From Salinicoccus sp. Bachu38 (GTDB lineage Bacteria > Bacillota > Bacilli > Staphylococcales > Salinicoccaceae), in assembly GCF_038561955.2 (NCBI RefSeq), contig NZ_CP138333.2:1550001-1614000 (forward strand): a stretch of 64,000 bases of DNA, written 5' to 3'. The position numbers and the translations under genes are program-made. The notes under the pieces are model-generated. The model had not been told where the DNA came from. It was given only the letters and a program-made list of their open reading frames with translations, and made no database searches. The stretch's first letter is position 1. Each line of letters opens with the position of its first letter. Positions 1 through 64,000 of the stretch are shown in pieces.

Positions 1-70
1 AAGCAAAATATGTAATTACCAATGTTGCCCCTACAAACACCAGAAACATGATGATGACTGTTAAATTCAT
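1..70 (-). CDS. Sodium:solute symporter (ActP-like), 5' end only
   Basis: Only the first 23 codons are in the window. They read as a short start (MNLTVIIMF) running straight into a hydrophobic helix, as in the actP-type acetate/cation symporters. The ATG overlaps the stop codon of the DUF485 gene upstream as ATGA, so the two are translationally coupled. The DUF485-symporter pair is the standard yjcH-actP arrangement for acetate or short-chain acid uptake. The family call rests mainly on that neighbour, because too little of the protein is visible to show substrate or sodium-binding residues. Confidence 0.7.
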   Translation of the reverse strand, partial: MNLTVIIMFLVFVGATLVITYFA

Positions 71-378
71 TCGTATTCCCCTTCCCTGTACTTTCTGATG
101 ATTTCGTCGGCTTCCTTGTCAAACTCCTTCGCCCTTTTCATGTAGATGGTGACGAGTGTCCATACCATGATGAAGAGCAGAAATGCATAGATCCATGCCC
201 ATGAAATATTACCGAATGCTTCATTGGTAAGCAGATCGGTATAGCCCGTCAGCACTGGAAAAATAAGAGTGGCGATGATGAAAAAGATGCTGATCGGCAG
301 GATGAACCTGTTCCGTTTTCTAAGAAGTGCCTCGAATTCCGGCTGTGCAGCTATCTTCTTATAATCAATTTTTGACAT
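67..378 (-). CDS. DUF485 membrane protein, partner of ActP-type symporter
   Basis: A 103-residue protein with a basic N-terminal stretch, two transmembrane helices (about residues 25-46 and 58-80) and a charged C-terminal tail, which is the usual size and plan of the DUF485/YjcH family. These proteins are encoded directly before acetate permeases and are thought to assist them; the exact role is not established. A GGGGG-type ribosome site precedes the ATG. It is the first gene of a two-gene operon read from the promoter at 402-430, and its stop overlaps the symporter start. Confidence 0.85.
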   Translation of the reverse strand: MSKIDYKKIAAQPEFEALLRKRNRFILPISIFFIIATLIFPVLTGYTDLLTNEAFGNISWAWIYAFLLFIMVWTLVTIYMKRAKEFDKEADEIIRKYREGEYE

Positions 379-401
379 TTCAATTCCCCCTTGTAACTAA
401 C

Positions 402-430
402 ATTCTATGGGGGGTGTATAATAATGTCAA
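402..430 (-). promoter_or_regulatory. Sigma-A promoter of the DUF485-symporter operon
   Basis: Read on the minus strand: -35 TTGACA at 425-430, 17-base spacer, -10 TAGAAT at 402-407. This is a near-consensus housekeeping promoter, about 25 bases before the coding start. Confidence 0.8.
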
Positions 431-468
431 TTTTTTGAATAGTTAAAATGGTATATAATTACACCTAT

Positions 469-482
469 TGGAAGCGCTTCAT
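469..482. promoter_or_regulatory. cre-like palindrome upstream of acetate symporter operon
   Basis: Contains the perfect palindrome GAAGCGCTTC inside TGGAAGCGCTTCAT, resembling a CcpA catabolite-response element (TGNAANCGNNNNCA) but one base short in the right half. It sits about 40 bases upstream of the -35 box. CcpA control of acetate uptake is known in other Firmicutes; the assignment here is inference. Confidence 0.4.
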
Positions 483-489
483 ATAGTCA

Positions 490-525
490 AAAAAAAAGAG
501 CCCGTTCATTTTTTCGAACGGGTTC
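490..525 (-). terminator. Rho-independent terminator of the lipoprotein gene
   Basis: Stem CCCGTTC / GAACGGG with an A/T loop, followed on the minus strand by a run of eight or more T. It begins just after the stop codon of the lipoprotein gene. Confidence 0.9.
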
Positions 526-529
526 TTCC

Positions 530-1261
530 CTACATTTCTTTCGGTTTTTCAATCATCTCCACCTGGCCTATCCTGTCCATGGTAATATTCGAAATGATAT
601 TCATCTCTTCTTCCCCGGAGCCTACCGTCAATGTAAGTTTTGCTCCGGTATACTGGTACTCTTCATTGAACTGGACCGTCACAAGGCCATTGAATGTATC
701 CACATTTTCAAGTGCACTTGTCATCTCTTCATTAAAGAACGGCACGGCATCCTCTTTTTCATCTATGGTGTATCGTACCTCATAGCCTGATTCCTGTTCG
801 GATGCCGTACCCTCCCTGAGCGGTTCGAGACGTGAAACAAGATCGCCATACCGGCTGTCTTCGATTTCACGTGGCGTGTCCTGCGCTTCGATGGTTCCGC
901 CCTGATAGATGAAATGGTCGCCTTCGAAGATATAATGGGTCTTTATTTCCTCTCCATCGTCGACTTCCACCTTTATTTCATTCTGTTCACTTCTTGTAGT
1001 GATCGTCCTGACTACATATTGGCTGTCTCCGGAAGAAATGGTGGAAGTCTGTCTTGCTTCGTAGCTTACAGTGTCTCCCCATGCCGATGACGCTTCCCCT
1101 ATTATGTCGGAAGCTTCCATCGATCCACCGTCTTCTCCATCAGATTGCGCTTCCTCTCCAGTGGATTCCGGTGTTCCATCATCCTGAATGCCGGAATCGC
1201 CGTCTTCATTTCCGCATGCAGCCAACAATAGCATCATTGCCAATAATAATAACTTTTTCAT
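530..1261 (-). CDS. Secreted lipoprotein, DUF6612-like
   Basis: A 243-residue lipoprotein. The N terminus is MKK plus a leucine-rich helix ending in the lipobox LLAAC, so Cys16 would be lipidated and the protein anchored outside the membrane. Residues about 18-48 are an acidic, Ser/Gly-rich linker. The rest is a single beta-rich domain with alternating strands, similar in character to LolA-fold lipoproteins grouped as DUF6612; that match is by impression only. An upstream in-frame GTG (1270) would add three residues but lies inside the ribosome site GAGGTGG, so the ATG at 1261 is preferred. It is a single gene with its own terminator. Function unknown. Confidence 0.75.
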   Translation of the reverse strand: MKKLLLLAMMLLLAACGNEDGDSGIQDDGTPESTGEEAQSDGEDGGSMEASDIIGEASSAWGDTVSYEARQTSTISSGDSQYVVRTITTRSEQNEIKVEVDDGEEIKTHYIFEGDHFIYQGGTIEAQDTPREIEDSRYGDLVSRLEPLREGTASEQESGYEVRYTIDEKEDAVPFFNEEMTSALENVDTFNGLVTVQFNEEYQYTGAKLTLTVGSGEEEMNIISNITMDRIGQVEMIEKPKEM

Positions 1262-1314
1262 CTCCGCCACCTCATCTACATTATACCGGCCGTCTCTTTA
1301 GTCCACAACAATAA

Positions 1315-1339
1315 AAAGGGTACTGTCAAAGTACCCTTT
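1315..1339 (-). terminator. Terminator of the pfkA-pyk operon
   Basis: Perfect 9-bp stem AAAGGGTAC / GTACCCTTT with a 7-base loop, then TTTTTATTG on the minus strand, 12 bases past the pyk stop. Confidence 0.9.
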
Positions 1340-1350
1340 CCTGCATTCTG

Positions 1351-3111
1351 CTATAGTACATTGGCATGGCCGCTGAAGATGCAGTTCTGTTCGGAATCTA
1401 CAGTAATCGTCATTCCCTCTTCAAGAACTTTCAGGGCATCAGTTGCCCCTACAATCGTCGGCAGATTCAGATTCAGCCCCACAATGGCGCCATGGGAAGT
1501 CAATCCGCCCTCTGCTGTGACCAGACCAGCGGCCTTCTCCAGATAAGTGGTCATATCGGAACCAACAGACTGGACAACGACGATTTTTCCTTCGATATCC
1601 TTTTTTGAAAGGTCGTCTGATGAATTTACGATGACAACTTCACCGACAGTACTTCTTCTGCCTATGCCCTGTGCCCGAACCAGTACATCTCCGACAATGT
1701 GCAGCTTCATCAGATTGGTTGTTCCCGCTTCTCCGGTAGGTACACCGGCGGTAATGATCAGCAGGTCGCCATGGGTCGCGAATCCTTTTTCCATTGCGGC
1801 TGATACGGAAACATTCAATAGTTCGTCCGTATCCCTTTTTCCTTCCTTGACGACGGGATGGACCCCCCAGACAAGCTGGAGCTGCCGCGCTACATATTCA
1901 TGGGGTGTCACGGCGACGATATCAGCATGCGGACGGTATTTCGAAATCATTCTGGCTGTATGGCCGGATTCCGTCGCTGCCACAATCGCACGGCACTGCA
2001 GGTTGAGGGCCGTATGGGCAACGGATACGCCAATGGCCGTGACAAGGTTCGTCTGGAGCGACTTGGTTCTCGCTGAGAGAAGCTTCTTATAGTCCTGAGC
2101 TTCTTCTGCTGAAACGGCAATGCTTGCCATCGTCTGTACGGATTCGAGTGGATAGTCCCCGGCAGCCGTCTCACCGCTCAGCATTACGGCATCCGTTCCA
2201 TCATAGATGGCGTTCGCGACATCACTGGCTTCTGCCCGCGTACAGCGTGGATTGTACTGCATTGAATCCAGCATCTGGGTGGCCGTGATGACCGGCTTGC
2301 CGAGCATATTGCATCTTTTGATGAGATCCTTCTGGACCATCGGCACGGATTCCGGCGGGATTTCAACACCCATGTCCCCACGCGCCACCATCAGGCCGTC
2401 GGAAACTTCCAGAATTTCATCAATATTGTCGATGCCTTCCTGATTCTCGATCTTTGGAATGATCTTGATGTATTCGGCCGACTGCTCTTCAAGCAGCTCA
2501 CGTATTTCGAGTACATCACTATTCGTACGTATGAAGCTGGCGGCAATGAAGTCCACACCTTCACCGATTCCGAAGATGATGTCTTCGCGGTCCTTTTCAG
2601 TGATGCCCGGAAGTTTTACCGAGACCCCCGGCACATTGACGCCCTTCTTATTTTTCAGCACACCATCATTCAGTACATGACAGTGTATTTCATTGGCGTC
2701 GAGGTCGATGTCGTCTATCTTGAGCTCGATCAGTCCGTCATCCAGCAGTATACGGTCTTCTGTGTCGACATCATCAATCAGCCCTGAGTACGTTACAGAA
2801 AACTTTTCAGTATTGCCGACAACTTCTTCCATCGATACGGTGATCTCCTGCCCCTTCGACAGTTCAATCTCCCCGTTTTCCATCGTATGTGTACGGATTT
2901 CCGGGCCTTTTGTATCGAGCAGGATGGCTACAGTGCGGTTCAGCCTGTCTGCAGTCTTTCTTATGTTCTCGATTCTTGCCCTATGCTCTTCATGATCACC
3001 GTGTGAAAAGTTCAGCCGGGCAATATTCATCCCGGCATCTATAAGCTTCTCCAGCATTTCAGGTGATTCGGAAGCCGGTCCTATCGTACATACTATTTTA
3101 GTGTTGCGCAT
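1351..3111 (-). CDS. pyk: Pyruvate kinase with C-terminal PEP-utiliser domain
   Basis: Converts phosphoenolpyruvate and ADP to pyruvate and ATP in the cytoplasm. The protein is 586 residues, the length of the Bacillus/Staphylococcus form. It opens with [14 protein letters not shown]. It carries NFSHG, the [12 protein letters not shown] active-site loop near residue 240, and [12 protein letters not shown]. The last 110 residues are the extra PEP-utiliser-type domain of this group, with its histidine in LTSHGAIVG near residue 540. It lies 11 bases after pfkA, with a ribosome site in the gap, so the two key glycolytic kinases form one operon closed by the hairpin at 1315-1339. Confidence 0.97.
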
Positions 3112-3122
3112 TTCAATTCCTC

Positions 3123-4106
<984 letters not shown>

Positions 4107-4180
4107 TTATCTTTAAAATAGCACAACTGCTTATCCTTAGCCATAATTTGAATGGTTGAAACCGTTTTAAAGCCAAAAAA

Positions 4181-4204
4181 GAACAGTCGGAATCAGGACT
4201 GTTC
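4181..4204 (-). terminator. accDA terminator overlapping the accA stop
   Basis: Stem GAACAGTC / GACTGTTC followed on the minus strand by TTTTTT. The upstream arm is made of the last sense codons and stop of accA, so the hairpin is partly coding. Confidence 0.8.
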
Positions 4205-5146
4205 GGTAAACACGCCAATATTCATGTATTTGTCGTAACGGTCATCCATCAATGCCTGGCCATCCATGGACCGGAGTTCATCCAGGTGCCTCTGGATCGC
4301 TCCATCAAGGGAGGAGATGACTGCTTCCCTGTCATTATGGGCGCCTCCCTTGGGCTCCATGATGACTTCATCTGCAATGCCGAACGACTTCAGATCCGCT
4401 GCTGTAATCTTCAGGGACTCCGCCGCTATCTCCTTGAGGGAGGCATCCTTGAACAGTATGCTTGCTGCACCTTCCGGAGAAATGACGGAATATGTCGCAT
4501 TCTCGAGCATCAGGAGACGGTTGCATACACCGAGGGCCAAAGCCCCTCCAGAGCCGCCTTCTCCAATGACGATGCTGATCACAGGCACTTTGAGGCCGGC
4601 CATCTCTACAAGATTCCTGGCAATGGACTCGCTCTGGCCACGCTCTTCTGCCGCTTTCCCCGGATATGCTCCCTTCGTATCGATGAAGCATATGACCGGA
4701 CGGTTGAATTTATCCGCCTGTTTCATCAATCGCAGTGCCTTGCGGTAGCCATCCGGATGCGCCATTCCGAAGTTCCTGTGGATATTGCCCTTCGTATCGC
4801 GGCCCCGCTGATGGCCGATGACTGTTACAGGACTGCCCTTATATGAGGCGATCCCACCTACGATGGCAGCATCATCACTATGGACACGGTCCCCGAAGAA
4901 TTCGATGAAATCATCGAACATTTCTTCAATGTATTCCAATGTCGTCGGGCGTTTGGCATACCTGGCAATTTCCACACGCTGCCATGGTGTCAGGCTGCTG
5001 TAGACCTCGTCTTTCTTATCGTTGACCTTCTTCTCCAGAAAACTGATTTCCTTCGTCAGATCGAGCTTGTTCTTTGCAGCATATTTCTCAAGTTCTCCAA
5101 TTTTGTCTTCCAGCTCATAAATCGGCTTTTCAAATTCAAACGCCAT
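4193..5146 (-). CDS. accA: Acetyl-CoA carboxylase carboxyltransferase alpha subunit
   Basis: With AccD it transfers the carboxyl group from carboxybiotin to acetyl-CoA, giving malonyl-CoA for fatty-acid synthesis. The 317-residue protein has the coiled N-terminal helix of AccA, the PTTLEYI motif, [11 protein letters not shown], the glycine-rich oxyanion loop [12 protein letters not shown] near 200, and [15 protein letters not shown]. An in-frame GTG at 5152 would add two residues, but GGGGTG is optimally spaced from the ATG at 5146, which matches family starts. The start overlaps the accD stop region, so the two subunits are translationally coupled. The terminator at 4181 ends the unit. Confidence 0.96.
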
Positions 5147-5148
5147 GG

Positions 5149-6000
5149 TCACACCCCACTATGCAGTTTCAGTATTCTTCCGAGATAGTTTTTCATATCC
5201 CTCCGGTTGACGACCTCATCCAGCTGTCCATGCTTCAGCAGGAATTCGGCTGTCTGAAAATCGTCCGGCAGTTTTTCCTTGATGGTCTCTTCTATCACAC
5301 GTCTGCCGGCAAAGCCGATGAGCGCACCCCGTTCAGCAAGGTTGATATCCCCGACGGAAGCGAAACTTGCAGACACCCCACCGGTCGTCGGATTTGTCAT
5401 ATAGGCGATATAGAGGAGCCCGGCCTGATTATGACGCTCAATGGCCACGCTCACTTTAGCCATCTGCATCAGTGAGATGATGCCCTCCTGCATGCGTGCC
5501 CCGCCGCTTGCTGTAAAGACGATGACGGGCAAACGGCGTTCGGTTGCATATTCGAAGGTTCTGGCCAGCTTTTCGCCAACGGCAGAGCCCATGCTGCCCA
5601 TTCTGAAGCGCGAGTCCATGATTGCCACCACAGAGGGTGTACCCTCGATGGTGCCTTCTGCACAGATGACTGCCTCATTCAATCCCGTCTTCTCCCTATC
5701 CTTGTTCAGCTTCGCTTCATAGTTCGGGAAGTTCAGGGGATTGGCGGATATGATATTTTCCAGGATCGGTTTGACCGTTCCTTCATCCATGAGGGCCTCC
5801 ATCCGGTCCGGAGCAGTTATTGGCAGATGGTGCTCGCAGTTTGTGCAGACATTCAATCTTTTATAGAGTTCCTTGGAATACAGTATCTTCTTGCAATTCG
5901 GGCACTTGGTCATAATTGACTCGCTGTTTTCAAAAGTGCCGTCGTTGCGGTTGGTTTCATTGACTTTTTTATTCAGTTTGGAGAACAAGTCTTTTAGCAT
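5149..6000 (-). CDS. accD: Acetyl-CoA carboxylase carboxyltransferase beta subunit
   Basis: Partner of AccA in the carboxyltransferase tetramer. The 283-residue protein shows the N-terminal four-cysteine zinc ribbon (CPNC near residue 33 and CTNC near 52), which binds nucleic acid and shapes the active site in the family. The crotonase-like fold carries [12 protein letters not shown] and [12 protein letters not shown]. It lies 18 bases after the GntR-type regulator gene, suggesting a malic enzyme-regulator-accD-accA transcript. Length and motifs are complete and nothing looks altered. Confidence 0.96.
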
Positions 6001-6018
6001 AATAAACCCCTTGCTTCT

Positions 6019-6456
6019 TTACGATTTGAAAGCTTTTGAATATTTGTCGAGCAGGACATATATCTTCTTCATGATCTGATTGTCATCATCATGGACAGTC
6101 GCCTCGTCATCATGATGCTTTGATTTCACATATGCCTCGATCATCTGTTTTATTTCAACTATTTCATTCTGTTGCCTTTCTGTCCTGATCAGATATCTGC
6201 CGATGAGCTGGAAAAGCTGATGGCTGTCGATATCGGCCAAAAAGGTCCCTTCTCCACGGCGGACATAGATGATGCCGAGCAGTTCGAGTGCTCTCAATGC
6301 TTCTCTTACACTCTGCCTGCTTACATTCAGCTTTTCTTTGAGATACCTCTCACTCGGCAATTTTTCGCCGACCTGGATGTTTTCAGACTCGATGAGATTG
6401 TGAATTTCTTCAACAATATTTTCCAGACCTTTTTTTTCCGTCATTTCATCAGACAC
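6019..6456 (-). CDS. GntR-family regulator with shortened FadR-type C-terminus
   Basis: A 145-residue cytoplasmic DNA-binding protein. Residues about 10-80 are a winged helix of GntR/FadR type, with LPSERYLKEKLNVSR and VREALRALELLGI followed by the wing VRRGEGTFL. FadR-type regulators normally carry a further 140-150 residues of all-helical effector domain; only about 65 residues follow here, so any ligand pocket is incomplete or different. The GTG start overlaps the stop codon of the malic enzyme gene and has AGG about 12 bases upstream. Position between malic enzyme (NADPH, pyruvate) and accDA (malonyl-CoA) suggests control of lipid-precursor supply; this is inference. Confidence 0.8.
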   Translation of the reverse strand: MSDEMTEKKGLENIVEEIHNLIESENIQVGEKLPSERYLKEKLNVSRQSVREALRALELLGIIYVRRGEGTFLADIDSHQLFQLIGRYLIRTERQQNEIVEIKQMIEAYVKSKHHDDEATVHDDDNQIMKKIYVLLDKYSKAFKS

Positions 6457-7679
6457 TATAGCGTCAACCTGCGCGCTTTCTCATAGACTTCATCCGGGTC
6501 CACCTTGATGCGGCTGACTCCCGTCTGCATCGCAGCTTTCGCCACCGCCCTCGCTACATTGGGTGCCACCTCTTTATTGAACGGTTCGGGGATGACATAG
6601 TTGCTGTTCAGATCGCTCTCATCGATCAGGTCGGCAATCGCAAGGACAGCAGCCTTCTTCATCTCATCATTGATATGCGTCGCCCTGACATCGAGCGCCC
6701 CTCTGAAGATGCCGGGGAAGGCCAGCACATTGTTGATCTGGTTCGGAAAGTCACTGCGTCCCGTACCGACTACGAGTGCGCCAGCAGCTTTCGCATCTTC
6801 CGGCATGATTTCAGGATTGGGGTTCGCCATGGCGAATATGATCGGATCATCAGCCATGCTTTCCACCATCTCCGCTGTCAGTGCACCTGCAACGGATACA
6901 CCGATGAATACATCCGCATCTTCGATGACATCACCAAGCTCCCCTTCCTTGTGGGCATGGTTGGTGAAGCGGCTTACCTCAGTTTTCACAGCGTTCATTC
7001 CATTGGGCCTGCCTTCATAGATGGCTCCTCTGGAGTCGCACATGATCATCTCTTTGACACCGAAGCTGTGCAGCAGTTTCACGATTGCCACACCGGCAGC
7101 ACCGGCACCATTCAGAACCACCTTGATCTGGTTGAGGGATTTGCCGGTCAGTTTCAGAGCATTCATCAGACCACTTAGAGTGACGATTGCCGTACCATGC
7201 TGGTCATCGTGGAAGACAGGTATGTCCGTCTCACGGCCAAGACGTTCTTCAATCTCGAAACACCTCGGTGCGGATATGTCCTCCAGGTTGATGCCGCCGA
7301 AGACAGGTGTGAGCAGCTTTACAGTCCTCACTATTTCGTCCACATCATTCGTATCCAGCGCAAGCGGGAAGGAGTCTACTCCGGCAAAGTTTTTGAACAG
7401 GGCGCTTTTGCCTTCCATTACAGGCAGACTCGCCATCGCACCAATATTGCCCAGGCCGAGTACAGCGGAGCCATCGGTGATGACTCCGACAGTATTGCTC
7501 TTTATTGTATAGTCGAAAACAGTGCGTTCATCTTCATAGATTTCTTTGCAGGGCTCTGCGACCCCCGGGGAATAGGCGAGGCTCAGCGCCTCCTTGTCTT
7601 TTATTTCCACTTTGGAGTTTACGGAAAGTTTTCCTTGCTTTTCTCTGTGCATCTCTAGTGCATCATCTCTTAGGGACAA
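6456..7679 (-). CDS. NAD(P)-dependent malic enzyme
   Basis: Oxidatively decarboxylates malate to pyruvate, yielding NAD(P)H. The 407-residue protein is the short bacterial form without a phosphotransacetylase tail, like YtsJ of Bacillus. It shows AYSPGVAEPCKEI with the catalytic Tyr, the general-base lysine region (KSALFKNFAGVDSFP), metal ligands in LEDISAPRCFEIEE and VFHDDQHGTA, and a Rossmann fold with VLNGAGAAG near 190. Cofactor preference cannot be settled by eye. It is followed with overlap by the regulator gene, then accD and accA, which would couple NADPH production with fatty-acid synthesis. Confidence 0.95.
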   Translation of the reverse strand: MSLRDDALEMHREKQGKLSVNSKVEIKDKEALSLAYSPGVAEPCKEIYEDERTVFDYTIKSNTVGVITDGSAVLGLGNIGAMASLPVMEGKSALFKNFAGVDSFPLALDTNDVDEIVRTVKLLTPVFGGINLEDISAPRCFEIEERLGRETDIPVFHDDQHGTAIVTLSGLMNALKLTGKSLNQIKVVLNGAGAAGVAIVKLLHSFGVKEMIMCDSRGAIYEGRPNGMNAVKTEVSRFTNHAHKEGELGDVIEDADVFIGVSVAGALTAEMVESMADDPIIFAMANPNPEIMPEDAKAAGALVVGTGRSDFPNQINNVLAFPGIFRGALDVRATHINDEMKKAAVLAIADLIDESDLNSNYVIPEPFNKEVAPNVARAVAKAAMQTGVSRIKVDPDEVYEKARRLTL

Positions 7680-7750
7680 TATGATCTTCCTTTCTTAAGT
7701 GGTCATACCACCAATTATATTAACATTATCCAATTTCCATGACAACAGAT

Positions 7751-10700
7751 TCACCCAAGCAGGCGGATATCGGTCAGGCTGATGTGCTGCAGCAGCTTAT
7801 GGATATTCGATGTTTCAATATTACCAAGCTTTTCCTTCCTGTCAAAATCATGGACGGGTATGCCTGCTTCATCGAGGAGTCCGGAGAGGTCATAATCTTG
7901 CGAATTGCGGATGACGACACGTTTCGCCGAACGGATGCAGCCCTCCCGGAACGCCTCCACATCCTCCACTGCATCTATGATCAGCTGCGACTGCGACTTC
8001 CTCGTTTCCATCCTTCCGGTCACTGCAACGATTTTGCGGGACAGTTTAGGATGTACATTGAAATAGACTTTCGGGAAGATGACGCCTTCCATCTCCTGAT
8101 ATCCATCGGATATTCTGACGAAGGCCATATTCTGCCCCTTTTTTGTACGTATCGTCTTGATATTCTCAAAAAAGACGAGGTAAGTTCCCTGCCTCTTCTG
8201 GTGAAGCAGGGAAAAAGGGATATACTGCAGGGATTTCTGCAATGAAATGATGGGATGATCCGACAGGTGGAAGCCGAAGACTTCCTTCTCCCCTTCTATC
8301 TTTTCAATTTCATCCATTTCATCCGCATAATGGTATTCCTTCTTTATATTGAAGCCCAATGTACTTAAAAATGAGTCGTGGGCGTACTCTTCCGAATTCA
8401 GTTCATCGAGCATGGGCAGTGACTGGAGCAATGTCTTCCTGTTCTCTTCAAACCCGTCCAGAGCACCAGAGAGAATGAGCTGCGTCAGCACCTTCCTGTT
8501 GAGCACCACATCCTTCACACGCGTCTTGAGGTCATAGATGTCCTCGAACGGCCCGTCTTTACGCGCCTCGATCATCGCTTCACTCATCCGGTATGTCACA
8601 CCCCGGATCATTGAAAAGCCGAGTTGGATGCCATCCACGCTTCTATTGCTCCATACCGAGCGGTTGATATCCGGTGGATGCATTCTGATATGCCTCTGCT
8701 TCACCTCATTGATGACCTGTTTGACTTTCGCATCATTGCCGAAATGGTGGGACAGGATGACCGAGTAGAAGATTTCTGGAAACTTCGTCTTGATGTAGGA
8801 GAGCATATAGGAGATTCTGCTGTAGGCGACGGCATGGCTCTTTGGGAAGCCGTAATCTGCAAATTCGAGGATCAGATTGAAGATATGGTGTCCCACGTTA
8901 CTGCTGTATCCGCGCTCTACCGCTCCCTTCTCAAAATGACCACGCTCCCGCTCCAGTGTTTCCCTGTCCTTCTTGCTCATTGCACGTCTCAGAATATCCG
9001 CTTCCGCATAGGAATATCCCGCAATTCTGGATGCGATCTGCATGATCTGTTCCTGATAGACGATGACACCGTAGGTTTCCTTGAGGATATCCTTTATATC
9101 GGAATGGGGGTATTTGACAGAGGAAGGATTTCTTTTGCCGGCGATGAAATTGGGAATTTCCTTCATCGGACCTGGTCGGTAGAGGGCATTGACAGCTACG
9201 ATATCCAGAAACTGCTCGGGCTTCATTTCCCGGATGACTTTCCGGATGCCGTCCGATTCCAGCTGGAACACGCCCAGCGTCATCCCGCGGCCGAGCAGCC
9301 GGTATACATCGGAATCATCCGGGATATCGCCCAGATTGAATGCATCATCCCACCTTTTTATCTGGTTCACCATATGTTTGAGCAGTGACAGGTTCCTCAG
9401 GCCGAGAATATCGATCTTGAGCAGCCCTGAGCCCTCCACTTCATTCATCGGCCACTGGCTCAGGGTGTGCCCCTCACTGAAGATGACCGGCACATTGTCC
9501 GTCAGCCTTTCCTCACTGAGCAGCACACCTGCTGCATGTGTGGAAGTATGACGTGGCAGCCCTTCGATTTTCTGGCACAGGGTGGCATAGACACTGTACT
9601 TCTGGTCTGCCTGTACAAGCGACTGGAACGCTTCCGTGGCAAACGCCTCTTCCAGTTTCGTACCCGGAGCATCCGGAATGATGCTGGAAATCATTTTCAA
9701 TTCATCTTCACTGAATCCCAACACCCGCCCCACATCACGTGCCGCCATCTTGGCACTCAACGTTCCATAGGTGACGATATGGGCGACATTCATCTCTCCA
9801 TATTTTTCAATAAGATATTCGACCACTTCGTCTCTTCTCGTATCTTCGAAGTCTATGTCGATATCCGGCATCGTGACACGCTCGGGGTTCAGGAAACGCT
9901 CGAACAGCAGATTGTATTTCAGCGGATCTATTTCAGTGATGTTCAGCAGAAAGGAGACGAGGCTTGCACTCGAAGACCCTCTGCCCGGACCGACATATAT
10001 CCCCTGCTGCTTCGCATGGTTTACTGCGTCCTGCACAATGAGGAAGTAGTCTTCATAGCCCATCTCCACGATGATTTCGTATTCATATTCAAGCCTTTCC
10101 AAGTATGCATTACTGCCATCGGTCTTGACTTCGAGCTGTTCCTTCAGCATATTCCATAGGAAGGCTTTCGAATCATGATTGTCCGCATGCGGATAATGCG
10201 GCAATGTCCGCTCCGCCCTGGGCAATGTGACATCACACTTTCCGACCAGTGCCATGTTGTTTTCCAGGTGGCGCCTTTCCGCCTCGTCCAGATCTTCGGA
10301 CGCCCTTACGAAATCCTCCCCCCGTACATTCCGGATTTCTGCCGGATCGATCCTCCCATTGTCGCGGATGGCGTTCAGCACTTCTTTTGCAGACAGATCC
10401 TCCGGGGATATGTAGTTGGCCTGCTTCATGAATACGCTCTGGTACGGTGAGTCCTGCACATCATGACTTGTGTATTTGTCCGTTTCATCAACGGCCATCG
10501 CCTCCAGCACACCGATGCCGGATGCATCTTTGGCGATCACAAGGCAGTCATGGATGTTTTTGGCCAGGAAGTTCTGCGGTGTATAGTGGAGATCCTTATA
10601 GGAGAGCATGGCTGAAAGACGGATCAGCTCCCGGTATCCCGATGTGTTCTTTGCAATCAGGACCACCGGAATGCCGTTCAGCTGGTTGTCGATCGATATT

Positions 10701-10891
10701 TCCATGCCGATCAGTGGCTTCACACCGAAATGCTCCGCCCGTCTGACAAAATGGTAGACGCCATGGAGGCGGTTGAAATCGGTCAATGCGACAGCTTCCT
10801 GTCCGTCCGAAGACACCTTTTTAAGCAGCTGATCAATTCTGATATTGCTATTCAGAAATTCATAACAGCTGTGCACATTCAAATTGATCAT
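7751..10891 (-). CDS. dnaE: DNA polymerase III alpha subunit, DnaE type
   Basis: Error-prone replicative polymerase of Firmicutes that extends RNA primers before handing over to PolC. The 1046-residue protein has an N-terminal PHP domain (NVHSCYEFL at 5-13, TDFNRLHG at 37-44). The palm carries GPGRGSSSAS at 301-310 and the catalytic aspartates PDIDIDF at 342-348. The fingers, helix-hairpin-helix and an OB fold (about 900-1000) follow. There is no exonuclease insertion, which separates it from PolC. Slightly shorter than Bacillus DnaE (about 1115). A clear ribosome site precedes the ATG; nrnA ends 15 bases upstream. No terminator is obvious in the 71 bases after the stop. Confidence 0.96.
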   Translation of the reverse strand: MINLNVHSCYEFLNSNIRIDQLLKKVSSDGQEAVALTDFNRLHGVYHFVRRAEHFGVKPLIGMEISIDNQLNGIPVVLIAKNTSGYRELIRLSAMLSYKDLHYTPQNFLAKNIHDCLVIAKDASGIGVLEAMAVDETDKYTSHDVQDSPYQSVFMKQANYISPEDLSAKEVLNAIRDNGRIDPAEIRNVRGEDFVRASEDLDEAERRHLENNMALVGKCDVTLPRAERTLPHYPHADNHDSKAFLWNMLKEQLEVKTDGSNAYLERLEYEYEIIVEMGYEDYFLIVQDAVNHAKQQGIYVGPGRGSSSASLVSFLLNITEIDPLKYNLLFERFLNPERVTMPDIDIDFEDTRRDEVVEYLIEKYGEMNVAHIVTYGTLSAKMAARDVGRVLGFSEDELKMISSIIPDAPGTKLEEAFATEAFQSLVQADQKYSVYATLCQKIEGLPRHTSTHAAGVLLSEERLTDNVPVIFSEGHTLSQWPMNEVEGSGLLKIDILGLRNLSLLKHMVNQIKRWDDAFNLGDIPDDSDVYRLLGRGMTLGVFQLESDGIRKVIREMKPEQFLDIVAVNALYRPGPMKEIPNFIAGKRNPSSVKYPHSDIKDILKETYGVIVYQEQIMQIASRIAGYSYAEADILRRAMSKKDRETLERERGHFEKGAVERGYSSNVGHHIFNLILEFADYGFPKSHAVAYSRISYMLSYIKTKFPEIFYSVILSHHFGNDAKVKQVINEVKQRHIRMHPPDINRSVWSNRSVDGIQLGFSMIRGVTYRMSEAMIEARKDGPFEDIYDLKTRVKDVVLNRKVLTQLILSGALDGFEENRKTLLQSLPMLDELNSEEYAHDSFLSTLGFNIKKEYHYADEMDEIEKIEGEKEVFGFHLSDHPIISLQKSLQYIPFSLLHQKRQGTYLVFFENIKTIRTKKGQNMAFVRISDGYQEMEGVIFPKVYFNVHPKLSRKIVAVTGRMETRKSQSQLIIDAVEDVEAFREGCIRSAKRVVIRNSQDYDLSGLLDEAGIPVHDFDRKEKLGNIETSNIHKLLQHISLTDIRLLG

Positions 10892-10906
10892 AGGGCTGCC
10901 CCCCTT

Positions 10907-11869
10907 TTAAAGTTTGCTGTCCAACGCTTTAATCAATGCATCCAGTTCCTCACGGGAGGCGACGCTCACTCCGCTTGCCAGAGGATGGCCACCGCCGCCG
11001 AATCTTTCTGCCACATCATTGATGACGGTTTTCCTGGAACGCAGCCTGACACGGATCTCGTCCTCCTCTTCGACCGCCATGAACCATATGGCAGCTTCCT
11101 CTATCTCCCTGTAGAGGTTGACATGCATGCTCGCCTCGTTGCTGTTGATATCATATTCCTCGAGTATGGACTTCGGCACCCATACAGAAAGTACGCCCTT
11201 CTCCGTCATCTCGAAATTGTCGATGAGATACCCTTTGAATTTGAACTGCCTGATGGACTGCCTGTTCATATCGCTCATGTCTTTTGTGGCGTCAAAATTG
11301 AACTTCTTCAGTTCAGATGCCACTTTATGCGTCATGCTGCTCGTGTTGTCGAACAGGAACCTGCCGGTGTCCCCGACGATCCCTGCAAACAGCAGCCTGG
11401 CTGAAACATCATTGATGTAGTCATTGTCGAAGCCCCATACAAAGGACAGCAGGAATATCAGCTCCGAAGTCGATGATACGCCAGGTTCCACAATATTGAG
11501 GTCACCAAAAGGATCGTGATTCGGGTGGTGGTCTATTTTGACGACTTTGTCCCCGAGGGACAGATCTCCGTCAATCCGGTCCACGCCTGCAGTATCCACT
11601 ACGATGAGGAGCGGCTTTTCGACTGAGGTTGCGGTATCCATTTCCCCGAGGAATGCCAGTGAAGGCTCCGTTTCCCCGAGCGCCGTCACTTTCTTGTTCG
11701 GAAAGATCGATTTCAATATCGCCTTCAGTCCCAATTGGGCTCCGATGGCATCGGGATCGGGTCTCACATGCCTCAATATGATGATTTCATCGTACTCGTT
11801 GATCATGTTGAGAAGTGTCTTATGATTGCTTTTTAATGTTGGAAATCCATTTATATATTCTGTGAACAA
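10907..11869 (-). CDS. nrnA: DHH-family oligoribonuclease and pAp phosphatase
   Basis: Degrades nano-RNA dinucleotides and removes the 3' phosphate from pAp in the cytoplasm. DHH motifs are all present: HVRPDPDAIGA, the metal-binding VVDTAGVDR, IDHHPNHD, and the C-terminal DHHA1 glycine loop FGGGGHPLASG. The start at 11869 is TTG, with GGGAG 8-9 bases upstream; the next in-frame ATG (residue 22) lacks a good site and would shorten the N terminus before the conserved core. The 320-residue length is usual. It lies directly upstream of dnaE, as the ytqI-dnaE neighbourhood does in Bacillus. Confidence 0.92.
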   Translation of the reverse strand: MFTEYINGFPTLKSNHKTLLNMINEYDEIIILRHVRPDPDAIGAQLGLKAILKSIFPNKKVTALGETEPSLAFLGEMDTATSVEKPLLIVVDTAGVDRIDGDLSLGDKVVKIDHHPNHDPFGDLNIVEPGVSSTSELIFLLSFVWGFDNDYINDVSARLLFAGIVGDTGRFLFDNTSSMTHKVASELKKFNFDATKDMSDMNRQSIRQFKFKGYLIDNFEMTEKGVLSVWVPKSILEEYDINSNEASMHVNLYREIEEAAIWFMAVEEEDEIRVRLRSRKTVINDVAERFGGGGHPLASGVSVASREELDALIKALDSKL

Positions 11870-11946
11870 TTAAAAATCTCCCTCTATTTGGATTTACTTG
11901 GTCAGTATAATAAATTATACTACAATATGGAATGGAGTTGTATCCG

Positions 11947-12294
11947 ATGGAAATGTTATATCAGATTGCTGTCTCCTTTCTCGTCACCGTGCTCCTACTC
12001 AGCTTTTTCATGTTCATCCTCTATAAAGTGAGGATGGTAAGGAGCGACCGTGATGTCAGAAAGGCATACTACAACAGCATATCAAGAATCTGGCTTGGTG
12101 TATTGATCCTGTCATTCGGTCTTAACACGATGTTCCAGTTTCCTACAGCCGTTTCATATATTATTGGCGTACTGTTCATTGCTGTCGGTGCATATAATAT
12201 ATGGCATTTCAATGCTGCAAGGAAATACTTCAAAGGCAATCTGCCAATTGAAGACAAGGCATGGGCAGACTTCAATCGCAAGTCCGGAAAATAG
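11947..12294 (+). CDS. ytpI: YtpI-like small membrane protein
   Basis: A 115-residue membrane protein with three hydrophobic helices (about residues 4-26, 43-62, 67-85) and a short charged tail. It matches the size and position of YtpI next to nrnA and ytoI in Bacillus, whose function is unknown. Upstream in-frame ATG at 11932 is less likely because TGGAG lies 9 bases before the ATG at 11947. It is divergent from nrnA and convergent with ytoI, with a shared terminator. Confidence 0.75.
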   Translation: MEMLYQIAVSFLVTVLLLSFFMFILYKVRMVRSDRDVRKAYYNSISRIWLGVLILSFGLNTMFQFPTAVSYIIGVLFIAVGAYNIWHFNAARKYFKGNLPIEDKAWADFNRKSGK

Positions 12295-12322
12295 ACAAGT
12301 GGATTCCACTTGTCTATTTTTC
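12291..12322. terminator. Bidirectional terminator between ytpI and ytoI
   Basis: A perfect 13-bp inverted repeat ATAGACAAGTGGA / TCCACTTGTCTAT around one central T, followed on the plus strand by TTTTTCTTT. The stop codons of both convergent genes lie in or beside the hairpin arms. Confidence 0.85.
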
Positions 12323-13579
12323 TTTGTAATATTGGATGAGCAGCATCGCCTTCGAATACATTTCCCCATTCGACAGCGCCTCTATCTCAAGCCTCAGGAA
12401 CTGGTCTCCCAGGTCCAGTATGTGCCCTTCGATGGCCAGTTCCTGGTTCATCTGGACCAGCTTGATGTTCATCACATTGAGCGTGTCGATATGATAACTG
12501 TGGATGCCGTTGTTATTGAGCACCACTTCTGCGAGACGTTCGATGAGCCGCATGAATTCGGACTGCGCGATACTGCCATATTCATCTGTCATGAACGGCA
12601 TGACTTTGATATGGATACTGTTCTCCTCAATCCTCATCTCCCGGTCCATCAGCGTGTCCGAGGAGAGGGCGCTGCCAAGCTTGCTTGACTCCCTCTGCTT
12701 GAATACATCCCGGCGGTGCACAATGCCTACCAGCGTGCCATCCTCTTCTACGACCGGGACGATATTCAGCTGATGCCAGCTCATCAGCTGCCTTAGACGC
12801 TGCAGTGTACTGGAAGTGGTCGCAACTATGTCGGAAGGGGTCGCATCCACCCCTCTTTCAATCAGCTCTGGAAGTTCGGAGGACTTTATCACACCTTTGT
12901 ATTTTCCCTCTGCCGTAAGCACTGTAATCTTATCCGCCGGGAAATACTCCTTCCCGGCATCCCTCTTGATATCATAGACATACTCGTCCTGCCTGATGAC
13001 AAGATCGCTCGCGGTAATCACATTCGTCATCAGGAGCATGCTGTAGAGTTCCCTTTGGATGATCGATGCAACGGAGAATGTATCCGCTGTGGTCGATATG
13101 ACCGGGAGCGCCAGTGCTTCGGCTTTTCTGAGGATTGCAGCATCCGCACCGAAACCACCTGTAATCAGTATTCCAGAGTAGTTTTCGAGCGCACGCCACT
13201 GGGCATCCTCCCGGTTCCCGACGATCAGGAGCGCCCCTTCTTCCAGGTAGGTTTCCAGTGCGTCCGTACGCATCGCACCGATGATGAATTTACTGATTTC
13301 ACGGTCCAGTCCTTCCGCACCGGCCAGTACCTTGCCTTCGATCACCCGGTTCACCTGCTCGAAACTCAGGTTTCCTTCTATGTATTGCGCTTTGGGGGCG
13401 ACTCTGATCGTGCCGACCCTTTCGATTGTTTTGACCAGACCTTCCTTTTCAGCATCCTTTATCGCCCTGTAGCTCGTCCCATCCGAAACACCGAGATGGG
13501 CAGAGATCTGCCTGACCGAAATTTTAGCGCCTTCCGGGAGGCTGTATATATATTCAAGAATTTCATCATGTTTTGACAT
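12314..13579 (-). CDS. ytoI: YtoI-like HTH, DRTGG, CBS and hot-dog domain protein
   Basis: A 421-residue cytoplasmic protein with four modules. Residues about 15-60 are a winged helix (VRQISAHLGVSDGTSYRAIK); 75-180 are a DRTGG domain (here ITGGFGADAAILRKAE). Two CBS repeats cover about 195-310, the nucleotide-sensing kind, and about 320-421 look like a thioesterase-type hot-dog domain. This is the plan of Bacillus YtoI. CBS pairs often bind adenine nucleotides, so a metabolite-responsive regulator is likely but not shown. It has its own upstream region and ends at the shared hairpin with ytpI. Confidence 0.88.
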   Translation of the reverse strand: MSKHDEILEYIYSLPEGAKISVRQISAHLGVSDGTSYRAIKDAEKEGLVKTIERVGTIRVAPKAQYIEGNLSFEQVNRVIEGKVLAGAEGLDREISKFIIGAMRTDALETYLEEGALLIVGNREDAQWRALENYSGILITGGFGADAAILRKAEALALPVISTTADTFSVASIIQRELYSMLLMTNVITASDLVIRQDEYVYDIKRDAGKEYFPADKITVLTAEGKYKGVIKSSELPELIERGVDATPSDIVATTSSTLQRLRQLMSWHQLNIVPVVEEDGTLVGIVHRRDVFKQRESSKLGSALSSDTLMDREMRIEENSIHIKVMPFMTDEYGSIAQSEFMRLIERLAEVVLNNNGIHSYHIDTLNVMNIKLVQMNQELAIEGHILDLGDQFLRLEIEALSNGEMYSKAMLLIQYYKEK

Positions 13580-13611
13580 CTAATCACCTGGCATCCATTT
13601 TATAAAAATGA

Positions 13612-13633
13612 GGAACACCACTCCTGGTGTCCC
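13612..13633 (-). terminator. Terminator of ytkL
   Basis: Stem GGGACACCA / TGGTGTTCC (read on the minus strand) with a 4-base loop, then CATTTTTAT. It lies 26 bases after the ytkL stop and before the ytoI start. Confidence 0.7.
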
Positions 13634-13658
13634 CCACCTGTCATTATATTCAGAATCC

Positions 13659-14345
13659 CTATTGAAAATCCACCGTTTCGCCCGGTTTCAATACCTGGAC
13701 CTGTGTCTTTGCCCTGCTTTTGAATGCTTCCGCATCCTGTTTGATCGGAGGGAAAGTGTCATAGTGCACCGGCACGGCAACTTTTGGACGGATCAGTTCG
13801 TCTGTTGCATGGGCCGCATCTTCGATGCCCATTGTAAAGTGGTCGCCGATTGGTACAAATGCCACATCGAACGGTCCATTGAGGTCGGAAATGAGCTTCA
13901 TGTCACCGAAAATCCCTGTATCACCGGCATGGTAGACTTTCTTCTCTCCCGCTTCGATGATGATGCCCGTCGGCATCCCCGTATAATGTACATTGCCTTC
14001 ATCATCGGTGAAGCTGGAACTGTGGAAGGCATGTACAAATTTTATCGAACCGAATTCGAACGACTTCCTACCGCCGATGTTCATTCCGATTGTCTCGAGC
14101 CCCTGGCCTTCAAGATAGCCGGCCAGCTCCACGGGAGCGACAACCGTAGCATCATTGTTTTTCGCAATCGTGACTGTATCCCCCACATGGTCGTTATGGC
14201 CATGGGTCAGGAGTATATAGTCCACTTTTACATCATCTGCGTTCAAATCCGTCAGTTCATTGCCATTGATGAACGGATCCACGATGACTTTTGAATCATT
14301 GTTTTCGAGTTGGATGATTGAATGGCCGTGATAGCTTAATTTCAT
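13659..14345 (-). CDS. ytkL: UPF0173 metallo-beta-lactamase-fold hydrolase
   Basis: A 228-residue predicted metal-dependent hydrolase of the YtkL/UPF0173 family. The metal site [11 protein letters not shown] is at about residue 50-60, with further ligands in [21 protein letters not shown] and the C-terminal VPVHYDTFP. No substrate is known for the family. The ATG at 14345 has AGGAAGGAT before it and gives the family start MKLSYHGHS; the longer reading from 14408 has no ribosome site. It is divergent from the unknown gene at 14445. Confidence 0.9.
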
Positions 14346-14444
14346 GAAATCCTTCCTTCCTGAATGATTGTTGCATGTTATTACTTTACCCGAAGACCTT
14401 CGATTCATTCATTATTATGATACAATTTTTATGAGGTGAAATAT

Positions 14445-15023
14445 ATGAAAACGATTCATCTGAATCATGAACTTTCCAAAGATTATACATCTGAAATATT
14501 GGCAAAACCGGATTTCAGCACACCAAATTTGGCCCTCACGGGCATGAAGAAGGCGCTGTATCCAGGCAGCGAACACTTCGTTTCCATCAACCACTGGGAG
14601 GAATCGGATCCCTTCCTGCAGAAGAACATCATCGTGGAGACCGTACGCATGCTAGAGGATGCCGATGGCTTCATCACCGATCAGATTTTTGAGGACCGCC
14701 ATCATCACATCAATCTGACGTTTGTCAGTGAACTCTCAAATATCATCGGCAACCGCCATTTCATCGCCGGTCCGAGCTTCAGCAAGGTACCTCCATTCCT
14801 CCAGAGCCGGCTGCTCGATGAACTTGTTTCACACGATGTATCAGGTGTGATGTATGACGTAAGGGATATGGATCCGGACGACTTCAATGCACTGCAGCCC
14901 CTCGCAAAACTGAAGATCCATGCAAAAAAGCGCATCGTCCTCATACCGGTCGTCAAAGACGAAGAACAGAAGAAGGCATTGACACGCAACATCCCTTTCG
15001 AGGTCGTCTGTGTTGCAGAGTGA
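14445..15023 (+). CDS. Conserved-looking protein of unknown function
   Basis: A 192-residue soluble protein that I do not recognise. It has no signal peptide or membrane helix. It opens with MKTIHLNHELSKD. It is rich in His near 85-90 (EDRHHHINLTF) and has alternating beta and alpha segments, ending in a strand (IPFEVVCVAE). The pattern would fit a small alpha/beta enzyme or sugar-binding fold, but no catalytic signature is convincing. The ATG at 14445 follows GAGGTGAA at good spacing; GTG at 14436 lies inside that site. It stands alone between divergent ytkL and the downstream dehydrogenase, 62 bases away. Confidence 0.6.
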   Translation: MKTIHLNHELSKDYTSEILAKPDFSTPNLALTGMKKALYPGSEHFVSINHWEESDPFLQKNIIVETVRMLEDADGFITDQIFEDRHHHINLTFVSELSNIIGNRHFIAGPSFSKVPPFLQSRLLDELVSHDVSGVMYDVRDMDPDDFNALQPLAKLKIHAKKRIVLIPVVKDEEQKKALTRNIPFEVVCVAE

Positions 15024-15085
15024 TGTTTATAATCCCTTTATAGGGGAATAAAGTATGCAACACTCATGCAAAGGATGTGTCAATA

Positions 15086-16216
15086 TTGCAAGCTGTAACT
15101 GTACAAGGAAAAAGCAAAGTCAAGGTTAAGAAGATGAAAGCGCCCGAAATACAGGAAGGAACGGACATGATCATCAAAGTAACATCCACAGCCATCTGCG
15201 GTTCGGACCTGCACCTTTATAGGAAGAGTATGCCCATATCAGATGACTACATTATCGGACATGAACCGATGGGCATCGTCGAAGAAGTCGGACCAGGCGT
15301 CCAGAAGATCAAAAAGGGCGACCGCGTAGTAATCCCATTCAACATCAGTTGCGGGGAATGCCACTTCTGTCAGAATCAGATGGAAAGTCAATGTGATGTT
15401 TCAAACCCACACAATGACACTGGTGCCTACTTCGGTTTCTCTGAACAGTTCGGGAACTATCCGGGCGGACAGGCAGAATACTTAAGGGTACCTTATGCTG
15501 ACTTCACTTCATTCGTTGTACCGGAAGATAGCGAACTCGAAGATGAAAGCGTATTGTTCCTATCCGATGTCATGCCTACAGCATACTGGAGCGTAATCAA
15601 TAGCGGTGTCAAAAATGGAGATACAGTGATCATCCTCGGCTCCGGTCCCATTGGCCTGATGGCACAGAAATTCGCCTGGATGAAAGGCGCCAAACGTGTC
15701 ATCGCCGTCGACCATGACCCTATCAGGTTGAACCATGCCAAACACACAAACAATGTTGAAACGTTCAACTACAAAGAATACGACGACGTTGGCAAGAATC
15801 TTCATGAATCCACCAAAGGTGGTGCCGAAGTCGTCATCGACTGCGTTGGAATGGACGGCGAGATCACGGCGAAGGACCGCATCAAGACACTCGGCGGACA
15901 GATTGGAACAATCGATCCGATCATCACCGCTGCAGACTCGGTCAAAAAATTTGGAACCATCCAGTTGACTGGCGTCTATGGTGCCCCGGCAACAGGCTAT
16001 CCGCTGCCAAAGATTTTCTCAAGAAACGTTACAGTAAAAAGTGGCCAGGCGCCCGTCATACATTTCATGCCTGAACTCTACAGAATGGTGGAGGACGGAA
16101 AAATAGACCCGACGGATATCATCACGCATAATGTTCCGCTTAAAAAAGCGGAGAAGATGTACAAGATATTCGATGGCCATGAAGATGAATGTATAAAAGT
16201 CGTCATGAAGCCATAA
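15086..16216 (+). CDS. Zinc-dependent alcohol or formaldehyde dehydrogenase
   Basis: A medium-chain dehydrogenase of 376 residues, oxidising alcohols or aldehydes with NAD. Catalytic zinc ligands are in CGSDLH (Cys near 36) and GHEPMG (His-Glu near 60). The structural zinc loop CGECHFCQ and the following CDVS are present. The Rossmann motif GSGPIGLMAQ lies near 190. The extra loop after the structural zinc (NPHNDTGAYFG) resembles glutathione-independent formaldehyde dehydrogenases. The TTG at 15086 sits 10 bases after AAAGGA, whereas the in-frame GTG at 15077 is too close to that site. It is monocistronic and ends at a strong shared terminator. Confidence 0.85.
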   Translation: MQAVTVQGKSKVKVKKMKAPEIQEGTDMIIKVTSTAICGSDLHLYRKSMPISDDYIIGHEPMGIVEEVGPGVQKIKKGDRVVIPFNISCGECHFCQNQMESQCDVSNPHNDTGAYFGFSEQFGNYPGGQAEYLRVPYADFTSFVVPEDSELEDESVLFLSDVMPTAYWSVINSGVKNGDTVIILGSGPIGLMAQKFAWMKGAKRVIAVDHDPIRLNHAKHTNNVETFNYKEYDDVGKNLHESTKGGAEVVIDCVGMDGEITAKDRIKTLGGQIGTIDPIITAADSVKKFGTIQLTGVYGAPATGYPLPKIFSRNVTVKSGQAPVIHFMPELYRMVEDGKIDPTDIITHNVPLKKAEKMYKIFDGHEDECIKVVMKP

Positions 16217-16229
16217 AATTCAATATTGA

Positions 16230-16269
16230 AAAAGGCCTGCAGCGCACACACTCGCTCTGCAGGCCTTTT
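16230..16269. terminator. Bidirectional terminator between dehydrogenase and ald
   Basis: Thirteen-bp stem AAAAGGCCTGCAG / CTGCAGGCCTTTT with a 14-base loop; A-run and T-run on either side allow use by both convergent genes. Confidence 0.9.
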
Positions 16270-16287
16270 CTATTGGACAATCACATT

Positions 16288-17400
16288 CTACAGAAGCTCG
16301 TTCACATCTTTGTATTCCAGGTTCTGCGCTTCCGCCACGGCCTTGTATGTAACATGGCCACCGAGCGTATTGAACCCACCGAGCAATGATGGATTTTTCT
16401 TAGCTGCTTCACTATAGCCTTTATTCGCAATCTGGAGCCCATATGCCATCGTTGCATTCGTCAATGCGATTGTGGAAGTGCGTGGTACGGCACCCGGCAT
16501 GTTTGCTACGGCGTAGTGGACGACGTCATGCTTGAAGTAGATCGGATCATCATGCGTCGTCACCTTGTCGGTCGTCTCGAAGATGCCGCCCTGGTCGATG
16601 GCGATATCCACAACCACAGAGCCGGCATTCATGGATCGGATCATATCTTCAGTGACGAGACGGGGTGCACGTGCCCCGGGAATAAGTACTGCTCCGACGA
16701 CGAGATCGCTGTTCTTGACCGCCTGGGCAATGTTCAACGGAGAGGACATGAGCGTCTGCACACTTGTGCCAAACAGGTCATCCAGTTCCCTCAGTCGTTT
16801 AGGGTTAAGGTCCAGTATCGTTACATCGGCTCCCAGTCCAACAGCCATCTTGGCAGCATTGGTTCCAGCCATGCCGCCGCCGATGATCGTCACCTTGCCG
16901 CGTGAGACACCAGGTACGCCACTCAGCAGGATGCCTTTCCCCCCATTGATCTTCTGGAGGTATTCTGCGCCGATCTGCGTCGCCATACGCCCCGCCACTT
17001 CACTCATCGGTGACAGCAATGGAAGGGAACCATCGGGCAGCTGGATCGTTTCATATGCAATGGCAGTGACCTTCTTCTCAAGAAGCGCCTGTGTCAGCTC
17101 TTTTTCAGGAGCCAGGTGAAGATATGTAAACAGGATCATTTCCTCCTTGAAATATCCGAATTCCTCCGGCAGCGGTTCCTTGACCTTGACCACCATTTCG
17201 ACATCCCACGCTTCATCGGCAGTGTCTACAATCTTTGCACCCGCATCAGTGTAGTCCACATCCTCAAAATAGGAGTCTGCCCCTGCATCCTTCTCCACCA
17301 GCACAGTATGGCCTGCTTCAACAAAAGCATGCACCCCACCCGGTGTCAGGCCAACCCTGCTCTCATTGTTTTTGATTTCCTTAGGCACACCAATTCTCAT
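16288..17400 (-). CDS. ald: Alanine dehydrogenase
   Basis: Reversible oxidative deamination of L-alanine to pyruvate and ammonium with NAD. The 370-residue protein begins [20 protein letters not shown]. It shows the substrate lysine region [30 protein letters not shown], and the nucleotide loop [13 protein letters not shown] near 170. The C-terminal [17 protein letters not shown] is typical. Start at 17400 is preceded by AAAGGGG; the ATG six codons upstream (17418) is inside that leader. Divergent from the usp gene, and close to ackA as in staphylococci. Confidence 0.96.
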
Positions 17401-17556
17401 TTTTGAAACCCCTTTCATTTATAAACTTCGCAACGAGACAATTGTATCATAGAGTTAACAAATTAGTCATGAAGTTCCCTTGTAAAAAGTTATAATTTTC
17501 TCAAAATGTGGTATAGTATACATGAAAGCGATACAGCAAGGAAAGGGGTATTTAAA

Positions 17557-18054
17557 ATGCTTAAGTATGATAACATTCTAATCGCAGTAGACGGATCCCG
17601 GGAAGCTGAATGGGCGTTCCACAAAGCAATCGACATCGCAAAGCGTAACAACTCCAAGCTTTCCATCATCAACGTCATCGACACGCGCTCCTTCGCTTCA
17701 GTAGAAGCCTACGACCGTACCATTTCACAGCGTGCCAATGATTTCGCCCAAAAACTGCTTGATGGCTACGAAGCACTTGCCCTGGACAGAGGCGTCGAAG
17801 AAGTCGACAAGATCATCGACTACGGCTCTCCAAAGTCCATCATCCCGAAGAAAGCGGTCAAAAAGACAGGCGCCGACCTGATCGCCTGTGGTGCCACAGG
17901 TCTCAATGCTGTTGAACGCTTCATCATCGGCTCCGTATCAGAAGCCATTGTCCGCCATGCACCTTGTGATGTACTGGTCGTCAGAACTGAGACACTGCCG
18001 GATGATTTCGAACCTGTTGTCGCAACGGAAGAATTCATGAACGAAAATAAATAA
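17557..18054 (+). CDS. Universal stress protein, UspA family
   Basis: A 165-residue cytoplasmic Usp domain of the nucleotide-binding kind. It has the N-terminal strand ILIAVDGSREAEWAF and the ATP-loop pattern ACGATGLNAVERFIIGSVSEA (G-2x-G-9x-GS), followed by DVLVVR. GGAAAGGGG precedes the ATG at 17557. Usp genes between ald and ackA are conserved in staphylococci, where they are linked with stationary phase and acetate metabolism. TATAGT at 17512-17517 could be the -10, but its -35 is poor. Confidence 0.92.
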   Translation: MLKYDNILIAVDGSREAEWAFHKAIDIAKRNNSKLSIINVIDTRSFASVEAYDRTISQRANDFAQKLLDGYEALALDRGVEEVDKIIDYGSPKSIIPKKAVKKTGADLIACGATGLNAVERFIIGSVSEAIVRHAPCDVLVVRTETLPDDFEPVVATEEFMNENK

Positions 18055-18064
18055 CTGCCATTGA

Positions 18065-18100
18065 AAAAGCCCCTGGAATGCTGAGCATTCCAAGGGCTTT
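18065..18100. terminator. Bidirectional terminator between usp and ackA
   Basis: Stem of about 17 bp (AAAGCCC, TGGAATGC and their complements, one bulge) with a 3-base loop, flanked by A-rich and T-rich tracts. It serves the convergent pair usp and ackA. Confidence 0.85.
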
Positions 18101-18104
18101 AAAT

Positions 18105-19295
18105 TTATAGTCCGGCGATTCTCATGACATCCCTTGCGATCATGACTTCTTCGTCTGTCGGGATGATGATGATCTTGACCGGTGAATACGGGTGGTTGAT
18201 GAATTTCTCCTGCCCCCGTACATTGTTCATTGATGGATCGAAGTACACACCCATGAACTCGAGGCCTTCGATGACCTTCTCGCGGACGATGTTCGAATTT
18301 TCACCAACACCGGCTGTGAAGATGATGGCATCCAGACCGCCCATACGGGTCGCATATGAACCCATATACTTATGAATCCTTTCACCAAAGACTTCAAGTG
18401 CCAGAATGGCCCTCTCGTTACCCTTCTGCGCCTCGCTTTCTATATCACGGAGGTCACTTGAGAATCCACTCACACCGAGGAGTCCGGATTCCTTATTGAG
18501 CACATTCAGTACTTCAACTGCCGATTTGCCGGTCTTCTCCATGATGTACGGGATCAGCGCCGGATCGATGTTTCCGGACCGTGTACCCATGGTCACGCCG
18601 GCAAGGGGGGTGAAGCCCATGGAAGTATCCACGGATTTTCCGCCTTTGACTGCAGCGATGCTTGCACCATTGCCGAGGTGACAGCTGATCAGCCTCAGCT
18701 CCTCCAGTGGTCTGCCGAGGAGTTCACTGGCGCGCTGTGTCACATATTTATGACTCGTGCCGTGGAAGCCGTATTTTCTGATGCCGTAATCCTTATAATA
18801 ATGATACGGCAGGCTGTACAGGTAGGAACTCTCAGGCATGGTCTGGTGGAATGAAGTATCAAAGACCGCCACATGCGGAACATCCGGAAGCAGCTCCCTG
18901 AATGCATTGATCCCCATCAGATTGGCCGGGTTGTGGAGGGGCGCAAGTTCACTGAGCTCCTGGATGTGGTGGGCCACTTCATCATCTATCAGCACAGAAT
19001 CGTCGAATGTTTCGCCACCATGGACCACCCTGTGGCCGCTTGCTTCAATATCATTGATGTCTTTGATGACATCGTATTCCACAAGTTTCTTGAGCATGAG
19101 GTTCACGGCTTCTTCGTGATCTTTGAAATCCTGTTCCAGTTTATGCTTCTCTCCATCGATGGTGATGGAGAAGATGCCATTTTCAAGCCCTATGCGTTCC
19201 ACAAGACCCTTGGCAATCTCTTTCTCTTCGGGCATTTCAAACAATTGGAATTTAAAAGATGAACTGCCTGCATTTATAGCAATAATCTTAGACAT
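18105..19295 (-). CDS. ackA: Acetate kinase
   Basis: Interconverts acetyl phosphate plus ADP with acetate plus ATP, giving ATP by overflow metabolism. The 396-residue protein opens with the ASKHA nucleotide loop [13 protein letters not shown]. It shows [32 protein letters not shown] and HLGNGASI, and the C-terminal adenosine motif FTAGVGENS. Everything needed is in place. It follows ytxK by 17 bases, so it is likely cotranscribed with it, and ends at the hairpin shared with usp. Confidence 0.97.
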
Positions 19296-19312
19296 AACTT
19301 CCTCCCGATATA

Positions 19313-20209
19313 TTAATTCCTAGCATAACTATCATACCATGATTCCGTCTGTTCCAAGAAGTGTTTGAATTGTGATGCATTCTTGAAGTCAGGAACATCC
19401 CCGATGAGCACTTCGTTATTTTTGAGCGGTGAGAAGTTCTTCTTCATCACGATGATGGACTTCCGCTGATTTTCAGTTTTGAAGATGCTCTTCGGCAGGT
19501 TCAGGAACATGAGCAGTGTCGCGCTTTCAGACAGGTACTGCTTAATCGTTTCATTATCCTTCTCCAGCATATCCGATGGGACGACGAATACACCGATACC
19601 GTCATCCTTGACGTAGGTCATGGCACTTTCGAGCATCAGGAGGTGTGCAAAGCTTCTCCCCTTTTTGAAAGCGGTGGTGAATCCGTCCACTTCCAGTGGG
19701 TAATAGCCGATTGGCAGGTCACCGATTGCTGCATCCACCTGGTTTATACGTGCAGGTTCAATGATATCCTGCGGGTAGATGTCCATCGGAACTTCCAGGA
19801 ATTCGCATAGATTTGCATTCAGACGCGCCAGTACAGGATCCACTTCAATGCCATTCAATTGAGCGTTTTCCACCTGTTCCTTCACTGTCATGGAGAGGTG
19901 GCCCGTACCGCTTCCTGCATCAAGGATTTCCACGGAATTTCCATTGAAGAGCTGGACCAGGTGCGCCACCATATAGCCGATCGAGTCGGGCGTCAGCTGG
20001 TGGTTCGGCTGGACCTGCTCCTTCTGCACCTGATAGAGATAGGCGAACTGGAACGCTTTTCTCCGTTCATCGAACGACCCTTCACCTTCGACATACAAAA
20101 GGGCTTCTCCGAGCGCTTCAAGTCTCGATGCATCGGGGTTCTCAGCTATCAGCTGATCTGCTTCCTGTATGATTTTCTGATACGTTTTTTCCATATTTGT
20201 CTGTTCCAT
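19313..20209 (-). CDS. ytxK: YtxK-type class I SAM-dependent methyltransferase
   Basis: A 298-residue cytoplasmic protein with a helical N-terminal third, then a Rossmann-like SAM domain. Motif I is [12 protein letters not shown] near 95-106, the acidic ribose-binding Glu is in [10 protein letters not shown], and the position of the catalytic NPPY of adenine-N6 methylases reads DLPIGYYP. This altered motif is typical of YtxK and means that DNA adenine methylation should not be assumed. It sits between tpx and ackA, as in Bacillus and staphylococci. Confidence 0.88.
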
Positions 20210-20235
20210 AAAATCTCCTCATTGCCATAAAATAT

Positions 20236-20258
20236 GGACTGCCAGTAGGTGGCAGTCC
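20236..20258 (-). terminator. Terminator of the tpx unit
   Basis: Perfect stem GGACTGCCA / TGGCAGTCC with a 5-base loop, followed on the minus strand by ATATTTTAT, 20 bases past the tpx stop. Confidence 0.7.
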
Positions 20259-20278
20259 AGAATCTTTTTACTATTATA

Positions 20279-20776
20279 TTACATTGATTGCAATGCTTCA
20301 ATTGCTTTGTCGTAATCCGGGTGATCTGTACCTTCAGCTACATACTCGACGTACACTACCTTGTTGTTTTCGTCCAGGATGAACACGCTGCGGGCGAGAA
20401 GCCTCAGCTCTTCCATCACAACCCCGTAGTTTTCGCCGAAGGAAAGGTCTCTGTGGTCACTCAGCGTAACTGCGTTTTCCAATCCTTCATCCGCCGTCCA
20501 TCTCTTCTGTGCAAACGGCAGGTCATTGGAGATCGTCAGAACTTCGACATTATCGACGCCGGCTGCCCTTTCGTTGAACGTCTTCGTCTGTGTGCTGCAG
20601 ACCCCTGTATCAATCGAAGGAATGACGCTGATGAGCTTCCTCTTTCCTTCATAATCACTGAGATTGACTTCTTCCAAACTTGTGTTGAGTACCGTGAAGT
20701 CCGGTGCCTGGTCCCCGACTTTCAATTCTTCCCCTGTCAGGGTCATCGGATTTCCTTTAAATGTTACGTTTGCCAT
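20279..20776 (-). CDS. tpx: Thiol peroxidase (Tpx) lacking the resolving cysteine
   Basis: A periplasm-free, thioredoxin-fold peroxidase that reduces hydrogen and lipid peroxides. The 165-residue protein has the family N-terminal half, the peroxidatic site [12 protein letters not shown] with Cys60, and the C-terminal signature [19 protein letters not shown]. The second, resolving cysteine that follows LPFAQKRW in Tpx is replaced by Thr94 (codon at 20495-20497), and Cys60 is the only cysteine in the protein. It must therefore act as a one-Cys enzyme with an external thiol, or be impaired. AGGAGG is 10 bases before the ATG at 20776; the TTG at 20782 is too close. Confidence 0.93.
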
Positions 20777-20799
20777 GTCCAATCATCCTCCTGGTATAG

Positions 20800-21339
20800 T
20801 TACTGTCCATCATATGTTTCCCTTAAATAGCGGGCTTTAATCATGTTCTTATAACTTTGATAGTTGTTCTTGACGACATATGTGTCAGCAAAGAAGTCAT
20901 GCAGCCCGATTCTGTTCTCCGTGAAAATGACCATCAGGTATGGCAGGTAGAAGAGCTGGTTGTTGATGAACCGTCCAACCAGTTCACGATAGATCACTTG
21001 AGCAAAAGTCAATCTTCTGCCGTCCTGGGAGATTACGCTGATGCCGGTGATCATCTTGCCGAGCGTCTGCTGGAAGAAGTGCGTCATCAGCACAAAATAG
21101 GAGAAATATATGAGTGCTGTCATAATGTTATCAATACTGAAGAATGGTATCCACAAATATGCATCCCTGATTTCAAAAACATTCAGGATGGGATAGATGA
21201 GGATCTGTGACACCGCCCACAGTATGATGATGTCGATGATATAGCTGAAGAATCTCGTGAAAAAATGTGCCGTGGCCATGTAATCCAGCTTATCGAACAG
21301 TGTATCGTGTTCCGGTCCATATCTTTCATTCTGTTCCAA
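20800..21339 (-). CDS. RDD-family membrane protein
   Basis: A 179-residue integral membrane protein. The RDD pattern shows as FFTRFFSYIIDIIIL near residues 26-40, the second helix pair follows at about 70-95, and the third conserved block is TLGKMITGISVIS with FAQVIYRELVGRFINN. Some RDD proteins work in Na+/H+ exchange or salt tolerance, but most have no known role. It is 12 bases from the sppA stop upstream and 23 bases before tpx, suggesting an sppA-rdd-tpx transcript. Confidence 0.85.
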   Translation of the reverse strand: MEQNERYGPEHDTLFDKLDYMATAHFFTRFFSYIIDIIILWAVSQILIYPILNVFEIRDAYLWIPFFSIDNIMTALIYFSYFVLMTHFFQQTLGKMITGISVISQDGRRLTFAQVIYRELVGRFINNQLFYLPYLMVIFTENRIGLHDFFADTYVVKNNYQSYKNMIKARYLRETYDGQ

Positions 21340-21351
21340 ACAGACCCCTCC

Positions 21352-22350
21352 TTACTGTTCATACAGGTACATCGGTTGGACGCCCTGTCTGTTCTTGAGT
21401 AGTGACTCTATCTGTGCAATTTCCGTGTCTCCAATGAAGCCATTGATGAATTCCTTTGCCTTATAGCTGAAGGAGATCTGATTGTTTCCACCACGTCCAT
21501 ATTCTATGACTTCAGGGTTGCCTCCGACATTCTCCTTGAGCTCGGCCAGTGCATCTTCAAGATATCCCATCTGGTCGACGAGACCATTCTCCATTGCATC
21601 CTCACCAAGGTAGATCCTGCCGTCTGCAAGGTTCTCGACTTCCGCCTGACTCATGTCCCTGCCTTCGGCAACGACATTGACGAAGTCCTGATACATACTG
21701 TCGACCATGCCCTGGACATATTGCTCCTCTTCCTGAGTCGGATCCTTATGGCCGCCAAGCATCTCCTTCATATCCCCACTTGCATATGTTTCGAATTCGA
21801 TACCGTAATCTTCTGCAAGCTGACTGTAGTTGATGCTCTGCATGATGACGCCGATCGATCCTGTAAGCGTCTCGTCAGAAGCATAGATCTGGTCAGCGGG
21901 TGCTGATACGTAGTATCCGCCTGATGCCGCCATGCCTGCCATCGAACTGTAGATGGTCTTGCCCGCTTCTTTTGCCTCCACAAGATACTTATGTATCTCG
22001 GCACTTTCGTAGACGCCACCACCCGGGGAATCCACGTTAAGAAGCACGCCTTTGATGCTGTCATCACCTATGATTTCCTTCAGGGCCTCCACCGTCATCG
22101 TGTGATCGTATGCTTCCGTGTTGAACATGTTCGACGAACCTGAATCCATGATCGTCCCTTCGATGTTCAGGATGGCGATCCTGCTGTTCGCGTCCCCTGC
22201 TTCCACTACAAAGGAAGGTGGAAATTCACTGCCCGCATACTCTTCGAATACATCTTCCCAGTTGCTTGCCCACATGGCGTTGAAAATCGATGCGATGACG
22301 CCGAAAACAAGCAAGGCCAATGCAATGACAACTGCAATTATCCTTTTCAC
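21352..22350 (-). CDS. sppA: Signal peptide peptidase SppA
   Basis: Membrane-anchored serine protease that degrades cleaved signal peptides on the outer face of the membrane. The 332-residue protein has an N-terminal anchor (residues 3-25), then the SppA fold with NVDSPGGGVYESAE, the nucleophile region SMAGMAASGGYYVSAPAD (Ser near 148) and GSIGVIM. The catalytic lysine is probably that in YASGDMKEML near 200. Length is that of the short Gram-positive form. It heads an operon with the RDD gene and tpx and is divergent from NAD kinase. Confidence 0.93.
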   Translation of the reverse strand: MKRIIAVVIALALLVFGVIASIFNAMWASNWEDVFEEYAGSEFPPSFVVEAGDANSRIAILNIEGTIMDSGSSNMFNTEAYDHTMTVEALKEIIGDDSIKGVLLNVDSPGGGVYESAEIHKYLVEAKEAGKTIYSSMAGMAASGGYYVSAPADQIYASDETLTGSIGVIMQSINYSQLAEDYGIEFETYASGDMKEMLGGHKDPTQEEEQYVQGMVDSMYQDFVNVVAEGRDMSQAEVENLADGRIYLGEDAMENGLVDQMGYLEDALAELKENVGGNPEVIEYGRGGNNQISFSYKAKEFINGFIGDTEIAQIESLLKNRQGVQPMYLYEQ

Positions 22351-22433
22351 ATTAACATCCCTTTCTGATTATGCTATATACTGCTATTATGATACCATAT
22401 ACTTATTATTAACAGGAAACGGGAGTGAACTGC

Positions 22434-23234
22434 TTGATCAATTATAAAACCGTCTACTTCTATGCTCCTCATGGAGAAGAAACGCAAGAAATCAGAGAAG
22501 AGCTTTCAGAGCTGTTCAATAGGCTCGGCATAAGCACTGTCGAATCCGACAAGGAAGCGGACATAATTGCCTCCCTCGGTGGAGACGGCGCCTTCCTACA
22601 GGCAGTCAGACGCAGCAATTTCAGAGAGGATTGCGTCTACCTGGGCATCGCAATCGACAACGCCAGATACTTCTATGTGGATTTCCACTATCAGGATATA
22701 AGAAGTCTCGAAGAGGCATTTGAAAAAGATGATATCGATGTCAGGAACTACCCTGCCCTGGAAGTCAAAGTGAATGACAACAAACCAAGCTATTGCCTGA
22801 ATGAATTCACACTCCGTTCAAGCATCGTCAGAACAATAAAAATGGATGTATACATCAATGATTTCCTCTTCGAACAGTTCAATGGGGACGGCATACTTGT
22901 TTCCACTCCGACAGGCTCGACCGGCTACAACAAATCGATTGGCGGCGCAGTCGTCGATCCGCTGATCCGTGCCATGCAGGTGACGGAACTGGCAAGTGTC
23001 AACAACAACACCCACCGCACACTCGGTACAAGCTTCCTCCTGAACAGGGAGCGTCCTCTGACCCTGCTGATCGACAAGAACACCGACTACTATCCGGTCA
23101 TGTCCCTGGATAATGAGGCACTGAGCGTACGCAATACTGAAAAGGTGGAGCTGAAGATGAGCGATAAGCTGATCAAGACACTGAAATTGAAGAACAATAC
23201 ATTCTGGCATAAGACACAAAGAAACTTCCTCTGA
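22434..23234 (+). CDS. nadK: NAD kinase
   Basis: Phosphorylates NAD to NADP in the cytoplasm. The 266-residue protein carries the GGDG motif (SLGGDGAFLQAV near 43-54), NEFTLRSS, and the glycine-rich STPTGSTGYNKSIGG near 160. The preferred start is the TTG at 22434, six bases after GGGAGTG; the in-frame GTG at 22425 lies within that site. Length and motifs agree with staphylococcal PpnK. Monocistronic, convergent with the TSUP gene. Confidence 0.94.
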   Translation: MINYKTVYFYAPHGEETQEIREELSELFNRLGISTVESDKEADIIASLGGDGAFLQAVRRSNFREDCVYLGIAIDNARYFYVDFHYQDIRSLEEAFEKDDIDVRNYPALEVKVNDNKPSYCLNEFTLRSSIVRTIKMDVYINDFLFEQFNGDGILVSTPTGSTGYNKSIGGAVVDPLIRAMQVTELASVNNNTHRTLGTSFLLNRERPLTLLIDKNTDYYPVMSLDNEALSVRNTEKVELKMSDKLIKTLKLKNNTFWHKTQRNFL

Positions 23235-23250
23235 TGGATCAGAGGAAGTT
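23223..23250. terminator. Bidirectional terminator between nadK and TSUP gene
   Basis: Perfect 13-bp stem AACTTCCTCTGAT / ATCAGAGGAAGTT with a two-base loop, followed by TTTTTAT on the plus strand. The nadK stop codon lies inside the left arm. Confidence 0.85.
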
Positions 23251-23251
23251 T

Positions 23252-24025
23252 TTATATGTTCGACTGGAAAAAGTCATATAGGTTGGCGAGGATGAGTATC
23301 GACGTGACGATGATGAACAGCGCCTTCACATAGCCGACGCCTTTGGAAATCGCCATATGGGCACCGGCATACGAACCGAGGATCATGCTGGCTCCCATGG
23401 CGAGGCCATATGTGTAATTCACTTCACCCATGATGATGAAGAGCAGCAGTCCACCGATGTTGCTGCCGAAGTTCAGCACTTTGGCGTTCCCGGCGGACCT
23501 CAGGAAGTCAAAGCCGGAAAAAAGCATCAGAAACATCAGAAATGATCCCGTCCCTCCACCCATGAATCCGTCATAAAATCCGATGATGATGACGAAAAAT
23601 ATAAGAAAAACAACTTTTTTCCGGGTGAATACCGCCTTCTTCTCAATACCGCCCCAGTCCTTTTTCACCAATGTATAGATGAGCACGAAAATGAGCATGA
23701 CCAAAACGAGGGGCTTCAGTATCTCCCCCGGCATCCTGACTGCCAGAAGTGCCCCGCATATGGAAAGCAGGAAGCTGAGCGGGAAAAGCTTCATCACCAT
23801 CCGGAAGTCGACATGCCGCGCCCTCAGAAACTTCAAGGAGCTTGTCAAGGACCCGAAAGATGAGGCAAGCTTGTTCGTACCAAGCGCAGTGGCGGGGCTC
23901 ATGCCTGTTGCCAGCAGGGCAGGAATGGAAACCAGCCCGCCCCCGCCGACCACGGCATCGATGAACGCCGCCAGAAAACCAAGCGCGATGACCAGCAGCA
24001 GAGCGGAAAGTTCGATATCCGGCAT
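23252..24025 (-). CDS. TSUP-family (TauE/SafE) membrane permease
   Basis: A 257-residue protein with eight predicted membrane helices in two repeats. The family glycine signatures are AAFIDAVVGGGGLVSIPAL with GTNKLASSFGS in the first half and GFYDGFMGGGTGSF with NFGSNIGGLL in the second. TSUP proteins export or import sulfur compounds and organic anions such as sulfite, sulfoacetate or taurine. The ATG at 24025 overlaps the end of thiI (a four-thiouridine and thiamine sulfur carrier). A sulfur-related role is thus suggested by context only. Confidence 0.85.
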   Translation of the reverse strand: MPDIELSALLLVIALGFLAAFIDAVVGGGGLVSIPALLATGMSPATALGTNKLASSFGSLTSSLKFLRARHVDFRMVMKLFPLSFLLSICGALLAVRMPGEILKPLVLVMLIFVLIYTLVKKDWGGIEKKAVFTRKKVVFLIFFVIIIGFYDGFMGGGTGSFLMFLMLFSGFDFLRSAGNAKVLNFGSNIGGLLLFIIMGEVNYTYGLAMGASMILGSYAGAHMAISKGVGYVKALFIIVTSILILANLYDFFQSNI

Positions 24026-24030
24026 CTGGC

Positions 24031-25230
24031 CTAGAGCAATGACCTGAATGCTTCTTTTTCTTCTGCATCGTTCACAGAATAGCATTCAATACCAGCCAGT
24101 GCCTTTTCGATCATCGGTTCGAAATCCACCTTGGATTCGAACTTCTCGACCTTCTCCACCACAGGCTTCGTCTTCGGTGATTTGGGTTTGAATATGGTAC
24201 AGCAGTCTTCATACGGCAGTACGGACGTCTCGTAGGTGCCATAGTTGCGTGCCATGGCTACAATTTCATTCTTCTCCAGTGTCAGCAGTGGCCGGAGCAC
24301 TGGGAAATTTGTGACTGCATTGATTGCGTGCATGCTGGCCAGCGTCTGTGAAGCGACCTGCCCTAGGTTTTCACCATTGACGATCGCCTTCGCATCGACC
24401 TGTTTTGCCAGACGCTCTGCGATGATGAGCATGATCCGCCGCGTCGTCGTCATGGACATGTTGTCCGGAATCCAGTCATATATCTTCGTCTGCAGCTCCG
24501 TGAAAGGTACGATATGGAGTTTGATGTCCGCCCCTGTCCGTTTCGACATGATGTCGACCAGCTGCTTGACCTTTTCGGTCGCCTGAGGGCTCGTATAAGG
24601 CGGGGAGTGGAAATGAATCGCTTCAATCTCTACACCCTTTTTCATCACTTCCAGTCCTGCAACCGGAGAATCGATGCCTCCCGAGAGCATCAGCAGTGCC
24701 CGGCCGCCTGTTCCAATCGGCAGCCCGCCGATGCACTGCCTCACTTCATGATACATGTAGATGCCGTCGATCCTCACTTCCACCATGATCTGATGCTCGG
24801 GATGTTTTACATCGACCTCCAATTTCGGCACATTATCCAGCACATATCCACCGAGCATCTGCTGGATATCGAACGTCTTCAGATGATAGCTCTTATCTGC
24901 CCGCTTGACCTCGATCTTGAAGGTATCCCCCTCACCGAACCCGTTTGCGAAATGGACGGCCGTGTCCTTCATCGCCGCTTCAGACCGTTCGAGCTTCGCC
25001 ACCGGGGACACGCTCAGTATTCCGTTCACATTCTCCAGAGCATCCATGACTGCGCCAGGTGCCTCGTCACCCAAAGTAATATAGGCGCGGTCCCAATGTG
25101 CATTGAGTTCAACATCAAAATCCGCCAATGCACGCTTCATATTTTGTCTCAACGCGTTGATGAACATCTTCCTGTTCCTTGTCTTCAGGGTGATTTCACC
25201 GTATCTCACCAGAATATGGTCATAAATCAT
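24031..25230 (-). CDS. thiI: tRNA 4-thiouridine synthase / thiazole sulfurtransferase
   Basis: Adenylates U8 of tRNA and transfers sulfur from a cysteine desulfurase; also donates sulfur for thiamine thiazole. The 399-residue protein has a ferredoxin-like N-terminal part, a THUMP domain (about 60-165), and the PP-loop LLMLSGGIDSPVAGLEVMKKG near 180. It ends without the rhodanese domain found in enteric ThiI, as in other Firmicutes. It overlaps the desulfurase gene by four bases, giving the usual nifS-thiI pair. Confidence 0.96.
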   Translation of the reverse strand: MIYDHILVRYGEITLKTRNRKMFINALRQNMKRALADFDVELNAHWDRAYITLGDEAPGAVMDALENVNGILSVSPVAKLERSEAAMKDTAVHFANGFGEGDTFKIEVKRADKSYHLKTFDIQQMLGGYVLDNVPKLEVDVKHPEHQIMVEVRIDGIYMYHEVRQCIGGLPIGTGGRALLMLSGGIDSPVAGLEVMKKGVEIEAIHFHSPPYTSPQATEKVKQLVDIMSKRTGADIKLHIVPFTELQTKIYDWIPDNMSMTTTRRIMLIIAERLAKQVDAKAIVNGENLGQVASQTLASMHAINAVTNFPVLRPLLTLEKNEIVAMARNYGTYETSVLPYEDCCTIFKPKSPKTKPVVEKVEKFESKVDFEPMIEKALAGIECYSVNDAEEKEAFRSLL

Positions 25231-26354
25231 TTCAATACATCTCCTATTTCATTATGCACCGCCTGCAGTGCGGTGATCAGTCTTTTCACTTCTGCGTCTC
25301 CAGTCTGGCTGCTGAAGGAAATTCTTATGCTGCCTTCTATCACCGGTTGTGTATTCCCCATGGCGAGCAGTGTTTCGTTCAGCTTACTGAGCTTTGATGC
25401 GCATGCACTGGTCGTCGAGACGAAGATATCATGGCTGCCGAGCGCATTGACCACAACTTCCCCTTTTGCACCAGTGAATGAGATATTCATAATATGCGGC
25501 ACACCGGAAGGCTGGATTTGAACCGCATGGAACCCGTCCAATGCCTCTCTGACCTGTCTGTTATAGGCAGCCACCCGTGTATATGATTCGTCCAGCTGCT
25601 CATCACTTATTCTCAACGCCCGGGCCATTGCTGCAGCCCCCGGCAGATTGACGGTGCCACTTCTGATATTCCCTTCATGCCCGCCTCCGTATGTGATGGC
25701 GGACAGTGTCTTCACTTCCTTCGCCATGAGCGCGCCGACACCTTTCACTCCATGAAATTTGTGGGCGCTGATGCTGACGGAGTCCGCTTCGCTGTAATCC
25801 ACCCTGATCTTGCCGACAGCTTGTGTCGCATCGACATGGAAGTGTACCCTCGGGTATTGCTTCAGGACTTCGCAGATTTTTTCAATCGGCTGGATGCTGC
25901 CGACAATATTGTTGACTGCCATTACAGTGACGAATACGACATCATCATCGAGCAGTTCCCCGAGATGCGCCATATTCACTGTTCCGTCAGACAGGGCGCG
26001 GATATACCGGACGTTGAACCCTTCATCTTTCATCGCTTCTGCCACATTAATGACACTCGGGTGTTCAAGTTCGCTGATGAGCATCGTCCTGCCGAAGGGC
26101 TTCTTATGGCGAAGTACACTCTGGACTGCGATATTGTTGCTCTCCGTTGCGCCGGAGGTGAATACGCAGTCATGATTCCCGAGACCCATCAGATCAATAA
26201 CCTGCCTTCTCGATGCTTCCAGCAGCTTTGCCGCTTCCCGCCCTGCCTGGTGGATGCTTGCCGTATTGAAATAGTACGACCTGTTGACATTCATATATGT
26301 GTCCAGCACGTCATCATATGGACGCGTCGTTGCTGCGTTATCCATGTATATCAA
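25227..26354 (-). CDS. Cysteine desulfurase, NifS/IscS family
   Basis: PLP enzyme that takes sulfur from cysteine to feed ThiI. The 375-residue protein begins MIYMDNAATTRP and contains TSGATESNNIAVQ, HFHVDATQAVGK and the PLP lysine in SISAHKFHGVKGVGAL near 200. The persulfide cysteine lies in the loop TTSACASKLSK near 325. The TTG start at 26354 has AAGGAG seven bases upstream; the ATG at 26345 is too far from it. Overlap with thiI supports a dedicated tRNA-thiolation partner, like Bacillus NifZ. Confidence 0.95.
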   Translation of the reverse strand: MIYMDNAATTRPYDDVLDTYMNVNRSYYFNTASIHQAGREAAKLLEASRRQVIDLMGLGNHDCVFTSGATESNNIAVQSVLRHKKPFGRTMLISELEHPSVINVAEAMKDEGFNVRYIRALSDGTVNMAHLGELLDDDVVFVTVMAVNNIVGSIQPIEKICEVLKQYPRVHFHVDATQAVGKIRVDYSEADSVSISAHKFHGVKGVGALMAKEVKTLSAITYGGGHEGNIRSGTVNLPGAAAMARALRISDEQLDESYTRVAAYNRQVREALDGFHAVQIQPSGVPHIMNISFTGAKGEVVVNALGSHDIFVSTTSACASKLSKLNETLLAMGNTQPVIEGSIRISFSSQTGDAEVKRLITALQAVHNEIGDVLK

Positions 26355-26375
26355 AATATCACTCCTTAAATAAAA

Positions 26376-26404
26376 GGGACTCGGGATCTGTCATCCCAAG
26401 TCTC
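26376..26404 (-). terminator. Terminator of ezrA
   Basis: Stem GACTTGGGAT / ATCCCGAGTC (minus strand, one G-T pair) with a 5-base loop, then CCCTTTTATTT. It lies between ezrA and the desulfurase gene. Confidence 0.75.
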
Positions 26405-26409
26405 CTATT

Positions 26410-28104
26410 CTATCGCTTATCAAATTCTTTCTCAATACGTTCTGCTGCACCCGGCTCCACTTTGTCGAGTGCCATCCTGACAATCTCCAGTGCACGCTTG
26501 TAGCGATTCTCCCTGAAGAGGCGTTCCGCTTCATTCAGCTTATGGCTGAAGTCCGGGTCGTCCCTTCTGTAGCGGTTGCCGTATTGGATCATGACTTCCG
26601 TCAAGCGGGCTTCCTGGAGTATTTCATATGCTTCCTGCTCATATTTATTCATCAGGATTACAGTGCGGTTCACCTTATCCTTGATGTACTGGACATTCAA
26701 AGGACGCCGCTTAAAATACTTGTTGATTTCTTTGACATCTATGTCCAGCTCGTTTTTCATGACCAGGAACTTTTCGGGAACGCTTGTAAGGTTCGAACCG
26801 AGAAGTTCCCTGTAGATTTCCTCTTTCCGGTCCTGGACCAGCAGTGCATTCTCCCGTGCCTCCGCCTCATCTTCGCGCAGGTTGATCAGGTACTGCTGGA
26901 TCTGCTGCTGCTCTTCGTTGATGGAGCCGATATTACCCTTGATGTACTCCAGATTGTCGAGTACTTCGCTGTACCGTGCCATCGTCTTGGAAGTTTCGGA
27001 AATGATCTCGTCATAGACTTCGATCATGCTTTCGATTTCATGCTCGTACTTCTGAACCTGATGGATATCCGTTTCATTGATGTGGAACTGCTCTTTGACA
27101 TAATCGATCTCCGTGCGCAGCGTATAGTTCATATCCTTTGCATGAAACAGGTTGTCCGTAATGATATCCTTTTCGTGATCGACCTTCGTCTTCGCCATGA
27201 CCTCGTGCTCCACGAGTTCAAGCATGTCATCCAGCTGGGTATTGATATCATCCAGGATGTCCCTGGCTTCATCGAGTTCAAGGCGTGTGATCAGCGGCTC
27301 CACAAGGTTCAGTTTCCCTTTGAGTGTGGCCAGTTTGCCTTCCACTTTGATGTGTTCAAGGTCATATCCTTCCGCTTTCAGGTCACGGCATCCGAAACGC
27401 ACTTCCTGGAACTGCTGGGGCAGATCCTTCTGGACCTCTTTGATCAGGAGCGGTATTTCATCCATGTTCTCCTTGAGGATGGAGAGCTCTTCATGCACTT
27501 CATCTATCTCCTTGTTCGCAGTGACATAGTTGCCCTCGTTCACCTGTTTTTCGTACGCTTTCAGTTCGGGTTCATATGTCTCTATCAGCTTTTCAAGATG
27601 AGGCTGTGCATCCCCAAACTGATGTCCGTTCGCAAGCACATCACGCTTCGCTTCGCGGTAGAGCCGCTCCGCTTCATTGTACTTCCTCTCGCCCTCTTTG
27701 TTCGCGTCGATCAGCTCATGGATTTCACCGGACAGTTCCTTGTACTTCCCCTCGACGCTTTCAAGCTTTGCATTTGCACTTTCAGTCTTTGCACGACTGT
27801 CATTGAAACGAAATTTCTCAACATCTTCAGTAGCCTGATCCAGGTCATTTTGGGCCTCTACCAGAGAATGTTTAAGTACGTTCTGCCAGTCCGACTGCCA
27901 AGTCTTGTACAGGGACCGTGCTTCGCCATGGAGATTGTAGTTCTTGACTTTGACAAGCTCGTCCTGAAACGGCAGATTCCGCATTCCCTCGAGTTTTACA
28001 TATTGCGTCTTTATGTCATCTTTTCTGATGTTACGCATATATAACAGCGTGCCGATCGCGATTACGATGGCAAGTATGACAACGATTAAAACATAGACCC
28101 ACAT
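26410..28104 (-). CDS. ezrA: Septation ring regulator EzrA
   Basis: Negative regulator of FtsZ ring formation and scaffold of the divisome. The 564-residue protein has one N-terminal membrane helix (residues about 3-23), then about 540 residues of almost unbroken heptad-rich coiled coil, as in the spectrin-like repeats of EzrA. The conserved C-terminal patch with RRPLNVQYIKDKVN is near 475. The N-terminal helix puts the coil in the cytoplasm. AGGAGGT precedes the ATG. Antisense reading frames through this gene are long only because of its composition. Confidence 0.95.
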   Translation of the reverse strand: MWVYVLIVVILAIVIAIGTLLYMRNIRKDDIKTQYVKLEGMRNLPFQDELVKVKNYNLHGEARSLYKTWQSDWQNVLKHSLVEAQNDLDQATEDVEKFRFNDSRAKTESANAKLESVEGKYKELSGEIHELIDANKEGERKYNEAERLYREAKRDVLANGHQFGDAQPHLEKLIETYEPELKAYEKQVNEGNYVTANKEIDEVHEELSILKENMDEIPLLIKEVQKDLPQQFQEVRFGCRDLKAEGYDLEHIKVEGKLATLKGKLNLVEPLITRLELDEARDILDDINTQLDDMLELVEHEVMAKTKVDHEKDIITDNLFHAKDMNYTLRTEIDYVKEQFHINETDIHQVQKYEHEIESMIEVYDEIISETSKTMARYSEVLDNLEYIKGNIGSINEEQQQIQQYLINLREDEAEARENALLVQDRKEEIYRELLGSNLTSVPEKFLVMKNELDIDVKEINKYFKRRPLNVQYIKDKVNRTVILMNKYEQEAYEILQEARLTEVMIQYGNRYRRDDPDFSHKLNEAERLFRENRYKRALEIVRMALDKVEPGAAERIEKEFDKR

Positions 28105-28207
28105 ACAGCTACCTCCTAAGTATATAATTAGATTATAGCTTAAAAAATTGAAAGAAAAAACATATAAATGTATAATTCATTAATATTTATATAGACAGGG
28201 TGATTAA

Positions 28208-28678
28208 ATGTTTACAGAAACTCAAATCAAAGACTACACACAACTGAACCAGATGCTCAAAGGCCTGATTGAAGACGAGACGGACCGCATCGCCAATCTG
28301 TCCAATGCGTCAAGCCTGCTCAACGTATTCCTCGAAGACATCAACTGGGTCGGCTTCTACCTGTATGACGAAGCGGCAGACGAGCTCGTGCTCGGCCCGT
28401 TCCAGGGACTGCCCGCCTGCGTGAGGATCCAGAATGGAAAAGGCGTCTGCGGCCTTGCCTTCAAGGGAAATGACATCTTCATCGTCGATGATGTCACACA
28501 ATTCCCCGGACACATCGCATGTGATGCAAACAGCCGTTCGGAAATCGTCGTACCGATCTACAAGGACGGTACACCAATCGGCGTACTCGATATCGACTCC
28601 CCCACTTTCGACCGTTTCACGGAAGAAGACCGCAAGGGGCTCAGCGACTTCGTGGAAGTATTGAAACAGTATATCTAG
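28208..28678 (+). CDS. Free methionine-(R)-sulfoxide reductase, GAF type
   Basis: Reduces free methionine R-sulfoxide, an oxidative-damage repair reaction. The 156-residue protein is a single GAF domain with the family entries INWVGFYL and the three catalytic cysteines: LPACVRI (Cys84), GKGVCGLA (Cys94) and GHIACDANSRSEIVVPI (Cys118). The last motif is the signature of fRMsr, not of signalling GAF domains. It is homologous in position to ytsP beside ezrA and rpsD. Ribosome site GGGTGAT precedes the ATG. Confidence 0.93.
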   Translation: MFTETQIKDYTQLNQMLKGLIEDETDRIANLSNASSLLNVFLEDINWVGFYLYDEAADELVLGPFQGLPACVRIQNGKGVCGLAFKGNDIFIVDDVTQFPGHIACDANSRSEIVVPIYKDGTPIGVLDIDSPTFDRFTEEDRKGLSDFVEVLKQYI

Positions 28679-28689
28679 AAGAACGTCCA

Positions 28690-28718
28690 TTGACAAGCAT
28701 CAACCATTTGTGTATAAT
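28690..28718 (+). promoter_or_regulatory. Consensus promoter of rpsD
   Basis: -35 TTGACA at 28690-28695 and -10 TATAAT at 28713-28718 with a 17-base spacer, a perfect sigma-A promoter. Transcription should start near 28725. Confidence 0.92.
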
Positions 28719-28724
28719 CATTAA

Positions 28725-28903
28725 TTGTGTAAATGAACGGATTAAGTAGCGGATGACCATTACATGTCAGCATGCGGTTCCCTTGGTGGTGTGCTGCGTA
28801 ACTGATGCTATAAGGCGAAGGCACTTAAAATCGCATGCCCATGTAAGTGGTTATCACCCTTATGATGTCTTTTGCATAGACAAAACAATAAGGAGGAGTC
28901 AAA
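28725..28903 (+). promoter_or_regulatory. rpsD leader, probable S4 autoregulatory RNA
   Basis: About 180 untranslated bases separate the promoter from rpsD and contain several GC-rich hairpin arms (for example GCATGCGG and CGCATGCC). Bacillus rpsD has such a leader, bound by S4 to repress its own translation. The assignment is by position, length and structure; I did not align it to the known motif. Confidence 0.7.
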
Positions 28904-29506
28904 ATGGCTCGTTTTACAGGTTCAACTTGGAAAAAGTCCCGCCGTCTCGGAATCTCACTGAGTGGCACAGGCAAAGAACTCGAACGCCGTCCGTACGCCC
29001 CTGGTGACCACGGCCCAACACAAAGAAGAAAGCTTTCCGAATACGGAATGCAGCTTCAGGAGAAGCAGAAGCTCCGTTTCATGTATGGAATTACTGAACG
29101 CCAGTTCCGTACAATCTTCGACCGTTCTGCAAAAATGAAAGGTGTTCATGGTGAAAACTTCATGATCCTTCTCGCTTCCCGTCTGGATGCAGTTGTATAC
29201 CAGCTCGGACTTGCAAGAACACGCCGTCAGGCGCGTCAGCTCGTCAACCACGGTCACGTGACTGTAGATGGCAAACGTGTGGATATCCCATCCTTCACGC
29301 TTAAAGCTGGTCAGACTATCGGCCTGCGTGAAAAATCCCGCAACCTCGATATCGTCAAAGAAGCGATCGAGTACAACAACTTCGTGCCTGAATACCTTAC
29401 ATTCGACGAAGAAAAAATGGAAGGTACTTTCGTACGTCAGCCAGAGCGTTCCGAGCTCGCTGCTGAAATCAACGAACAGCTTATCGTCGAGTACTACTCC
29501 AGATAA
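28904..29506 (+). CDS. rpsD: 30S ribosomal protein S4
   Basis: Primary 16S rRNA-binding protein that nucleates 30S assembly. The 200-residue protein shows the expected N terminus [31 protein letters not shown], and the S4 RNA-binding domain with [27 protein letters not shown] near 92-120. The zinc-binding cysteines found in some S4 proteins are absent, as usual in staphylococci. AAGGAGGAG precedes the ATG. It is a monocistronic gene with its own promoter, leader and strong terminator; the prophage remnant begins just after it. Confidence 0.98.
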
Positions 29507-29524
29507 TAGGTTGAAACAGTACCC

Positions 29525-29566
29525 AAAAGGCTCCAAATCCTCATATGAGGATTTGGAGCCTTTTTT
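29525..29566 (+). terminator. Strong terminator of rpsD
   Basis: Perfect 19-bp inverted repeat (AAAAGGCTCC..., centre CATATG) followed by TTTTTT. It marks the left limit of core sequence before the prophage remnant. Confidence 0.95.
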
Positions 29567-29705
29567 ATTATCATGTATAACCCGTCAAATCCCGTCATAT
29601 TTCTGACAAGGACGGATGTATTTTACGATTATATATAATTGGCCAGTATTTGAATCAGCAGCTTCGCTGATCTTTCCCACTGCTTCCTTTTTCAATGATT
29701 ATGTA

Positions 29706-29727
29706 TCCTCCCCACTGGGGGGAGGCA
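29706..29727. repeat. GC-rich hairpin downstream of the amidase gene
   Basis: Inverted repeat CCTCCCC / GGGGAGG with a short loop, 40 bases after the amidase stop on the minus strand. It lacks a good T-run in either direction, so it may be a weak terminator or an end-of-element structure. Nothing else was seen in 29567-29765. Confidence 0.4.
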
Positions 29728-29765
29728 ATATATTATATTCTTTTCATTCGCTACTGCTATTGATC

Positions 29766-30647
29766 CTAGCTGAACGTACCCCAATCTGTCCCGACGATGC
29801 CGGTTGCTTTGTCCCACGTTTTTACCGGGAGCGTCTTATACCTGCCGTTGACGTAGTAGCCGATCCAGACATGGCCATCCTGTCGCATGAGTTCCACATA
29901 TTCCGTGGACCATCCCGGATTGGCATACCCGCCCTCCGGCGCTGATAGGAATGGACTGCCGAAGCGTGACATGATGCGCGTGCCGCCTACAGTGAACGTG
30001 CCGCGTGCCTCGATCCATTGCGTACCATATTGGTTGGTCTTCCACTCTCCGATTGTATAAGGGGTAGCTTTTGGCGCAGGTGCGGAAATCATATTGAGTC
30101 CAAAGTACTCCGCCACACCGCGTGCTACGGCTTCACCCTGTGCTTTGAGTTTGTTTTTATCCCTCATTGCCACAATATCCTGATTTGAATCCATGAATCC
30201 TCCTTCGACGAGTATCGCAAGCTGATGGGGTTCCCGTGTTTCATGAAGGTTTGTAACTTTCACACCCCTATTCGTGATGCCCATCGCTTTTGAAACCAAT
30301 GGTGCGACAGTGGAAGCAAGCTCGTATGACTGCGGTGCATATGGTCTGACATGCACCTCTGATCCGCCACCATTGAACCATACACCCCGGTAGGCATTGT
30401 GGTGGAAAGCGATATATACATCGACCTTATTTTGGTTCGCAAAGTTGGTGCGTGTCGTCAGTGGCGTATCCACTTCGCCTATCGGGTCTGATACTTCGAT
30501 GATTTCCACATCATCATAATGTTCCATCATCTTCATAAACGCATCTGCCACTGGGTCATTAAAATACCATTCTCTTTCTCCTGCGGGTGAACGCTTGCCT
30601 GCCGTGTACTTTCCGTGTCCTCTGGAAACTCCAATTTTCAATGTCAT
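29766..30647 (-). CDS. Phage endolysin: amidase_3 plus SH3b wall-binding domain
   Basis: N-acetylmuramoyl-L-alanine amidase that would cut the peptidoglycan stem from the glycan at phage release. In 293 residues, about 1-185 are the zinc amidase with ligand regions SRGHGKYT (His11), AFHHNAY and the catalytic VEGGFMDS. After an Ala/Pro linker, residues about 212-293 form an SH3_5 domain (EARGTFTVGGTRIMSRFGSPF, QDGHVWIGY, LPVKTWDK) of the type in staphylococcal phage lysins. No signal peptide, so it depends on the holin encoded just upstream. It appears intact. It is the last gene of the lysis cassette. Confidence 0.93.
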   Translation of the reverse strand: MTLKIGVSRGHGKYTAGKRSPAGEREWYFNDPVADAFMKMMEHYDDVEIIEVSDPIGEVDTPLTTRTNFANQNKVDVYIAFHHNAYRGVWFNGGGSEVHVRPYAPQSYELASTVAPLVSKAMGITNRGVKVTNLHETREPHQLAILVEGGFMDSNQDIVAMRDKNKLKAQGEAVARGVAEYFGLNMISAPAPKATPYTIGEWKTNQYGTQWIEARGTFTVGGTRIMSRFGSPFLSAPEGGYANPGWSTEYVELMRQDGHVWIGYYVNGRYKTLPVKTWDKATGIVGTDWGTFS

Positions 30648-30700
30648 AAATAATCCTCTCCTTTTTCATAATAAAAAGACCCCTCAATTTTTGAGACGTC

Positions 30701-30952
30701 CTACTTTAAACCCTGCTTCTTCAATTCTTCTTCTTGATCGCGTGCCTTTTCAGTTACAAGAAACGTATTCTTCCAGATGCCATAAAATGCAAAAGCGAGT
30801 GGTATGCCTGTCATCAACACCTGGATCCATAGGTCGATCACTTCCTGGTTGAACCAGTCAAAATGGATTCCCATCCCTTGAAGTGCAAGGAACAAGGCAC
30901 CCAGAAACCCACCAATCATAGCCACCAGCTGTTTAACCTTATCCTGTGCCAT
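30701..30952 (-). CDS. Phage holin, phi-LC3-like
   Basis: A small membrane protein of 83 residues with two membrane helices (about 10-31 and 45-64) and a charged tail rich in Glu and Lys. Size, topology and position directly before the endolysin fit a class II holin that forms membrane lesions to release the amidase. The ATG at 30952 follows AAAGGAGGTGG; a longer reading frame from 31036 runs back through xhlA sequence and has no ribosome site. It lies 16 bases after the xhlA stop. Confidence 0.85.
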   Translation of the reverse strand: MAQDKVKQLVAMIGGFLGALFLALQGMGIHFDWFNQEVIDLWIQVLMTGIPLAFAFYGIWKNTFLVTEKARDQEEELKKQGLK

Positions 30953-30968
30953 CTCCCACCTCCTTTCA

Positions 30969-31226
30969 TCAAATGAATATGAATCCCAACACGAATATGA
31001 TGAAAGGCACGAGGATTCCTGATGCAAAGCCGGCAACCCATTTCAATGTTGTTTTCAATTCCTGCAGATTTTCTTCTGTAGCTTCTGCCATGCCGAAAGC
31101 CGCATTCGATTTATCATAGGCATCATCAGCACGTTGCCTGATCTGTTCCAATCCGCTTAATTTGCCGTCAATCTGACCGAGCCTGTCAAAAATTCTTATC
31201 GCAATATCCTTGTCTTCATTCGGCAT
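30969..31226 (-). CDS. XhlA-like phage lysis accessory protein
   Basis: An 85-residue protein with a soluble amphipathic N-terminal part (heptad-like, about 10-60) and one C-terminal membrane helix (about 64-84), the plan of haemolysin XhlA of PBSX, which helps holin and lysin act. The ATG at 31226 follows GGGAGTGG. First gene of the three-gene lysis cassette. A hairpin with a T-run (31283-31298) lies upstream, so the cassette should have its own promoter, which I could not identify. Confidence 0.8.
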   Translation of the reverse strand: MPNEDKDIAIRIFDRLGQIDGKLSGLEQIRQRADDAYDKSNAAFGMAEATEENLQELKTTLKWVAGFASGILVPFIIFVLGFIFI

Positions 31227-31282
31227 TGCACCACTCCCTTCTTCTATAGTTGGTATATACTTCCACCTCCTTCAATAGAAAA

Positions 31283-31298
31283 GGCCGACCATCCGGCC
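31283..31298 (-). terminator. Possible terminator between ArpU gene and lysis cassette
   Basis: GGCCG / CGGCC stem with a six-base loop followed on the minus strand by TTTTCTATT. If active it would separate early/late-regulator transcription from the lysis genes. Confidence 0.5.
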
Positions 31299-31352
31299 GA
31301 CCTCAGTTCCTATGATGCTGTTTCGTCCATTTCACCGGTAAAAGGATTTCAT

Positions 31353-31384
31353 ATTGTAGCAACCTATCTATAGATTCCTACAAT
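31353..31384. promoter_or_regulatory. Palindrome in the ArpU-lysis junction
   Basis: Outer arms ATTGTAG / CTACAAT with a further inner palindrome CTATCTATAG. There is no T-run, so it looks like a protein-binding site, possibly that of the ArpU-type activator. The whole 31227-31487 gap (261 bases) holds this, the hairpin at 31283 and no gene that I can support; in complete phages this is where the packaging and structural genes begin. Confidence 0.4.
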
Positions 31385-31487
31385 ACAATTGTAATGCCTC
31401 ACCAGGCTGAATGTGTCCATCTGCCGTACATGAATGGTACAGATGAAGTCCGGCAAAAGTACACATGCATTACGGTTTCTACGAAGT

Positions 31488-31940
31488 TCACGTCTCCCCT
31501 TCACCTTTCCCGTACACCTCCAAGCCCAGGAAGAAGGCGAGCCTCACTATGGCATCGTTCTTCAGTTCATAGTACTTCGTGCGGCTGATTCCGAGTTCCG
31601 TATAAAGCTCCACATCCATCATCTTCTCCTCCTGAAGATATTTGTATACGATGATATACCGCTCATTCGGCTTCAGGCACTCCACTGCTTCATGCATCTT
31701 GGCCATGGTCTCTTCACGCCTTTCCATCAGCTCCTGCCGTTTGATGTTCCTGCTGGCAGCCTGTTCGACATTGTTCAGGCTGCGGTTGGTCGTCGGTGGA
31801 ATGAAGCTGAAGGATTGTGTGACGGACGGCTCTTCCCTCAACGGGGAAAGGTGAAGCAGCTGGTGGTACTCATTAATGAATTTATGGACAGCATTGCGTG
31901 TAGCGACGGTGTCCAGGTTCTCAATTTTTATCAGTGACAT
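31488..31940 (-). CDS. ArpU/RinA-family phage late-gene activator
   Basis: A 150-residue protein resembling ArpU and RinA regulators. The C-terminal part (about 88-140) is a sigma-70 region-4-like HTH: LKPNERYIIVYKYLQEE followed by YTELGISRTKYYELKNDAIVRLA. Such proteins switch on terminase, structural and lysis genes. Here those targets are absent except for the lysis cassette 261 bases downstream. Start at 31940 has GGAGGG upstream. It would be the last gene of the early operon. Confidence 0.85.
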   Translation of the reverse strand: MSLIKIENLDTVATRNAVHKFINEYHQLLHLSPLREEPSVTQSFSFIPPTTNRSLNNVEQAASRNIKRQELMERREETMAKMHEAVECLKPNERYIIVYKYLQEEKMMDVELYTELGISRTKYYELKNDAIVRLAFFLGLEVYGKGEGET

Positions 31941-31954
31941 CTGTAACCCTCCAT

Positions 31955-32041
31955 TTATTTGTTCAACAGTGCTTTCACTTTCTCCAGAATGTTCTTATGG
32001 TCCTGCGGGTCAGAATCCATTTGCGGCTCTTGCTGATTCAC
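31955..32041 (-). CDS. Small phage ORF (28 residues)
   Basis: GTG at 32041 with GGGAGG nine bases upstream, inside the 3' end of the preceding gene, encodes a 28-residue charged, probably helical peptide (MNQQEPQMDSD at the start, ILEKVKALLNK at the end). It overlaps the preceding gene by about 30 bases in another frame. The good ribosome site and gapless packing support translation, but it is very short. Function unknown. Confidence 0.45.
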   Translation of the reverse strand: MNQQEPQMDSDPQDHKNILEKVKALLNK

Positions 32042-32363
32042 TTTCAAACGCCTCCCTGGCCTGATAATCATTCATGGTGTCCTCTTTGATATGGAATATC
32101 GATTGCTGGCAATCCAATGCCGGTTGGCCATGTCTTTTACGGTGGTATCTGGCCACCCTGTAGAGTGCACCGGGCGTATAATTTCTGATATAATCCCACA
32201 ACTGTTCAGAATCGCCAGCGATATCCAGCCTGTTGTTCTCCAGGAGATACAGCAGAACATGCCTGTACACTGTAAACAGTCTGGCTGCAGCTTCTCCCCC
32301 GGCCATTTGAGACGCTTCATCTATAGTCGTTTCAATGACTTCCAGCTGATCGATGATTCCCAT
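32010..32363 (-). CDS. Phage protein of unknown function
   Basis: A 117-residue soluble protein I do not recognise. It looks helical throughout, with an N-terminal acidic stretch (MGIIDQLEVIETTIDEAS), a middle part rich in Tyr and Arg (LYRVARYHRKRHGQ) and a low-complexity Ala/Glu tail. The start overlaps the helicase stop by one base, so it belongs to the early operon between helicase and ArpU gene, a place that often holds small recombination, resolvase or regulatory genes. Confidence 0.65.
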   Translation of the reverse strand: MGIIDQLEVIETTIDEASQMAGGEAAARLFTVYRHVLLYLLENNRLDIAGDSEQLWDYIRNYTPGALYRVARYHRKRHGQPALDCQQSIFHIKEDTMNDYQAREAFESESARAANGF

Positions 32364-33646
32364 CAGCCTGAACCCCCGGAAATCATTTGGTCGTGCCGGC
32401 GGAATGTCGTGAGTGCCGTGCCCGTCGGTCCGTCCTTGTTTTTCGCAACGATGATTTCCATACGGCTGCCTTCAGTCGAGCCTGAAGGGTCTCCCCCGTT
32501 CCGGATGTAGTAGTCCTCCCTGTGGCAGAAGAACACCATGTCTGCATCCTGTTCCAGCTGTCCGGTCTCCCTGAGGTCGCTCAGTACCGGCCGCTTATCC
32601 TGCCTGACATCGCTCGCGCGGGAGAGCTGGGACAATGCGATGATGGTCACATTCATGTCTTTCGCTATGACCTTCAGTGCCCTCGATATCTCTTCAAGTT
32701 CTGCCCGCCGGTCACGCAGCCCGTCATCTGATTGCATAAGCTGGATGTAATCGATGAAGATGATCCCCTGTCTCCCTTCCGGTATGTTATTGGCGGCGGT
32801 CCTCACTTTGTTTGGTGTTACAGTCGAATCATCCATTATTTTGATGCTCGAGGCGTGATAGCATTTGATTCCGTCAATGACTTTGTCAATCTCTTCATTG
32901 GTCATCATCCTGCTCGGTTCTTTGAATTTAGTGAGATTAACTCCTGTCAGTGTTGCCAGGATGCGCTGCGTTACACTGACCTCTGTTGTTTCTGCAGAAA
33001 AGAATATGATTTCATTCTGTTCACTCTGCATATTCTGGGCCATCTGAAGCGCCAGGGCTGTCTTGCCCATTGAAGGCCTTGCACCTACCAGAATCAATTG
33101 CTTGGGTGAGACCCCGGATATGAGCCTGTCCAGTGACACCAGGCCCGTCTTGATGATGGTTGTTGAATCTTCGTTATACAGACTGTTGAATATGGTCTTC
33201 AGTGTGTCGCGTTTCCCATCTGCCTGCACCAGGTCAACCTTCTCCAACTTGTCGATCCGGTTGCGGATATCCATGCGGCTTGCAGGGGTCGGTGCATTCA
33301 TGTACCTTTCAATGGCTTTATCAAGTTCCCGGTGTTTGTAGTGCTCCAGCACCTGCTCCTGATCGAACATGAAGCCCTTGTCGGTTGGTACTTCCATATA
33401 GGCAATCTGTTTCACGAATTCATAGCCACCATATACTTCCGGAGCCTTCACTGATTCACTGATGAGCTGCTGTTTATCAAATTCAGGATCGTTGAGCAAC
33501 CGGGCGGCCAATGCAGCATGCTTTTCATTTTCGAAGTATCCTGGTTCCAGTCTCAGCCGTCTTCTGAGATTCGGGAAATTGAGTGCTTTGGCGAGTACGG
33601 TCTTTTCGAAGTATTCCACTTCGGTAAATCGGGAGAGGTCATTCAT
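32363..33646 (-). CDS. Replicative DNA helicase, DnaB/SPP1 G40P type
   Basis: Hexameric 5'-3' helicase for phage replication. The 427-residue protein has the DnaB N-terminal helical domain (about 1-110), a linker, and the RecA-like ATPase with Walker A GARPSMGKTA near 188-197, FSAETTE, Walker B IIFIDYIQLM near 285 and the DnaB-type SQLSRASDVR and QDADMVFFCHRE motifs. The ATG at 33646 has GGGAGG nine bases upstream and overlaps the loader gene; a frame extended to 33841 is unsupported. It appears intact, about the size of host DnaC/DnaB. Confidence 0.93.
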   Translation of the reverse strand: MNDLSRFTEVEYFEKTVLAKALNFPNLRRRLRLEPGYFENEKHAALAARLLNDPEFDKQQLISESVKAPEVYGGYEFVKQIAYMEVPTDKGFMFDQEQVLEHYKHRELDKAIERYMNAPTPASRMDIRNRIDKLEKVDLVQADGKRDTLKTIFNSLYNEDSTTIIKTGLVSLDRLISGVSPKQLILVGARPSMGKTALALQMAQNMQSEQNEIIFFSAETTEVSVTQRILATLTGVNLTKFKEPSRMMTNEEIDKVIDGIKCYHASSIKIMDDSTVTPNKVRTAANNIPEGRQGIIFIDYIQLMQSDDGLRDRRAELEEISRALKVIAKDMNVTIIALSQLSRASDVRQDKRPVLSDLRETGQLEQDADMVFFCHREDYYIRNGGDPSGSTEGSRMEIIVAKNKDGPTGTALTTFRRHDQMISGGSG

Positions 33647-33983
33647 GGCCGGCACCTCCCTTGAGCATCGCCTGGAGCTTTTCCAGTTTCTCTTCACGTT
33701 CCCTCGCAAGTTTCGGGTCTGCCTTTTCACGCTCGACCTGTTCAATATCTGCCTGCATCCGGTCATCACTGTGTATTTCCCTGATATGCACGATATGTGC
33801 CAGTTTTGGTGGAAATATCTCTTTGGTCGCATAATCATCAAGTTTGGCCATCGTCATGTAATGATCGCCTTTCATGATCTGCCGCACCCATGCCTGCTTC
33901 GTTGCGATATCTGCATCATTGAGAAAGGATGGGTAATAGGATTTGATGCGACCCAGCACTTCTTTGGCTTCTTCATAATTCAT
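33639..33983 (-). CDS. Helicase loader/inhibitor, SPP1 G39P-like
   Basis: A 114-residue protein. The N-terminal half (about 1-70) is helical with YEEAKEVLGRIKSYYPSF, IATKQAWVRQIMKGDHYMTMAKLDDYATK and FPPKLAHI, the pattern of G39P-type loaders that bind and deliver the phage helicase. The C-terminal half is a highly charged, probably disordered Glu/Lys helix, which in G39P contacts the helicase. It lies between the initiator and the helicase genes, exactly as gene 39 between 38 and 40 in SPP1, and overlaps the helicase start. Confidence 0.8.
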   Translation of the reverse strand: MNYEEAKEVLGRIKSYYPSFLNDADIATKQAWVRQIMKGDHYMTMAKLDDYATKEIFPPKLAHIVHIREIHSDDRMQADIEQVEREKADPKLAREREEKLEKLQAMLKGGAGHE

Positions 33984-33991
33984 GGAACCAC

Positions 33992-34696
33992 CTACAATCC
34001 TTTCAGGAAGGCATTGCCATCTTCTGAAGCTGGTTTGCTGTCCGCTTCATACAGATTGCCTTTGACATATTCGTGATCATCCAGGAACCGCTCTTCATTC
34101 AGGAAGGTGGCTGGATATGCCTGGAACCGTTTATCCTCAGCCTTGATGCTCTTGAGATATGCGATGGTGCCGGCCCTGATGATGTCCCACTCATGATTTC
34201 TTATGGCCCTGTCGAATGCTTTGGAAGCTTTGGGCCTCGCCTTCTTCTTGCTGTAGAGCGTGTAGAAGTCTTCAAAGTGCGCATGTTCTTTATTGGTTAT
34301 ATTATTCCTGGTTATATTATTATCAGTTATGCTATTCTCTTTAACAGTTCCGTCAACGGCCGGTGCCCCGCCTGACAACGGTCCATTATCAGAATGGTCA
34401 ACAGCCGTTGCCGTCTGTGTTGACGGGTATATCTTCCTATTCGTTACGACAGTGCCATTTCTCTTATAGACGATGCTGATATACCCTCTCGATTTCAGTT
34501 TCTTCAACCGCCGGGATACGGTGACATCCGTTACGCTGAAGAGATTGGCAAAGTAGTCATTGGATGCGTAGCAGTAGCCATGCTTATTCGATAGTGCAGT
34601 GATTTCTGCATATAATATCTTTTCATCACCGGTAAGGTCGGGGTCATACCGTACCTCGGCAGTAATGAATCCAAAGTAGCTTGGATGATTCTCCAT
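33992..34696 (-). CDS. Phage replication initiator with N-terminal winged helix
   Basis: A 234-residue protein. Residues about 8-90 are a winged-helix DNA-binding domain with LTGDEKILYAEITALSN, CYASNDYFANLFSVTDVTVSRRLKKLKSRGYI. A Thr/Asn-rich linker (about 95-140) follows, then a C-terminal domain FEDFYTLYSKKKARPKASKAF common in phage replisome organisers. By position it equals SPP1 gene 38, the origin-binding protein. The AT-rich linker coding stretch (34270-34340, repeated Asn/Ile codons) may be the replication origin, as origins often lie within the initiator gene; that is inference. Confidence 0.82.
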   Translation of the reverse strand: MENHPSYFGFITAEVRYDPDLTGDEKILYAEITALSNKHGYCYASNDYFANLFSVTDVTVSRRLKKLKSRGYISIVYKRNGTVVTNRKIYPSTQTATAVDHSDNGPLSGGAPAVDGTVKENSITDNNITRNNITNKEHAHFEDFYTLYSKKKARPKASKAFDRAIRNHEWDIIRAGTIAYLKSIKAEDKRFQAYPATFLNEERFLDDHEYVKGNLYEADSKPASEDGNAFLKGL

Positions 34697-34815
34697 ATTG
34701 AATGCCTCCGATTCGTGCCTTATTTATTTTGGAATATTTATTATCGTACCGTTTTTTTCCATTGCGTTCTTTTTACCTGTGGCTCTCTTCCATTGCCTCT
34801 AACAATTTCATAAAA

Positions 34816-34829
34816 TCGCGTTTATGCGA
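34816..34829. promoter_or_regulatory. Operator copy 1, downstream of the Cro-like gene
   Basis: TCGCGTTTATGCGA, an inverted repeat TCGC-N6-GCGA, embedded in an 18-base sequence (34813-34830) repeated exactly at 35055-35072. It adjoins the stop codon of the HTH gene and lies 120 bases before the initiator gene. A repressor bound here could act on expression of the replication genes separately from the switch promoters. Confidence 0.65.
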
Positions 34830-35039
34830 CTATGATGTTAAAAAAATATCTTTTGCCTCCCCCTTCGTCAGAGGAATCACCTCTACCATCTTTTGAATAT
34901 CACCAATGGTGAATGATTCTCCACCACCCTTCATCTTTCTGTAAAATGTAGAACGATCCATTCCTATGGCTGCAGCCACTTTTTCCTGCGTCATGTTTTT
35001 CTTGGTCAGAAGTTCTTTAAGCTTTAAAGTATCCACCAT
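34830..35039 (-). CDS. Cro-like HTH protein
   Basis: A 69-residue, single-domain XRE-type DNA-binding protein. HTH residues are MTQEKVAAAIGMDRSTFYRKMKG (about 16-38). It lies divergent from the ImmR-like repressor gene and is first in the lytic-direction operon, so a Cro-type or antirepressor role is likely. AAGGAGG is seven bases before the ATG. Operator copies flank the gene on both sides. The 34697-34829 stretch after it has only tiny frames without ribosome sites. Confidence 0.8.
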   Translation of the reverse strand: MVDTLKLKELLTKKNMTQEKVAAAIGMDRSTFYRKMKGGGESFTIGDIQKMVEVIPLTKGEAKDIFLTS

Positions 35040-35057
35040 TTTTCATGCCTCCTTAAA

Positions 35058-35071
35058 TCGCGTTTATGCGA
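35058..35071. promoter_or_regulatory. Operator copy 2, in the leader of the Cro-like gene
   Basis: Identical TCGCGTTTATGCGA, immediately downstream of the -10 of the lytic-direction promoter (35085-35112) and next to the ribosome site of the Cro-like gene. Binding would block early transcription. Confidence 0.7.
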
Positions 35072-35084
35072 CCAGGTGATTAAT

Positions 35085-35112
35085 ATAGTAACACAACAAA
35101 AAGTGATGTCAA
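35085..35112 (-). promoter_or_regulatory. Lytic-direction early promoter
   Basis: Minus-strand -35 TTGACA (35107-35112), 16-base spacer, -10 TACTAT (35085-35090). It would drive the Cro-like gene and the replication operon. Confidence 0.7.
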
Positions 35113-35143
35113 TAAATTAATATCATAAATGCGACAATATTAG

Positions 35144-35157
35144 TTGCGTATTTGCAA
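35144..35157. promoter_or_regulatory. Operator copy 3, over the -35 of the repressor promoter
   Basis: TTGCGTATTTGCAA, a palindrome matching TYGCGTWTWTGCRA as defined by the other two copies. It covers the -35 TTGCGT of the repressor promoter (35144-35172). A half-site ATGCGA lies at 35129-35134. Confidence 0.6.
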
Positions 35158-35172
35158 CAACGTATATATAAT
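35144..35172 (+). promoter_or_regulatory. Repressor-maintenance promoter
   Basis: -35 TTGCGT (35144-35149), 17-base spacer, -10 TATAAT (35167-35172), about 40 bases before the ImmR-like gene. Its -35 is inside operator copy 3, which suggests autoregulation. Confidence 0.65.
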
Positions 35173-35211
35173 ACAAGTATAAATTAAGGGTATTCCGGGG
35201 AGGATAAAACC

Positions 35212-35541
35212 ATGGATGTAGGGGAAAGAATTAGACATCGACGGAAAGAGCTGGACGTTTCTGCTGATGCGCTTGCGAACTTTGTGGGGGTTTCGAGGGC
35301 AACGATCTTCAGATATGAAAGAGGCGATATAGAAAAAATGCCTGCAGTCACACTGAAAAAGATTGCTGAGAAGTTGAGAACCACCCCAGCATTCCTGATG
35401 GGATGGACTGAAGAAAAAGAAACTGAAGCAGCTCCCATTGATACCATCGCCGCCCATATTGACGATGATGTTACCGAAGAAGAGATGGATGATATTGTGA
35501 AGTATATCGAGTTTATCAAATCCCAGCATAAAGGCAAGTAA
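35212..35541 (+). CDS. ImmR-like phage repressor
   Basis: A 109-residue XRE-family repressor. HTH at about 5-60 (RIRHRRKELDVSADALANFVGVSRATIFRYERG), followed by LKKIAEKLRTTPAFLMGW, a very common pattern in Siphoviridae repressors. The C-terminal 45 residues are a short acidic helix with no S24 autocleavage domain, so it is not LexA/CI-like; it resembles ImmR of ICEBs1 and phi105 repressor, which are inactivated by a partner metalloprotease. That partner gene follows at 10 bases. GGGGAGG precedes the ATG. Confidence 0.88.
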   Translation: MDVGERIRHRRKELDVSADALANFVGVSRATIFRYERGDIEKMPAVTLKKIAEKLRTTPAFLMGWTEEKETEAAPIDTIAAHIDDDVTEEEMDDIVKYIEFIKSQHKGK

Positions 35542-35550
35542 GGTGATAAG

Positions 35551-36006
35551 GTGCAACAGCTTGAAAGATTGATTTCGCGTGTTCCGGAAGTGAATATTAC
35601 GCATGACCATCTCATGCCCAAAAGTCTGGATGGTCTCTACTACGATGATAATATACGGCTTAACGCAAACAATGACTACTACAAAAATGTAGCGGTGCTC
35701 GCTGAAGAGATCGGCCACTACTATACATCAAATGGTCATATCACAAACTATAAAGACATCAATAATATGAGGCAGGAAATCCGTGCCCGTCGCGTCGGCA
35801 TAAAACTTGTTCTGCCTCTGGAGAGTCTGATCGACTGCTATGAGAAAGGGCACTGGGGTGATCTGTATGCGATGTGTCTGCACCTGGAGATTGACAGAAG
35901 CTACTTTGAAGAAGCAATCGAGGATTATAAGCAGCAGTTTGGATCCTATGTAAAATATGACGGCTATCTCATAGAATTCGAGCCATTGAAAATAAAACGA
36001 AGCTAA
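35551..36006 (+). CDS. ImmA/IrrE-like metallopeptidase, probable anti-repressor
   Basis: A 151-residue protein of the phage ImmA/IrrE group. The motif region reads VLAEEIGHYYTS near residues 48-59, where the HExxH zinc site of classical ImmA would be; the first His is Glu here, a variant often seen in phage members. Other hallmarks are the LNANNDYYKN lead-in and RARRVGIKLVLPLESL. It is expected to cut the ImmR-like repressor after DNA damage. The GTG start at 35551 follows AAGGTGATAAG. Translation is closely coupled to the repressor gene. Catalytic competence is uncertain given the altered motif. Confidence 0.8.
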   Translation: MQQLERLISRVPEVNITHDHLMPKSLDGLYYDDNIRLNANNDYYKNVAVLAEEIGHYYTSNGHITNYKDINNMRQEIRARRVGIKLVLPLESLIDCYEKGHWGDLYAMCLHLEIDRSYFEEAIEDYKQQFGSYVKYDGYLIEFEPLKIKRS

Positions 36007-36040
36007 TCATGCATAATTCAATGGTGACTTGCTGATTATG

Positions 36041-36110
36041 GATAACCGCTCAACCGAGAGCATAGCCAGGTGCCTGAGGAAATACCACCGAGGTACAGCT
36101 CGGCATTTAC
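36041..36110 (+). ncRNA. Candidate structured leader with alternative pairings
   Basis: Three short hairpins in a row: GCTC/GAGC (36048-36061), CAGG/CCTG (36067-36076), CCGAG/CTCGG (36088-36103). The element ACCGAG occurs twice (36053-36058, 36087-36092) and both copies can pair with CTCGG, giving mutually exclusive folds. It lies between the ImmA-like gene and the exonuclease. I recognise no known riboswitch. Confidence 0.35.
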
Positions 36111-36161
36111 GCTCATATGACTGATTCAATGGAATATGATCAGCATACTTCACGATGTAAA

Positions 36162-36782
36162 ATGGAGGTAATTCATATTTTTATTCAAGAGGAAAGAAAC
36201 CTATGGCTCAATAAAAAATATACTGCCGCTCCCAGGAAGTATGATTATTTGAAAGTGGGAAAGTTGACAGATACTTTTGTAGTACTGGATTTTGAAACTA
36301 CTGGATTCCGACCTTTGGAAAATGAGATCATCCAATATGGACTGGTTGAATATGAGAATGGCAGAGTCGTAAATGAAAAGTCCCAGTATATAAAGCCTGA
36401 TTTTGGGATACCACGAAAAATCACAAGCATAACAGGAATATCCGATAGTACCGTAAGAAACTCCCCCGGAATCGAGGAAGTAATCGAAGAATTGTATTGC
36501 TCCTTAAAAGATAAAACAATAGTTGCACATAACGCCGCTTTCGATATGAAGTTTCTATTGCAAAATCTAGCTGAGGCAAATATCGAGCATGGAAGGTTCG
36601 GGGTGATTGATACCCTTTCCTTCGCACGAAGATATATCAGGAATGTTCCCAACCACAAATTGCCTACTCTTAAAAAGGTGTTTGATCTTGATAGTGGACA
36701 TTCCCACGATGCACTCAACGATTGTAGGGCGACCGGAAAACTGGCTCTATTATTATATGAAAAATCTTTAAAAGAATTTTAG
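36162..36782 (+). CDS. DnaQ-like 3'-5' exonuclease (DEDDh)
   Basis: A stand-alone exonuclease of the PolC-epsilon type. Exo I is VVLDFETTGF with metal ligands Asp and Glu, Exo II is AHNAAFDMKFL, and Exo III is HDALNDCRATGKLA, which supplies the general-base His and last Asp. The start is uncertain. ATG at 36162 and ATG at 36117 have poor ribosome sites, while the only good site (AAGAGGAAAG) is followed by an ATG at 36203 whose frame stops after three codons, so a small frameshift near the start is possible. It might be prophage cargo or a host gene; base use is more AT-rich than the core genes. Confidence 0.82.
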   Translation: MEVIHIFIQEERNLWLNKKYTAAPRKYDYLKVGKLTDTFVVLDFETTGFRPLENEIIQYGLVEYENGRVVNEKSQYIKPDFGIPRKITSITGISDSTVRNSPGIEEVIEELYCSLKDKTIVAHNAAFDMKFLLQNLAEANIEHGRFGVIDTLSFARRYIRNVPNHKLPTLKKVFDLDSGHSHDALNDCRATGKLALLLYEKSLKEF

Positions 36783-36811
36783 AAACCTACATTACTGATC
36801 AGACATATATC

Positions 36812-36845
36812 ATGGCACAGCTATAAAAGCTGTGCCATTTTTGAT
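36812..36845 (+). terminator. Terminator of the exonuclease gene
   Basis: Perfect 11-bp stem ATGGCACAGCT / AGCTGTGCCAT with a 5-base loop, followed by TTTTTGATCTTTT. Confidence 0.85.
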
Positions 36846-36965
36846 CTTTTCCCAGATAATTAGGACTGATGGCATTACTTTCTCAGGGTAATCATAATTA
36901 ATTCACAACTATTATCAAATACTTATGAACGGGTCCTGATAAAATGTATAGAGGGAGGTGTCATC

Positions 36966-38048
36966 ATGAATACATTGATCCAATCAATGATAAACTGGAT
37001 AGAAGAGAATCTGGCAGGAGAATTCAACTTGGATGATCTTGCGGAATATATTGGCTATTCCCCTTACTACTGTTCGTTCAAATTCCATCAGATTACAGGT
37101 GTTACAATCAAAAGCTATGTAAAGAGCAGAAGATTATATCTCTCCACCAAAGATTTGGAACAGCAGAATAAAATAATTGATATTGCGATCAAGTATAACT
37201 ATTCATCCCAAGAGTCCTACAGCAGGGCCTTTAAAAATCTATACGGCATGACGCCTGGGCGATTCAAATCTGAAAATCTACCTATACAATCAATATATAA
37301 GATTGTGTTGGACAGGAGTAAGGAGATGAGTGATTTGGTTTATCCGGAAAATATCAATATGGGTGCTTTGCCGAGGATACCGGGTGATTGTGATGATACA
37401 GAAATTATGAACATACTCAACGGTCAGCATATGTACGATGAATTCAGCAGAAAAGAAATGATGGAAAAATCGGATTATATCCCTTTCAATGAAGCAATGT
37501 GTGTGAATATCGCCAGTTCTCCCCTTTTTGATGACCAGTTCATCCGTTTGAGAGCAGAGGGACACAATGTTCCGGTTGAGGACTATATGAAGAAAGTCAT
37601 CGAAAACATCAATAAAATCAGACAGAAAAAATATAGAGTAATCGTCCTTTGGTTCGGGGAGGATATGTTCTGTCAGATGAACTTGTTGACACTTTTGGCA
37701 TATCTCGAACAGATTGGCTATAGAGGTGAAGTGTACCTGAACAGTTTCAGGGATGACGAGTTTAAAGTCGATCAATTTAAAATTGAATTGGGCAACTATT
37801 ACAGGGTGTACGAAAAACTGCTGATCAGGAATGAATTCCCGGAAGATACTCTGTCCCCTGCCCTGCATCAATCTAGTCGCCTTTATTTGGAAATGTTGCA
37901 GGAAGACAATATCGTCACGTCTTATATCAGCAGAAACGATCATTTGACTAACAAGGAACTCGTCAAAGTTCTGATACACCGTTTTCCATCACTTGGATAT
38001 GGGGACTCTCAGTACATGCAATTGATCAGCAACTGGCGTAATCGATAA
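36966..38048 (+). CDS. AraC-family regulator with DUF1835-like C-terminal domain
   Basis: A 360-residue regulator with the DNA-binding part first, the reverse of most AraC proteins. Residues about 8-105 hold the two HTH motifs (FNLDDLAEYIGYSPYYCSFKF and IIDIAIKYNYSSQESYSRAFK) ending with YGMTPGRFK. The remaining 250 residues include VIVLWFGEDMFCQMNLLTLL and LRGEVYLN-like strands. This resembles DUF1835, found alone in many Firmicutes; the resemblance is by pattern only. GGGAGGTG precedes the ATG. AT-rich codon use compared with core genes hints at transfer. Target unknown; ktrA is 170 bases downstream. Confidence 0.82.
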   Translation: MNTLIQSMINWIEENLAGEFNLDDLAEYIGYSPYYCSFKFHQITGVTIKSYVKSRRLYLSTKDLEQQNKIIDIAIKYNYSSQESYSRAFKNLYGMTPGRFKSENLPIQSIYKIVLDRSKEMSDLVYPENINMGALPRIPGDCDDTEIMNILNGQHMYDEFSRKEMMEKSDYIPFNEAMCVNIASSPLFDDQFIRLRAEGHNVPVEDYMKKVIENINKIRQKKYRVIVLWFGEDMFCQMNLLTLLAYLEQIGYRGEVYLNSFRDDEFKVDQFKIELGNYYRVYEKLLIRNEFPEDTLSPALHQSSRLYLEMLQEDNIVTSYISRNDHLTNKELVKVLIHRFPSLGYGDSQYMQLISNWRNR

Positions 38049-38091
38049 CAATTTGATACCTAACTTTGAAGATTTTATATCTTTTGATTAA

Positions 38092-38171
38092 TACTCCCCC
38101 GCTTCAACCATATTTTCCATCTCAAAATCACATCATGAAATTTTCCTTTACAAAAGCACGTGGTGGGAGTA
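38092..38171 (+). repeat. Distant inverted repeat upstream of ktrA
   Basis: TACTCCCCC at 38092-38100 can pair with GTGGGAGTA at 38163-38171, enclosing 60 bases. It could fold in the ktrA leader. It does not show recognisable features of the c-di-AMP (ydaO) riboswitch that precedes ktrA in Bacillus. Confidence 0.3.
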
Positions 38172-38219
38172 AGATGACTGTCGAATAGGGAAACCAATAT
38201 GAGAACTGGAGGAGAAGGC

Positions 38220-38876
38220 ATGGAAAAATCTTTTGCGGTGTTCGGCCTGGGACGATTTGGCGGCACACTTGTTAAAGCATTCCACGAGAGTGGCATAGAG
38301 GTCATCGCTGTGGATAGGGACGAGGACAAGGTCAAGGCATATTCCGACCTGGCAACTTATGCGGTGCGCATTTCCCAGATTGATGAAACGACTTTGAATG
38401 ATATGGGGGTCAGAAATGTCAATCATGCTTTTGTTTCCTTCGGCGACGACCTTCAGGCGAGTATATTGACCTCTCTCCTTCTAAAGGATATGGGGGTCCC
38501 TAAAGTTTGGACGAAATCCCAGAATGCCCATCATACCAAAGTTCTGGAGAAAATCGGGGTGGACCGGGTAATACAGCCTTCCCACGATGTGGCTAAGCGG
38601 ATTGCAAAGCACATCGTTTCCGACAAGATGATCGACTTCATAGAACTGTCGGATCAGTACAGTATTGTTGAAATCGAGGCGACTCCCAAGATTGATGGCA
38701 TCACCCTTGAAAAACTGAATCTGCGGGTCAGATATGGCTGTACGATCGTCGGCATCCAGAGGGGCGCGGAATTCAATATCTCTCCCCCAATAGATGAAGT
38801 CATCCATGAAGGGGACACATTAATCATCATCGGCCGGAATGATGATATAGACCGTTTCGAAAAAGAAGGCATGTAG
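38220..38876 (+). CDS. ktrA: K+ uptake gating subunit KtrA/TrkA type
   Basis: Cytoplasmic RCK protein that forms an octameric ring gating the KtrB channel. The 218-residue protein has the RCK_N Rossmann loop FAVFGLGRFGGTL at 5-17 with the acidic VIAVDRDEDKV, and an RCK_C domain (about 135-218, with KLNLRVRYGCTIVGI and EGDTLIIIGR), the site of c-di-AMP control in relatives. Start at 38220 follows GGAGGAG. No KtrB gene is adjacent, as often in staphylococci where subunits are scattered. K+ uptake is central to osmotic adaptation. Confidence 0.93.
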   Translation: MEKSFAVFGLGRFGGTLVKAFHESGIEVIAVDRDEDKVKAYSDLATYAVRISQIDETTLNDMGVRNVNHAFVSFGDDLQASILTSLLLKDMGVPKVWTKSQNAHHTKVLEKIGVDRVIQPSHDVAKRIAKHIVSDKMIDFIELSDQYSIVEIEATPKIDGITLEKLNLRVRYGCTIVGIQRGAEFNISPPIDEVIHEGDTLIIIGRNDDIDRFEKEGM

Positions 38877-38891
38877 CCTCCCGCCAGTATC

Positions 38892-38915
38892 AAGCCGCTT
38901 CTGCGGCTTTTTTTA
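38892..38915 (+). terminator. Terminator of ktrA
   Basis: AAGCCGC / GCGGCTT stem with a four-base loop and seven T after it, 15 bases past the ktrA stop. Confidence 0.9.
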
Positions 38916-39023
38916 TACAGTTTCCCGCCTCTTACTTCTTAAACATGGATGCTAATTGATTATTGGATGCTTTTTATTCCAATATGAGGGTAATGTAATA
39001 CAAAAATACTTAGGGGGGTCTGG

Positions 39024-39437
39024 ATGAATGGCAAGAGGGATCAGTTTGATGATAAGGAAATAAACTGGGAGGATGACGCCAACATCTATGAAAATGATGA
39101 TGAGGAGACGATAAGGAAAAAGAAGAGGACAAAAAGGCAGTCGGGTGAGGAGGGAAGGTATGAGGCAAATAAAAGAACAGGCATCAATGGATGCCTGATT
39201 CTGACCGTTGCATTCATTGCCATACTCGTCTTTCTCGGATCATGTACAGGTCTCTTCTTCGGTGATGAGCAAGACGAAGAGATTACTGAAGACCAGGCTC
39301 CTGGAACGGAGAATGAGGAAGTGGATGACGATTCTTCCCACATTACACCGGGCCAGGAGATTGAAAGACTATTCGAAATACACACAGCGAAAGCCACCTT
39401 TCCAGGTGGCTTTCATTATGCAGCTATGAATATATAG
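39024..39437 (+). CDS. Charged single-pass membrane protein, unknown
   Basis: A 137-residue protein with an acidic then basic N-terminal region (about 1-50; KKKRTKRQ), one membrane helix (about 53-72, CLILTVAFIAILVFLGSC), and an acidic extracellular tail (DEQDEEITEDQ). The order of charges suggests N-terminus inside. The last 15 codons are formed by the terminator hairpin at 39389-39414, which is unusual: the protein either truly ends there or an older stop was lost. GGGGGG precedes the ATG. Function unknown. Confidence 0.65.
   Translation: MNGKRDQFDDKEINWEDDANIYENDDEETIRKKKRTKRQSGEEGRYEANKRTGINGCLILTVAFIAILVFLGSCTGLFFGDEQDEEITEDQAPGTENEEVDDDSSHITPGQEIERLFEIHTAKATFPGGFHYAAMNI
39389..39414. 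terminator. Hairpin terminator inside the end of the preceding gene
   Basis: Perfect 10-bp stem GAAAGCCACC / GGTGGCTTTC with a 6-base loop. It serves the convergent M20 gene (stop at 39439) and lies within the coding 3' end of the plus-strand gene. Confidence 0.75.
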
Positions 39438-39438
39438 G

Positions 39439-40617
39439 CTAGCCTTTATTCTTGAGTGTCTGTAGCGTATCAATCGCGACCTGTGTCATCGCTTCGATGC
39501 CGTAGGGAATCGCTTCTTCATTGAATCTGAAGGAAGGGTTGTGCAACGGTTTCTGCCCTTCTCCGACAGAACTGCCAAGCCAGTAGTAGACGCCCGGGTA
39601 TTTCTGCAGGAACCTGCTGAAATCCTCTCCGCCGAGACTTGGTGTCAGTGCAGGCAGGGCCGCCTCCCCATACATGCTGTTCACTGTGGAATGGACCTGT
39701 TCCGCCCATTCGGCATCGTTGATGGTCGCAGGATATCCATCCAGATAGGTGATTTCGACTTTGGCACCCATCGCTTCGGCTACATTCTCCACGATTTCGA
39801 AGAAACGTCTCTTCACTTTCTGCTTCATTTCATCACTCTGTGTACGGATGGTGCCTTCCAGTTCTGCCGTTTCCGCAATGACATTGTACTGGAATCCTGC
39901 ATTGAACTTCCCTACCGTGACCACTGCCGGGTCGAATGGATTGGCATTCCGGCTGGCAATCGTCTGCAGGCTGGTCACAATCTGGTTGGCGGCGACGATT
40001 GCGTCAATGGTGTCATGCGGCATGGAGGCATGGCCGCCGGACCCTGTCACCTTGATCTTGAAGCGGTCCGAGTTTCCCATGATCGGCCCGGCCATCACCC
40101 CGAACTGGCCGACAGGCAACTGTGGCCATACATGCTGGGCAATCAGCACCTCCGGCTCGTGTTCATCGAATACGCCATCCTCCATCATCTGTTTCGATCC
40201 ACCCGTCGGCGACTGTTCTTCTGCCGGCTGGAAAACGAGCAGAATTTTACCTTCGATTTCATTACGGCGCTGCAGCAGATACTTCGCCGTCCCAAAGAGC
40301 ATCGCGGTGTGCGCATCATGGCCGCATGCATGCATCACGCCATCCTGTTCAGAGGAAAATGCCTCGCCTGAACTTTCCATAATCGGCAACGCATCGATAT
40401 CAGCCCTGAGCCCGATGGTCGGCCCTGGATTCTCCCCTTCAATGATTCCGAGGACTCCGGTCCCTGCAAATCCGGTCTCATACGGCACACCGATTGCATC
40501 CAGCTTTTCCTGGATACGCTGTGATGTCTCCTGCTCTTCTCCGCTCAGTTCGGGATTCCTATGCAGCAGTCTCCTGAATTCAACAACTTCTTCCACTATA
40601 TGAGAGTCAAGCGTCAT
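39439..40617 (-). CDS. M20-family N-acyl amino acid amidohydrolase
   Basis: A 392-residue zinc amidohydrolase of the HipO/YxeP group, which releases amino acids from N-acyl, hippurate-like or N-acetyl substrates. Metal and catalytic motifs: GLRADIDALPI, MHACGHDAHTAML, FQPAEEQSPTG, QHVWPQLPVGQ and the C-terminal SLGGEDFSRFLQ. The dimerisation domain lies about 180-290. The ATG at 40617 is eight bases after AAAGGTG; the ATG six codons upstream is not supported. Monocistronic. Confidence 0.92.
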   Translation of the reverse strand: MTLDSHIVEEVVEFRRLLHRNPELSGEEQETSQRIQEKLDAIGVPYETGFAGTGVLGIIEGENPGPTIGLRADIDALPIMESSGEAFSSEQDGVMHACGHDAHTAMLFGTAKYLLQRRNEIEGKILLVFQPAEEQSPTGGSKQMMEDGVFDEHEPEVLIAQHVWPQLPVGQFGVMAGPIMGNSDRFKIKVTGSGGHASMPHDTIDAIVAANQIVTSLQTIASRNANPFDPAVVTVGKFNAGFQYNVIAETAELEGTIRTQSDEMKQKVKRRFFEIVENVAEAMGAKVEITYLDGYPATINDAEWAEQVHSTVNSMYGEAALPALTPSLGGEDFSRFLQKYPGVYYWLGSSVGEGQKPLHNPSFRFNEEAIPYGIEAMTQVAIDTLQTLKNKG

Positions 40618-40705
40618 ATTAAAAACACCTTTCACTTTTTATTCTCAAGAAGGTACTTTTAAATATTAACATAATAGGATCCGATTGTTTTGGAATTTTC
40701 ACATA

Positions 40706-41389
40706 TCACTTATCTTTGGCCTGGGCAAAAAATCCTGTGTTCCTGCTCCATTCTGCAAAATATACTTCATCTACATCATAATCGGTATCCTTTTCAAGCT
40801 TCTCCCTGAGCCATTCCTCATCAACTCCTGCCCGTTCCAGTTCGTCATACTCTATTTTTCCGGCATCAATGAATAAGTATGTGATTTCATTTTCGTCATA
40901 GTCATCCTTCAGTTCCCTTCTGACTGCAGGTTCTTCGCTGGCATACTGGAGGACAGACAGCATACCACTGTTTTCAAGCACTGCATACTTGACACTTTTC
41001 AATGAAAAGATCCTCTGCATTCTCAACAGTTCCTTCACTTCATCTACATCCATGTTATTCCTGTCCATCACTTTAACATCGATGATGCCATCATTAATCA
41101 ATATTTCTGGTTCGCCTTTCATCACCCTCCTGAAACGCTCGTTCTTCAATGCAAATTTTTCTATCACATATATCAACAGACCCCAGTAGGCGAGCGCGAA
41201 AAGCATTTCATAAAACGGCATTGTCGTTTCGTACAAGGCCTCTTCGATGACACTGCCAAGAATCAATGCATAGACGAAATCAAGTGGTGTAATCTGGGCC
41301 ATTTCCTTCTTGCCGAGCAGTCTGATCACAATGATGACGCCAATCAGGCCGGTCGTGAGTTTGACCACATAAGTAAGCATATCTTCCAT
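40706..41389 (-). CDS. DUF421 membrane protein (YetF/YdfR family)
   Basis: A 227-residue protein with three N-terminal membrane helices (about 6-24, 36-52, 60-78) followed by two copies of the small cytoplasmic DUF421/YetF beta domain. The signature IRLLGKKEMAQITPLDFVYALILGSVIEEAL spans the first helices; cytoplasmic blocks include ILINDGIIDVKVMDRNNM and LKSVKYAVLENSG. Bacillus relatives are sporulation or membrane proteins of unclear action. AAAAAAGGTG precedes the start at 41389. A second, shorter paralogue is at 49699. Confidence 0.85.
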   Translation of the reverse strand: MEDMLTYVVKLTTGLIGVIIVIRLLGKKEMAQITPLDFVYALILGSVIEEALYETTMPFYEMLFALAYWGLLIYVIEKFALKNERFRRVMKGEPEILINDGIIDVKVMDRNNMDVDEVKELLRMQRIFSLKSVKYAVLENSGMLSVLQYASEEPAVRRELKDDYDENEITYLFIDAGKIEYDELERAGVDEEWLREKLEKDTDYDVDEVYFAEWSRNTGFFAQAKDK

Positions 41390-41438
41390 GGTTTCACCTT
41401 TTTTCATACATATTTTTTAAATAAATGCGTAGCAAGAA

Positions 41439-41472
41439 AACCCCGGCGCTGTTTTAACAGTCACACGGGGTT
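41439..41472 (-). terminator. Terminator of the DUF2512 gene
   Basis: AACCCCG / CGGGGTT arms with a partly paired 20-base interior, followed on the minus strand by TTTTCTTGC. Confidence 0.65.
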
Positions 41473-41502
41473 AATATGGCAACCTTCAAAATGCGGTGCT
41501 TA

Positions 41503-41883
41503 TCAGACTTTAGTGTTCGCTCTTTCATGTGCAATGGGCCCGCTTTTCAGCATATACATGTGGAATAGATACTCTCCGACGCCGATGACAACTGCAGAAA
41601 TCAGAGCTGCCACTGCGACTGTGCCTCCTGATACATCAGTCATCAATAGGCCTAGCAACCATACCACCAAGAAAGTAAGAACAAGATCGGAAATTGTAGC
41701 AACCATGTTGCCTGCTGCCGGAAGTATACCGAGATCACCTGCAAAGTAGGAAATGACTCCAAGTACGACTGTCGTAACAAGAATCATCGGCCAGAAGTCC
41801 ATGCCATATCCGGCACCAAGTACAATCCATAAAACAGCAAGTGTCATAACAGCTTTAATCAATAACGCCTTTACATGTTCCAT
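41503..41883 (-). CDS. DUF2512 (YndM-like) membrane protein
   Basis: A 126-residue integral membrane protein with four predicted helices (about 8-24, 30-48, 58-80, 86-110) and a short charged C-terminus. The length, MEHVKALLIKAVMTLAVLW start and FAGDLGILP loop fit the DUF2512/YndM group, of unknown function. It is monocistronic, divergent from the YqjF-like gene. AGGTAGAC lies before the ATG. Confidence 0.75.
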   Translation of the reverse strand: MEHVKALLIKAVMTLAVLWIVLGAGYGMDFWPMILVTTVVLGVISYFAGDLGILPAAGNMVATISDLVLTFLVVWLLGLLMTDVSGGTVAVAALISAVVIGVGEYLFHMYMLKSGPIAHERANTKV

Positions 41884-42008
41884 CTGTCTACCTCCATTCT
41901 TATATATAATTTATCTACTCCATCTTTACCCGGCATCATAGGGGTAAAACATATGGTTTGGATAGAAGCATTCAAGGCTATACAGATAGAAAAGGACGGA
42001 GGGAAAAC

Positions 42009-42761
42009 ATGAAACAGGAATTGCTGAACTTCACCGAACACAGGAACGCACCATTGCCCCATGGTCCCTGGACACTGTATCAGCGATGGGAAAATCTATT
42101 ATGCATGCACATACCGGTGGACCCGGATGAACTTGCGCCCCACGTGCCCAAGGAACTCGAACTTGATATATATGACGGTTGTGCCTGGCTTTCCGTCTTT
42201 CCTTTCAAGGTACGGGGCATGCAGTTCAGGGGTCTGCCGAAGTTTCCATACTTCCACGATTTCCTTGAACTCAATGTCAGAACATACGTTAGATATAAAA
42301 ATATACCCGGAATATATTTCTTCAGCCTGGATGCTGAAAAATCCATTCCCGTGATTGGTGCCCGAATGGGCACACTGCCCTACTACAAAGCGCATATGAA
42401 AGCGGCGGAAAAGGATGGGTGGATCCATTACCATAGTCAGCGTCAGCATGGCTCACCCACCTATTTCAAAGGGAGATACAAATCCATTTCAAAGCCCGGT
42501 AAGCCCATGCTCGCCACACTCGACTACTGGCTTCTGGAACGCTACTACCTTTTCAACACGGTGGGCGATACTGTTGTCCATGTGGGCATCCATCACCTGC
42601 CATGGAAGCCGGCCCGTGCATCCGCGGTGTATGAAATCGGCGGCATCAATTCACTTCTGCCAGGTGACATCGAAGGTGAGCCGGTGCTCGCACACTATGT
42701 CGAAGCACTAGATGTCATCTTCTGGCCGGTGCAGAGCAAGGCGCCTGCACCCTACTCCTGA
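42009..42761 (+). CDS. YqjF-family protein (DUF2071)
   Basis: A 250-residue soluble protein of the YqjF/DUF2071 group, which resembles acetoacetate decarboxylase in fold. Visible family pieces are LYQRWENLLCMHIPVDPDEL near 20-40, DGCAWLSVFPFKVRGMQFRGLP, and YFFSLDAEKS near 105. An acetoacetate-decarboxylase lysine cannot be assigned. The ATG at 42009 is preceded by GGACGGAGGG; the upstream ATG at 41958 has no site. Its 3' end overlaps the convergent STAS-like gene by 10 bases. Confidence 0.8.
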   Translation: MKQELLNFTEHRNAPLPHGPWTLYQRWENLLCMHIPVDPDELAPHVPKELELDIYDGCAWLSVFPFKVRGMQFRGLPKFPYFHDFLELNVRTYVRYKNIPGIYFFSLDAEKSIPVIGARMGTLPYYKAHMKAAEKDGWIHYHSQRQHGSPTYFKGRYKSISKPGKPMLATLDYWLLERYYLFNTVGDTVVHVGIHHLPWKPARASAVYEIGGINSLLPGDIEGEPVLAHYVEALDVIFWPVQSKAPAPYS

Positions 42762-43105
42762 AGCCACTCCCAGGCCTTATCAATCTGGGCCTTATCGAAA
42801 TGCCTCACTTCTATATCAGGCATGAGATCGGCAACAGTCGAGCCACCTTCGATCCAGGCAGGGTTCGCCACCAATGCAAACTTCCCATATTGTTCCCAAT
42901 GCTTGACATCAATGACACTGCCTTTCAGGATGGCACCGATATCTGCACCTTCCATATCTTTAATATAGACCAGCGCGTTGAGCTTCTTTTCATTGCCATA
43001 GTGTTTCTTAATGAAGGCTTCCGATTTCTCTGCATCCTCCTCGGTCACTTTCCCATCCACTTCGACGTATACCACATTCGGATATTCGCTTTCTTCAAGT
43101 TTCAT
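42752..43105 (-). CDS. SpoIIAA-like (STAS/SEC14 type) small protein
   Basis: A 117-residue single-domain protein with the beta-alpha pattern of SpoIIAA-like proteins (DUF3478): strand VVYVEVDGKVTEED, helix with SEAFIKKHYG, strand NALVYIKDMEG, and KFALVANPAW. Such proteins may bind lipids or act in general stress, but there is no established role. ATG at 43105 and GTG at 43108 are both possible after AAGGAG. It shares its last codons with those of the convergent YqjF-like gene. Confidence 0.75.
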   Translation of the reverse strand: MKLEESEYPNVVYVEVDGKVTEEDAEKSEAFIKKHYGNEKKLNALVYIKDMEGADIGAILKGSVIDVKHWEQYGKFALVANPAWIEGGSTVADLMPDIEVRHFDKAQIDKAWEWLQE

Positions 43106-43262
43106 CACGGTACCATCACTCCTTGAACTGTTTTTACAATCCGCTACCCTTTTTAAGCGAATAGAAACATTGGCGGAAGGGTTTCATAGATCCATACCGG
43201 TTTTAATTCCCCGTAGGGACGGGTAGAATACTCAAAGATTTGAAAATAGTAGGAGGGATCTT

Positions 43263-44795
43263 GTGGCAAGAATGGTCGGGCTGCTCAAAGATAATGCTGT
43301 ACTCTTCATCTCGGCAATCATCGTATTGGCTGTAGTAGTCTGGGGCGTCTTCATGCCGGACAGTATGGTTTCCACCACCGGCAGCATAATGGATTTCATC
43401 ACGGCAGAATTTGGATGGTTCTACGTTATTTCCACTGCCCTGTTCATCATCTTCTGTCTCTATCTCGGCGTCGGTCCGTTTCGTAATATGAAACTCGGGA
43501 AACGGGACGATGAGGCAGAATATACTTATTTTCAGTGGATCGGCATGCTTTTTGCTGCAGGGATGGGTGTAGGTCTCGTATTCTGGGGAACTGCAGAACC
43601 CCTTTCCCACTTTGCGGATCCGCCTGCAGGGCTTGAACCCAAATCCCAGGCAGCAGCAGAACAGAGCCTGGTGCTCAGCGTATTCCATTGGGGAATACAC
43701 CCTTGGGCGATATACTCCATCGTCGCACTCGGTCTCGCCTTTGCCAAATTCAGAAAGGATCTTCCCGGGCTGATCAGTTCGACCTTCTATCCACTGATCG
43801 GTTCCTACATCTCAAAATGGCCTGGCAAAATCATCGATATCATCGCCGTGCTTGCAACGACTGTAGGGATTGCCACTTCCTTCGGTCTGAGTGCGATGCA
43901 ATTTGGTGTTGGTCTTGAACATGTATTCGGTCTGCCCAACAACAATATCAGCCAGCTCGTCATTATTGGGGCAGTCACCGTAATTTTTCTGGTATCGGCA
44001 GTTACAGGCATCAGCAAAGGCATGAAGTACTTGAGTGTGACCAACCTTATCATTGCGGCTGCATTGCTTGCCATTGTACTCATTCTGGGTCCCACCACCT
44101 ATCTGATTGAGCATGTTTCAAAAACCATAGGAGGATACGGCAGTGATCTTTTCGGGATGACATTCAACACCACACCCTACAGTGAGGATAATGCTTGGAT
44201 GAGCAACTGGACCCTTTTCTATTGGGCATGGCTCATTTCATGGAGCCCATTCGTCGGCACATTCATTGCCCGCGTTTCAAAGGGGCGTACACTGGGTGAG
44301 TTCATGTTCGGTGTACTGGTCATTCCCACGCTTGGTACATTGATATGGTTCGTGGTTTTCGGCGGGTCCGGATTATTCATGGAACTTGGCGGTCAGACTT
44401 CAATGTCGGACACAGTCACGCAGACGCCTGAAGTGGGACTCTTCCTTCTGCTCGACCAGTTTCATGGTGCAATCCTGCTCAATATCATGGCCCTTGTACT
44501 GATTGCAATATTCTTCATCACATCGGCAAATTCAGCGACATATGTACTGGGGGTCTTCACATCTGAAGGTAATCTCAATCCTTCAAACAGAGTGCTGGTT
44601 ACATGGGGGATCCTGCTCTCGTCCATTGCTTCCGTGCTGCTTCTGAGCGGGGGACTGAACGGCCTGCAGTCCATTGCTACGATCACCGCTCTGCCTTTCG
44701 GCGTCATAATGATCTTCATGATGATCGCCCTCTACAGGAATCTGCGCACCGAAGGACGGAGCAACCAGAAAATTAAAGATGAGGAGCACTGGTAG
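43263..44795 (+). CDS. BCCT-family glycine betaine/choline transporter
   Basis: Sodium-coupled carrier importing betaine-type osmolytes. The 510-residue protein has 12 predicted membrane helices. Signatures are the glycine stretch AAGMGVGLVFWGTAEP near 98-113 and the Trp-rich YWAWLISWSPFVGTFIARVSKGRT near 318-341, which contains the betaine aromatic box and Na2 site residues. The short C-terminal tail lacks the long osmosensing extension of BetP, so activity may be regulated by expression. GTG start at 43263 with GGAGGG. OpuD or BetT cannot be told apart by eye. Confidence 0.93.
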   Translation: MARMVGLLKDNAVLFISAIIVLAVVVWGVFMPDSMVSTTGSIMDFITAEFGWFYVISTALFIIFCLYLGVGPFRNMKLGKRDDEAEYTYFQWIGMLFAAGMGVGLVFWGTAEPLSHFADPPAGLEPKSQAAAEQSLVLSVFHWGIHPWAIYSIVALGLAFAKFRKDLPGLISSTFYPLIGSYISKWPGKIIDIIAVLATTVGIATSFGLSAMQFGVGLEHVFGLPNNNISQLVIIGAVTVIFLVSAVTGISKGMKYLSVTNLIIAAALLAIVLILGPTTYLIEHVSKTIGGYGSDLFGMTFNTTPYSEDNAWMSNWTLFYWAWLISWSPFVGTFIARVSKGRTLGEFMFGVLVIPTLGTLIWFVVFGGSGLFMELGGQTSMSDTVTQTPEVGLFLLLDQFHGAILLNIMALVLIAIFFITSANSATYVLGVFTSEGNLNPSNRVLVTWGILLSSIASVLLLSGGLNGLQSIATITALPFGVIMIFMMIALYRNLRTEGRSNQKIKDEEHW

Positions 44796-44818
44796 TTCCT
44801 ACCGTCTCCTCATCTTTT
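44775..44818. terminator. Bidirectional terminator overlapping both stops
   Basis: AAAGATGAGGAG / CTCCTCATCTTT arms with an inner GGTAG / CTACC stem. The last codons of the BCCT gene make the left arm and the GNAT stop adjoins the right arm. Confidence 0.8.
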
Positions 44819-45444
44819 CATTTCCTGTAATAGGATATATATTCCCCATCAAATTCATTGCCTACATAATCGTCACCGTTTTCTAGCATCCATCCGGTAT
44901 CCGTATAATGGACGCGCGTCGGCTCGCCGGACCGTACATACGGCTGCGAAAGATTCAGATGCATTACATGACGCTTCTTTCCATTATATTTGTATGTAGT
45001 CTTCCTTATCTTGAAACCGAGCCTGAATTTATCCTTGAGGCTTGGTATGTTCCCCGGCATTACTGTTGTCAGGACATCCCGGAACCTTCCATCCGCCCGA
45101 ACCATTTCAATCAGCTGCCTGCCCATCCTGGTCTGGAGGCCTTTGCCTCTGTGTGAAGGGGCGATGAAGCTGATCTCGGAGTATATTACGCTTTTCTTAT
45201 CTTTAATGCCCACATCGTCCGCCAGATGCTCACCTTCATCAGGTGTTGGAATATACATGGACCGGGAGGCTACCAGACGTCCTTCATCATAGGCGCCGAT
45301 TATGAAACCCTGTGCAATAATTTCCTTGAATTCCCTCTCCGTCAGTGTCTGCAGCACTTCCTTGTCTTCAAGGCTTTCATATACTTTTTTCTGAAGAAAG
45401 AGCAATTCCGGCAGGTCTCCGAGATGCAGCGTTTTAAAATCCAT
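44818..45444 (-). CDS. GNAT-family N-acetyltransferase
   Basis: A 208-residue acetyl-CoA-dependent acyltransferase. Motif A is SEISFIAPSHRGKGLQTRMGRQLIE near 92-116, with the CoA-binding RGKGLQ loop, and motif B includes MPGNIPSLKDKFRLGF. The N-terminal part is longer than usual and the C-terminal 45 residues form an extra beta extension (YVRSGEPTRVHYTDTGWM). Substrate unknown. The ATG at 45444 is used because AGGATG lies upstream at proper spacing. Confidence 0.85.
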   Translation of the reverse strand: MDFKTLHLGDLPELLFLQKKVYESLEDKEVLQTLTEREFKEIIAQGFIIGAYDEGRLVASRSMYIPTPDEGEHLADDVGIKDKKSVIYSEISFIAPSHRGKGLQTRMGRQLIEMVRADGRFRDVLTTVMPGNIPSLKDKFRLGFKIRKTTYKYNGKKRHVMHLNLSQPYVRSGEPTRVHYTDTGWMLENGDDYVGNEFDGEYISYYRK

Positions 45445-45535
45445 CAAATCATCCTTTTTTATTTATAATATGCTCAATATGTCACGTTTGAGCCCAGGGT
45501 ACTGCGGATATATACATAATGAGGAGTTGGTGCAT

Positions 45536-45742
45536 ATGGCAATCTTGGTAAAGGTTAAGGACAGCACGAACGACAGGACGGATTTCCAGTATATCCGGAA
45601 TGATAAAGTGAATGAATTTGATAAATCGGAATATATCCTCCAGGAAATTTCCTCCGAAAACGACAAGTTCATCCAGTTCATCTACCCCGGGCATACAGAA
45701 ACATTTACACAATTCAGGATCAATTATACTAAAAGACGCTGA
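45536..45742 (+). CDS. Small conserved-looking protein of unknown function
   Basis: A 68-residue charged soluble protein: MAILVKVKDSTNDRTDFQY at the start and TFTQFRINYTKRR at the end, with alternating strands that suggest a small beta-rich domain. GAGGAG precedes the ATG at 45536. The stop codon is part of the terminator stem at 45731-45757. Divergent from the GNAT gene. No family recognised. Confidence 0.6.
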   Translation: MAILVKVKDSTNDRTDFQYIRNDKVNEFDKSEYILQEISSENDKFIQFIYPGHTETFTQFRINYTKRR

Positions 45743-45757
45743 GTCCAGCGTCTTTTA
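45731..45757. terminator. Bidirectional terminator, small gene and esterase
   Basis: Perfect 11-bp stem AAAAGACGCTG / CAGCGTCTTTT, 5-base loop. Both convergent stop codons fall in the arms. Confidence 0.85.
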
Positions 45758-46675
45758 ATTTTGTTCCAGAATCTCACTCAGCCAGCTGAACATGAGGTTC
45801 GTCCATTGTGATGCGCGTTCGTCCACCATGCCGGTCACTCCTGTCGCCAGGCTCAGGCCATGGTTCCCACTCTTGAATGTATGGAGTTCCCAGGGTATCT
45901 GGTTCGTCTCCAACGCTTTCGCAAAATCGAGTGCGTTCTGCACGAATACGAGCTTGTCTTCGACGGTATGCCAGATGAAAGTCGGTGGTGTATCTTTGGA
46001 GACATGAGCCTTGAGGTCAGCCCGTTCGATGGTTTCATCCTCGATATTGTGGCCGAATACCATTCTGGAGGCCGTCGACATGTACCTCGGCTCCCCGATG
46101 CCCCGTTCCTCGGCAATATCCCTGTTCAGCATATAGTCCAGGATCGGATAGGCCAGCACCTGGAAATTCGGCCGGTACCACCTTGACTCCTGAGCTGTGA
46201 GTTCACTGAGCCATGCCGAATTCCAGTGTACGCCAAGACTCGCTGCCAGATGGCCGCCCGCAGAGAATCCGACTGTACCGATCTGATCCGGATTCACATT
46301 GAACTCATGGCAGTTTTCCCGGATGAAGGTAATCGTCTGTGCCAGTTCCACCAGAGGTCCCGGAAACTCGGAGCCGAGCACCTCGTCCTCCCCGACCATG
46401 GAGGCGATCTGATACAGTTCGTCCCTGTTCGTCCGTCTGTCCTCCCTTCTCATCGCCGTGCCGATGGTCGAATACCTGAGTATGAACACATGGTATCCTT
46501 TCGCCAGAAACTCGTACCCTACAGGTTCCGCCTCCCTTTCGGATACATACATGTAGCTTCCGCCCGGACAGATGACAACCGCCGGTCTCCCCTCCTTCTC
46601 ATACACTGCACTTTCACCAAGCATCATCGTCACTTCGGCATGTTTGTCACCAATATAAAAACTTTGCAGATTCAT
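45755..46675 (-). CDS. Alpha/beta hydrolase, acetyl-esterase-like
   Basis: A 306-residue serine hydrolase of the BD-FAE/xylan acetylesterase-like group. The oxyanion region is VICPGGSYMYVSEREAEP, the nucleophile elbow is GFSAGGHLA (Ser near 140), and the catalytic Asp and His are likely in HTVEDKLVFVQ and SGNHGLSLA. No signal peptide, so it acts on internal acyl esters, perhaps deacetylating imported sugars. It is followed upstream (same strand) by a GNAT gene 17 bases away, so the two may be cotranscribed with the phosphoesterase. Confidence 0.85.
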   Translation of the reverse strand: MNLQSFYIGDKHAEVTMMLGESAVYEKEGRPAVVICPGGSYMYVSEREAEPVGYEFLAKGYHVFILRYSTIGTAMRREDRRTNRDELYQIASMVGEDEVLGSEFPGPLVELAQTITFIRENCHEFNVNPDQIGTVGFSAGGHLAASLGVHWNSAWLSELTAQESRWYRPNFQVLAYPILDYMLNRDIAEERGIGEPRYMSTASRMVFGHNIEDETIERADLKAHVSKDTPPTFIWHTVEDKLVFVQNALDFAKALETNQIPWELHTFKSGNHGLSLATGVTGMVDERASQWTNLMFSWLSEILEQN

Positions 46676-46692
46676 ATGTCTCCCCCACCATT

Positions 46693-47187
46693 TCAGTTGA
46701 TCAGTCTATAAAGGTATATTTCATTTCTGTATTCCCCATCTATGAACAGCGCGTCGATCCGTTCGCCTTCCTTTTTGAACCCGAGCGCCGTATACAGCTC
46801 GATCTCTTCTTCAAAATCATCCCGGATGGAAAGCTCAAGCCGGTGGATCCGGTTCCCTTCCGCCCAGTGGATGGCTGCATTCAACAGATTTCTTCCTATG
46901 CTGTTCTGCTGATCTGTCTGCAGCACACCAAGGGACACGTTGGCCCGGTGCGCCGTCATTTCATTATGATTCCCCAACAGGCTGATGTAGCCCATCATCC
47001 TCTCCTGCTCGATGGCGACAAAAATCTGCCGTTTTGCATTCTGCAGTACAGACGATAGGAGTGACTCCGTATTCGAGATGTTGAGGGCCTGTTCCTCATA
47101 CAGATCATCTTTGCTGTTTGCTTCCAATGTCAGCAGTAAATTGAGGAATTGTTCAATATCCCGCATTTCTATCGGACGGATTTCCAT
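46693..47187 (-). CDS. GNAT-family N-acetyltransferase
   Basis: A 164-residue protein with the GNAT fold: EIRPIEMRDIEQFLNLL at the start, strand RQIFVAIEQERMMGYISL, motif A with SLGVLQTDQQNSIGRNLLNAAIHWA, and YTALGFKKEGE near 138. The canonical Q/RxxGxG/A loop reads QQNSIGRN, slightly altered but workable. It lies four bases after the phosphoesterase gene and before the esterase, so the three form one operon. Substrate unknown. Confidence 0.85.
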   Translation of the reverse strand: MEIRPIEMRDIEQFLNLLLTLEANSKDDLYEEQALNISNTESLLSSVLQNAKRQIFVAIEQERMMGYISLLGNHNEMTAHRANVSLGVLQTDQQNSIGRNLLNAAIHWAEGNRIHRLELSIRDDFEEEIELYTALGFKKEGERIDALFIDGEYRNEIYLYRLIN

Positions 47188-47190
47188 GCT

Positions 47191-47913
47191 CTAACCTCCT
47201 TCCTTAAGCAATACATTCAGTATGAAATCGATCGCTGGTGGATTTTCTTTCCTGAGTCCATCAATGAAGGACTTGCGGTCATAATGGATATTCCTATGCA
47301 TGATATGGATGGCACCATCATTTTCGATTTCCATGATGGCATATGGTGCATAGGCTTTCGATGTGACCCCCAGCGGCCCCGGATTGAGGAATATCTGATG
47401 GTCCGTTTCAAAATGGTGCCTCATATGGTCGTGGCCAAAAAGGACAAGGTCATACTTTTCATCCTGATAGGTATGCGCCAGACTTTTTACAGACGGAGCC
47501 GGATCGATTGGGCTGTAGGCGGCATCCGCATCCAGATGGTAATGGGTGAGGAGGATGCTGCAGACTCCGACTTCCCTCTCCAAAGTCAGGGGCAGCGCCC
47601 CGAGGAACTGCTGATATTTCGGGTCCAGATGTTCCGCCACCCATAAATGATGGTCATGCTCAGGACCAGTGACTTCAGAAGGCATGTTCCGCAATGCCTT
47701 CACCACCTCATCATCGTGATTGCCCCGGATGATGGTGAGATTATCCAGTCTTTCAAGCAACTCCAGCACTTCATTCGTCTGATGCCCCAGGGAAATGACA
47801 TCCCCAAGGCAATAGACCGCATCAATATCAAACTTTCCCATATCCTCTATTACACTGGATAATGCATGGTGGTTGCCATGGATATCGGAAATGACCGCTA
47901 TCTTCCTGTTCAA
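47191..47913 (-). CDS. Calcineurin-type metallophosphoesterase
   Basis: A 240-residue phosphoesterase of the YfcE/diadenosine-polyphosphatase kind. Metal ligands: ISDIHGNHHAL (D-x-H), YCLGDVIS (GD), IIRGNHDDEV (GNHD), LTHYHLD and LFGHDHMRH (GHxH). The start is the TTG at 47913, nine bases after GGAGGG; the in-frame GTG at 47922 is inside that site. Divergent from the histidine phosphatase gene. Confidence 0.9.
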   Translation of the reverse strand: MNRKIAVISDIHGNHHALSSVIEDMGKFDIDAVYCLGDVISLGHQTNEVLELLERLDNLTIIRGNHDDEVVKALRNMPSEVTGPEHDHHLWVAEHLDPKYQQFLGALPLTLEREVGVCSILLTHYHLDADAAYSPIDPAPSVKSLAHTYQDEKYDLVLFGHDHMRHHFETDHQIFLNPGPLGVTSKAYAPYAIMEIENDGAIHIMHRNIHYDRKSFIDGLRKENPPAIDFILNVLLKEGG

Positions 47914-48029
47914 TGTCCACACCCTCCATCAATTTTCGCTCTTATGCTCCATTTTAACAAAAGTTCCTTGGTTCACCTATCATTTCAATCTCATGTTATC
48001 ATATATATAAAATACAATTGAGGTGTGAC

Positions 48030-48620
48030 ATGACTAGAATTTGCCTAGTGAGACACGGTCTGACAGAATACAACCATTTGAGGAAACTCCAGGGTTCTTC
48101 CGACATCCCTCTGAATGCTGAAGGGGAATATCAGGCGGAATGTGCCGCTGAAAAATTGAAGGATGAACCCTTCGATGCGATAGTTTCAAGCCCGCTCGGA
48201 CGCGCCCACCGTACAGCGGAAATCATAAACCAGCACCATCAGCTGCCAATCCATACGATGGACGAATTGAAAGAGCAGCACTTCGGAACACTTGAAGGGA
48301 GCCACATCGATGATATCATCGAAAAGTACCCGAATGGCGAACTGCCCGGAGCTGAAACATTCGACGCGCTATCCGCCCGTGCGGAAAAAGCCATAAGACA
48401 TATCCATGAACAGTTCGAAGGCCAATATGTGCTGCTGACCGCACACTCCAGGACGATCAAATCCATACTGGCACTATACAGCGATGAAATCGACATGCTC
48501 CGGACAAAGCTCGACAACTGCAGTCTGAGCCATATCGAATTCTTAGACTCGAAATGGCATGTGCACGAGTATAATGTACAGACATATGCGGAAAGCGCCC
48601 AGGAAGAGCACAAAAAATAG
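48030..48620 (+). CDS. Histidine phosphatase family protein
   Basis: A 196-residue phosphoglycerate-mutase-like phosphatase. The phosphohistidine motif LVRHGLTEYN is at 5-14, Arg pair region SSPLGRAHRTAEI near 55, the proton donor Glu in KEQHFGTLEG near 82, and the second His in LLTAHSRTI near 140. Likely a small-molecule or phosphosugar phosphatase. Start at 48030 follows GAGGTGTGAC. It is followed at 15 bases by the C45 peptidase gene, and then the DUF421 gene, as one operon. Confidence 0.9.
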   Translation: MTRICLVRHGLTEYNHLRKLQGSSDIPLNAEGEYQAECAAEKLKDEPFDAIVSSPLGRAHRTAEIINQHHQLPIHTMDELKEQHFGTLEGSHIDDIIEKYPNGELPGAETFDALSARAEKAIRHIHEQFEGQYVLLTAHSRTIKSILALYSDEIDMLRTKLDNCSLSHIEFLDSKWHVHEYNVQTYAESAQEEHKK

Positions 48621-48635
48621 AGGAGCATCAATCAT

Positions 48636-49688
48636 ATGCAGAAGATAAACGCTTTGGTCCAGCCCTTCAGAGGGAGCCATTTCGACTATGGCATACAGCA
48701 GGGCAGATGGCTGGAACAGACCCATTACATGCAGAACAGGAACTACGAGTGGATAAAGCGCCGACCGAAGTTCGACCTCGACTACGATGAAACAAAGCAG
48801 CTCTATATGCACTTTGCCCCCCGCATCTGGGAGGAGATCATGGGGCTCCAGGAGTCACTCGGGATCACCGACCGTGAGGTGTTGCTCAATCTTGCCCATT
48901 ACAGGGTCTCACCACGCGATAATGGATGCAGTGTCTATATGGATGATGATGTATTCATCAGAAACTATGATTATCATCCGAATACTTACGATGGGATGTA
49001 CAAACTTTTTCAGCCCGATCATGGATATGCGCATATCGGTCCTGCGTCCCGGGTAACGGGTAGAATGGACGGCATGAACGAACACGGCCTCATCATGGCC
49101 TACAATTTCATGAACAGGAAACAACCGTTCGATGGTTTTACATGCTTCATCATCGGCCGCTTCATCCTGGAACTGTGCAAAACGGCGGATGAGGCGAAAG
49201 CACTGCTTCAGGCACTCCCCCATCGTGGCGGATTCAGCTATATCATTCAGGACAGGGAGAATGATTCCTTCATTGCAGAAACTTCCGCCCGTGGCATGGA
49301 ATTCCGCGAAGCCCACATATGTACGAACCACTACGAGAAGCTTGCACATGAAAACAGGAGATACCTTGTCGACTCGAAGGAGCGTCTTGATATCCTTCAG
49401 GATATACACTCCACTTCAAAGAGCGAACTACTCGCCCTCTTCACTGGTCCGGCCCACGGACTTTTCGTGGACAACTACAGAAGCTGGGCTGGCACCATCC
49501 ATACATCCCTGTATGACAGGAAGAACCTGAAAGCCGGCATACGCCTCGGTGGAGAGGGACACGTACATGAATTTGATTTTGCAGACTGGCTGGATGGTGG
49601 CGACATCATGCAGACACAGATTGATGGAAAGATTGATACGGATCTCAGCTTCACCAGTGCCGACTGGCAGTTGAAATCCAGAATATAA
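48636..49688 (+). CDS. C45-type Ntn-hydrolase (acyltransferase/amidase)
   Basis: A 350-residue cytoplasmic protein related to acyl-CoA:6-aminopenicillanate acyltransferase and choloylglycine-like hydrolases. The likely N-terminal nucleophile after autocleavage is the Cys of DNGCSVYM near residue 88, followed by RNYDYHP, the conserved Arg-Asp pair, and MNEHGLIMAYNFMNRK. Members cleave linear amides such as acyl-homoserine lactones, bile salts or penicillins; substrate here is unknown. GAGGAG precedes the ATG. No signal peptide. Confidence 0.82.
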   Translation: MQKINALVQPFRGSHFDYGIQQGRWLEQTHYMQNRNYEWIKRRPKFDLDYDETKQLYMHFAPRIWEEIMGLQESLGITDREVLLNLAHYRVSPRDNGCSVYMDDDVFIRNYDYHPNTYDGMYKLFQPDHGYAHIGPASRVTGRMDGMNEHGLIMAYNFMNRKQPFDGFTCFIIGRFILELCKTADEAKALLQALPHRGGFSYIIQDRENDSFIAETSARGMEFREAHICTNHYEKLAHENRRYLVDSKERLDILQDIHSTSKSELLALFTGPAHGLFVDNYRSWAGTIHTSLYDRKNLKAGIRLGGEGHVHEFDFADWLDGGDIMQTQIDGKIDTDLSFTSADWQLKSRI

Positions 49689-49698
49689 ACCCAGGGAG

Positions 49699-50238
49699 GT
49701 GGATAGTATCCTCGAATTCGATAAAGTCATATTCAGTAACTTTGATGTCATTATACGGACTGTGCTGGTCGGAGTCATGGCCTACCTTTCCCTTGTTGTC
49801 CTCCTCCGGGTGAGCGGCAAGCGGACCCTGACCAAGATGAATGCCTTCGATTTCATCGTAACAATCGCACTCGGTTCCATCCTGGCCAGCATCATCACGA
49901 GCAAGGACATCACACTTGCCCAGGGCATCACTGCATTCCTTGTGCTTGTCATCATGCAGTATATCTTCACCAAGCTGTCTGTAAAGAGCCAAGCATTCAG
50001 CAATCTCATAAAATCTCAGCCCGCCCTGCTCTATTACAATGGAGAATTTTTGACACAGAACATGAAGAAGGAACGGGTGCTGGAAATCGAAATCAGACAG
50101 GCGGCCCGCTCCAGCGGCAAGGACGACATGGCCGAAGTCATGGCAGTCGTGCTTGAAACCGACGGCAGCATTTCCGTCATCAGCAATCAATCCGATGAGC
50201 CGAGTCTGGATAAGCTGTTCAAAGAGGTAAAAAAATAA
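49699..50238 (+). CDS. DUF421 membrane protein, short paralogue
   Basis: A 179-residue protein with three N-terminal membrane helices (about 18-38, 46-68, 74-90) and one YetF cytoplasmic domain (about 95-170), where the relative at 40706 has the longer form. Signature: LLRVSGKRTLTKMNAFDFIVTIALGSILASII. The start is unclear. GTG at 49699 is inside the ribosome site GGGAGG, and the codon at the usual distance is ATC (49708); no other start precedes the first helix. It follows the C45 gene by 10 bases. Confidence 0.82.
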   Translation: MDSILEFDKVIFSNFDVIIRTVLVGVMAYLSLVVLLRVSGKRTLTKMNAFDFIVTIALGSILASIITSKDITLAQGITAFLVLVIMQYIFTKLSVKSQAFSNLIKSQPALLYYNGEFLTQNMKKERVLEIEIRQAARSSGKDDMAEVMAVVLETDGSISVISNQSDEPSLDKLFKEVKK

Positions 50239-50262
50239 GACCTGTGAGGTCTTATTTTTTTA
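50234..50262. terminator. Bidirectional terminator between DUF421 and DUF418 genes
   Basis: AATAAGACC / GGTCTTATT stem with a five-base loop and T-run on the plus strand, A-run on the other side. Confidence 0.88.
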
Positions 50263-51442
50263 TCGGCAATATCCTGCCATATGTCAATGTACGCCAGATC
50301 CACTCGAGCGGACCATAGCTGAAGGCCTTCATCCACAGATGGCTGAGTACAATCTGCAACATGAACGTTGCAAGCACAACTACAGGGAACCACACTGCCC
50401 CGATCGTATTGAACAGGTCGAAACCGAAAAATAGGACGATCATCAGAACACTCTGCAGGATGTAGTTCGTCAGTGCCATCTGGCCCACCGGCTGGAGAAG
50501 CCTGGTCAGTCCTTTGAACCGTCCGAGCATGAGCAGCAGCACCGCTACATAGCCGAGTGACATCAATGGTCCGCCCGCAGTATAGGCAAGCATGGTTGCG
50601 ATCGACCATGCGGGGTCATCCATGCCGTATGTCATCCCGTATCCGGTAGCCAGCTTTATCGGCAGCCCGATGCCAATGCCGAAAAGCGCTACTTTCCACA
50701 GCAGTCCACGGATGGAGGACAGTCTATCGAAATAGCCCTTCTGGCCAACATACAGACCAATCAGAAACACTGCCAGTACAAGAGGCACCATCACTACATT
50801 GTTCGTCATCATCAGTCCGAGTATCGACATATTCAGGGATATGATGTCTCCATAGGAACCGGAAGCCGCCGCCATCATATCCACACCGTAACTGGAAGCG
50901 GAAACCGCACCCATGTCCATATCCCGTATCGAAAACATCAGGAGTGTGAGCAGCAGTACAAATACGGTGCCGAGCAGAAGAATCACACCCGAGATGACGA
51001 GGTTGAACTTCGGAGGCAGCCGATAGAAAAAAAGCAGCAGCAATCCTGTTATCGCATAGACGGTAAGGATATCACCATACCAGATGAATACCGCATGGAT
51101 GAGGCCGATGACGAGCAGTATGATCATTCTGCGAATGAACAGAAGATATGTGGAACCCGATTTCTTTTCAGCCCTGGAGAGGAAAATATAGAAACCGAGT
51201 CCGAAAAGGAAGGAAAACATCGTGTAGAAATTGGACGTCACAAGCGTATTGATCAGAAAGATGACGATTGAATTGGTACCGGAATAGATGTCACTCGTAT
51301 TCATCGTCAGCTGGTCCTCCATATGTGGTCCGGCAAAACTCATGATATTCATCATCAGAATGCCGAAAAGTGCAAATCCGCGTACCGCATCAATTTCGAA
51401 CACCCTTTCTGATGACTGTACGGGCGAGTAGTCCTGTTGCAT
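50252..51442 (-). CDS. DUF418 (YeiB-like) membrane protein
   Basis: A 396-residue integral membrane protein with about ten helices. The N terminus has the family mark EIDAVRGFALFGILMMNIMSF near 15-36, as in OpgC/acyltransferase-3 relatives, and the C-terminal DUF418 core has PVGQMALTNYILQSVL and the final GPLEWIWRTLTYGR. The function of YeiB-type proteins is unknown; a membrane acyl-transfer role is proposed. Monocistronic between convergent DUF421 and the upstream cls gene 51 bases away. Confidence 0.88.
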   Translation of the reverse strand: MQQDYSPVQSSERVFEIDAVRGFALFGILMMNIMSFAGPHMEDQLTMNTSDIYSGTNSIVIFLINTLVTSNFYTMFSFLFGLGFYIFLSRAEKKSGSTYLLFIRRMIILLVIGLIHAVFIWYGDILTVYAITGLLLLFFYRLPPKFNLVISGVILLLGTVFVLLLTLLMFSIRDMDMGAVSASSYGVDMMAAASGSYGDIISLNMSILGLMMTNNVVMVPLVLAVFLIGLYVGQKGYFDRLSSIRGLLWKVALFGIGIGLPIKLATGYGMTYGMDDPAWSIATMLAYTAGGPLMSLGYVAVLLLMLGRFKGLTRLLQPVGQMALTNYILQSVLMIVLFFGFDLFNTIGAVWFPVVVLATFMLQIVLSHLWMKAFSYGPLEWIWRTLTYGRILPIKK

Positions 51443-51493
51443 AGCATGCCTCCTGAAATACAGAATTCTTTATTAAATCATACCATATTCCAG

Positions 51494-52948
51494 CTAGAGC
51501 AGTGGAGAAAGCATACGGGAGACGGATTCTTTTGTTTTCTGATAGAAGGAGCGGCTCTCATACATCTCTTCAGTAAGCTGTGTGGAAGATGCCATATCCT
51601 TTTGGAAGGTCTCTCTCATCTCTTCTGCAAATCTTTCGTGATAGATGAAAGTGTTTATTTCGAAATTCAGTTCGGCGCTCCTCATGTCCACATTTGCCGT
51701 TCCGACTGAAGAGACTTTGTCATCGATCACCATCGACTTTGCATGGAGGAAACCGTGCTCGTATATATAGATTTTTGCACCTGCCCTCATCATCTCGGCT
51801 ACGAAGGAGAATGTTACCGGGTAGACAAACGGGTGATCGGGCTTGTTGGGTATCATGATCCGCACATCCACACCACTCAAAGCTGCGACACGGAGGGAAG
51901 CGAGGAAACCCGGTGTTGGAATGAAATAGGGACTCTGAATGTAGATATAGTCTTCAGCTTCCTGGACAATTTTGATGAAGCCGTGCAAAATCTCTCCGCC
52001 CCGCGCATCCGGTCCGCTGGAAACAATCTGCAGCGGCACGTCCCCATCTGAAGAGGAGGCTGGGAAATAGTGGTCGTCAAAGTCGATTCCTCCATTTCGC
52101 CTGGCCTTGTTCCAGTCCGAGATGAAACGCTCCTGGAGCCTGTGGACAGAACTTCCTTCCATACGGAGATGCGTGTCCCTCCAGTAACCGAGATCCTTGT
52201 TGCCTCCAAGGTATTCATCGCCGACATTATACCCGCCCATGTAGCCGATCCTGCCGTCGATCATCACCAGTTTACGGTGGTTTCTGAAATTCAGACGGAA
52301 TTTCAGAAGCGACGAGAAAATGGGAAAGGAGGCTTGCGTTTCTCCGCCATGTCTATGAAGTTCAGAAAAGAATTTTCTTCCAATTTTACGCGAACCGAAG
52401 CCGTCGTACAGGAAACGCACTTGGACACCTTCCTTCGCCTTTTCCGTAAGCAAGTCGCGCAGTTGGCTGCCGAGCTCATCTTTCCGCATAATGTAGTATT
52501 GCAGGTGGATATGCTGTCTGGCTGCCCGTATGTCCTCAAAAAGCGCTTCGAATTTCTCGTGGCCATCCGTATACATCTGTATCTTATTGTTCTCGGAAAG
52601 CGGGGAATCGTCATTCTTTAGCAGCATGCCAATCAAGGAACTGAATTTTTCGGGAAGCGAGTCCGGAAGAAACAGACGATTCCCATCAAATGCTGCTTTC
52701 TGGTCTTTCAGCATCCCCTCGCTTGATGGAAGCGTGTCATTGGACCATTCCTTCTTTCCAGCCGACCTGCCAAGGAGCAGATAGAGGAAGAAGCCGAGTA
52801 CCGGGAGGAAGAACAGGACCATCAGCCATGCCCACAAGGATGTGGCATCCTTTTTTCCAAAAATGACAATGAAAGCTGCCAGGATAATATTCATGATCAG
52901 AGCGATATTGCTCACTGTATTCCACCATTGCCAATCCATCCAAAACAT
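51494..52948 (-). CDS. cls: Cardiolipin synthase, phospholipase D family
   Basis: Joins two phosphatidylglycerols into cardiolipin. The 484-residue protein has two N-terminal membrane helices (about 10-30 and 38-58), then two PLD domains with HKD motifs HRKLVMIDGRIGYMGG near 215-230 and HAKSMVIDDKVSSVGTAN near 395-412. The LYLLLGR loop after the second helix is typical. Cardiolipin rises under salt stress in staphylococci. The coding start at 52948 lacks a perfect ribosome site (GGTGGCAGT). Confidence 0.95.
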   Translation of the reverse strand: MFWMDWQWWNTVSNIALIMNIILAAFIVIFGKKDATSLWAWLMVLFFLPVLGFFLYLLLGRSAGKKEWSNDTLPSSEGMLKDQKAAFDGNRLFLPDSLPEKFSSLIGMLLKNDDSPLSENNKIQMYTDGHEKFEALFEDIRAARQHIHLQYYIMRKDELGSQLRDLLTEKAKEGVQVRFLYDGFGSRKIGRKFFSELHRHGGETQASFPIFSSLLKFRLNFRNHRKLVMIDGRIGYMGGYNVGDEYLGGNKDLGYWRDTHLRMEGSSVHRLQERFISDWNKARRNGGIDFDDHYFPASSSDGDVPLQIVSSGPDARGGEILHGFIKIVQEAEDYIYIQSPYFIPTPGFLASLRVAALSGVDVRIMIPNKPDHPFVYPVTFSFVAEMMRAGAKIYIYEHGFLHAKSMVIDDKVSSVGTANVDMRSAELNFEINTFIYHERFAEEMRETFQKDMASSTQLTEEMYESRSFYQKTKESVSRMLSPLL

Positions 52949-53132
52949 ACTGCCACCTGCTTCCTGATCTCTTTCTGTTACTTCAATATTGTACTGTTTC
53001 CTTTTTGATATCCCTTAAAACTCCTGCATTTTTGTAATATATTGAATAGAGTGCACTGTTTCGGATATAACTACTAAACAGCACATGGAAGAATATCATC
53101 CTCAGATCTTGCGGGGTAAAAGGAGGGGTTTT

Positions 53133-53873
53133 GTGTCAGCCACGCATTGGCTAAGTCTTTTATTTGTCGTCGGCTTCATAGCTGTACATTTCACTTCTAA
53201 ATATATAAAACTCTCGACCGCTTCTCCGAGGAGTCTCTGGTTTTCAATGTTTGGGGGTGCTGCACTTGCCTATGTATTCCTCATCCTTCTGCCTGAGTTG
53301 AACAAGTATCTCGAGAGGGTCAAGACGGCAGTGGAAAGCTGGACGATATACCTGGACAACTATACGTATCTGCTCGCCCTTTTCGGGCTGCTTATATACT
53401 ACGGTATGGATATGCTGGCCAAAAGCAGGGATGGGATGGAAAGTGACAATCCGCCCTCCCGTTCGTTGCCGGTACTTCTCGTTCATATGACTGCTTTCTT
53501 TCTGTACAATGTCACAATCGGATACTTGCTGGTACGAGAAGAATTCTCAAGCCATATGGGCATGGCAACCTATTTCATCGCTTTGTCCGCACACTTCATT
53601 GCTACGGATTTCACACTGAAGGAGATTCATGAGAAAAACTATGAAAAATATGGCAGATGGCTTCTGAGTGCAGCCATCCTGATCGGATGGCTGATCGGCA
53701 TCACATTGAAGGTGCACGAAGTGGCAGTAAGCATCGCCGTCTCTCTTCTTGCCGGAGGAATCATCTTCAACGTTTTCAAAGATGAATTGAAGGAAGGCAC
53801 TTTCAAAAATTACTTCGCTTTCCTGGGAGGTGCACTCATTATTGCAGCACTGGTTACGCTATTCAGATCTTGA
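53133..53873 (+). CDS. ZIP-like multi-pass membrane protein
   Basis: A 246-residue membrane protein with seven or eight helices; the middle has a hydrophilic loop (about 105-122, KSRDGMESDNPPSR). Two histidine-bearing helices, VLLVHMTAFFLYN and ALSAHFIATDFTL, and ETL-like EVAVSIAVSLLAGGIIFN recall ZIP-family metal transporters. However, the classical HxxxE ligands are not complete, so transport of zinc is not secure. GTG at 53133 follows AAGGAGGGG at good distance. Divergent from cls. Confidence 0.7.
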   Translation: MSATHWLSLLFVVGFIAVHFTSKYIKLSTASPRSLWFSMFGGAALAYVFLILLPELNKYLERVKTAVESWTIYLDNYTYLLALFGLLIYYGMDMLAKSRDGMESDNPPSRSLPVLLVHMTAFFLYNVTIGYLLVREEFSSHMGMATYFIALSAHFIATDFTLKEIHEKNYEKYGRWLLSAAILIGWLIGITLKVHEVAVSIAVSLLAGGIIFNVFKDELKEGTFKNYFAFLGGALIIAALVTLFRS

Positions 53874-53934
53874 GCCTGATTCCCGATTGACCGAAGGCGG
53901 ACTTGCAGTTGCACCTATACTTTCAGATATTAAA

Positions 53935-53964
53935 AAAGGAACTCAAAACCATTGAGTTCCTTTT
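53935..53964. terminator. Bidirectional terminator inside the end of the next gene
   Basis: Perfect 13-bp stem AAAAGGAACTCAA / TTGAGTTCCTTTT, four-base loop. The convergent small membrane gene stops within it. Confidence 0.85.
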
Positions 53965-54242
53965 CCTATCCAATCTATATCAATCGTCTCCACCGGAGTG
54001 CCTGTGACATATGAATAGAGATAATATATGAGCAGTGCCACAAGGGGCAGAAATACGAATATGAACAGAAACACTTTCAGGAATTTCGTAAAGACGCGAT
54101 AAAGCAACCCGAGGACGACCAACGTGATGGCAGTGACCGCCACAGATTGGAAACTGTAGCCGATGTCTGCCAGATCAAGGTAGTTGAGTCCGTATATGAC
54201 GAAAAATGAGAGCGCAATAATTAGTATCAATCTGATGAACAT
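53943..54242 (-). CDS. Small membrane protein, unknown
   Basis: A 99-residue protein with three hydrophobic helices (about 3-21, 31-48, 54-78) and a short polar tail. The last codons are made of the terminator hairpin. It lies 25 bases after the MFS gene and may be cotranscribed with it. No family recognised. Confidence 0.65.
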   Translation of the reverse strand: MFIRLILIIALSFFVIYGLNYLDLADIGYSFQSVAVTAITLVVLGLLYRVFTKFLKVFLFIFVFLPLVALLIYYLYSYVTGTPVETIDIDWIGKGTQWF

Positions 54243-54267
54243 TTGACCTCACACCCTTTTTACTGGC

Positions 54268-55413
54268 TTATTGGTATGTCTGCTCCGGTTCTTTGACGAA
54301 TATCGCACATACAAGTCCCAGCGCAATGATGAATACGCTGAGCCATGGTGCATACCCGATGTCGAACTGGCTGATGTAGATGCCGCCGATGACGGCGCCG
54401 ATGCCGATGCCGAGGTTGAGCCCGGACATGTTCCAGCTGAAGACGACAGCTGCAGAACCCTGCACATTCTCGACCAGGCCGCTTTGGACTGCCGGGCTTG
54501 TACTCCACTGGAAGAGACTCCAGAGGAAGAGGTTGATATAGAACAGCGCCGGAATTCCATATATCAGCGGCATGATCGCCATTGATACGATGAACAGCGA
54601 CAGCATGATCATCAACGTCCGCCTTGTACCGATCCTATCGACCAGGTTGCCGCCGAGGATGGTCCCGAGCATGCCGCCTACACCGGCAATCAACAGTGCA
54701 ATGGAGACATTTTCTATGCTGTAGCCGTTGGTTGTCATGAGCGGCGAAATATAGCCGAGCACAATATAGTTTCCGATCAGTACAGACATCGTCACCCCTA
54801 TGTAGAGTACGATGTTCCTCTTGTCCAGTATCTTGTCCGGAACGGGATCACCCAGATCCTCGCCCCTTTTATTCGGAGCCAGAGCAATGATGCCTAATCC
54901 TACTATAACCGCAATGGCAATGACAAGCCAGAAAATGATTCGCCAGCCGAACTGCTGACCGATGATCGTGCCGATCGGAATGCCGAAGACATTCGCTGCA
55001 CTGAAGCCCATATAGACCAGTGCAATCATGCGTCCGCGTATGGCCGGCTCTGAAAGCAGCACAGTCATATCCATGATCTTGACGATGAAGACTGCTGCTG
55101 CAAGCGCTGTAATGACCCGTCCCAACGCCAGCATCATGAATGTGCTGGACAGTCCGAAGATTATATTCCCAAGGACGAAGACAACCAGGGAAACAAGAAT
55201 GACGGGTTTCGGCCTTAATTTTTCAGTCGCTTTGACGAGTATGGGGCCAAAAACCGCAAAACTCACTGCATATACTGTAATCAGCTGTCCTGTCAGGGCA
55301 TTTGAAATACCAAGATCCGAACTCATCAGTTCCAATATGCCTGAAATGATGAGTTCCATCATGCCCAGAAGAAAGACGCCGACAGTAAATGTTATTAATA
55401 ATTTTCTGTTCAT
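54268..55413 (-). CDS. MFS transporter, AraJ/YdhL-like
   Basis: A 381-residue, 12-helix major-facilitator exporter of the DHA1 family that includes sugar-efflux and drug-efflux proteins. Helix-2/3 motif D-like and the loop motif A region GRVITALAAAVF, and ALVYMGFSAANVFGIPIGT near 125-145, are typical; LGGNLVDRIGTRRTL is the second-half copy of motif A. Substrate unknown. ATG at 55413 has AGGTGATT before it. It is divergent from the lipoprotein gene at 55509. Confidence 0.88.
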   Translation of the reverse strand: MNRKLLITFTVGVFLLGMMELIISGILELMSSDLGISNALTGQLITVYAVSFAVFGPILVKATEKLRPKPVILVSLVVFVLGNIIFGLSSTFMMLALGRVITALAAAVFIVKIMDMTVLLSEPAIRGRMIALVYMGFSAANVFGIPIGTIIGQQFGWRIIFWLVIAIAVIVGLGIIALAPNKRGEDLGDPVPDKILDKRNIVLYIGVTMSVLIGNYIVLGYISPLMTTNGYSIENVSIALLIAGVGGMLGTILGGNLVDRIGTRRTLMIMLSLFIVSMAIMPLIYGIPALFYINLFLWSLFQWSTSPAVQSGLVENVQGSAAVVFSWNMSGLNLGIGIGAVIGGIYISQFDIGYAPWLSVFIIALGLVCAIFVKEPEQTYQ

Positions 55414-55508
55414 TATAATCACCTATTCAAAAAGTCAACCTGGCTATTATACAACATAACACGGTCCAATCAAACCAATACATGTTAAAATGTATTGGAG
55501 GTGGTATT

Positions 55509-56003
55509 ATGAGAAAATTTCTCCCGTTGTTGATATTTCTGCTTCTCGCAGGGTGTACACAGGCTGATCAGGATGCGCTGGATGAACTATACGAGGCTTT
55601 TGAAAGGAATCATAATGAACTTGAAAATGAATTTTCCGATATGCTCAGTGAGATGGAAGACGGCGGTGACCGGGAAGCCCAACTCAAGATGATATATGAT
55701 GAGATGCTTCCAAGAATTGAAGATTTCAGAAGGACCATCCATAACTATTCGGTCACCGGAACAGAACACGAGCAGCTTAAGGAAGAGATGCTCACCTATA
55801 TCGATTCCCTGGAAACACTGGTCGAATTGAATGGGGAATTCAACCGTACAGTCATCAGCTACAATCCGCTTGGAGACACTGAATTCAAAGAGGAAGTCGA
55901 TGACCTCCTTGCTGAAATAGAATCTCAGGAGAATCAGGTGGAGGAACGCCATAGCCAGATCCAGGAAAAATACGAATCACTGACTTCAGATGAAAGCTCA
56001 TAA
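55509..56003 (+). CDS. Coiled-coil lipoprotein, unknown
   Basis: A 164-residue secreted lipoprotein. The signal helix ends in the lipobox LLAGC, so Cys16 would be lipidated. The rest is highly charged and helical with heptad repeats (DALDELYEAFERNHNELE, EEVDDLLAEIESQENQVEE), suggesting an extended coiled coil outside the membrane. YkyA-like lipoproteins look similar, but the match is not certain. GGAGGTGG precedes the ATG at 55509. The 3' end leads directly into the large nested hairpin. Confidence 0.75.
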   Translation: MRKFLPLLIFLLLAGCTQADQDALDELYEAFERNHNELENEFSDMLSEMEDGGDREAQLKMIYDEMLPRIEDFRRTIHNYSVTGTEHEQLKEEMLTYIDSLETLVELNGEFNRTVISYNPLGDTEFKEEVDDLLAEIESQENQVEERHSQIQEKYESLTSDESS

Positions 56004-56090
56004 AAAGACTTGTCCTAGGAGGTGGTTACCCCTAAAAGTTAGATTTACAACTCTAACTTTTGGGGGTCGGTACCGGACAAGTCTTTTTTT
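56002..56090. terminator. Large nested hairpin between lipoprotein and dipeptidase
   Basis: Outer stem AAAAAGACTTGTCC (56002-56015) with GGACAAGTCTTTTT (56075-56088); inner stem CCCCTAAAAGTTAGA (56029-56043) with its complement (56052-56066), loop 8 bases. The right half encodes the last 15 codons of the dipeptidase, whose stop is in the inner loop. T-run follows on both strands. Confidence 0.8.
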
Positions 56091-57028
56091 ACGAACTTTT
56101 CTTTGAAGTTCAGATGTGTGATTCTTTCGGTGAATGCCTCTCCGTAGTTCTGGACAAGCGCCTCTACAAGATTCTGATAATCGCCTGCATCCTCGAGCCC
56201 ACCTACATATGATCCGATGCCATCAAAATCCGATCCGAGTCCGATGGCGTGTTCTCCCCCAAGCTCGATGATGCGATCTATGTGAGGGAAAAGATCTTCT
56301 ATGCCGGGATTCCCTTTTTTAATGAATGGCGGATTGAATACGATGTTCACCATGCCGCCTTTGTCAATCAGCGCCCTGATCTGCTCATCGTAGAGATTCC
56401 TTCGATGGTCGAATACACCTCTTGCATTGGAATGTGTTGCAATGACACGGTCGGCATTTCCAATCACATCATCCACCCCTTCCGGATTCAGGTGGCTGAC
56501 ATCGACGAGGATATCATGACTGTTGCAGCACTCTACAAGCTCAAGACCGAATTTGGACAGTCCGGCACCCCTCTGCTCTCCAACCCCGTCAGCAGCAAGA
56601 TTGGTATCGTTCCATGTCAGGCCGACAGATAGTACACCCAGCCTGAAGAGGGTCCGCAGCTTCATCAGATCGTTGCCTACAGCATCTGCACCTTCAAGCG
56701 CAAGCACCGCCCCGATCTCCCCCTCTTCCAAACGATCGATCTCCTCGAAGTTCCTGATATGCACAAATCCCTCCTCGGCCAGCACTTCATTGTAGAAACA
56801 ATCCACCTGTTCGAGTGCATGCTGCCATTTCTCATTATCCGGCAGCATCGGTGGGATGAAGATGGCAAAGAATTGGACCTTGACGCCACCCTTCCTCAGC
56901 TTCTCAGCACTTGTGTCGAGGTTCTCACCATCCTTGAAATCCAGGACGCGTTCCCGACTTCGGTAGCTCTCCCTGTAATCGGATTGAAGTTTCAGCAGTG
57001 CATCACAATGTGTATCGATGATTTCCAT
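56045..57028 (-). CDS. Membrane dipeptidase (M19 renal dipeptidase family)
   Basis: A 327-residue zinc dipeptidase. Metal ligands: IIDTHCDALLKL (HxD near 6-8), LEGADAVG (Glu near 109), VDVSHLNPEG and IATHSNARGVFDHRRNL (His pair), and LGSDFDGIG. This cytoplasmic M19 form has no signal peptide and splits dipeptides, including D-containing ones. GGAGGAG precedes the ATG at 57028; the longer reading frame to 57082 has no site. Its C-terminal codons fall in the large hairpin. Confidence 0.92.
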   Translation of the reverse strand: MEIIDTHCDALLKLQSDYRESYRSRERVLDFKDGENLDTSAEKLRKGGVKVQFFAIFIPPMLPDNEKWQHALEQVDCFYNEVLAEEGFVHIRNFEEIDRLEEGEIGAVLALEGADAVGNDLMKLRTLFRLGVLSVGLTWNDTNLAADGVGEQRGAGLSKFGLELVECCNSHDILVDVSHLNPEGVDDVIGNADRVIATHSNARGVFDHRRNLYDEQIRALIDKGGMVNIVFNPPFIKKGNPGIEDLFPHIDRIIELGGEHAIGLGSDFDGIGSYVGGLEDAGDYQNLVEALVQNYGEAFTERITHLNFKEKFVKKDLSGTDPQKLEL

Positions 57029-57139
57029 TCCATCTCCTCCTTTTCTGCGAGTATAACAATAATCATGAATATCTTGAATCAATATGGAAAGAATTAGATT
57101 GCATAACTATTAATAGTTGTATAAAATAAATTCAGTATG

Positions 57140-57153
57140 TGAAAACGTTTTCT
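57140..57153. promoter_or_regulatory. CcpA cre site upstream of the YjiH gene
   Basis: TGAAAACGTTTTCT matches the core consensus TGNAANCGNWNNCW exactly. It lies 14 bases upstream of the -35 of the yjiH promoter, the place where CcpA can activate (as with ackA and pta) or interfere. Confidence 0.7.
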
Positions 57154-57166
57154 TTGTTTTTTGAGA

Positions 57167-57194
57167 TTTACAAGTTTGAATTGACATGTATAAT
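57167..57194 (+). promoter_or_regulatory. Promoter of the YjiH gene
   Basis: -35 TTTACA (57167-57172), 16-base spacer, -10 TATAAT (57189-57194), 22 bases before the ATG. Confidence 0.65.
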
Positions 57195-57216
57195 TATTTA
57201 ATAAGGAGGCTTTATT

Positions 57217-58545
57217 ATGCATAAACGTGCAACTTTATTTAAATTTATCATTCCTTCACTAATCGGGGCACTCATGTTCCTTTTCCCTCTGAATATTGAT
57301 GGGGAGACGACGATACCCGTCGCATATCTTGCAAATGCACTCAATGAACTGCTGGGCTATGACAATGTTGTTCTCATCGTTGTGATATTGATAAACATTT
57401 CCGCCCTGCTGACCGTCCTTTTCAGCTGGGTGGTCAATCCGGGTTACGAATTTCTCAGAAACCTGTTCCGGATGAATGCAATATGGGTCATCCTGCGCGT
57501 GCTGGGTGCAGTGTTCTCACTGATGGCATACTTCGTCTTCGGCCCTGAATTCATAAACTCCGAAGTCACCGGTGGACTGATGCTCTATGATCTCCTGCCG
57601 ACACTGTTTGCCATATTCCTGTTTGCCGGAATACTGCTGCCGCTTCTGCTCAACTATGGCCTGCTCGAATTCATCGGTACCATGTTCGCCAAAATCATGC
57701 GCCCACTGTTCACCCTGCCGGGCCGTTCCACAGTGGATAACCTGGCATCTTGGGTTGGAGATGGCACGGTCGGCGTCCTGCTGACGAGCAAGCAGTATGA
57801 GAACGGCTACTACTCCAAGAGGGAAGCTGCGGTCATTGCGACAACTTTCTCTGTAGTGTCCATCACGTTCTCCATCGTTATACTCGATCTGATCGGCCTG
57901 ATGGACCGTTTCTTCCTGTTCTACATGACCATCATCATTGCAGGCATCATCGCTGCATTGATCATGCCGAGGATTCCGCCATTATCCCGCATTAAGGATG
58001 ACTATTATGTAGAGGGGAAATCCATAGACGAAACCGTCCCTTCAGGGTACAACCCACTCTCATGGGGCTACAAGAAGGCACTTGACAGGGCAGACGAAGC
58101 TGAAGGATTCGGTGGTTTTCTGAAAGATGGCGTGAAAACGGTCGGAGATATGTGGTTTGCGGTACTGCCGATTGTCATGGCCATCGGTACTCTCGGCACG
58201 ATATTTGCCGAGTATACACCAGTGTTCACATGGATCGGCGCACCTTTCGTTCCGATTCTGGAACTGATGAATGTGCCGGAAGCACAGGCTGCTTCGGAAT
58301 CGCTATTCATCGGATTCACCGATATGTTCCTTCCGGCCATATTGATCGAAGGGGTCTCTTCCGATATGACCCGATTCATCATCGGTACACTGAGCATCAC
58401 GCAGCTCATCTACCTTTCCGAAGTCGGTGGTGTCATACTCGGTTCCAAAATACCGGTCGGAATCGGAAAGCTGTTCATCATCTTCCTGCTCCGTACCGCA
58501 ATTACACTGCCGGTCATCGTAGTGATTGCCCATATATTCTTTTAA
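57217..58545 (+). CDS. YjiH-family membrane protein (nucleoside-gate domain)
   Basis: A 442-residue integral membrane protein with about ten helices and the gate-domain pairs of the nucleoside recognition family. Family signatures: PLFTLPGRSTVDNLASWVGDGTVGVLLTSKQYENG near 170-205 and FTDMFLPAILIEGV near 370. YjiH relatives are found beside dipeptidases and amino-acid genes; substrate is unknown, and here the neighbour is also a dipeptidase on the other strand. Excellent AAGGAGG ribosome site. Probable CcpA control through the cre at 57140. Confidence 0.85.
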   Translation: MHKRATLFKFIIPSLIGALMFLFPLNIDGETTIPVAYLANALNELLGYDNVVLIVVILINISALLTVLFSWVVNPGYEFLRNLFRMNAIWVILRVLGAVFSLMAYFVFGPEFINSEVTGGLMLYDLLPTLFAIFLFAGILLPLLLNYGLLEFIGTMFAKIMRPLFTLPGRSTVDNLASWVGDGTVGVLLTSKQYENGYYSKREAAVIATTFSVVSITFSIVILDLIGLMDRFFLFYMTIIIAGIIAALIMPRIPPLSRIKDDYYVEGKSIDETVPSGYNPLSWGYKKALDRADEAEGFGGFLKDGVKTVGDMWFAVLPIVMAIGTLGTIFAEYTPVFTWIGAPFVPILELMNVPEAQAASESLFIGFTDMFLPAILIEGVSSDMTRFIIGTLSITQLIYLSEVGGVILGSKIPVGIGKLFIIFLLRTAITLPVIVVIAHIFF

Positions 58546-58553
58546 GGATGCAA

Positions 58554-58595
58554 AAAAGCTTCCGGGTTCAAATCAATTTGAATCCGGAAGCTTTT
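58554..58595. terminator. Bidirectional terminator between YjiH and TPM genes
   Basis: Twenty-bp inverted repeat (AAAAGCTTCCGG... with one mismatch) around a two-base centre, with T- and A-tracts on either side. Confidence 0.9.
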
Positions 58596-58610
58596 CTATT
58601 ATATGAAGTT

Positions 58611-59480
58611 TTAGAAGCCACGTCCAGCACCGCCACCGCCACCGGAGCCGCCGCCGAATCCACCGAAGCCGCCACCACCAAAACCGCCGCCGCGTCCACC
58701 GCCGCCGGATGGTGGAAAGAATACTACAGGCCCCCGTCTGCGTCCGCGACGACCGCCACCTCTTGGGGGCTTGCCGCCGCCACCCATGAGCTTGAACAGC
58801 AGATAGATGACGACCATCGCGAAGATGAGTCTGAAGATGGATCCCCCTGTGCCGAGACCCTGTCCGTCTCCTGCACCCATGCTGGTGTCTGCTTCAGGCG
58901 TCTCCCGGGTGAACTCACCCTCTTCATATCCATATGCCTCGAGCGATTCCTGATAGAGTGCCTGATAGAGGTTCGAGAGGCCCTGCTCATAATTTGAGGC
59001 GGCAGCTTCAGAGCCATCCTCCGCTTCAGCCGCCGCGACGAAATGCTCCATGGCGACTTCATCGATGATCCTGCCGATTTTCGCGTCGTTCAGATAGCCT
59101 TCGATGCCATAGCCGACCTGGACCTCGACACCCCGGTTGTTGTATTCATTGCCGTTGTCCAGGTTAAGGAGAATCACAATGCCATTGTCATCCTCCTGTT
59201 TGCCGACGCCATATTCACGCAGCGCCTTGAGTGCGTAATCCTGTCTATGCTCCTGCCCGGTCGATGGCATGGTGAGCAGCAGCATTTCAACGCCTGTGCC
59301 CTCTTCCAGATGCGTCCCCATCTGATTGAGCTCCTCAATCGTCGCTTCGCTCAGCACTTCTGCGTTATCCTGGATGAAATAGTGGGAAGTGTCGAGAGAC
59401 GGAAGAGACACCCGTGCCTCAGCAGGGAGACTGGAAAATACAAACATGAGCAGCATGAGCACAACCAGGCGTTTCATCAT
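58611..59480 (-). CDS. TPM-domain (YgcG family) secreted protein
   Basis: A 289-residue protein with a signal peptide (about 1-22), a TPM domain (about 30-165; FIQDNAEVLSEATIEELN, ALREYGVGKQEDDNGIVILL), one membrane helix (about 217-235, IFRLIFAMVVIYLLFKLM), then a tail of about 50 residues made almost wholly of Gly with Phe, Arg and Pro. Such proteins pair with LemA and are linked to membrane or photosystem-repair-like functions; the bacterial role is unknown. The ATGA overlap with lemA shows coupling. Confidence 0.9.
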   Translation of the reverse strand: MMKRLVVLMLLMFVFSSLPAEARVSLPSLDTSHYFIQDNAEVLSEATIEELNQMGTHLEEGTGVEMLLLTMPSTGQEHRQDYALKALREYGVGKQEDDNGIVILLNLDNGNEYNNRGVEVQVGYGIEGYLNDAKIGRIIDEVAMEHFVAAAEAEDGSEAAASNYEQGLSNLYQALYQESLEAYGYEEGEFTRETPEADTSMGAGDGQGLGTGGSIFRLIFAMVVIYLLFKLMGGGGKPPRGGGRRGRRRGPVVFFPPSGGGGRGGGFGGGGFGGFGGGSGGGGGAGRGF

Positions 59481-60061
59481 TCTTCATCCTGTTCGGTGTT
59501 GAATTCAACTTCCGGAACATCCCTGCTCGACTCATCCGCTTCGAAATACGGTTTTTCATCGAAACCGAACAGTCCGGCCACCATATTGCCCGGGAAGGTC
59601 CTCGTGTTCCTGTTGTATTCCTGTACAGCCGTATTATAATCCTGGCGGGCGACCGCAATGCGGTTTTCAGCCCCTGCGAGTTCATCGCGGAGACCTGTGA
59701 ACTGCTCGCTCGCCTGGAGGTCCGGATAATTTTCCGATATGGCCAGCAGCCTTGATAAAGCCGAACGCACTTCGTTGTCTGCCTCAGCCATCTCTTCCAC
59801 ATTCTGTGCACCGGACAGCCGGCTTCTCGCCTCGGCGATGTCCGTGAAGATTTCCTCTTCATGGGAAGCATACCCCTGAACTGTGCTCACAAGGTTCGGA
59901 ATCAGGTCTCCCCTTCTCTGCAGCTGCGTTTCAATCTGGGATTCCTTCTGGTTCACTTCCTCCTCAAGATTGACGAACTGATTATATTTCGGCGCAAATA
60001 TGATTGCCAGAATAATGAAGAATCCAACAATGACGCCCAATGGAATAAGTATTTTTCTCAT
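59477..60061 (-). CDS. lemA: LemA family protein
   Basis: A 194-residue protein with one N-terminal membrane helix (about 3-24, ILIPLGVIVGFFIILAIIF) and an extracellular helical bundle with YNQFVNLEEEVNQKESQIETQLQRRGDLIPNLV and ENYPDLQASEQFTGLRDELAGAENRIAVARQDYN, both classic LemA blocks. The ATG at 60061 follows AGGAG; a longer frame to 60082 is less likely. It overlaps the TPM gene by four bases; together they form a two-gene operon common in many bacteria. Confidence 0.94.
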   Translation of the reverse strand: MRKILIPLGVIVGFFIILAIIFAPKYNQFVNLEEEVNQKESQIETQLQRRGDLIPNLVSTVQGYASHEEEIFTDIAEARSRLSGAQNVEEMAEADNEVRSALSRLLAISENYPDLQASEQFTGLRDELAGAENRIAVARQDYNTAVQEYNRNTRTFPGNMVAGLFGFDEKPYFEADESSRDVPEVEFNTEQDEE

Positions 60062-60142
60062 TTTTCTTCTCCTGTTCTGCACTTTGTTATATCTTTATCT
60101 TACCATTAATCATATCATTTCAAACCTTGATGCATGACAAAT

Positions 60143-60167
60143 GGGACCGGTGCAGTGCACCAGTCCC
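60143..60167 (-). terminator. Terminator of tyrS
   Basis: GGGACTGGTGCAC / GTGCACCGGTCCC-type stem (minus strand, nearly perfect), followed by a weak T-tract ATTTGTC, just after the tyrS stop. Confidence 0.6.
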
Positions 60168-60172
60168 AACTG

Positions 60173-61462
<1,290 letters not shown>

Positions 61463-61474
61463 TTACAAATTAAA

Positions 61475-61502
61475 AAGCACCCTTACAAGAGTAAGGGTGC
61501 TT
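61475..61502 (-). terminator. T-box intrinsic terminator of tyrS
   Basis: Perfect 12-bp stem AAGCACCCTTAC / GTAAGGGTGCTT, four-base loop, then TTTTTAATTT on the minus strand. It competes with the antiterminator containing the T-box sequence. Confidence 0.93.
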
Positions 61503-61670
61503 GAGTACACGGTACCACCATACAGTTTCACTTTATGGGCAGGAACGTCCACCCCGACGATCGAATGTCTGATGCAGTGTATTCGTTGGACGCGTGCACT
61601 GATTTCCACCCACCATCAGCTCTCTGGATTCCGCCAAACCAACTACTTGTCTGCGATTCGAATAATATCA
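61503..61670 (-). promoter_or_regulatory. Tyrosine T-box riboswitch of tyrS
   Basis: Read on the minus strand: stem I start with the AGTA S-turn (GACAAGTAG), AG bulge CAGAGAGC, apical GGTGGAAA, then a specifier loop GAATACAC with codon TAC (Tyr) at 61579-61581. The T-box TGGTGGTACCGTG is at 61508-61520. Uncharged tRNA-Tyr would pair with both and permit read-through. Confidence 0.92.
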
Positions 61671-61680
61671 ATTTATAGGA

Positions 61681-61709
61681 ATGATATATTCTTGTCAGGA
61701 AAAAGTCAA
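61681..61709 (-). promoter_or_regulatory. Promoter of the tyrS T-box transcript
   Basis: Minus strand -35 TTGACT (61704-61709), 17-base spacer, -10 TATCAT (61681-61686), about 10 bases before the T-box stem I. Confidence 0.75.
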
Positions 61710-61783
61710 GGGCCTACCCTTTCACACAGGCAGAAACTCCTATGGGCCCAGCGTTTATATCCGACTGGTACAGGACCCCATAA
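61700..61783 (-). ncRNA. Candidate small structured RNA upstream of tyrS
   Basis: On the minus strand: a hairpin TATGGG ... CCCATA (61741-61782) with inner CCAG/CTGG, then AAGGG-TAGG-CCCTT (61708-61721) followed by GACTTTTT. It would be transcribed from a possible promoter near 61820-61849 and end at the terminator-like hairpin just before the tyrS promoter. No known family was recognised. Confidence 0.3.
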
Positions 61784-61848
61784 TCATCTTTTATCACTAA
61801 CTCTCTTTGTTTTTTCTGTGTTATAATGACCGAGGATAGGAGGTAGCA

Positions 61849-64000
61849 ATGAAGAATAATGACTTTGTAAATTATATTAAAAACCTATTTTCTCGCAGAG
61901 ATACAGAAAAGGCTCCCATTGAAGGCTCTACCTTCAAAGAGAAATTCAATAGTGTCACCTCGCGCTTTAAAAAAGCCGGTTCCCCTCTCAGGGTATCATT
62001 TTTTACTGCCTATGACACAATCTGGAACATCATCCTCTTTACAGTGCTTGCAGCCACCCTGGTGGGCATACTTGCATTCAGCATCGGCGTCGGCTATTTT
62101 GCAGCCCTCATAAATGATGAGGAGATCCAGCCGGCTGAAGAAGTGAACACGGCGCTGACTGAAATGACGGAGAGCACCACTGTCGCTTTCGGCTCAGGCG
62201 AAGCACTCGGTACTTTGAGGGCAGACCTGATACGGGAGCGTGTAGACTATGAAAATATTTCCCCACATGTCGTTGAAGCACTCATAGCCACCGAGGATGA
62301 ATACTTCTATGAACATAACGGCGTCGTGCCAAAAGCCTTCATGAGAGCCGCACTCCAGCAGGTCGCAGGTTCGGAATCGGGTACAGGCGGCAGTACGCTG
62401 ACGCAGCAGCTGGTAAAAAATCAGCTGCTGACGAATGAAACGACATTCGACCGCAAGGCGACAGAACTCCTGCTTGCATTCCGCGTGGAAAAGCTTCTGT
62501 CCAAGGAAGAAATCCTGGAAGCCTATCTGAACGCCGTATCTTTCGGCCGTAATGCCAACGGCCAGAACATCGCCGGTGTACAGGCTGCTGCAGAAGGAAT
62601 ATTCGGCAAGGATGCAGATGAATTGAACCTCGCGGAAAGTGCCTTCATTGCCGGTCTCCCGCAGAACCCTTATGCATACACTCCTTTCATGCAGGGCGGT
62701 GCAGTCAAGGAGCCAGAATATCTCGAGGCAGGCAAGAACAGGCAGCGCTTCGTATTGGAAAGGATGCTTCTGGAAGGCAAGATCACCCAGGAGGAGCACG
62801 ACGAAGCTGTTGAGTATGACCTGTACGCCAATCTGACCGACAGCGTGACTGTGCCGAACCAGAACTATCCATTCCTGACCGATGAGGTGGAAAGACGCAG
62901 TATAGACATACTTAAGTATCACCTTGCCGAAGAAGATGGCCTGACACGTGAGGATGTCGACTCCACTCCTCTTATCAACCAGGAGTATACAGGCATGGCG
63001 AACACTGCACTGAGAAACCAGGGCTATCATATCGAAACGACAATCGATAAGACGATCTACGACACGATGCAGGATGTAAAGGACAATTCAAGCTACTATT
63101 ATGGATCGAGAAGCATCGAAGACGCTGAGGATGCTACAGAGGAGGAGCAGGAAGCAGGCGATGAAGTGTTCGAACACGAACTTGGCGCCATGCTGAAAGA
63201 CAACCAGACCGGCAAGATCCTCGGTTTCATCGGCGGACGGGACCATGAACGGTCTTCCATCAACCATGCGACCCAGACGAGCCGCCAAGCCGGCTCGACT
63301 ATGAAACCGCTGATCACCTATGGTCCGGCGCTCGATAAAGGACTGATTGCTCCGGATACAGTACTGCTGGATGAAATCTTCACTATACCGAACCCTTACG
63401 GAGACGATTACAGCCCCCGAAACTATGATGTGGATGAGGAATTCGGACTCGTTTCCGCCAAGCATGCACTCAGCAACTCATACAACTTGAGCACTCTGAG
63501 GCTGTGGGCGGATGTCAGACAGCATAACCCTCAGGAGTACTTCCAAAAAATGGACATACCGATCAGTGATACTTTCTATTCCAATGAAGATACACTTGTT
63601 CCATCAATGCCTCTAGGCTCCAACAACATGTCGGTCGAGGACAATGCGAACGCATTCTCCACTTTCGCAAACAACGGCGAAATGGTCGACAGCTACATGA
63701 TCGAATCGATCACCAGCCCGACCGGCGAAGTCATATATGAGCATGAAAGTGAATCCACCCAGGTATTCAAGGATTCTACAGCCTATCTCATGACCGACAT
63801 ACTCAAGGAAACCTTCCAGACCGGTTCCGCCTACTATATCCAGGACTACTACAACAGTGTCAACGACACTTATGACTGGGCGGCCAAGACGGGTACATCA
63901 AACGGATTTGTGGATTCATGGTTCATGGGCTACAATCCAAAAGTCACACTTGGAGTCTGGATGGGATACGACCGTAATATTCCACAGGTGGCCAACCAGG
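61849..64000 (+). CDS. Class A penicillin-binding protein, C-terminus beyond window
   Basis: Bifunctional peptidoglycan synthase, truncated only by the window edge (717 codons visible, no stop). A cytoplasmic N-terminal part precedes a membrane helix (about 62-85). The GT51 glycosyltransferase shows ATEDEYFYEHNG near 147, GGSTLTQQLVKN near 183, RKATELLLAFRVEKLL and LNLAESAFIAGLPQNPYAY. The transpeptidase has SxxK as GSTMKPL (Ser near 483), SxN as SNSYN near 543, and KTGTS near 681. It opens with MKNNDFVNY after GGATAGGAGG. Divergent from tyrS. TATAAT at 61822-61827 may be its -10. Confidence 0.95.
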   Translation, partial: MKNNDFVNYIKNLFSRRDTEKAPIEGSTFKEKFNSVTSRFKKAGSPLRVSFFTAYDTIWNIILFTVLAATLVGILAFSIGVGYFAALINDEEIQPAEEVNTALTEMTESTTVAFGSGEALGTLRADLIRERVDYENISPHVVEALIATEDEYFYEHNGVVPKAFMRAALQQVAGSESGTGGSTLTQQLVKNQLLTNETTFDRKATELLLAFRVEKLLSKEEILEAYLNAVSFGRNANGQNIAGVQAAAEGIFGKDADELNLAESAFIAGLPQNPYAYTPFMQGGAVKEPEYLEAGKNRQRFVLERMLLEGKITQEEHDEAVEYDLYANLTDSVTVPNQNYPFLTDEVERRSIDILKYHLAEEDGLTREDVDSTPLINQEYTGMANTALRNQGYHIETTIDKTIYDTMQDVKDNSSYYYGSRSIEDAEDATEEEQEAGDEVFEHELGAMLKDNQTGKILGFIGGRDHERSSINHATQTSRQAGSTMKPLITYGPALDKGLIAPDTVLLDEIFTIPNPYGDDYSPRNYDVDEEFGLVSAKHALSNSYNLSTLRLWADVRQHNPQEYFQKMDIPISDTFYSNEDTLVPSMPLGSNNMSVEDNANAFSTFANNGEMVDSYMIESITSPTGEVIYEHESESTQVFKDSTAYLMTDILKETFQTGSAYYIQDYYNSVNDTYDWAAKTGTSNGFVDSWFMGYNPKVTLGVWMGYDRNIPQVANQ

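Follow-up and report, generated by a model that had tools for sequence, protein, structure and literature searches.

Gene content and edges of the element

Positions 29566-36006 of the window (the whole 64-kb stretch of DNA analysed) are occupied by a phage-type element of about 6.4 kb, which lies between rpsD and a ktrA-like gene and carries 11 intact phage-type genes. Profile searches against the Pfam and PHROG families identify them as encoding a CI-type repressor, an ImmA-type protease, Cro, a replication initiator, a helicase loader, DnaB, a small ORF (orf117), ArpU, XhlA, a holin and an amidase, so that the coordinates and gene list of the original prediction hold. In S. luteus, the 11 genes stand in matching order at the corresponding site beside rpsD, and they are also found beside rpsD in a third host known from IMG/VR, each as one unbroken match in both. 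Because of this recurrence, the element is, as judged from sequence, not a product of chance. The features are listed below, with identical columns counted over these three elements.

29489..29565, + strand: rpsD 3' end including the terminator, forming the element's left edge
29766..30647, - strand: endolysin, N-acetylmuramoyl-L-alanine amidase with an SH3b domain, 293 aa
30701..30952, - strand: holin of the SPP1 type (Holin_SPP1, 1.1e-10 on the frame 30701-30979)
30969..31226, - strand: XhlA-type haemolysin/holin partner (PF10779, 1.4e-08; phrog_689)
31281..31304, - strand: terminator-like hairpin, separating the late control block from xhlA
31356..31440, - strand: 85-bp conserved block between arpU and xhlA (80/85 columns identical)
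31445..31492, - strand: deletion junction, with the stub of a XerD-like gene (located after arpU in full phages)
31488..31940, - strand: ArpU-type late transcription activator (phrog_248, 8.2e-29)
32010..32363, - strand: orf117, small helical protein, encoded after dnaB as in related phages
32363..33646, - strand: DnaB-like replicative helicase (DnaB_C, 7.5e-74; start codon from alignment)
33639..33983, - strand: helicase loader (phrog_2289, 7.1e-16)
33992..34696, - strand: replication initiator (HTH_36, phrog_270)
34816..34831, no strand: operator-like site, copy 1, between cro and the initiator gene (15/16 columns identical)
34830..35039, - strand: Cro-like regulator (HTH profile matches)
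35058..35072, no strand: operator-like site, copy 2, between cro and cI (15/15 columns identical)
35212..35541, + strand: CI/ImmR/CapH-like repressor, 109 aa (HTH_3, 6.9e-09)
35551..36006, + strand: ImmA/CapP-type metalloprotease, predicted anti-repressor (Peptidase_M78, 1.3e-05)
36029..36141, + strand: 3'-end relic of a tyrosine integrase gene, frame broken, beyond immA

The left edge is given by the empty sites of two close relatives, G007 and G009, which are collinear with the window up to 29563-29565, and on the right side the match between the window and S. luteus stops exactly at the immA stop codon (36006). The 3' end of rpsD is presumed to be the attB of the parent prophage. The gene order agrees with that of an S. 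carnicancri prophage and of IMG/VR relatives; as in a domesticated defective prophage, phage genes are thus found in phage order with essential functions missing.

With regard to the switch, no S24 autocleavage domain was matched in the repressor, and its best PADLOC model among 16 HTH-type models is capH (1.4e-09), a match at the level of the HTH. Its gene is adjacent to that of an M78 metalloprotease, as in the ImmR/ImmA, CapH/CapP and DdrO/IrrE pairs (PMC10233336, PMC10904395). The gene for which an anti-repressor had been proposed is therefore present, its identity being that of an ImmA-type protease. This protein matched no PADLOC model, and its motif is EEIGH, not HEXXH, in all three elements (EELGH in the S. 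carnicancri prophage).

The replication module, identified by profile, appears complete, with initiator, loader and DnaB, and A+T-rich direct repeats within the initiator gene (34294-34323), largely conserved, may represent a candidate origin. The product of orf117, which has homologues in phages, has no family match in the Pfam and PHROG searches; its AlphaFold model (mean pLDDT 78) found no fold match at E<=0.001. The lysis genes include the holin and endolysin pair of host-used, type 10 secretion-like cassettes. The endolysin combines Amidase_3 (4.5e-25) and SH3_5 (8.3e-13) domains, and the start of the holin was placed by eye at the ATG at 30952, after a ribosome-binding site. Another amidase relic, broken, is present in the window genome and in G007.

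Carriers, divergence and selection

The element is known from three carriers, one genome each and one genome per species, and the contig of the third host ends at the end of immA, without host flank genes. It is absent from 10 of the 12 genus genomes, including G007 and G009, and is hence dispensable. A scan of named genomes with DnaB found S. luteus and S. carnicancri only (2/105 pattern matches confirmed), and in IMG/VR the same query reached distant helicases only, in 7 loci. In a search of 157 genomes from the order, ArpU was matched 20 times at E<=1e-10, and 17 of these matches lie in genera other than Salinicoccus. Twelve of these 17 loci were searched with the window proteins (tblastn, E<=1e-3, where divergent genes could be missed; one contig was of 8.4 kb), and XhlA, holin or amidase was found in none of the 12, while TerL was matched in seven.

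Between the window and S. luteus, dS across the element is 0.25-0.58, compared with 0.29-0.55 in five flanking genes and a lower value of 0.08 in rpsD, and dN/dS ranges from 0.03 to 0.48 across genes (0.08 for the endolysin). Pooled dN/dS for the three pairs of elements is 0.13 (window and S. luteus), 0.11 and 0.15. Without selection, about 90 nonsense changes would be expected at dS 0.38; none is present in 10 of the 11 genes, and in orf117 only the end position varies. The integrase relic and the other amidase relic, by contrast, are broken. On these rates, the element is inherited vertically and under purifying selection in the comparison of the window with S. luteus. Values of dS against the third host are uneven (amidase 0.34, cI 0.77, immA 0.96, xhlA 1.45), which points to some recombination. 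Constraint on the elements may be somewhat relaxed, since their pooled values slightly exceed the 0.08 obtained against the IMG/VR relative, a comparison in which dS is saturated.

The conservation of the exact gene set in several species supports the earlier proposal of a selected minimal unit, and the frames are undecayed, as had been stated. The recent large deletion that had been considered instead is refuted by the reduced state common to S. luteus, the flank-like dS and the low dN/dS, and contradicted also by the third host, with its corresponding breakpoint after arpU; recent deletion and neutral decay were both rejected on the shared breakpoint, dS and dN/dS. A neutral remnant caught early in simple decay and unbroken by chance would be in keeping with the other prophage pieces decaying in the genus and with the weak constraint on cro, the least conserved gene of the element, and orf117. 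Given a reduced state shared at dS of about 0.4, pooled dN/dS of 0.11-0.15 and the missing nonsense changes, this explanation appears highly improbable.

The genes cI and immA are the most constrained ones, with dN/dS of 0.01-0.03 and 0.02-0.03, respectively, and CI is 97-98% identical across the three elements. Together with the conserved operator-like sites, this would suit an element kept mainly for immunity, in which CI and ImmA guard against phages of the same immunity type and the replication and lysis genes are passengers. However, the seven genes dnaB, initiator, loader, arpU, xhlA, holin and amidase also show dN/dS of 0.02-0.23 with unbroken frames in three hosts, and the block preceding the lysis genes and the operator-like sites are conserved to a similar degree, which makes immunity an unlikely main reason for retention.

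Lost phage functions

The searches revealed no working gene for an integrase, packaging, head or tail in the element, in agreement with what had been predicted, except that a broken tyrosine integrase relic of 110 bp is present. The whole 64-kb window was queried at E<=1e-3 with nine phage proteins whose names had been assigned by eye, six from the S. carnicancri prophage (terminase, portal piece, capsid, tail tape, XerD-like protein and serine integrase) and three from the prophage of the third host (terminase, portal and tyrosine integrase). Only the tyrosine integrase matched, in two pieces at 36029-36140; terminase, portal, capsid and tape had no match in the window. Two protein pieces of the relic match this integrase at E 2e-5, and its DNA is 71.8% identical over 110 bp to the integrase gene beside the element of the third host (E 7e-11, with the search confined to two short stretches). 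The stretch in S. luteus gave no such match. On this similarity, the relic identifies the parent as a prophage that was inserted at the rpsD 3' end. The serine integrase of the S. carnicancri phage, tried as the lost integrase, had only chance-level matches beyond immA. In the third host, an 82-bp stretch resembling 29492-29572 (87.8%) separates the reduced element from the integrase gene. A far-side att duplication was rejected in the window, where rpsD itself was the one match within 3 mismatches, and in S. luteus, with one match within 4 mismatches in each locus.

The comparison with a full phage of matching early and lysis genes, which had been asked for, has a partial answer: the S. carnicancri prophage shares the early genes, and its amidase shares the C-terminal domain only; IMG/VR contig 3300047449_000070, a candidate for such a phage, shares both replication and lysis genes. 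Three terminase queries (PF03354 and two proteins) had no match in the window genome and two had none in S. luteus; one of these two, a terminase of the third host's prophage, matched 0/12 genomes in a search without a positive control. Head, tail and packaging genes, which would define a gene transfer agent, were not found in the profile and protein searches.

These losses bear on whether the element is a phage satellite or transduced passenger, replicating with an active helper, packaged by it and entering new hosts by homologous recombination at rpsD, with selection acting on spread and not on host benefit. Replication genes and a switch of its own are kept, an ImmR/ImmA switch has been described for SaPI3 (PMC10233336), and related amidases (88%) occur in two IMG/VR records of the third host, in one case in a prophage immediately adjacent to the reduced element. 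Nevertheless, an intact integrase and a far-side att copy in the window or S. luteus are lacking, the terminase queries were negative, dS equals that of the flanks between the window and S. luteus, and no gene for packaging, capsid interference or capsid remodelling was recognised among the 11 genes (orf117 being without a match). To our knowledge, satellites seldom keep a lysis cassette. A satellite thus seems quite improbable, and of the two forms of selected unit originally suggested, it is the lysis device that fits the anatomy. Phage-inducible chromosomal islands have an integrase, an att pair, packaging-interference genes and a repressor-controlled replication module of phage type. The element shares the last of these, but lacks the intact integrase, the att pair and the interference genes, and has a lysis cassette.

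The late control region and a proposed cascade

The breakpoint just after arpU is common to all three elements. About 18 bases at the start of the XerD-like gene look alike, by eye, in the three elements and two phages; past these, homology to phages ends, with the match between window and phage stopping at 31470. The 85-bp block that follows is identical at 80/85 columns, against 339 of 527 fourfold sites (64%), and may be an ArpU-dependent late promoter/operator from which the lysis genes are fed directly. The spacer at 31350-31475 matches two of the 12 genus genomes, those of the window and S. luteus, and a 34-base core of the block has one exact match in IMG/VR, the third host. The block is overlapped by a 46-aa frame with no family match and no clear ribosome-binding site (by eye).

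The terminator-like hairpin, with 18/23 columns identical in the three elements over 31283-31304, sits between the presumed late promoter and xhlA, a position which counts against a direct-feeding cascade.

The shared breakpoint, the intact frames, the signs of selection and the conserved operator-like sites and late-promoter block lead us to regard the element as probably, although by no means certainly, a domesticated and immobile prophage remnant in which the early-to-lysis cascade is kept as a working, vertically inherited unit. Its ancestor would have been a temperate phage that encoded a tyrosine integrase and was inserted at the 3' end of rpsD. Before the carrier lineages split, it would have lost the integrase, the DNA separating cro from the initiator gene, the DNA separating orf117 from arpU, and the whole interval that begins just past arpU and runs to xhlA, including packaging, head and tail genes. 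The CI-type repressor would keep the unit silent, and by analogy with ImmR/ImmA and CapH/CapP pairs, described as DNA-damage responsive (PMC10233336), DNA damage is the probable trigger of the unit, with ImmA acting on the repressor. The protease would be activated by damaged or single-stranded DNA and CI would be cut, upon which Cro, initiator, loader and DnaB would be made and the locus would replicate in place, since the element cannot excise. The growing template and ArpU would then fire the late promoter just downstream of arpU, which would feed XhlA, holin and amidase directly in place of a long run of virion genes, and the cell would lyse, freeing DNA and vesicles but no particles. Compared with the switches named above, the predicted output is replication and lysis, and the first His of HEXXH is replaced by Glu.

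That selection seems to have kept the parts intact may be taken as a sign that the remnant is now of some use to its hosts. The benefit would lie in the release of DNA or vesicles, or in the sacrificial lysis of phage-attacked cells. In this last and more specific form of the domesticated unit, which we hold to be doubtful, phage attack or its DNA damage would release the repressor, and the shortened cascade would lyse the cell before the invader assembles particles. With the virion genes removed, lysis comes directly after the late activator; a cell-killing defence is known to be under the control of CapH/CapP pairs (PMC10233336), and a defensive satellite is described to disrupt the lysis inhibition of a Vibrio cholerae phage (PMC7182436). 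Against this, in a scan of 10 proteins with defence models (loader and Cro left out), the lysis proteins, ArpU, orf117, the initiator and ImmA matched no PADLOC model, and DnaB matched two ATPase-type defence models weakly.

Domesticated defective prophages were reportedly recognised by Bobay and colleagues in 2014, and the domesticated remnant proposed here resembles them in being phage-derived, immobile, vertically inherited and under purifying selection. According to Khan et al. (2020, PMC7744054), the genes lost preferentially by incomplete prophages are those for replication, packaging and release, and such prophages show an enrichment of genes for tail fibres, transposases and integrases. 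In contrast, integrase and tail are gone here while replication and release are kept, and a gene set intact in three hosts under measurable selection is the opposite of that reported pattern. Phage lysis cassettes are reused in explosive lysis in Pseudomonas (PMC4834629), vesicle formation in Bacillus and Lactococcus (PMC5589764, PMC8966010) and exoprotein release in Yersinia (PMC10101115). As in these cases, a holin and an endolysin would serve a purpose other than particle release, here proposed from the genes. In Salinicoccus, the cassette comes together with all three phage replication genes and with a repressor/anti-repressor switch. In Bartonella, run-off replication accompanies a gene transfer agent (PMC2697382, PMC3610622); a phage-derived origin kept in the chromosome, putative in Salinicoccus, is common to both, whereas particles are associated there and particle genes are missing here. 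A similar replicate-and-lyse unit was not recognised in the portions of the literature consulted, and the available part of the S. roseus genome paper, in which a 22.7-kb prophage region is listed together with additional incomplete ones, does not describe such a unit (PMC10642018).

This natural 6.4-kb system raises the question of what a bacterium gains by bearing the cost of phage replication and lysis when no phage is made; DNA release, death on damage and defence are candidate answers, and since the element could be deleted as one block in an available type strain, the question is directly testable. More speculatively, the cascade from damage switch to lysis, without integrase or virion genes, could be a replicate-then-burst suicide unit of Salinicoccus, a reading to which we give some, albeit limited, credence. 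If so, a phage-hit or DNA-damaged cell would amplify and release its own DNA and, because lysis directly follows the late activator, die before the invader matures. Such a unit would amount to a self-contained, altruistic device built from the timing of the phage itself, and phage replication proteins would be under selection in a lineage unable to make phage.

Anatomy and carriers of the reduced element

Eleven phage-type genes lie within 6.4 kb (window 29566-36006) in the interval between the following two genes:

28904-29506, + strand: rpsD, left neighbour of the element
38199-38876, + strand: ktrA-like gene, right-hand bound of the interval

Read from the far end, the + strand of the element encodes an ImmA-type protease and a CI-type repressor, and the - strand encodes, in order, Cro, an initiator, a helicase loader, DnaB, an unassigned 117-aa protein (orf117), an ArpU-type activator, XhlA, an SPP1-type holin and an SH3b-domain amidase. 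Comparison with empty sites and with Salinicoccus luteus DSM 17002, an environmental type strain, sets the edges at the rpsD terminator and the immA stop. When nine phage proteins from two prophages (named by eye; terminase, portal, capsid, tail tape, integrases and a XerD-like protein) were searched against the whole window, the one hit was to a broken integrase remnant. A stretch of low G+C that separates the element from ktrA (36117-38048) carries a DEDDh exonuclease, which matches RNase_T and also the PADLOC candidate PDC-S48, and an AraC-type regulator; this pair is absent from S. luteus, and an AraC homologue (58%) adjoins rpsD in the genus genome G003 (stretch L065, 3744-4823).

The element is present at rpsD in two of the 12 genus genomes, Bachu38 itself and S. 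luteus, where all 11 genes adjoin rpsD in unchanged order. The site is empty in G007 and G009, two other genus genomes with an rpsD-ktrA gap of about 165-170 bp and rpsD proteins 99-100% identical to that of the window. A third host is known from IMG/VR contig 2648501105_000002, which starts at the immA end and whose opening 6.1 kb are the same 11-gene unit at 84% DNA identity. With regard to the wider family, a strong ArpU match (E below 1e-25) was obtained in only three of 33 genomes, namely Bachu38, S. luteus and S. carnicancri.

Constraint on the genes and age of the reduction

Judging by their substitution patterns, the element genes are under selection, and neutral decay is contradicted. 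Between the window and S. luteus, dN/dS is lowest for immA and cI (both 0.03), xhlA (0.05), amidase (0.08) and arpU (0.09), intermediate for the loader (0.12), holin (0.13), DnaB (0.15) and initiator (0.17), and highest for orf117 (0.26) and cro (0.48). The pooled values for the three element pairs are 0.13, 0.11 and 0.15, the cro pair of S. luteus and the third host giving no ratio; against the IMG/VR relative the pooled value is 0.08, with dS saturated. By a rough count, about 90 nonsense changes would be expected without selection in 5,529 coding bases at a dS of 0.38, and none is seen in 10 of the 11 genes; orf117 differs in length between the elements, with 117, 99 and 110 codons. Retention for immunity alone would leave the constraint on the replication and lysis genes unexplained. 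Broken phage pieces of the same clade, regarded as unselected, do occur: the integrase relic and the remains of an amidase gene, located at 1.68 Mb in Bachu38 and also present in G007. These lone relics of a related amidase (G000:C1:1682783-1683573 in Bachu38, in two frames and 74-77% identical; G007:C1:46125-46417, with stops) adjoin an Abi-like gene, named by eye. Cro (34830-35039) is the least conserved gene, with 59-76% identity between elements, next to a CI with 97-98%.

Directly 3' of arpU, all three elements keep about six first codons of the XerD-like gene that complete phages have next to arpU, after which homology to that gene stops (by eye), and the DNA match between window and phage ends in the same stub. 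The elements can be aligned over their whole length; gaps reach at most 10 columns within genes and 54 within spacers, and are larger only at the rpsD end. The common stub and the end-to-end alignment point to one history of reduction rather than three. Between the window and S. luteus, dS is 0.25-0.58 for the element genes, 0.29-0.55 for ezrA, gaf, ktrA, pepA and yetF, and 0.08 for rpsD; the simplest reading is that the element was gained and reduced before the Bachu38 and S. luteus lineages split. Against the third host, dS is uneven (amidase 0.34, arpU 0.53, cI 0.77, immA 0.96, xhlA 1.45), which makes some exchange with phages likely.

Related phages, the presumed attachment site and known systems

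The S. carnicancri prophage looks complete; its genes were identified by eye, on the strength of translation and location. The early part runs serine integrase, immA, cI, cro, more early genes, initiator, loader, DnaB and a small ORF, followed by more genes, ArpU, a XerD-like gene, terminase, head, tail, XhlA-like gene, holin and endolysin. Identity to the window is 67% for cI, 62% for immA, 73% for the initiator and 59% for DnaB. IMG/VR contig 3300047449_000070 is nearer in replication and lysis (initiator 80%, DnaB 78%, ArpU 83%, amidase 87%); its cI differs from that of the window, and no match to immA was found in it.

The third host also has a prophage, complete as far as judged by eye, directly beside the reduced element (2648501105_000002, stretches L177-L179, 6180-44910), with a related amidase (88%). 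The third host's element terminates in 82 bp that repeat the 3' end of rpsD (87.8%), and a tyrosine integrase gene starts about 30 bp further; the remainder of rpsD would lie on the prophage's other side, outside the IMG/VR record. Since the copy sits between element and integrase, the rpsD 3' end looks like a phage attachment site. Past immA, the window holds a broken 110-bp fragment from the 3' end of such a tyrosine integrase gene (71.8% DNA identity). Its orientation is the one that would result if the element were what is left of an older prophage, inserted at this site and pointing the same way. The attachment sequence was not found a second time in the window or the S. luteus loci.

A helper-dependent satellite, as an alternative reading, would have parts that this element lacks. 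Moreover, terminase searches gave no match with three queries in the Bachu38 genome or two in S. luteus, S. carnicancri serving as positive control for one query and another having none. The Bachu38 genome also holds a second reduced element (G000:C1, about 2,594,000-2,604,000; L075 14423-19975 and L076 1-4800), without a terminase match in the same searches. Profiles identify in it an integrase, a repressor, a loader (phrog_2289) and a regulator (phrog_36); its DnaB is 40% identical to that of the window, initiator-like and Abi-like proteins were recognised by eye, and the whole is PICI-like.

The domestication of prophages and the reuse of lysis cassettes both have precedents. According to Khan et al. 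(PMC7744054), incomplete prophages preferentially lose replication, packaging and release genes and are enriched for integrase and tail fibre, a pattern of which the present element is the reverse. No conserved replication-plus-lysis unit of such a kind was recognised in the literature searched, mostly at listing level.

Control regions and proposed working

A 15-bp operator-like site flanks cro on both sides, with 15 of 16 and 15 of 15 columns identical in the three elements. The 85-bp block between arpU and xhlA (31356-31440) is a candidate late promoter: 80 of its 85 columns are identical in the three elements, compared with 339 of 527 fourfold degenerate positions from seven element genes, a binomial value of 1e-10 being no more than indicative as the stretch was chosen after the alignment was seen. 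The arpU-xhlA spacer has no match in the remaining 10 genus genomes, and the single exact IMG/VR match of the block's 34-base core is the third host. A 46-aa open frame (31364-31504, - strand) spans the block, its last 24 or so residues recurring almost unchanged in the third host and, by eye from the alignment, in S. luteus; it may be coding or regulatory. The terminator-like hairpin between block and xhlA may damp leak or be a leftover. Largely conserved A+T-rich direct repeats within the initiator gene (34294-34323) may act as an origin.

The CI-type repressor is short and adjoins the M78 protease gene, and the profile search matched no autocleavage domain in it; its best defence-model match is CapH, with 15 further HTH-type models matching as well. 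For ImmR/ImmA and CapH/CapP pairs, the protease is reported to be switched on by DNA damage or single-stranded DNA (PMC10233336). DNA damage would release the early operon, and the element would replicate in place because it could not leave the chromosome. ArpU would then activate the candidate late promoter, with XhlA, the holin and the amidase following directly; arpU and the endolysin match are about 25 kb apart in the S. carnicancri prophage. The retention of the replication proteins is the most puzzling part, and our best guess is that they may be kept for template amplification ahead of lysis. The host cell would lyse without particles, for which candidate benefits are the release of DNA or vesicles, the death of damaged cells, or sacrifice under phage attack.
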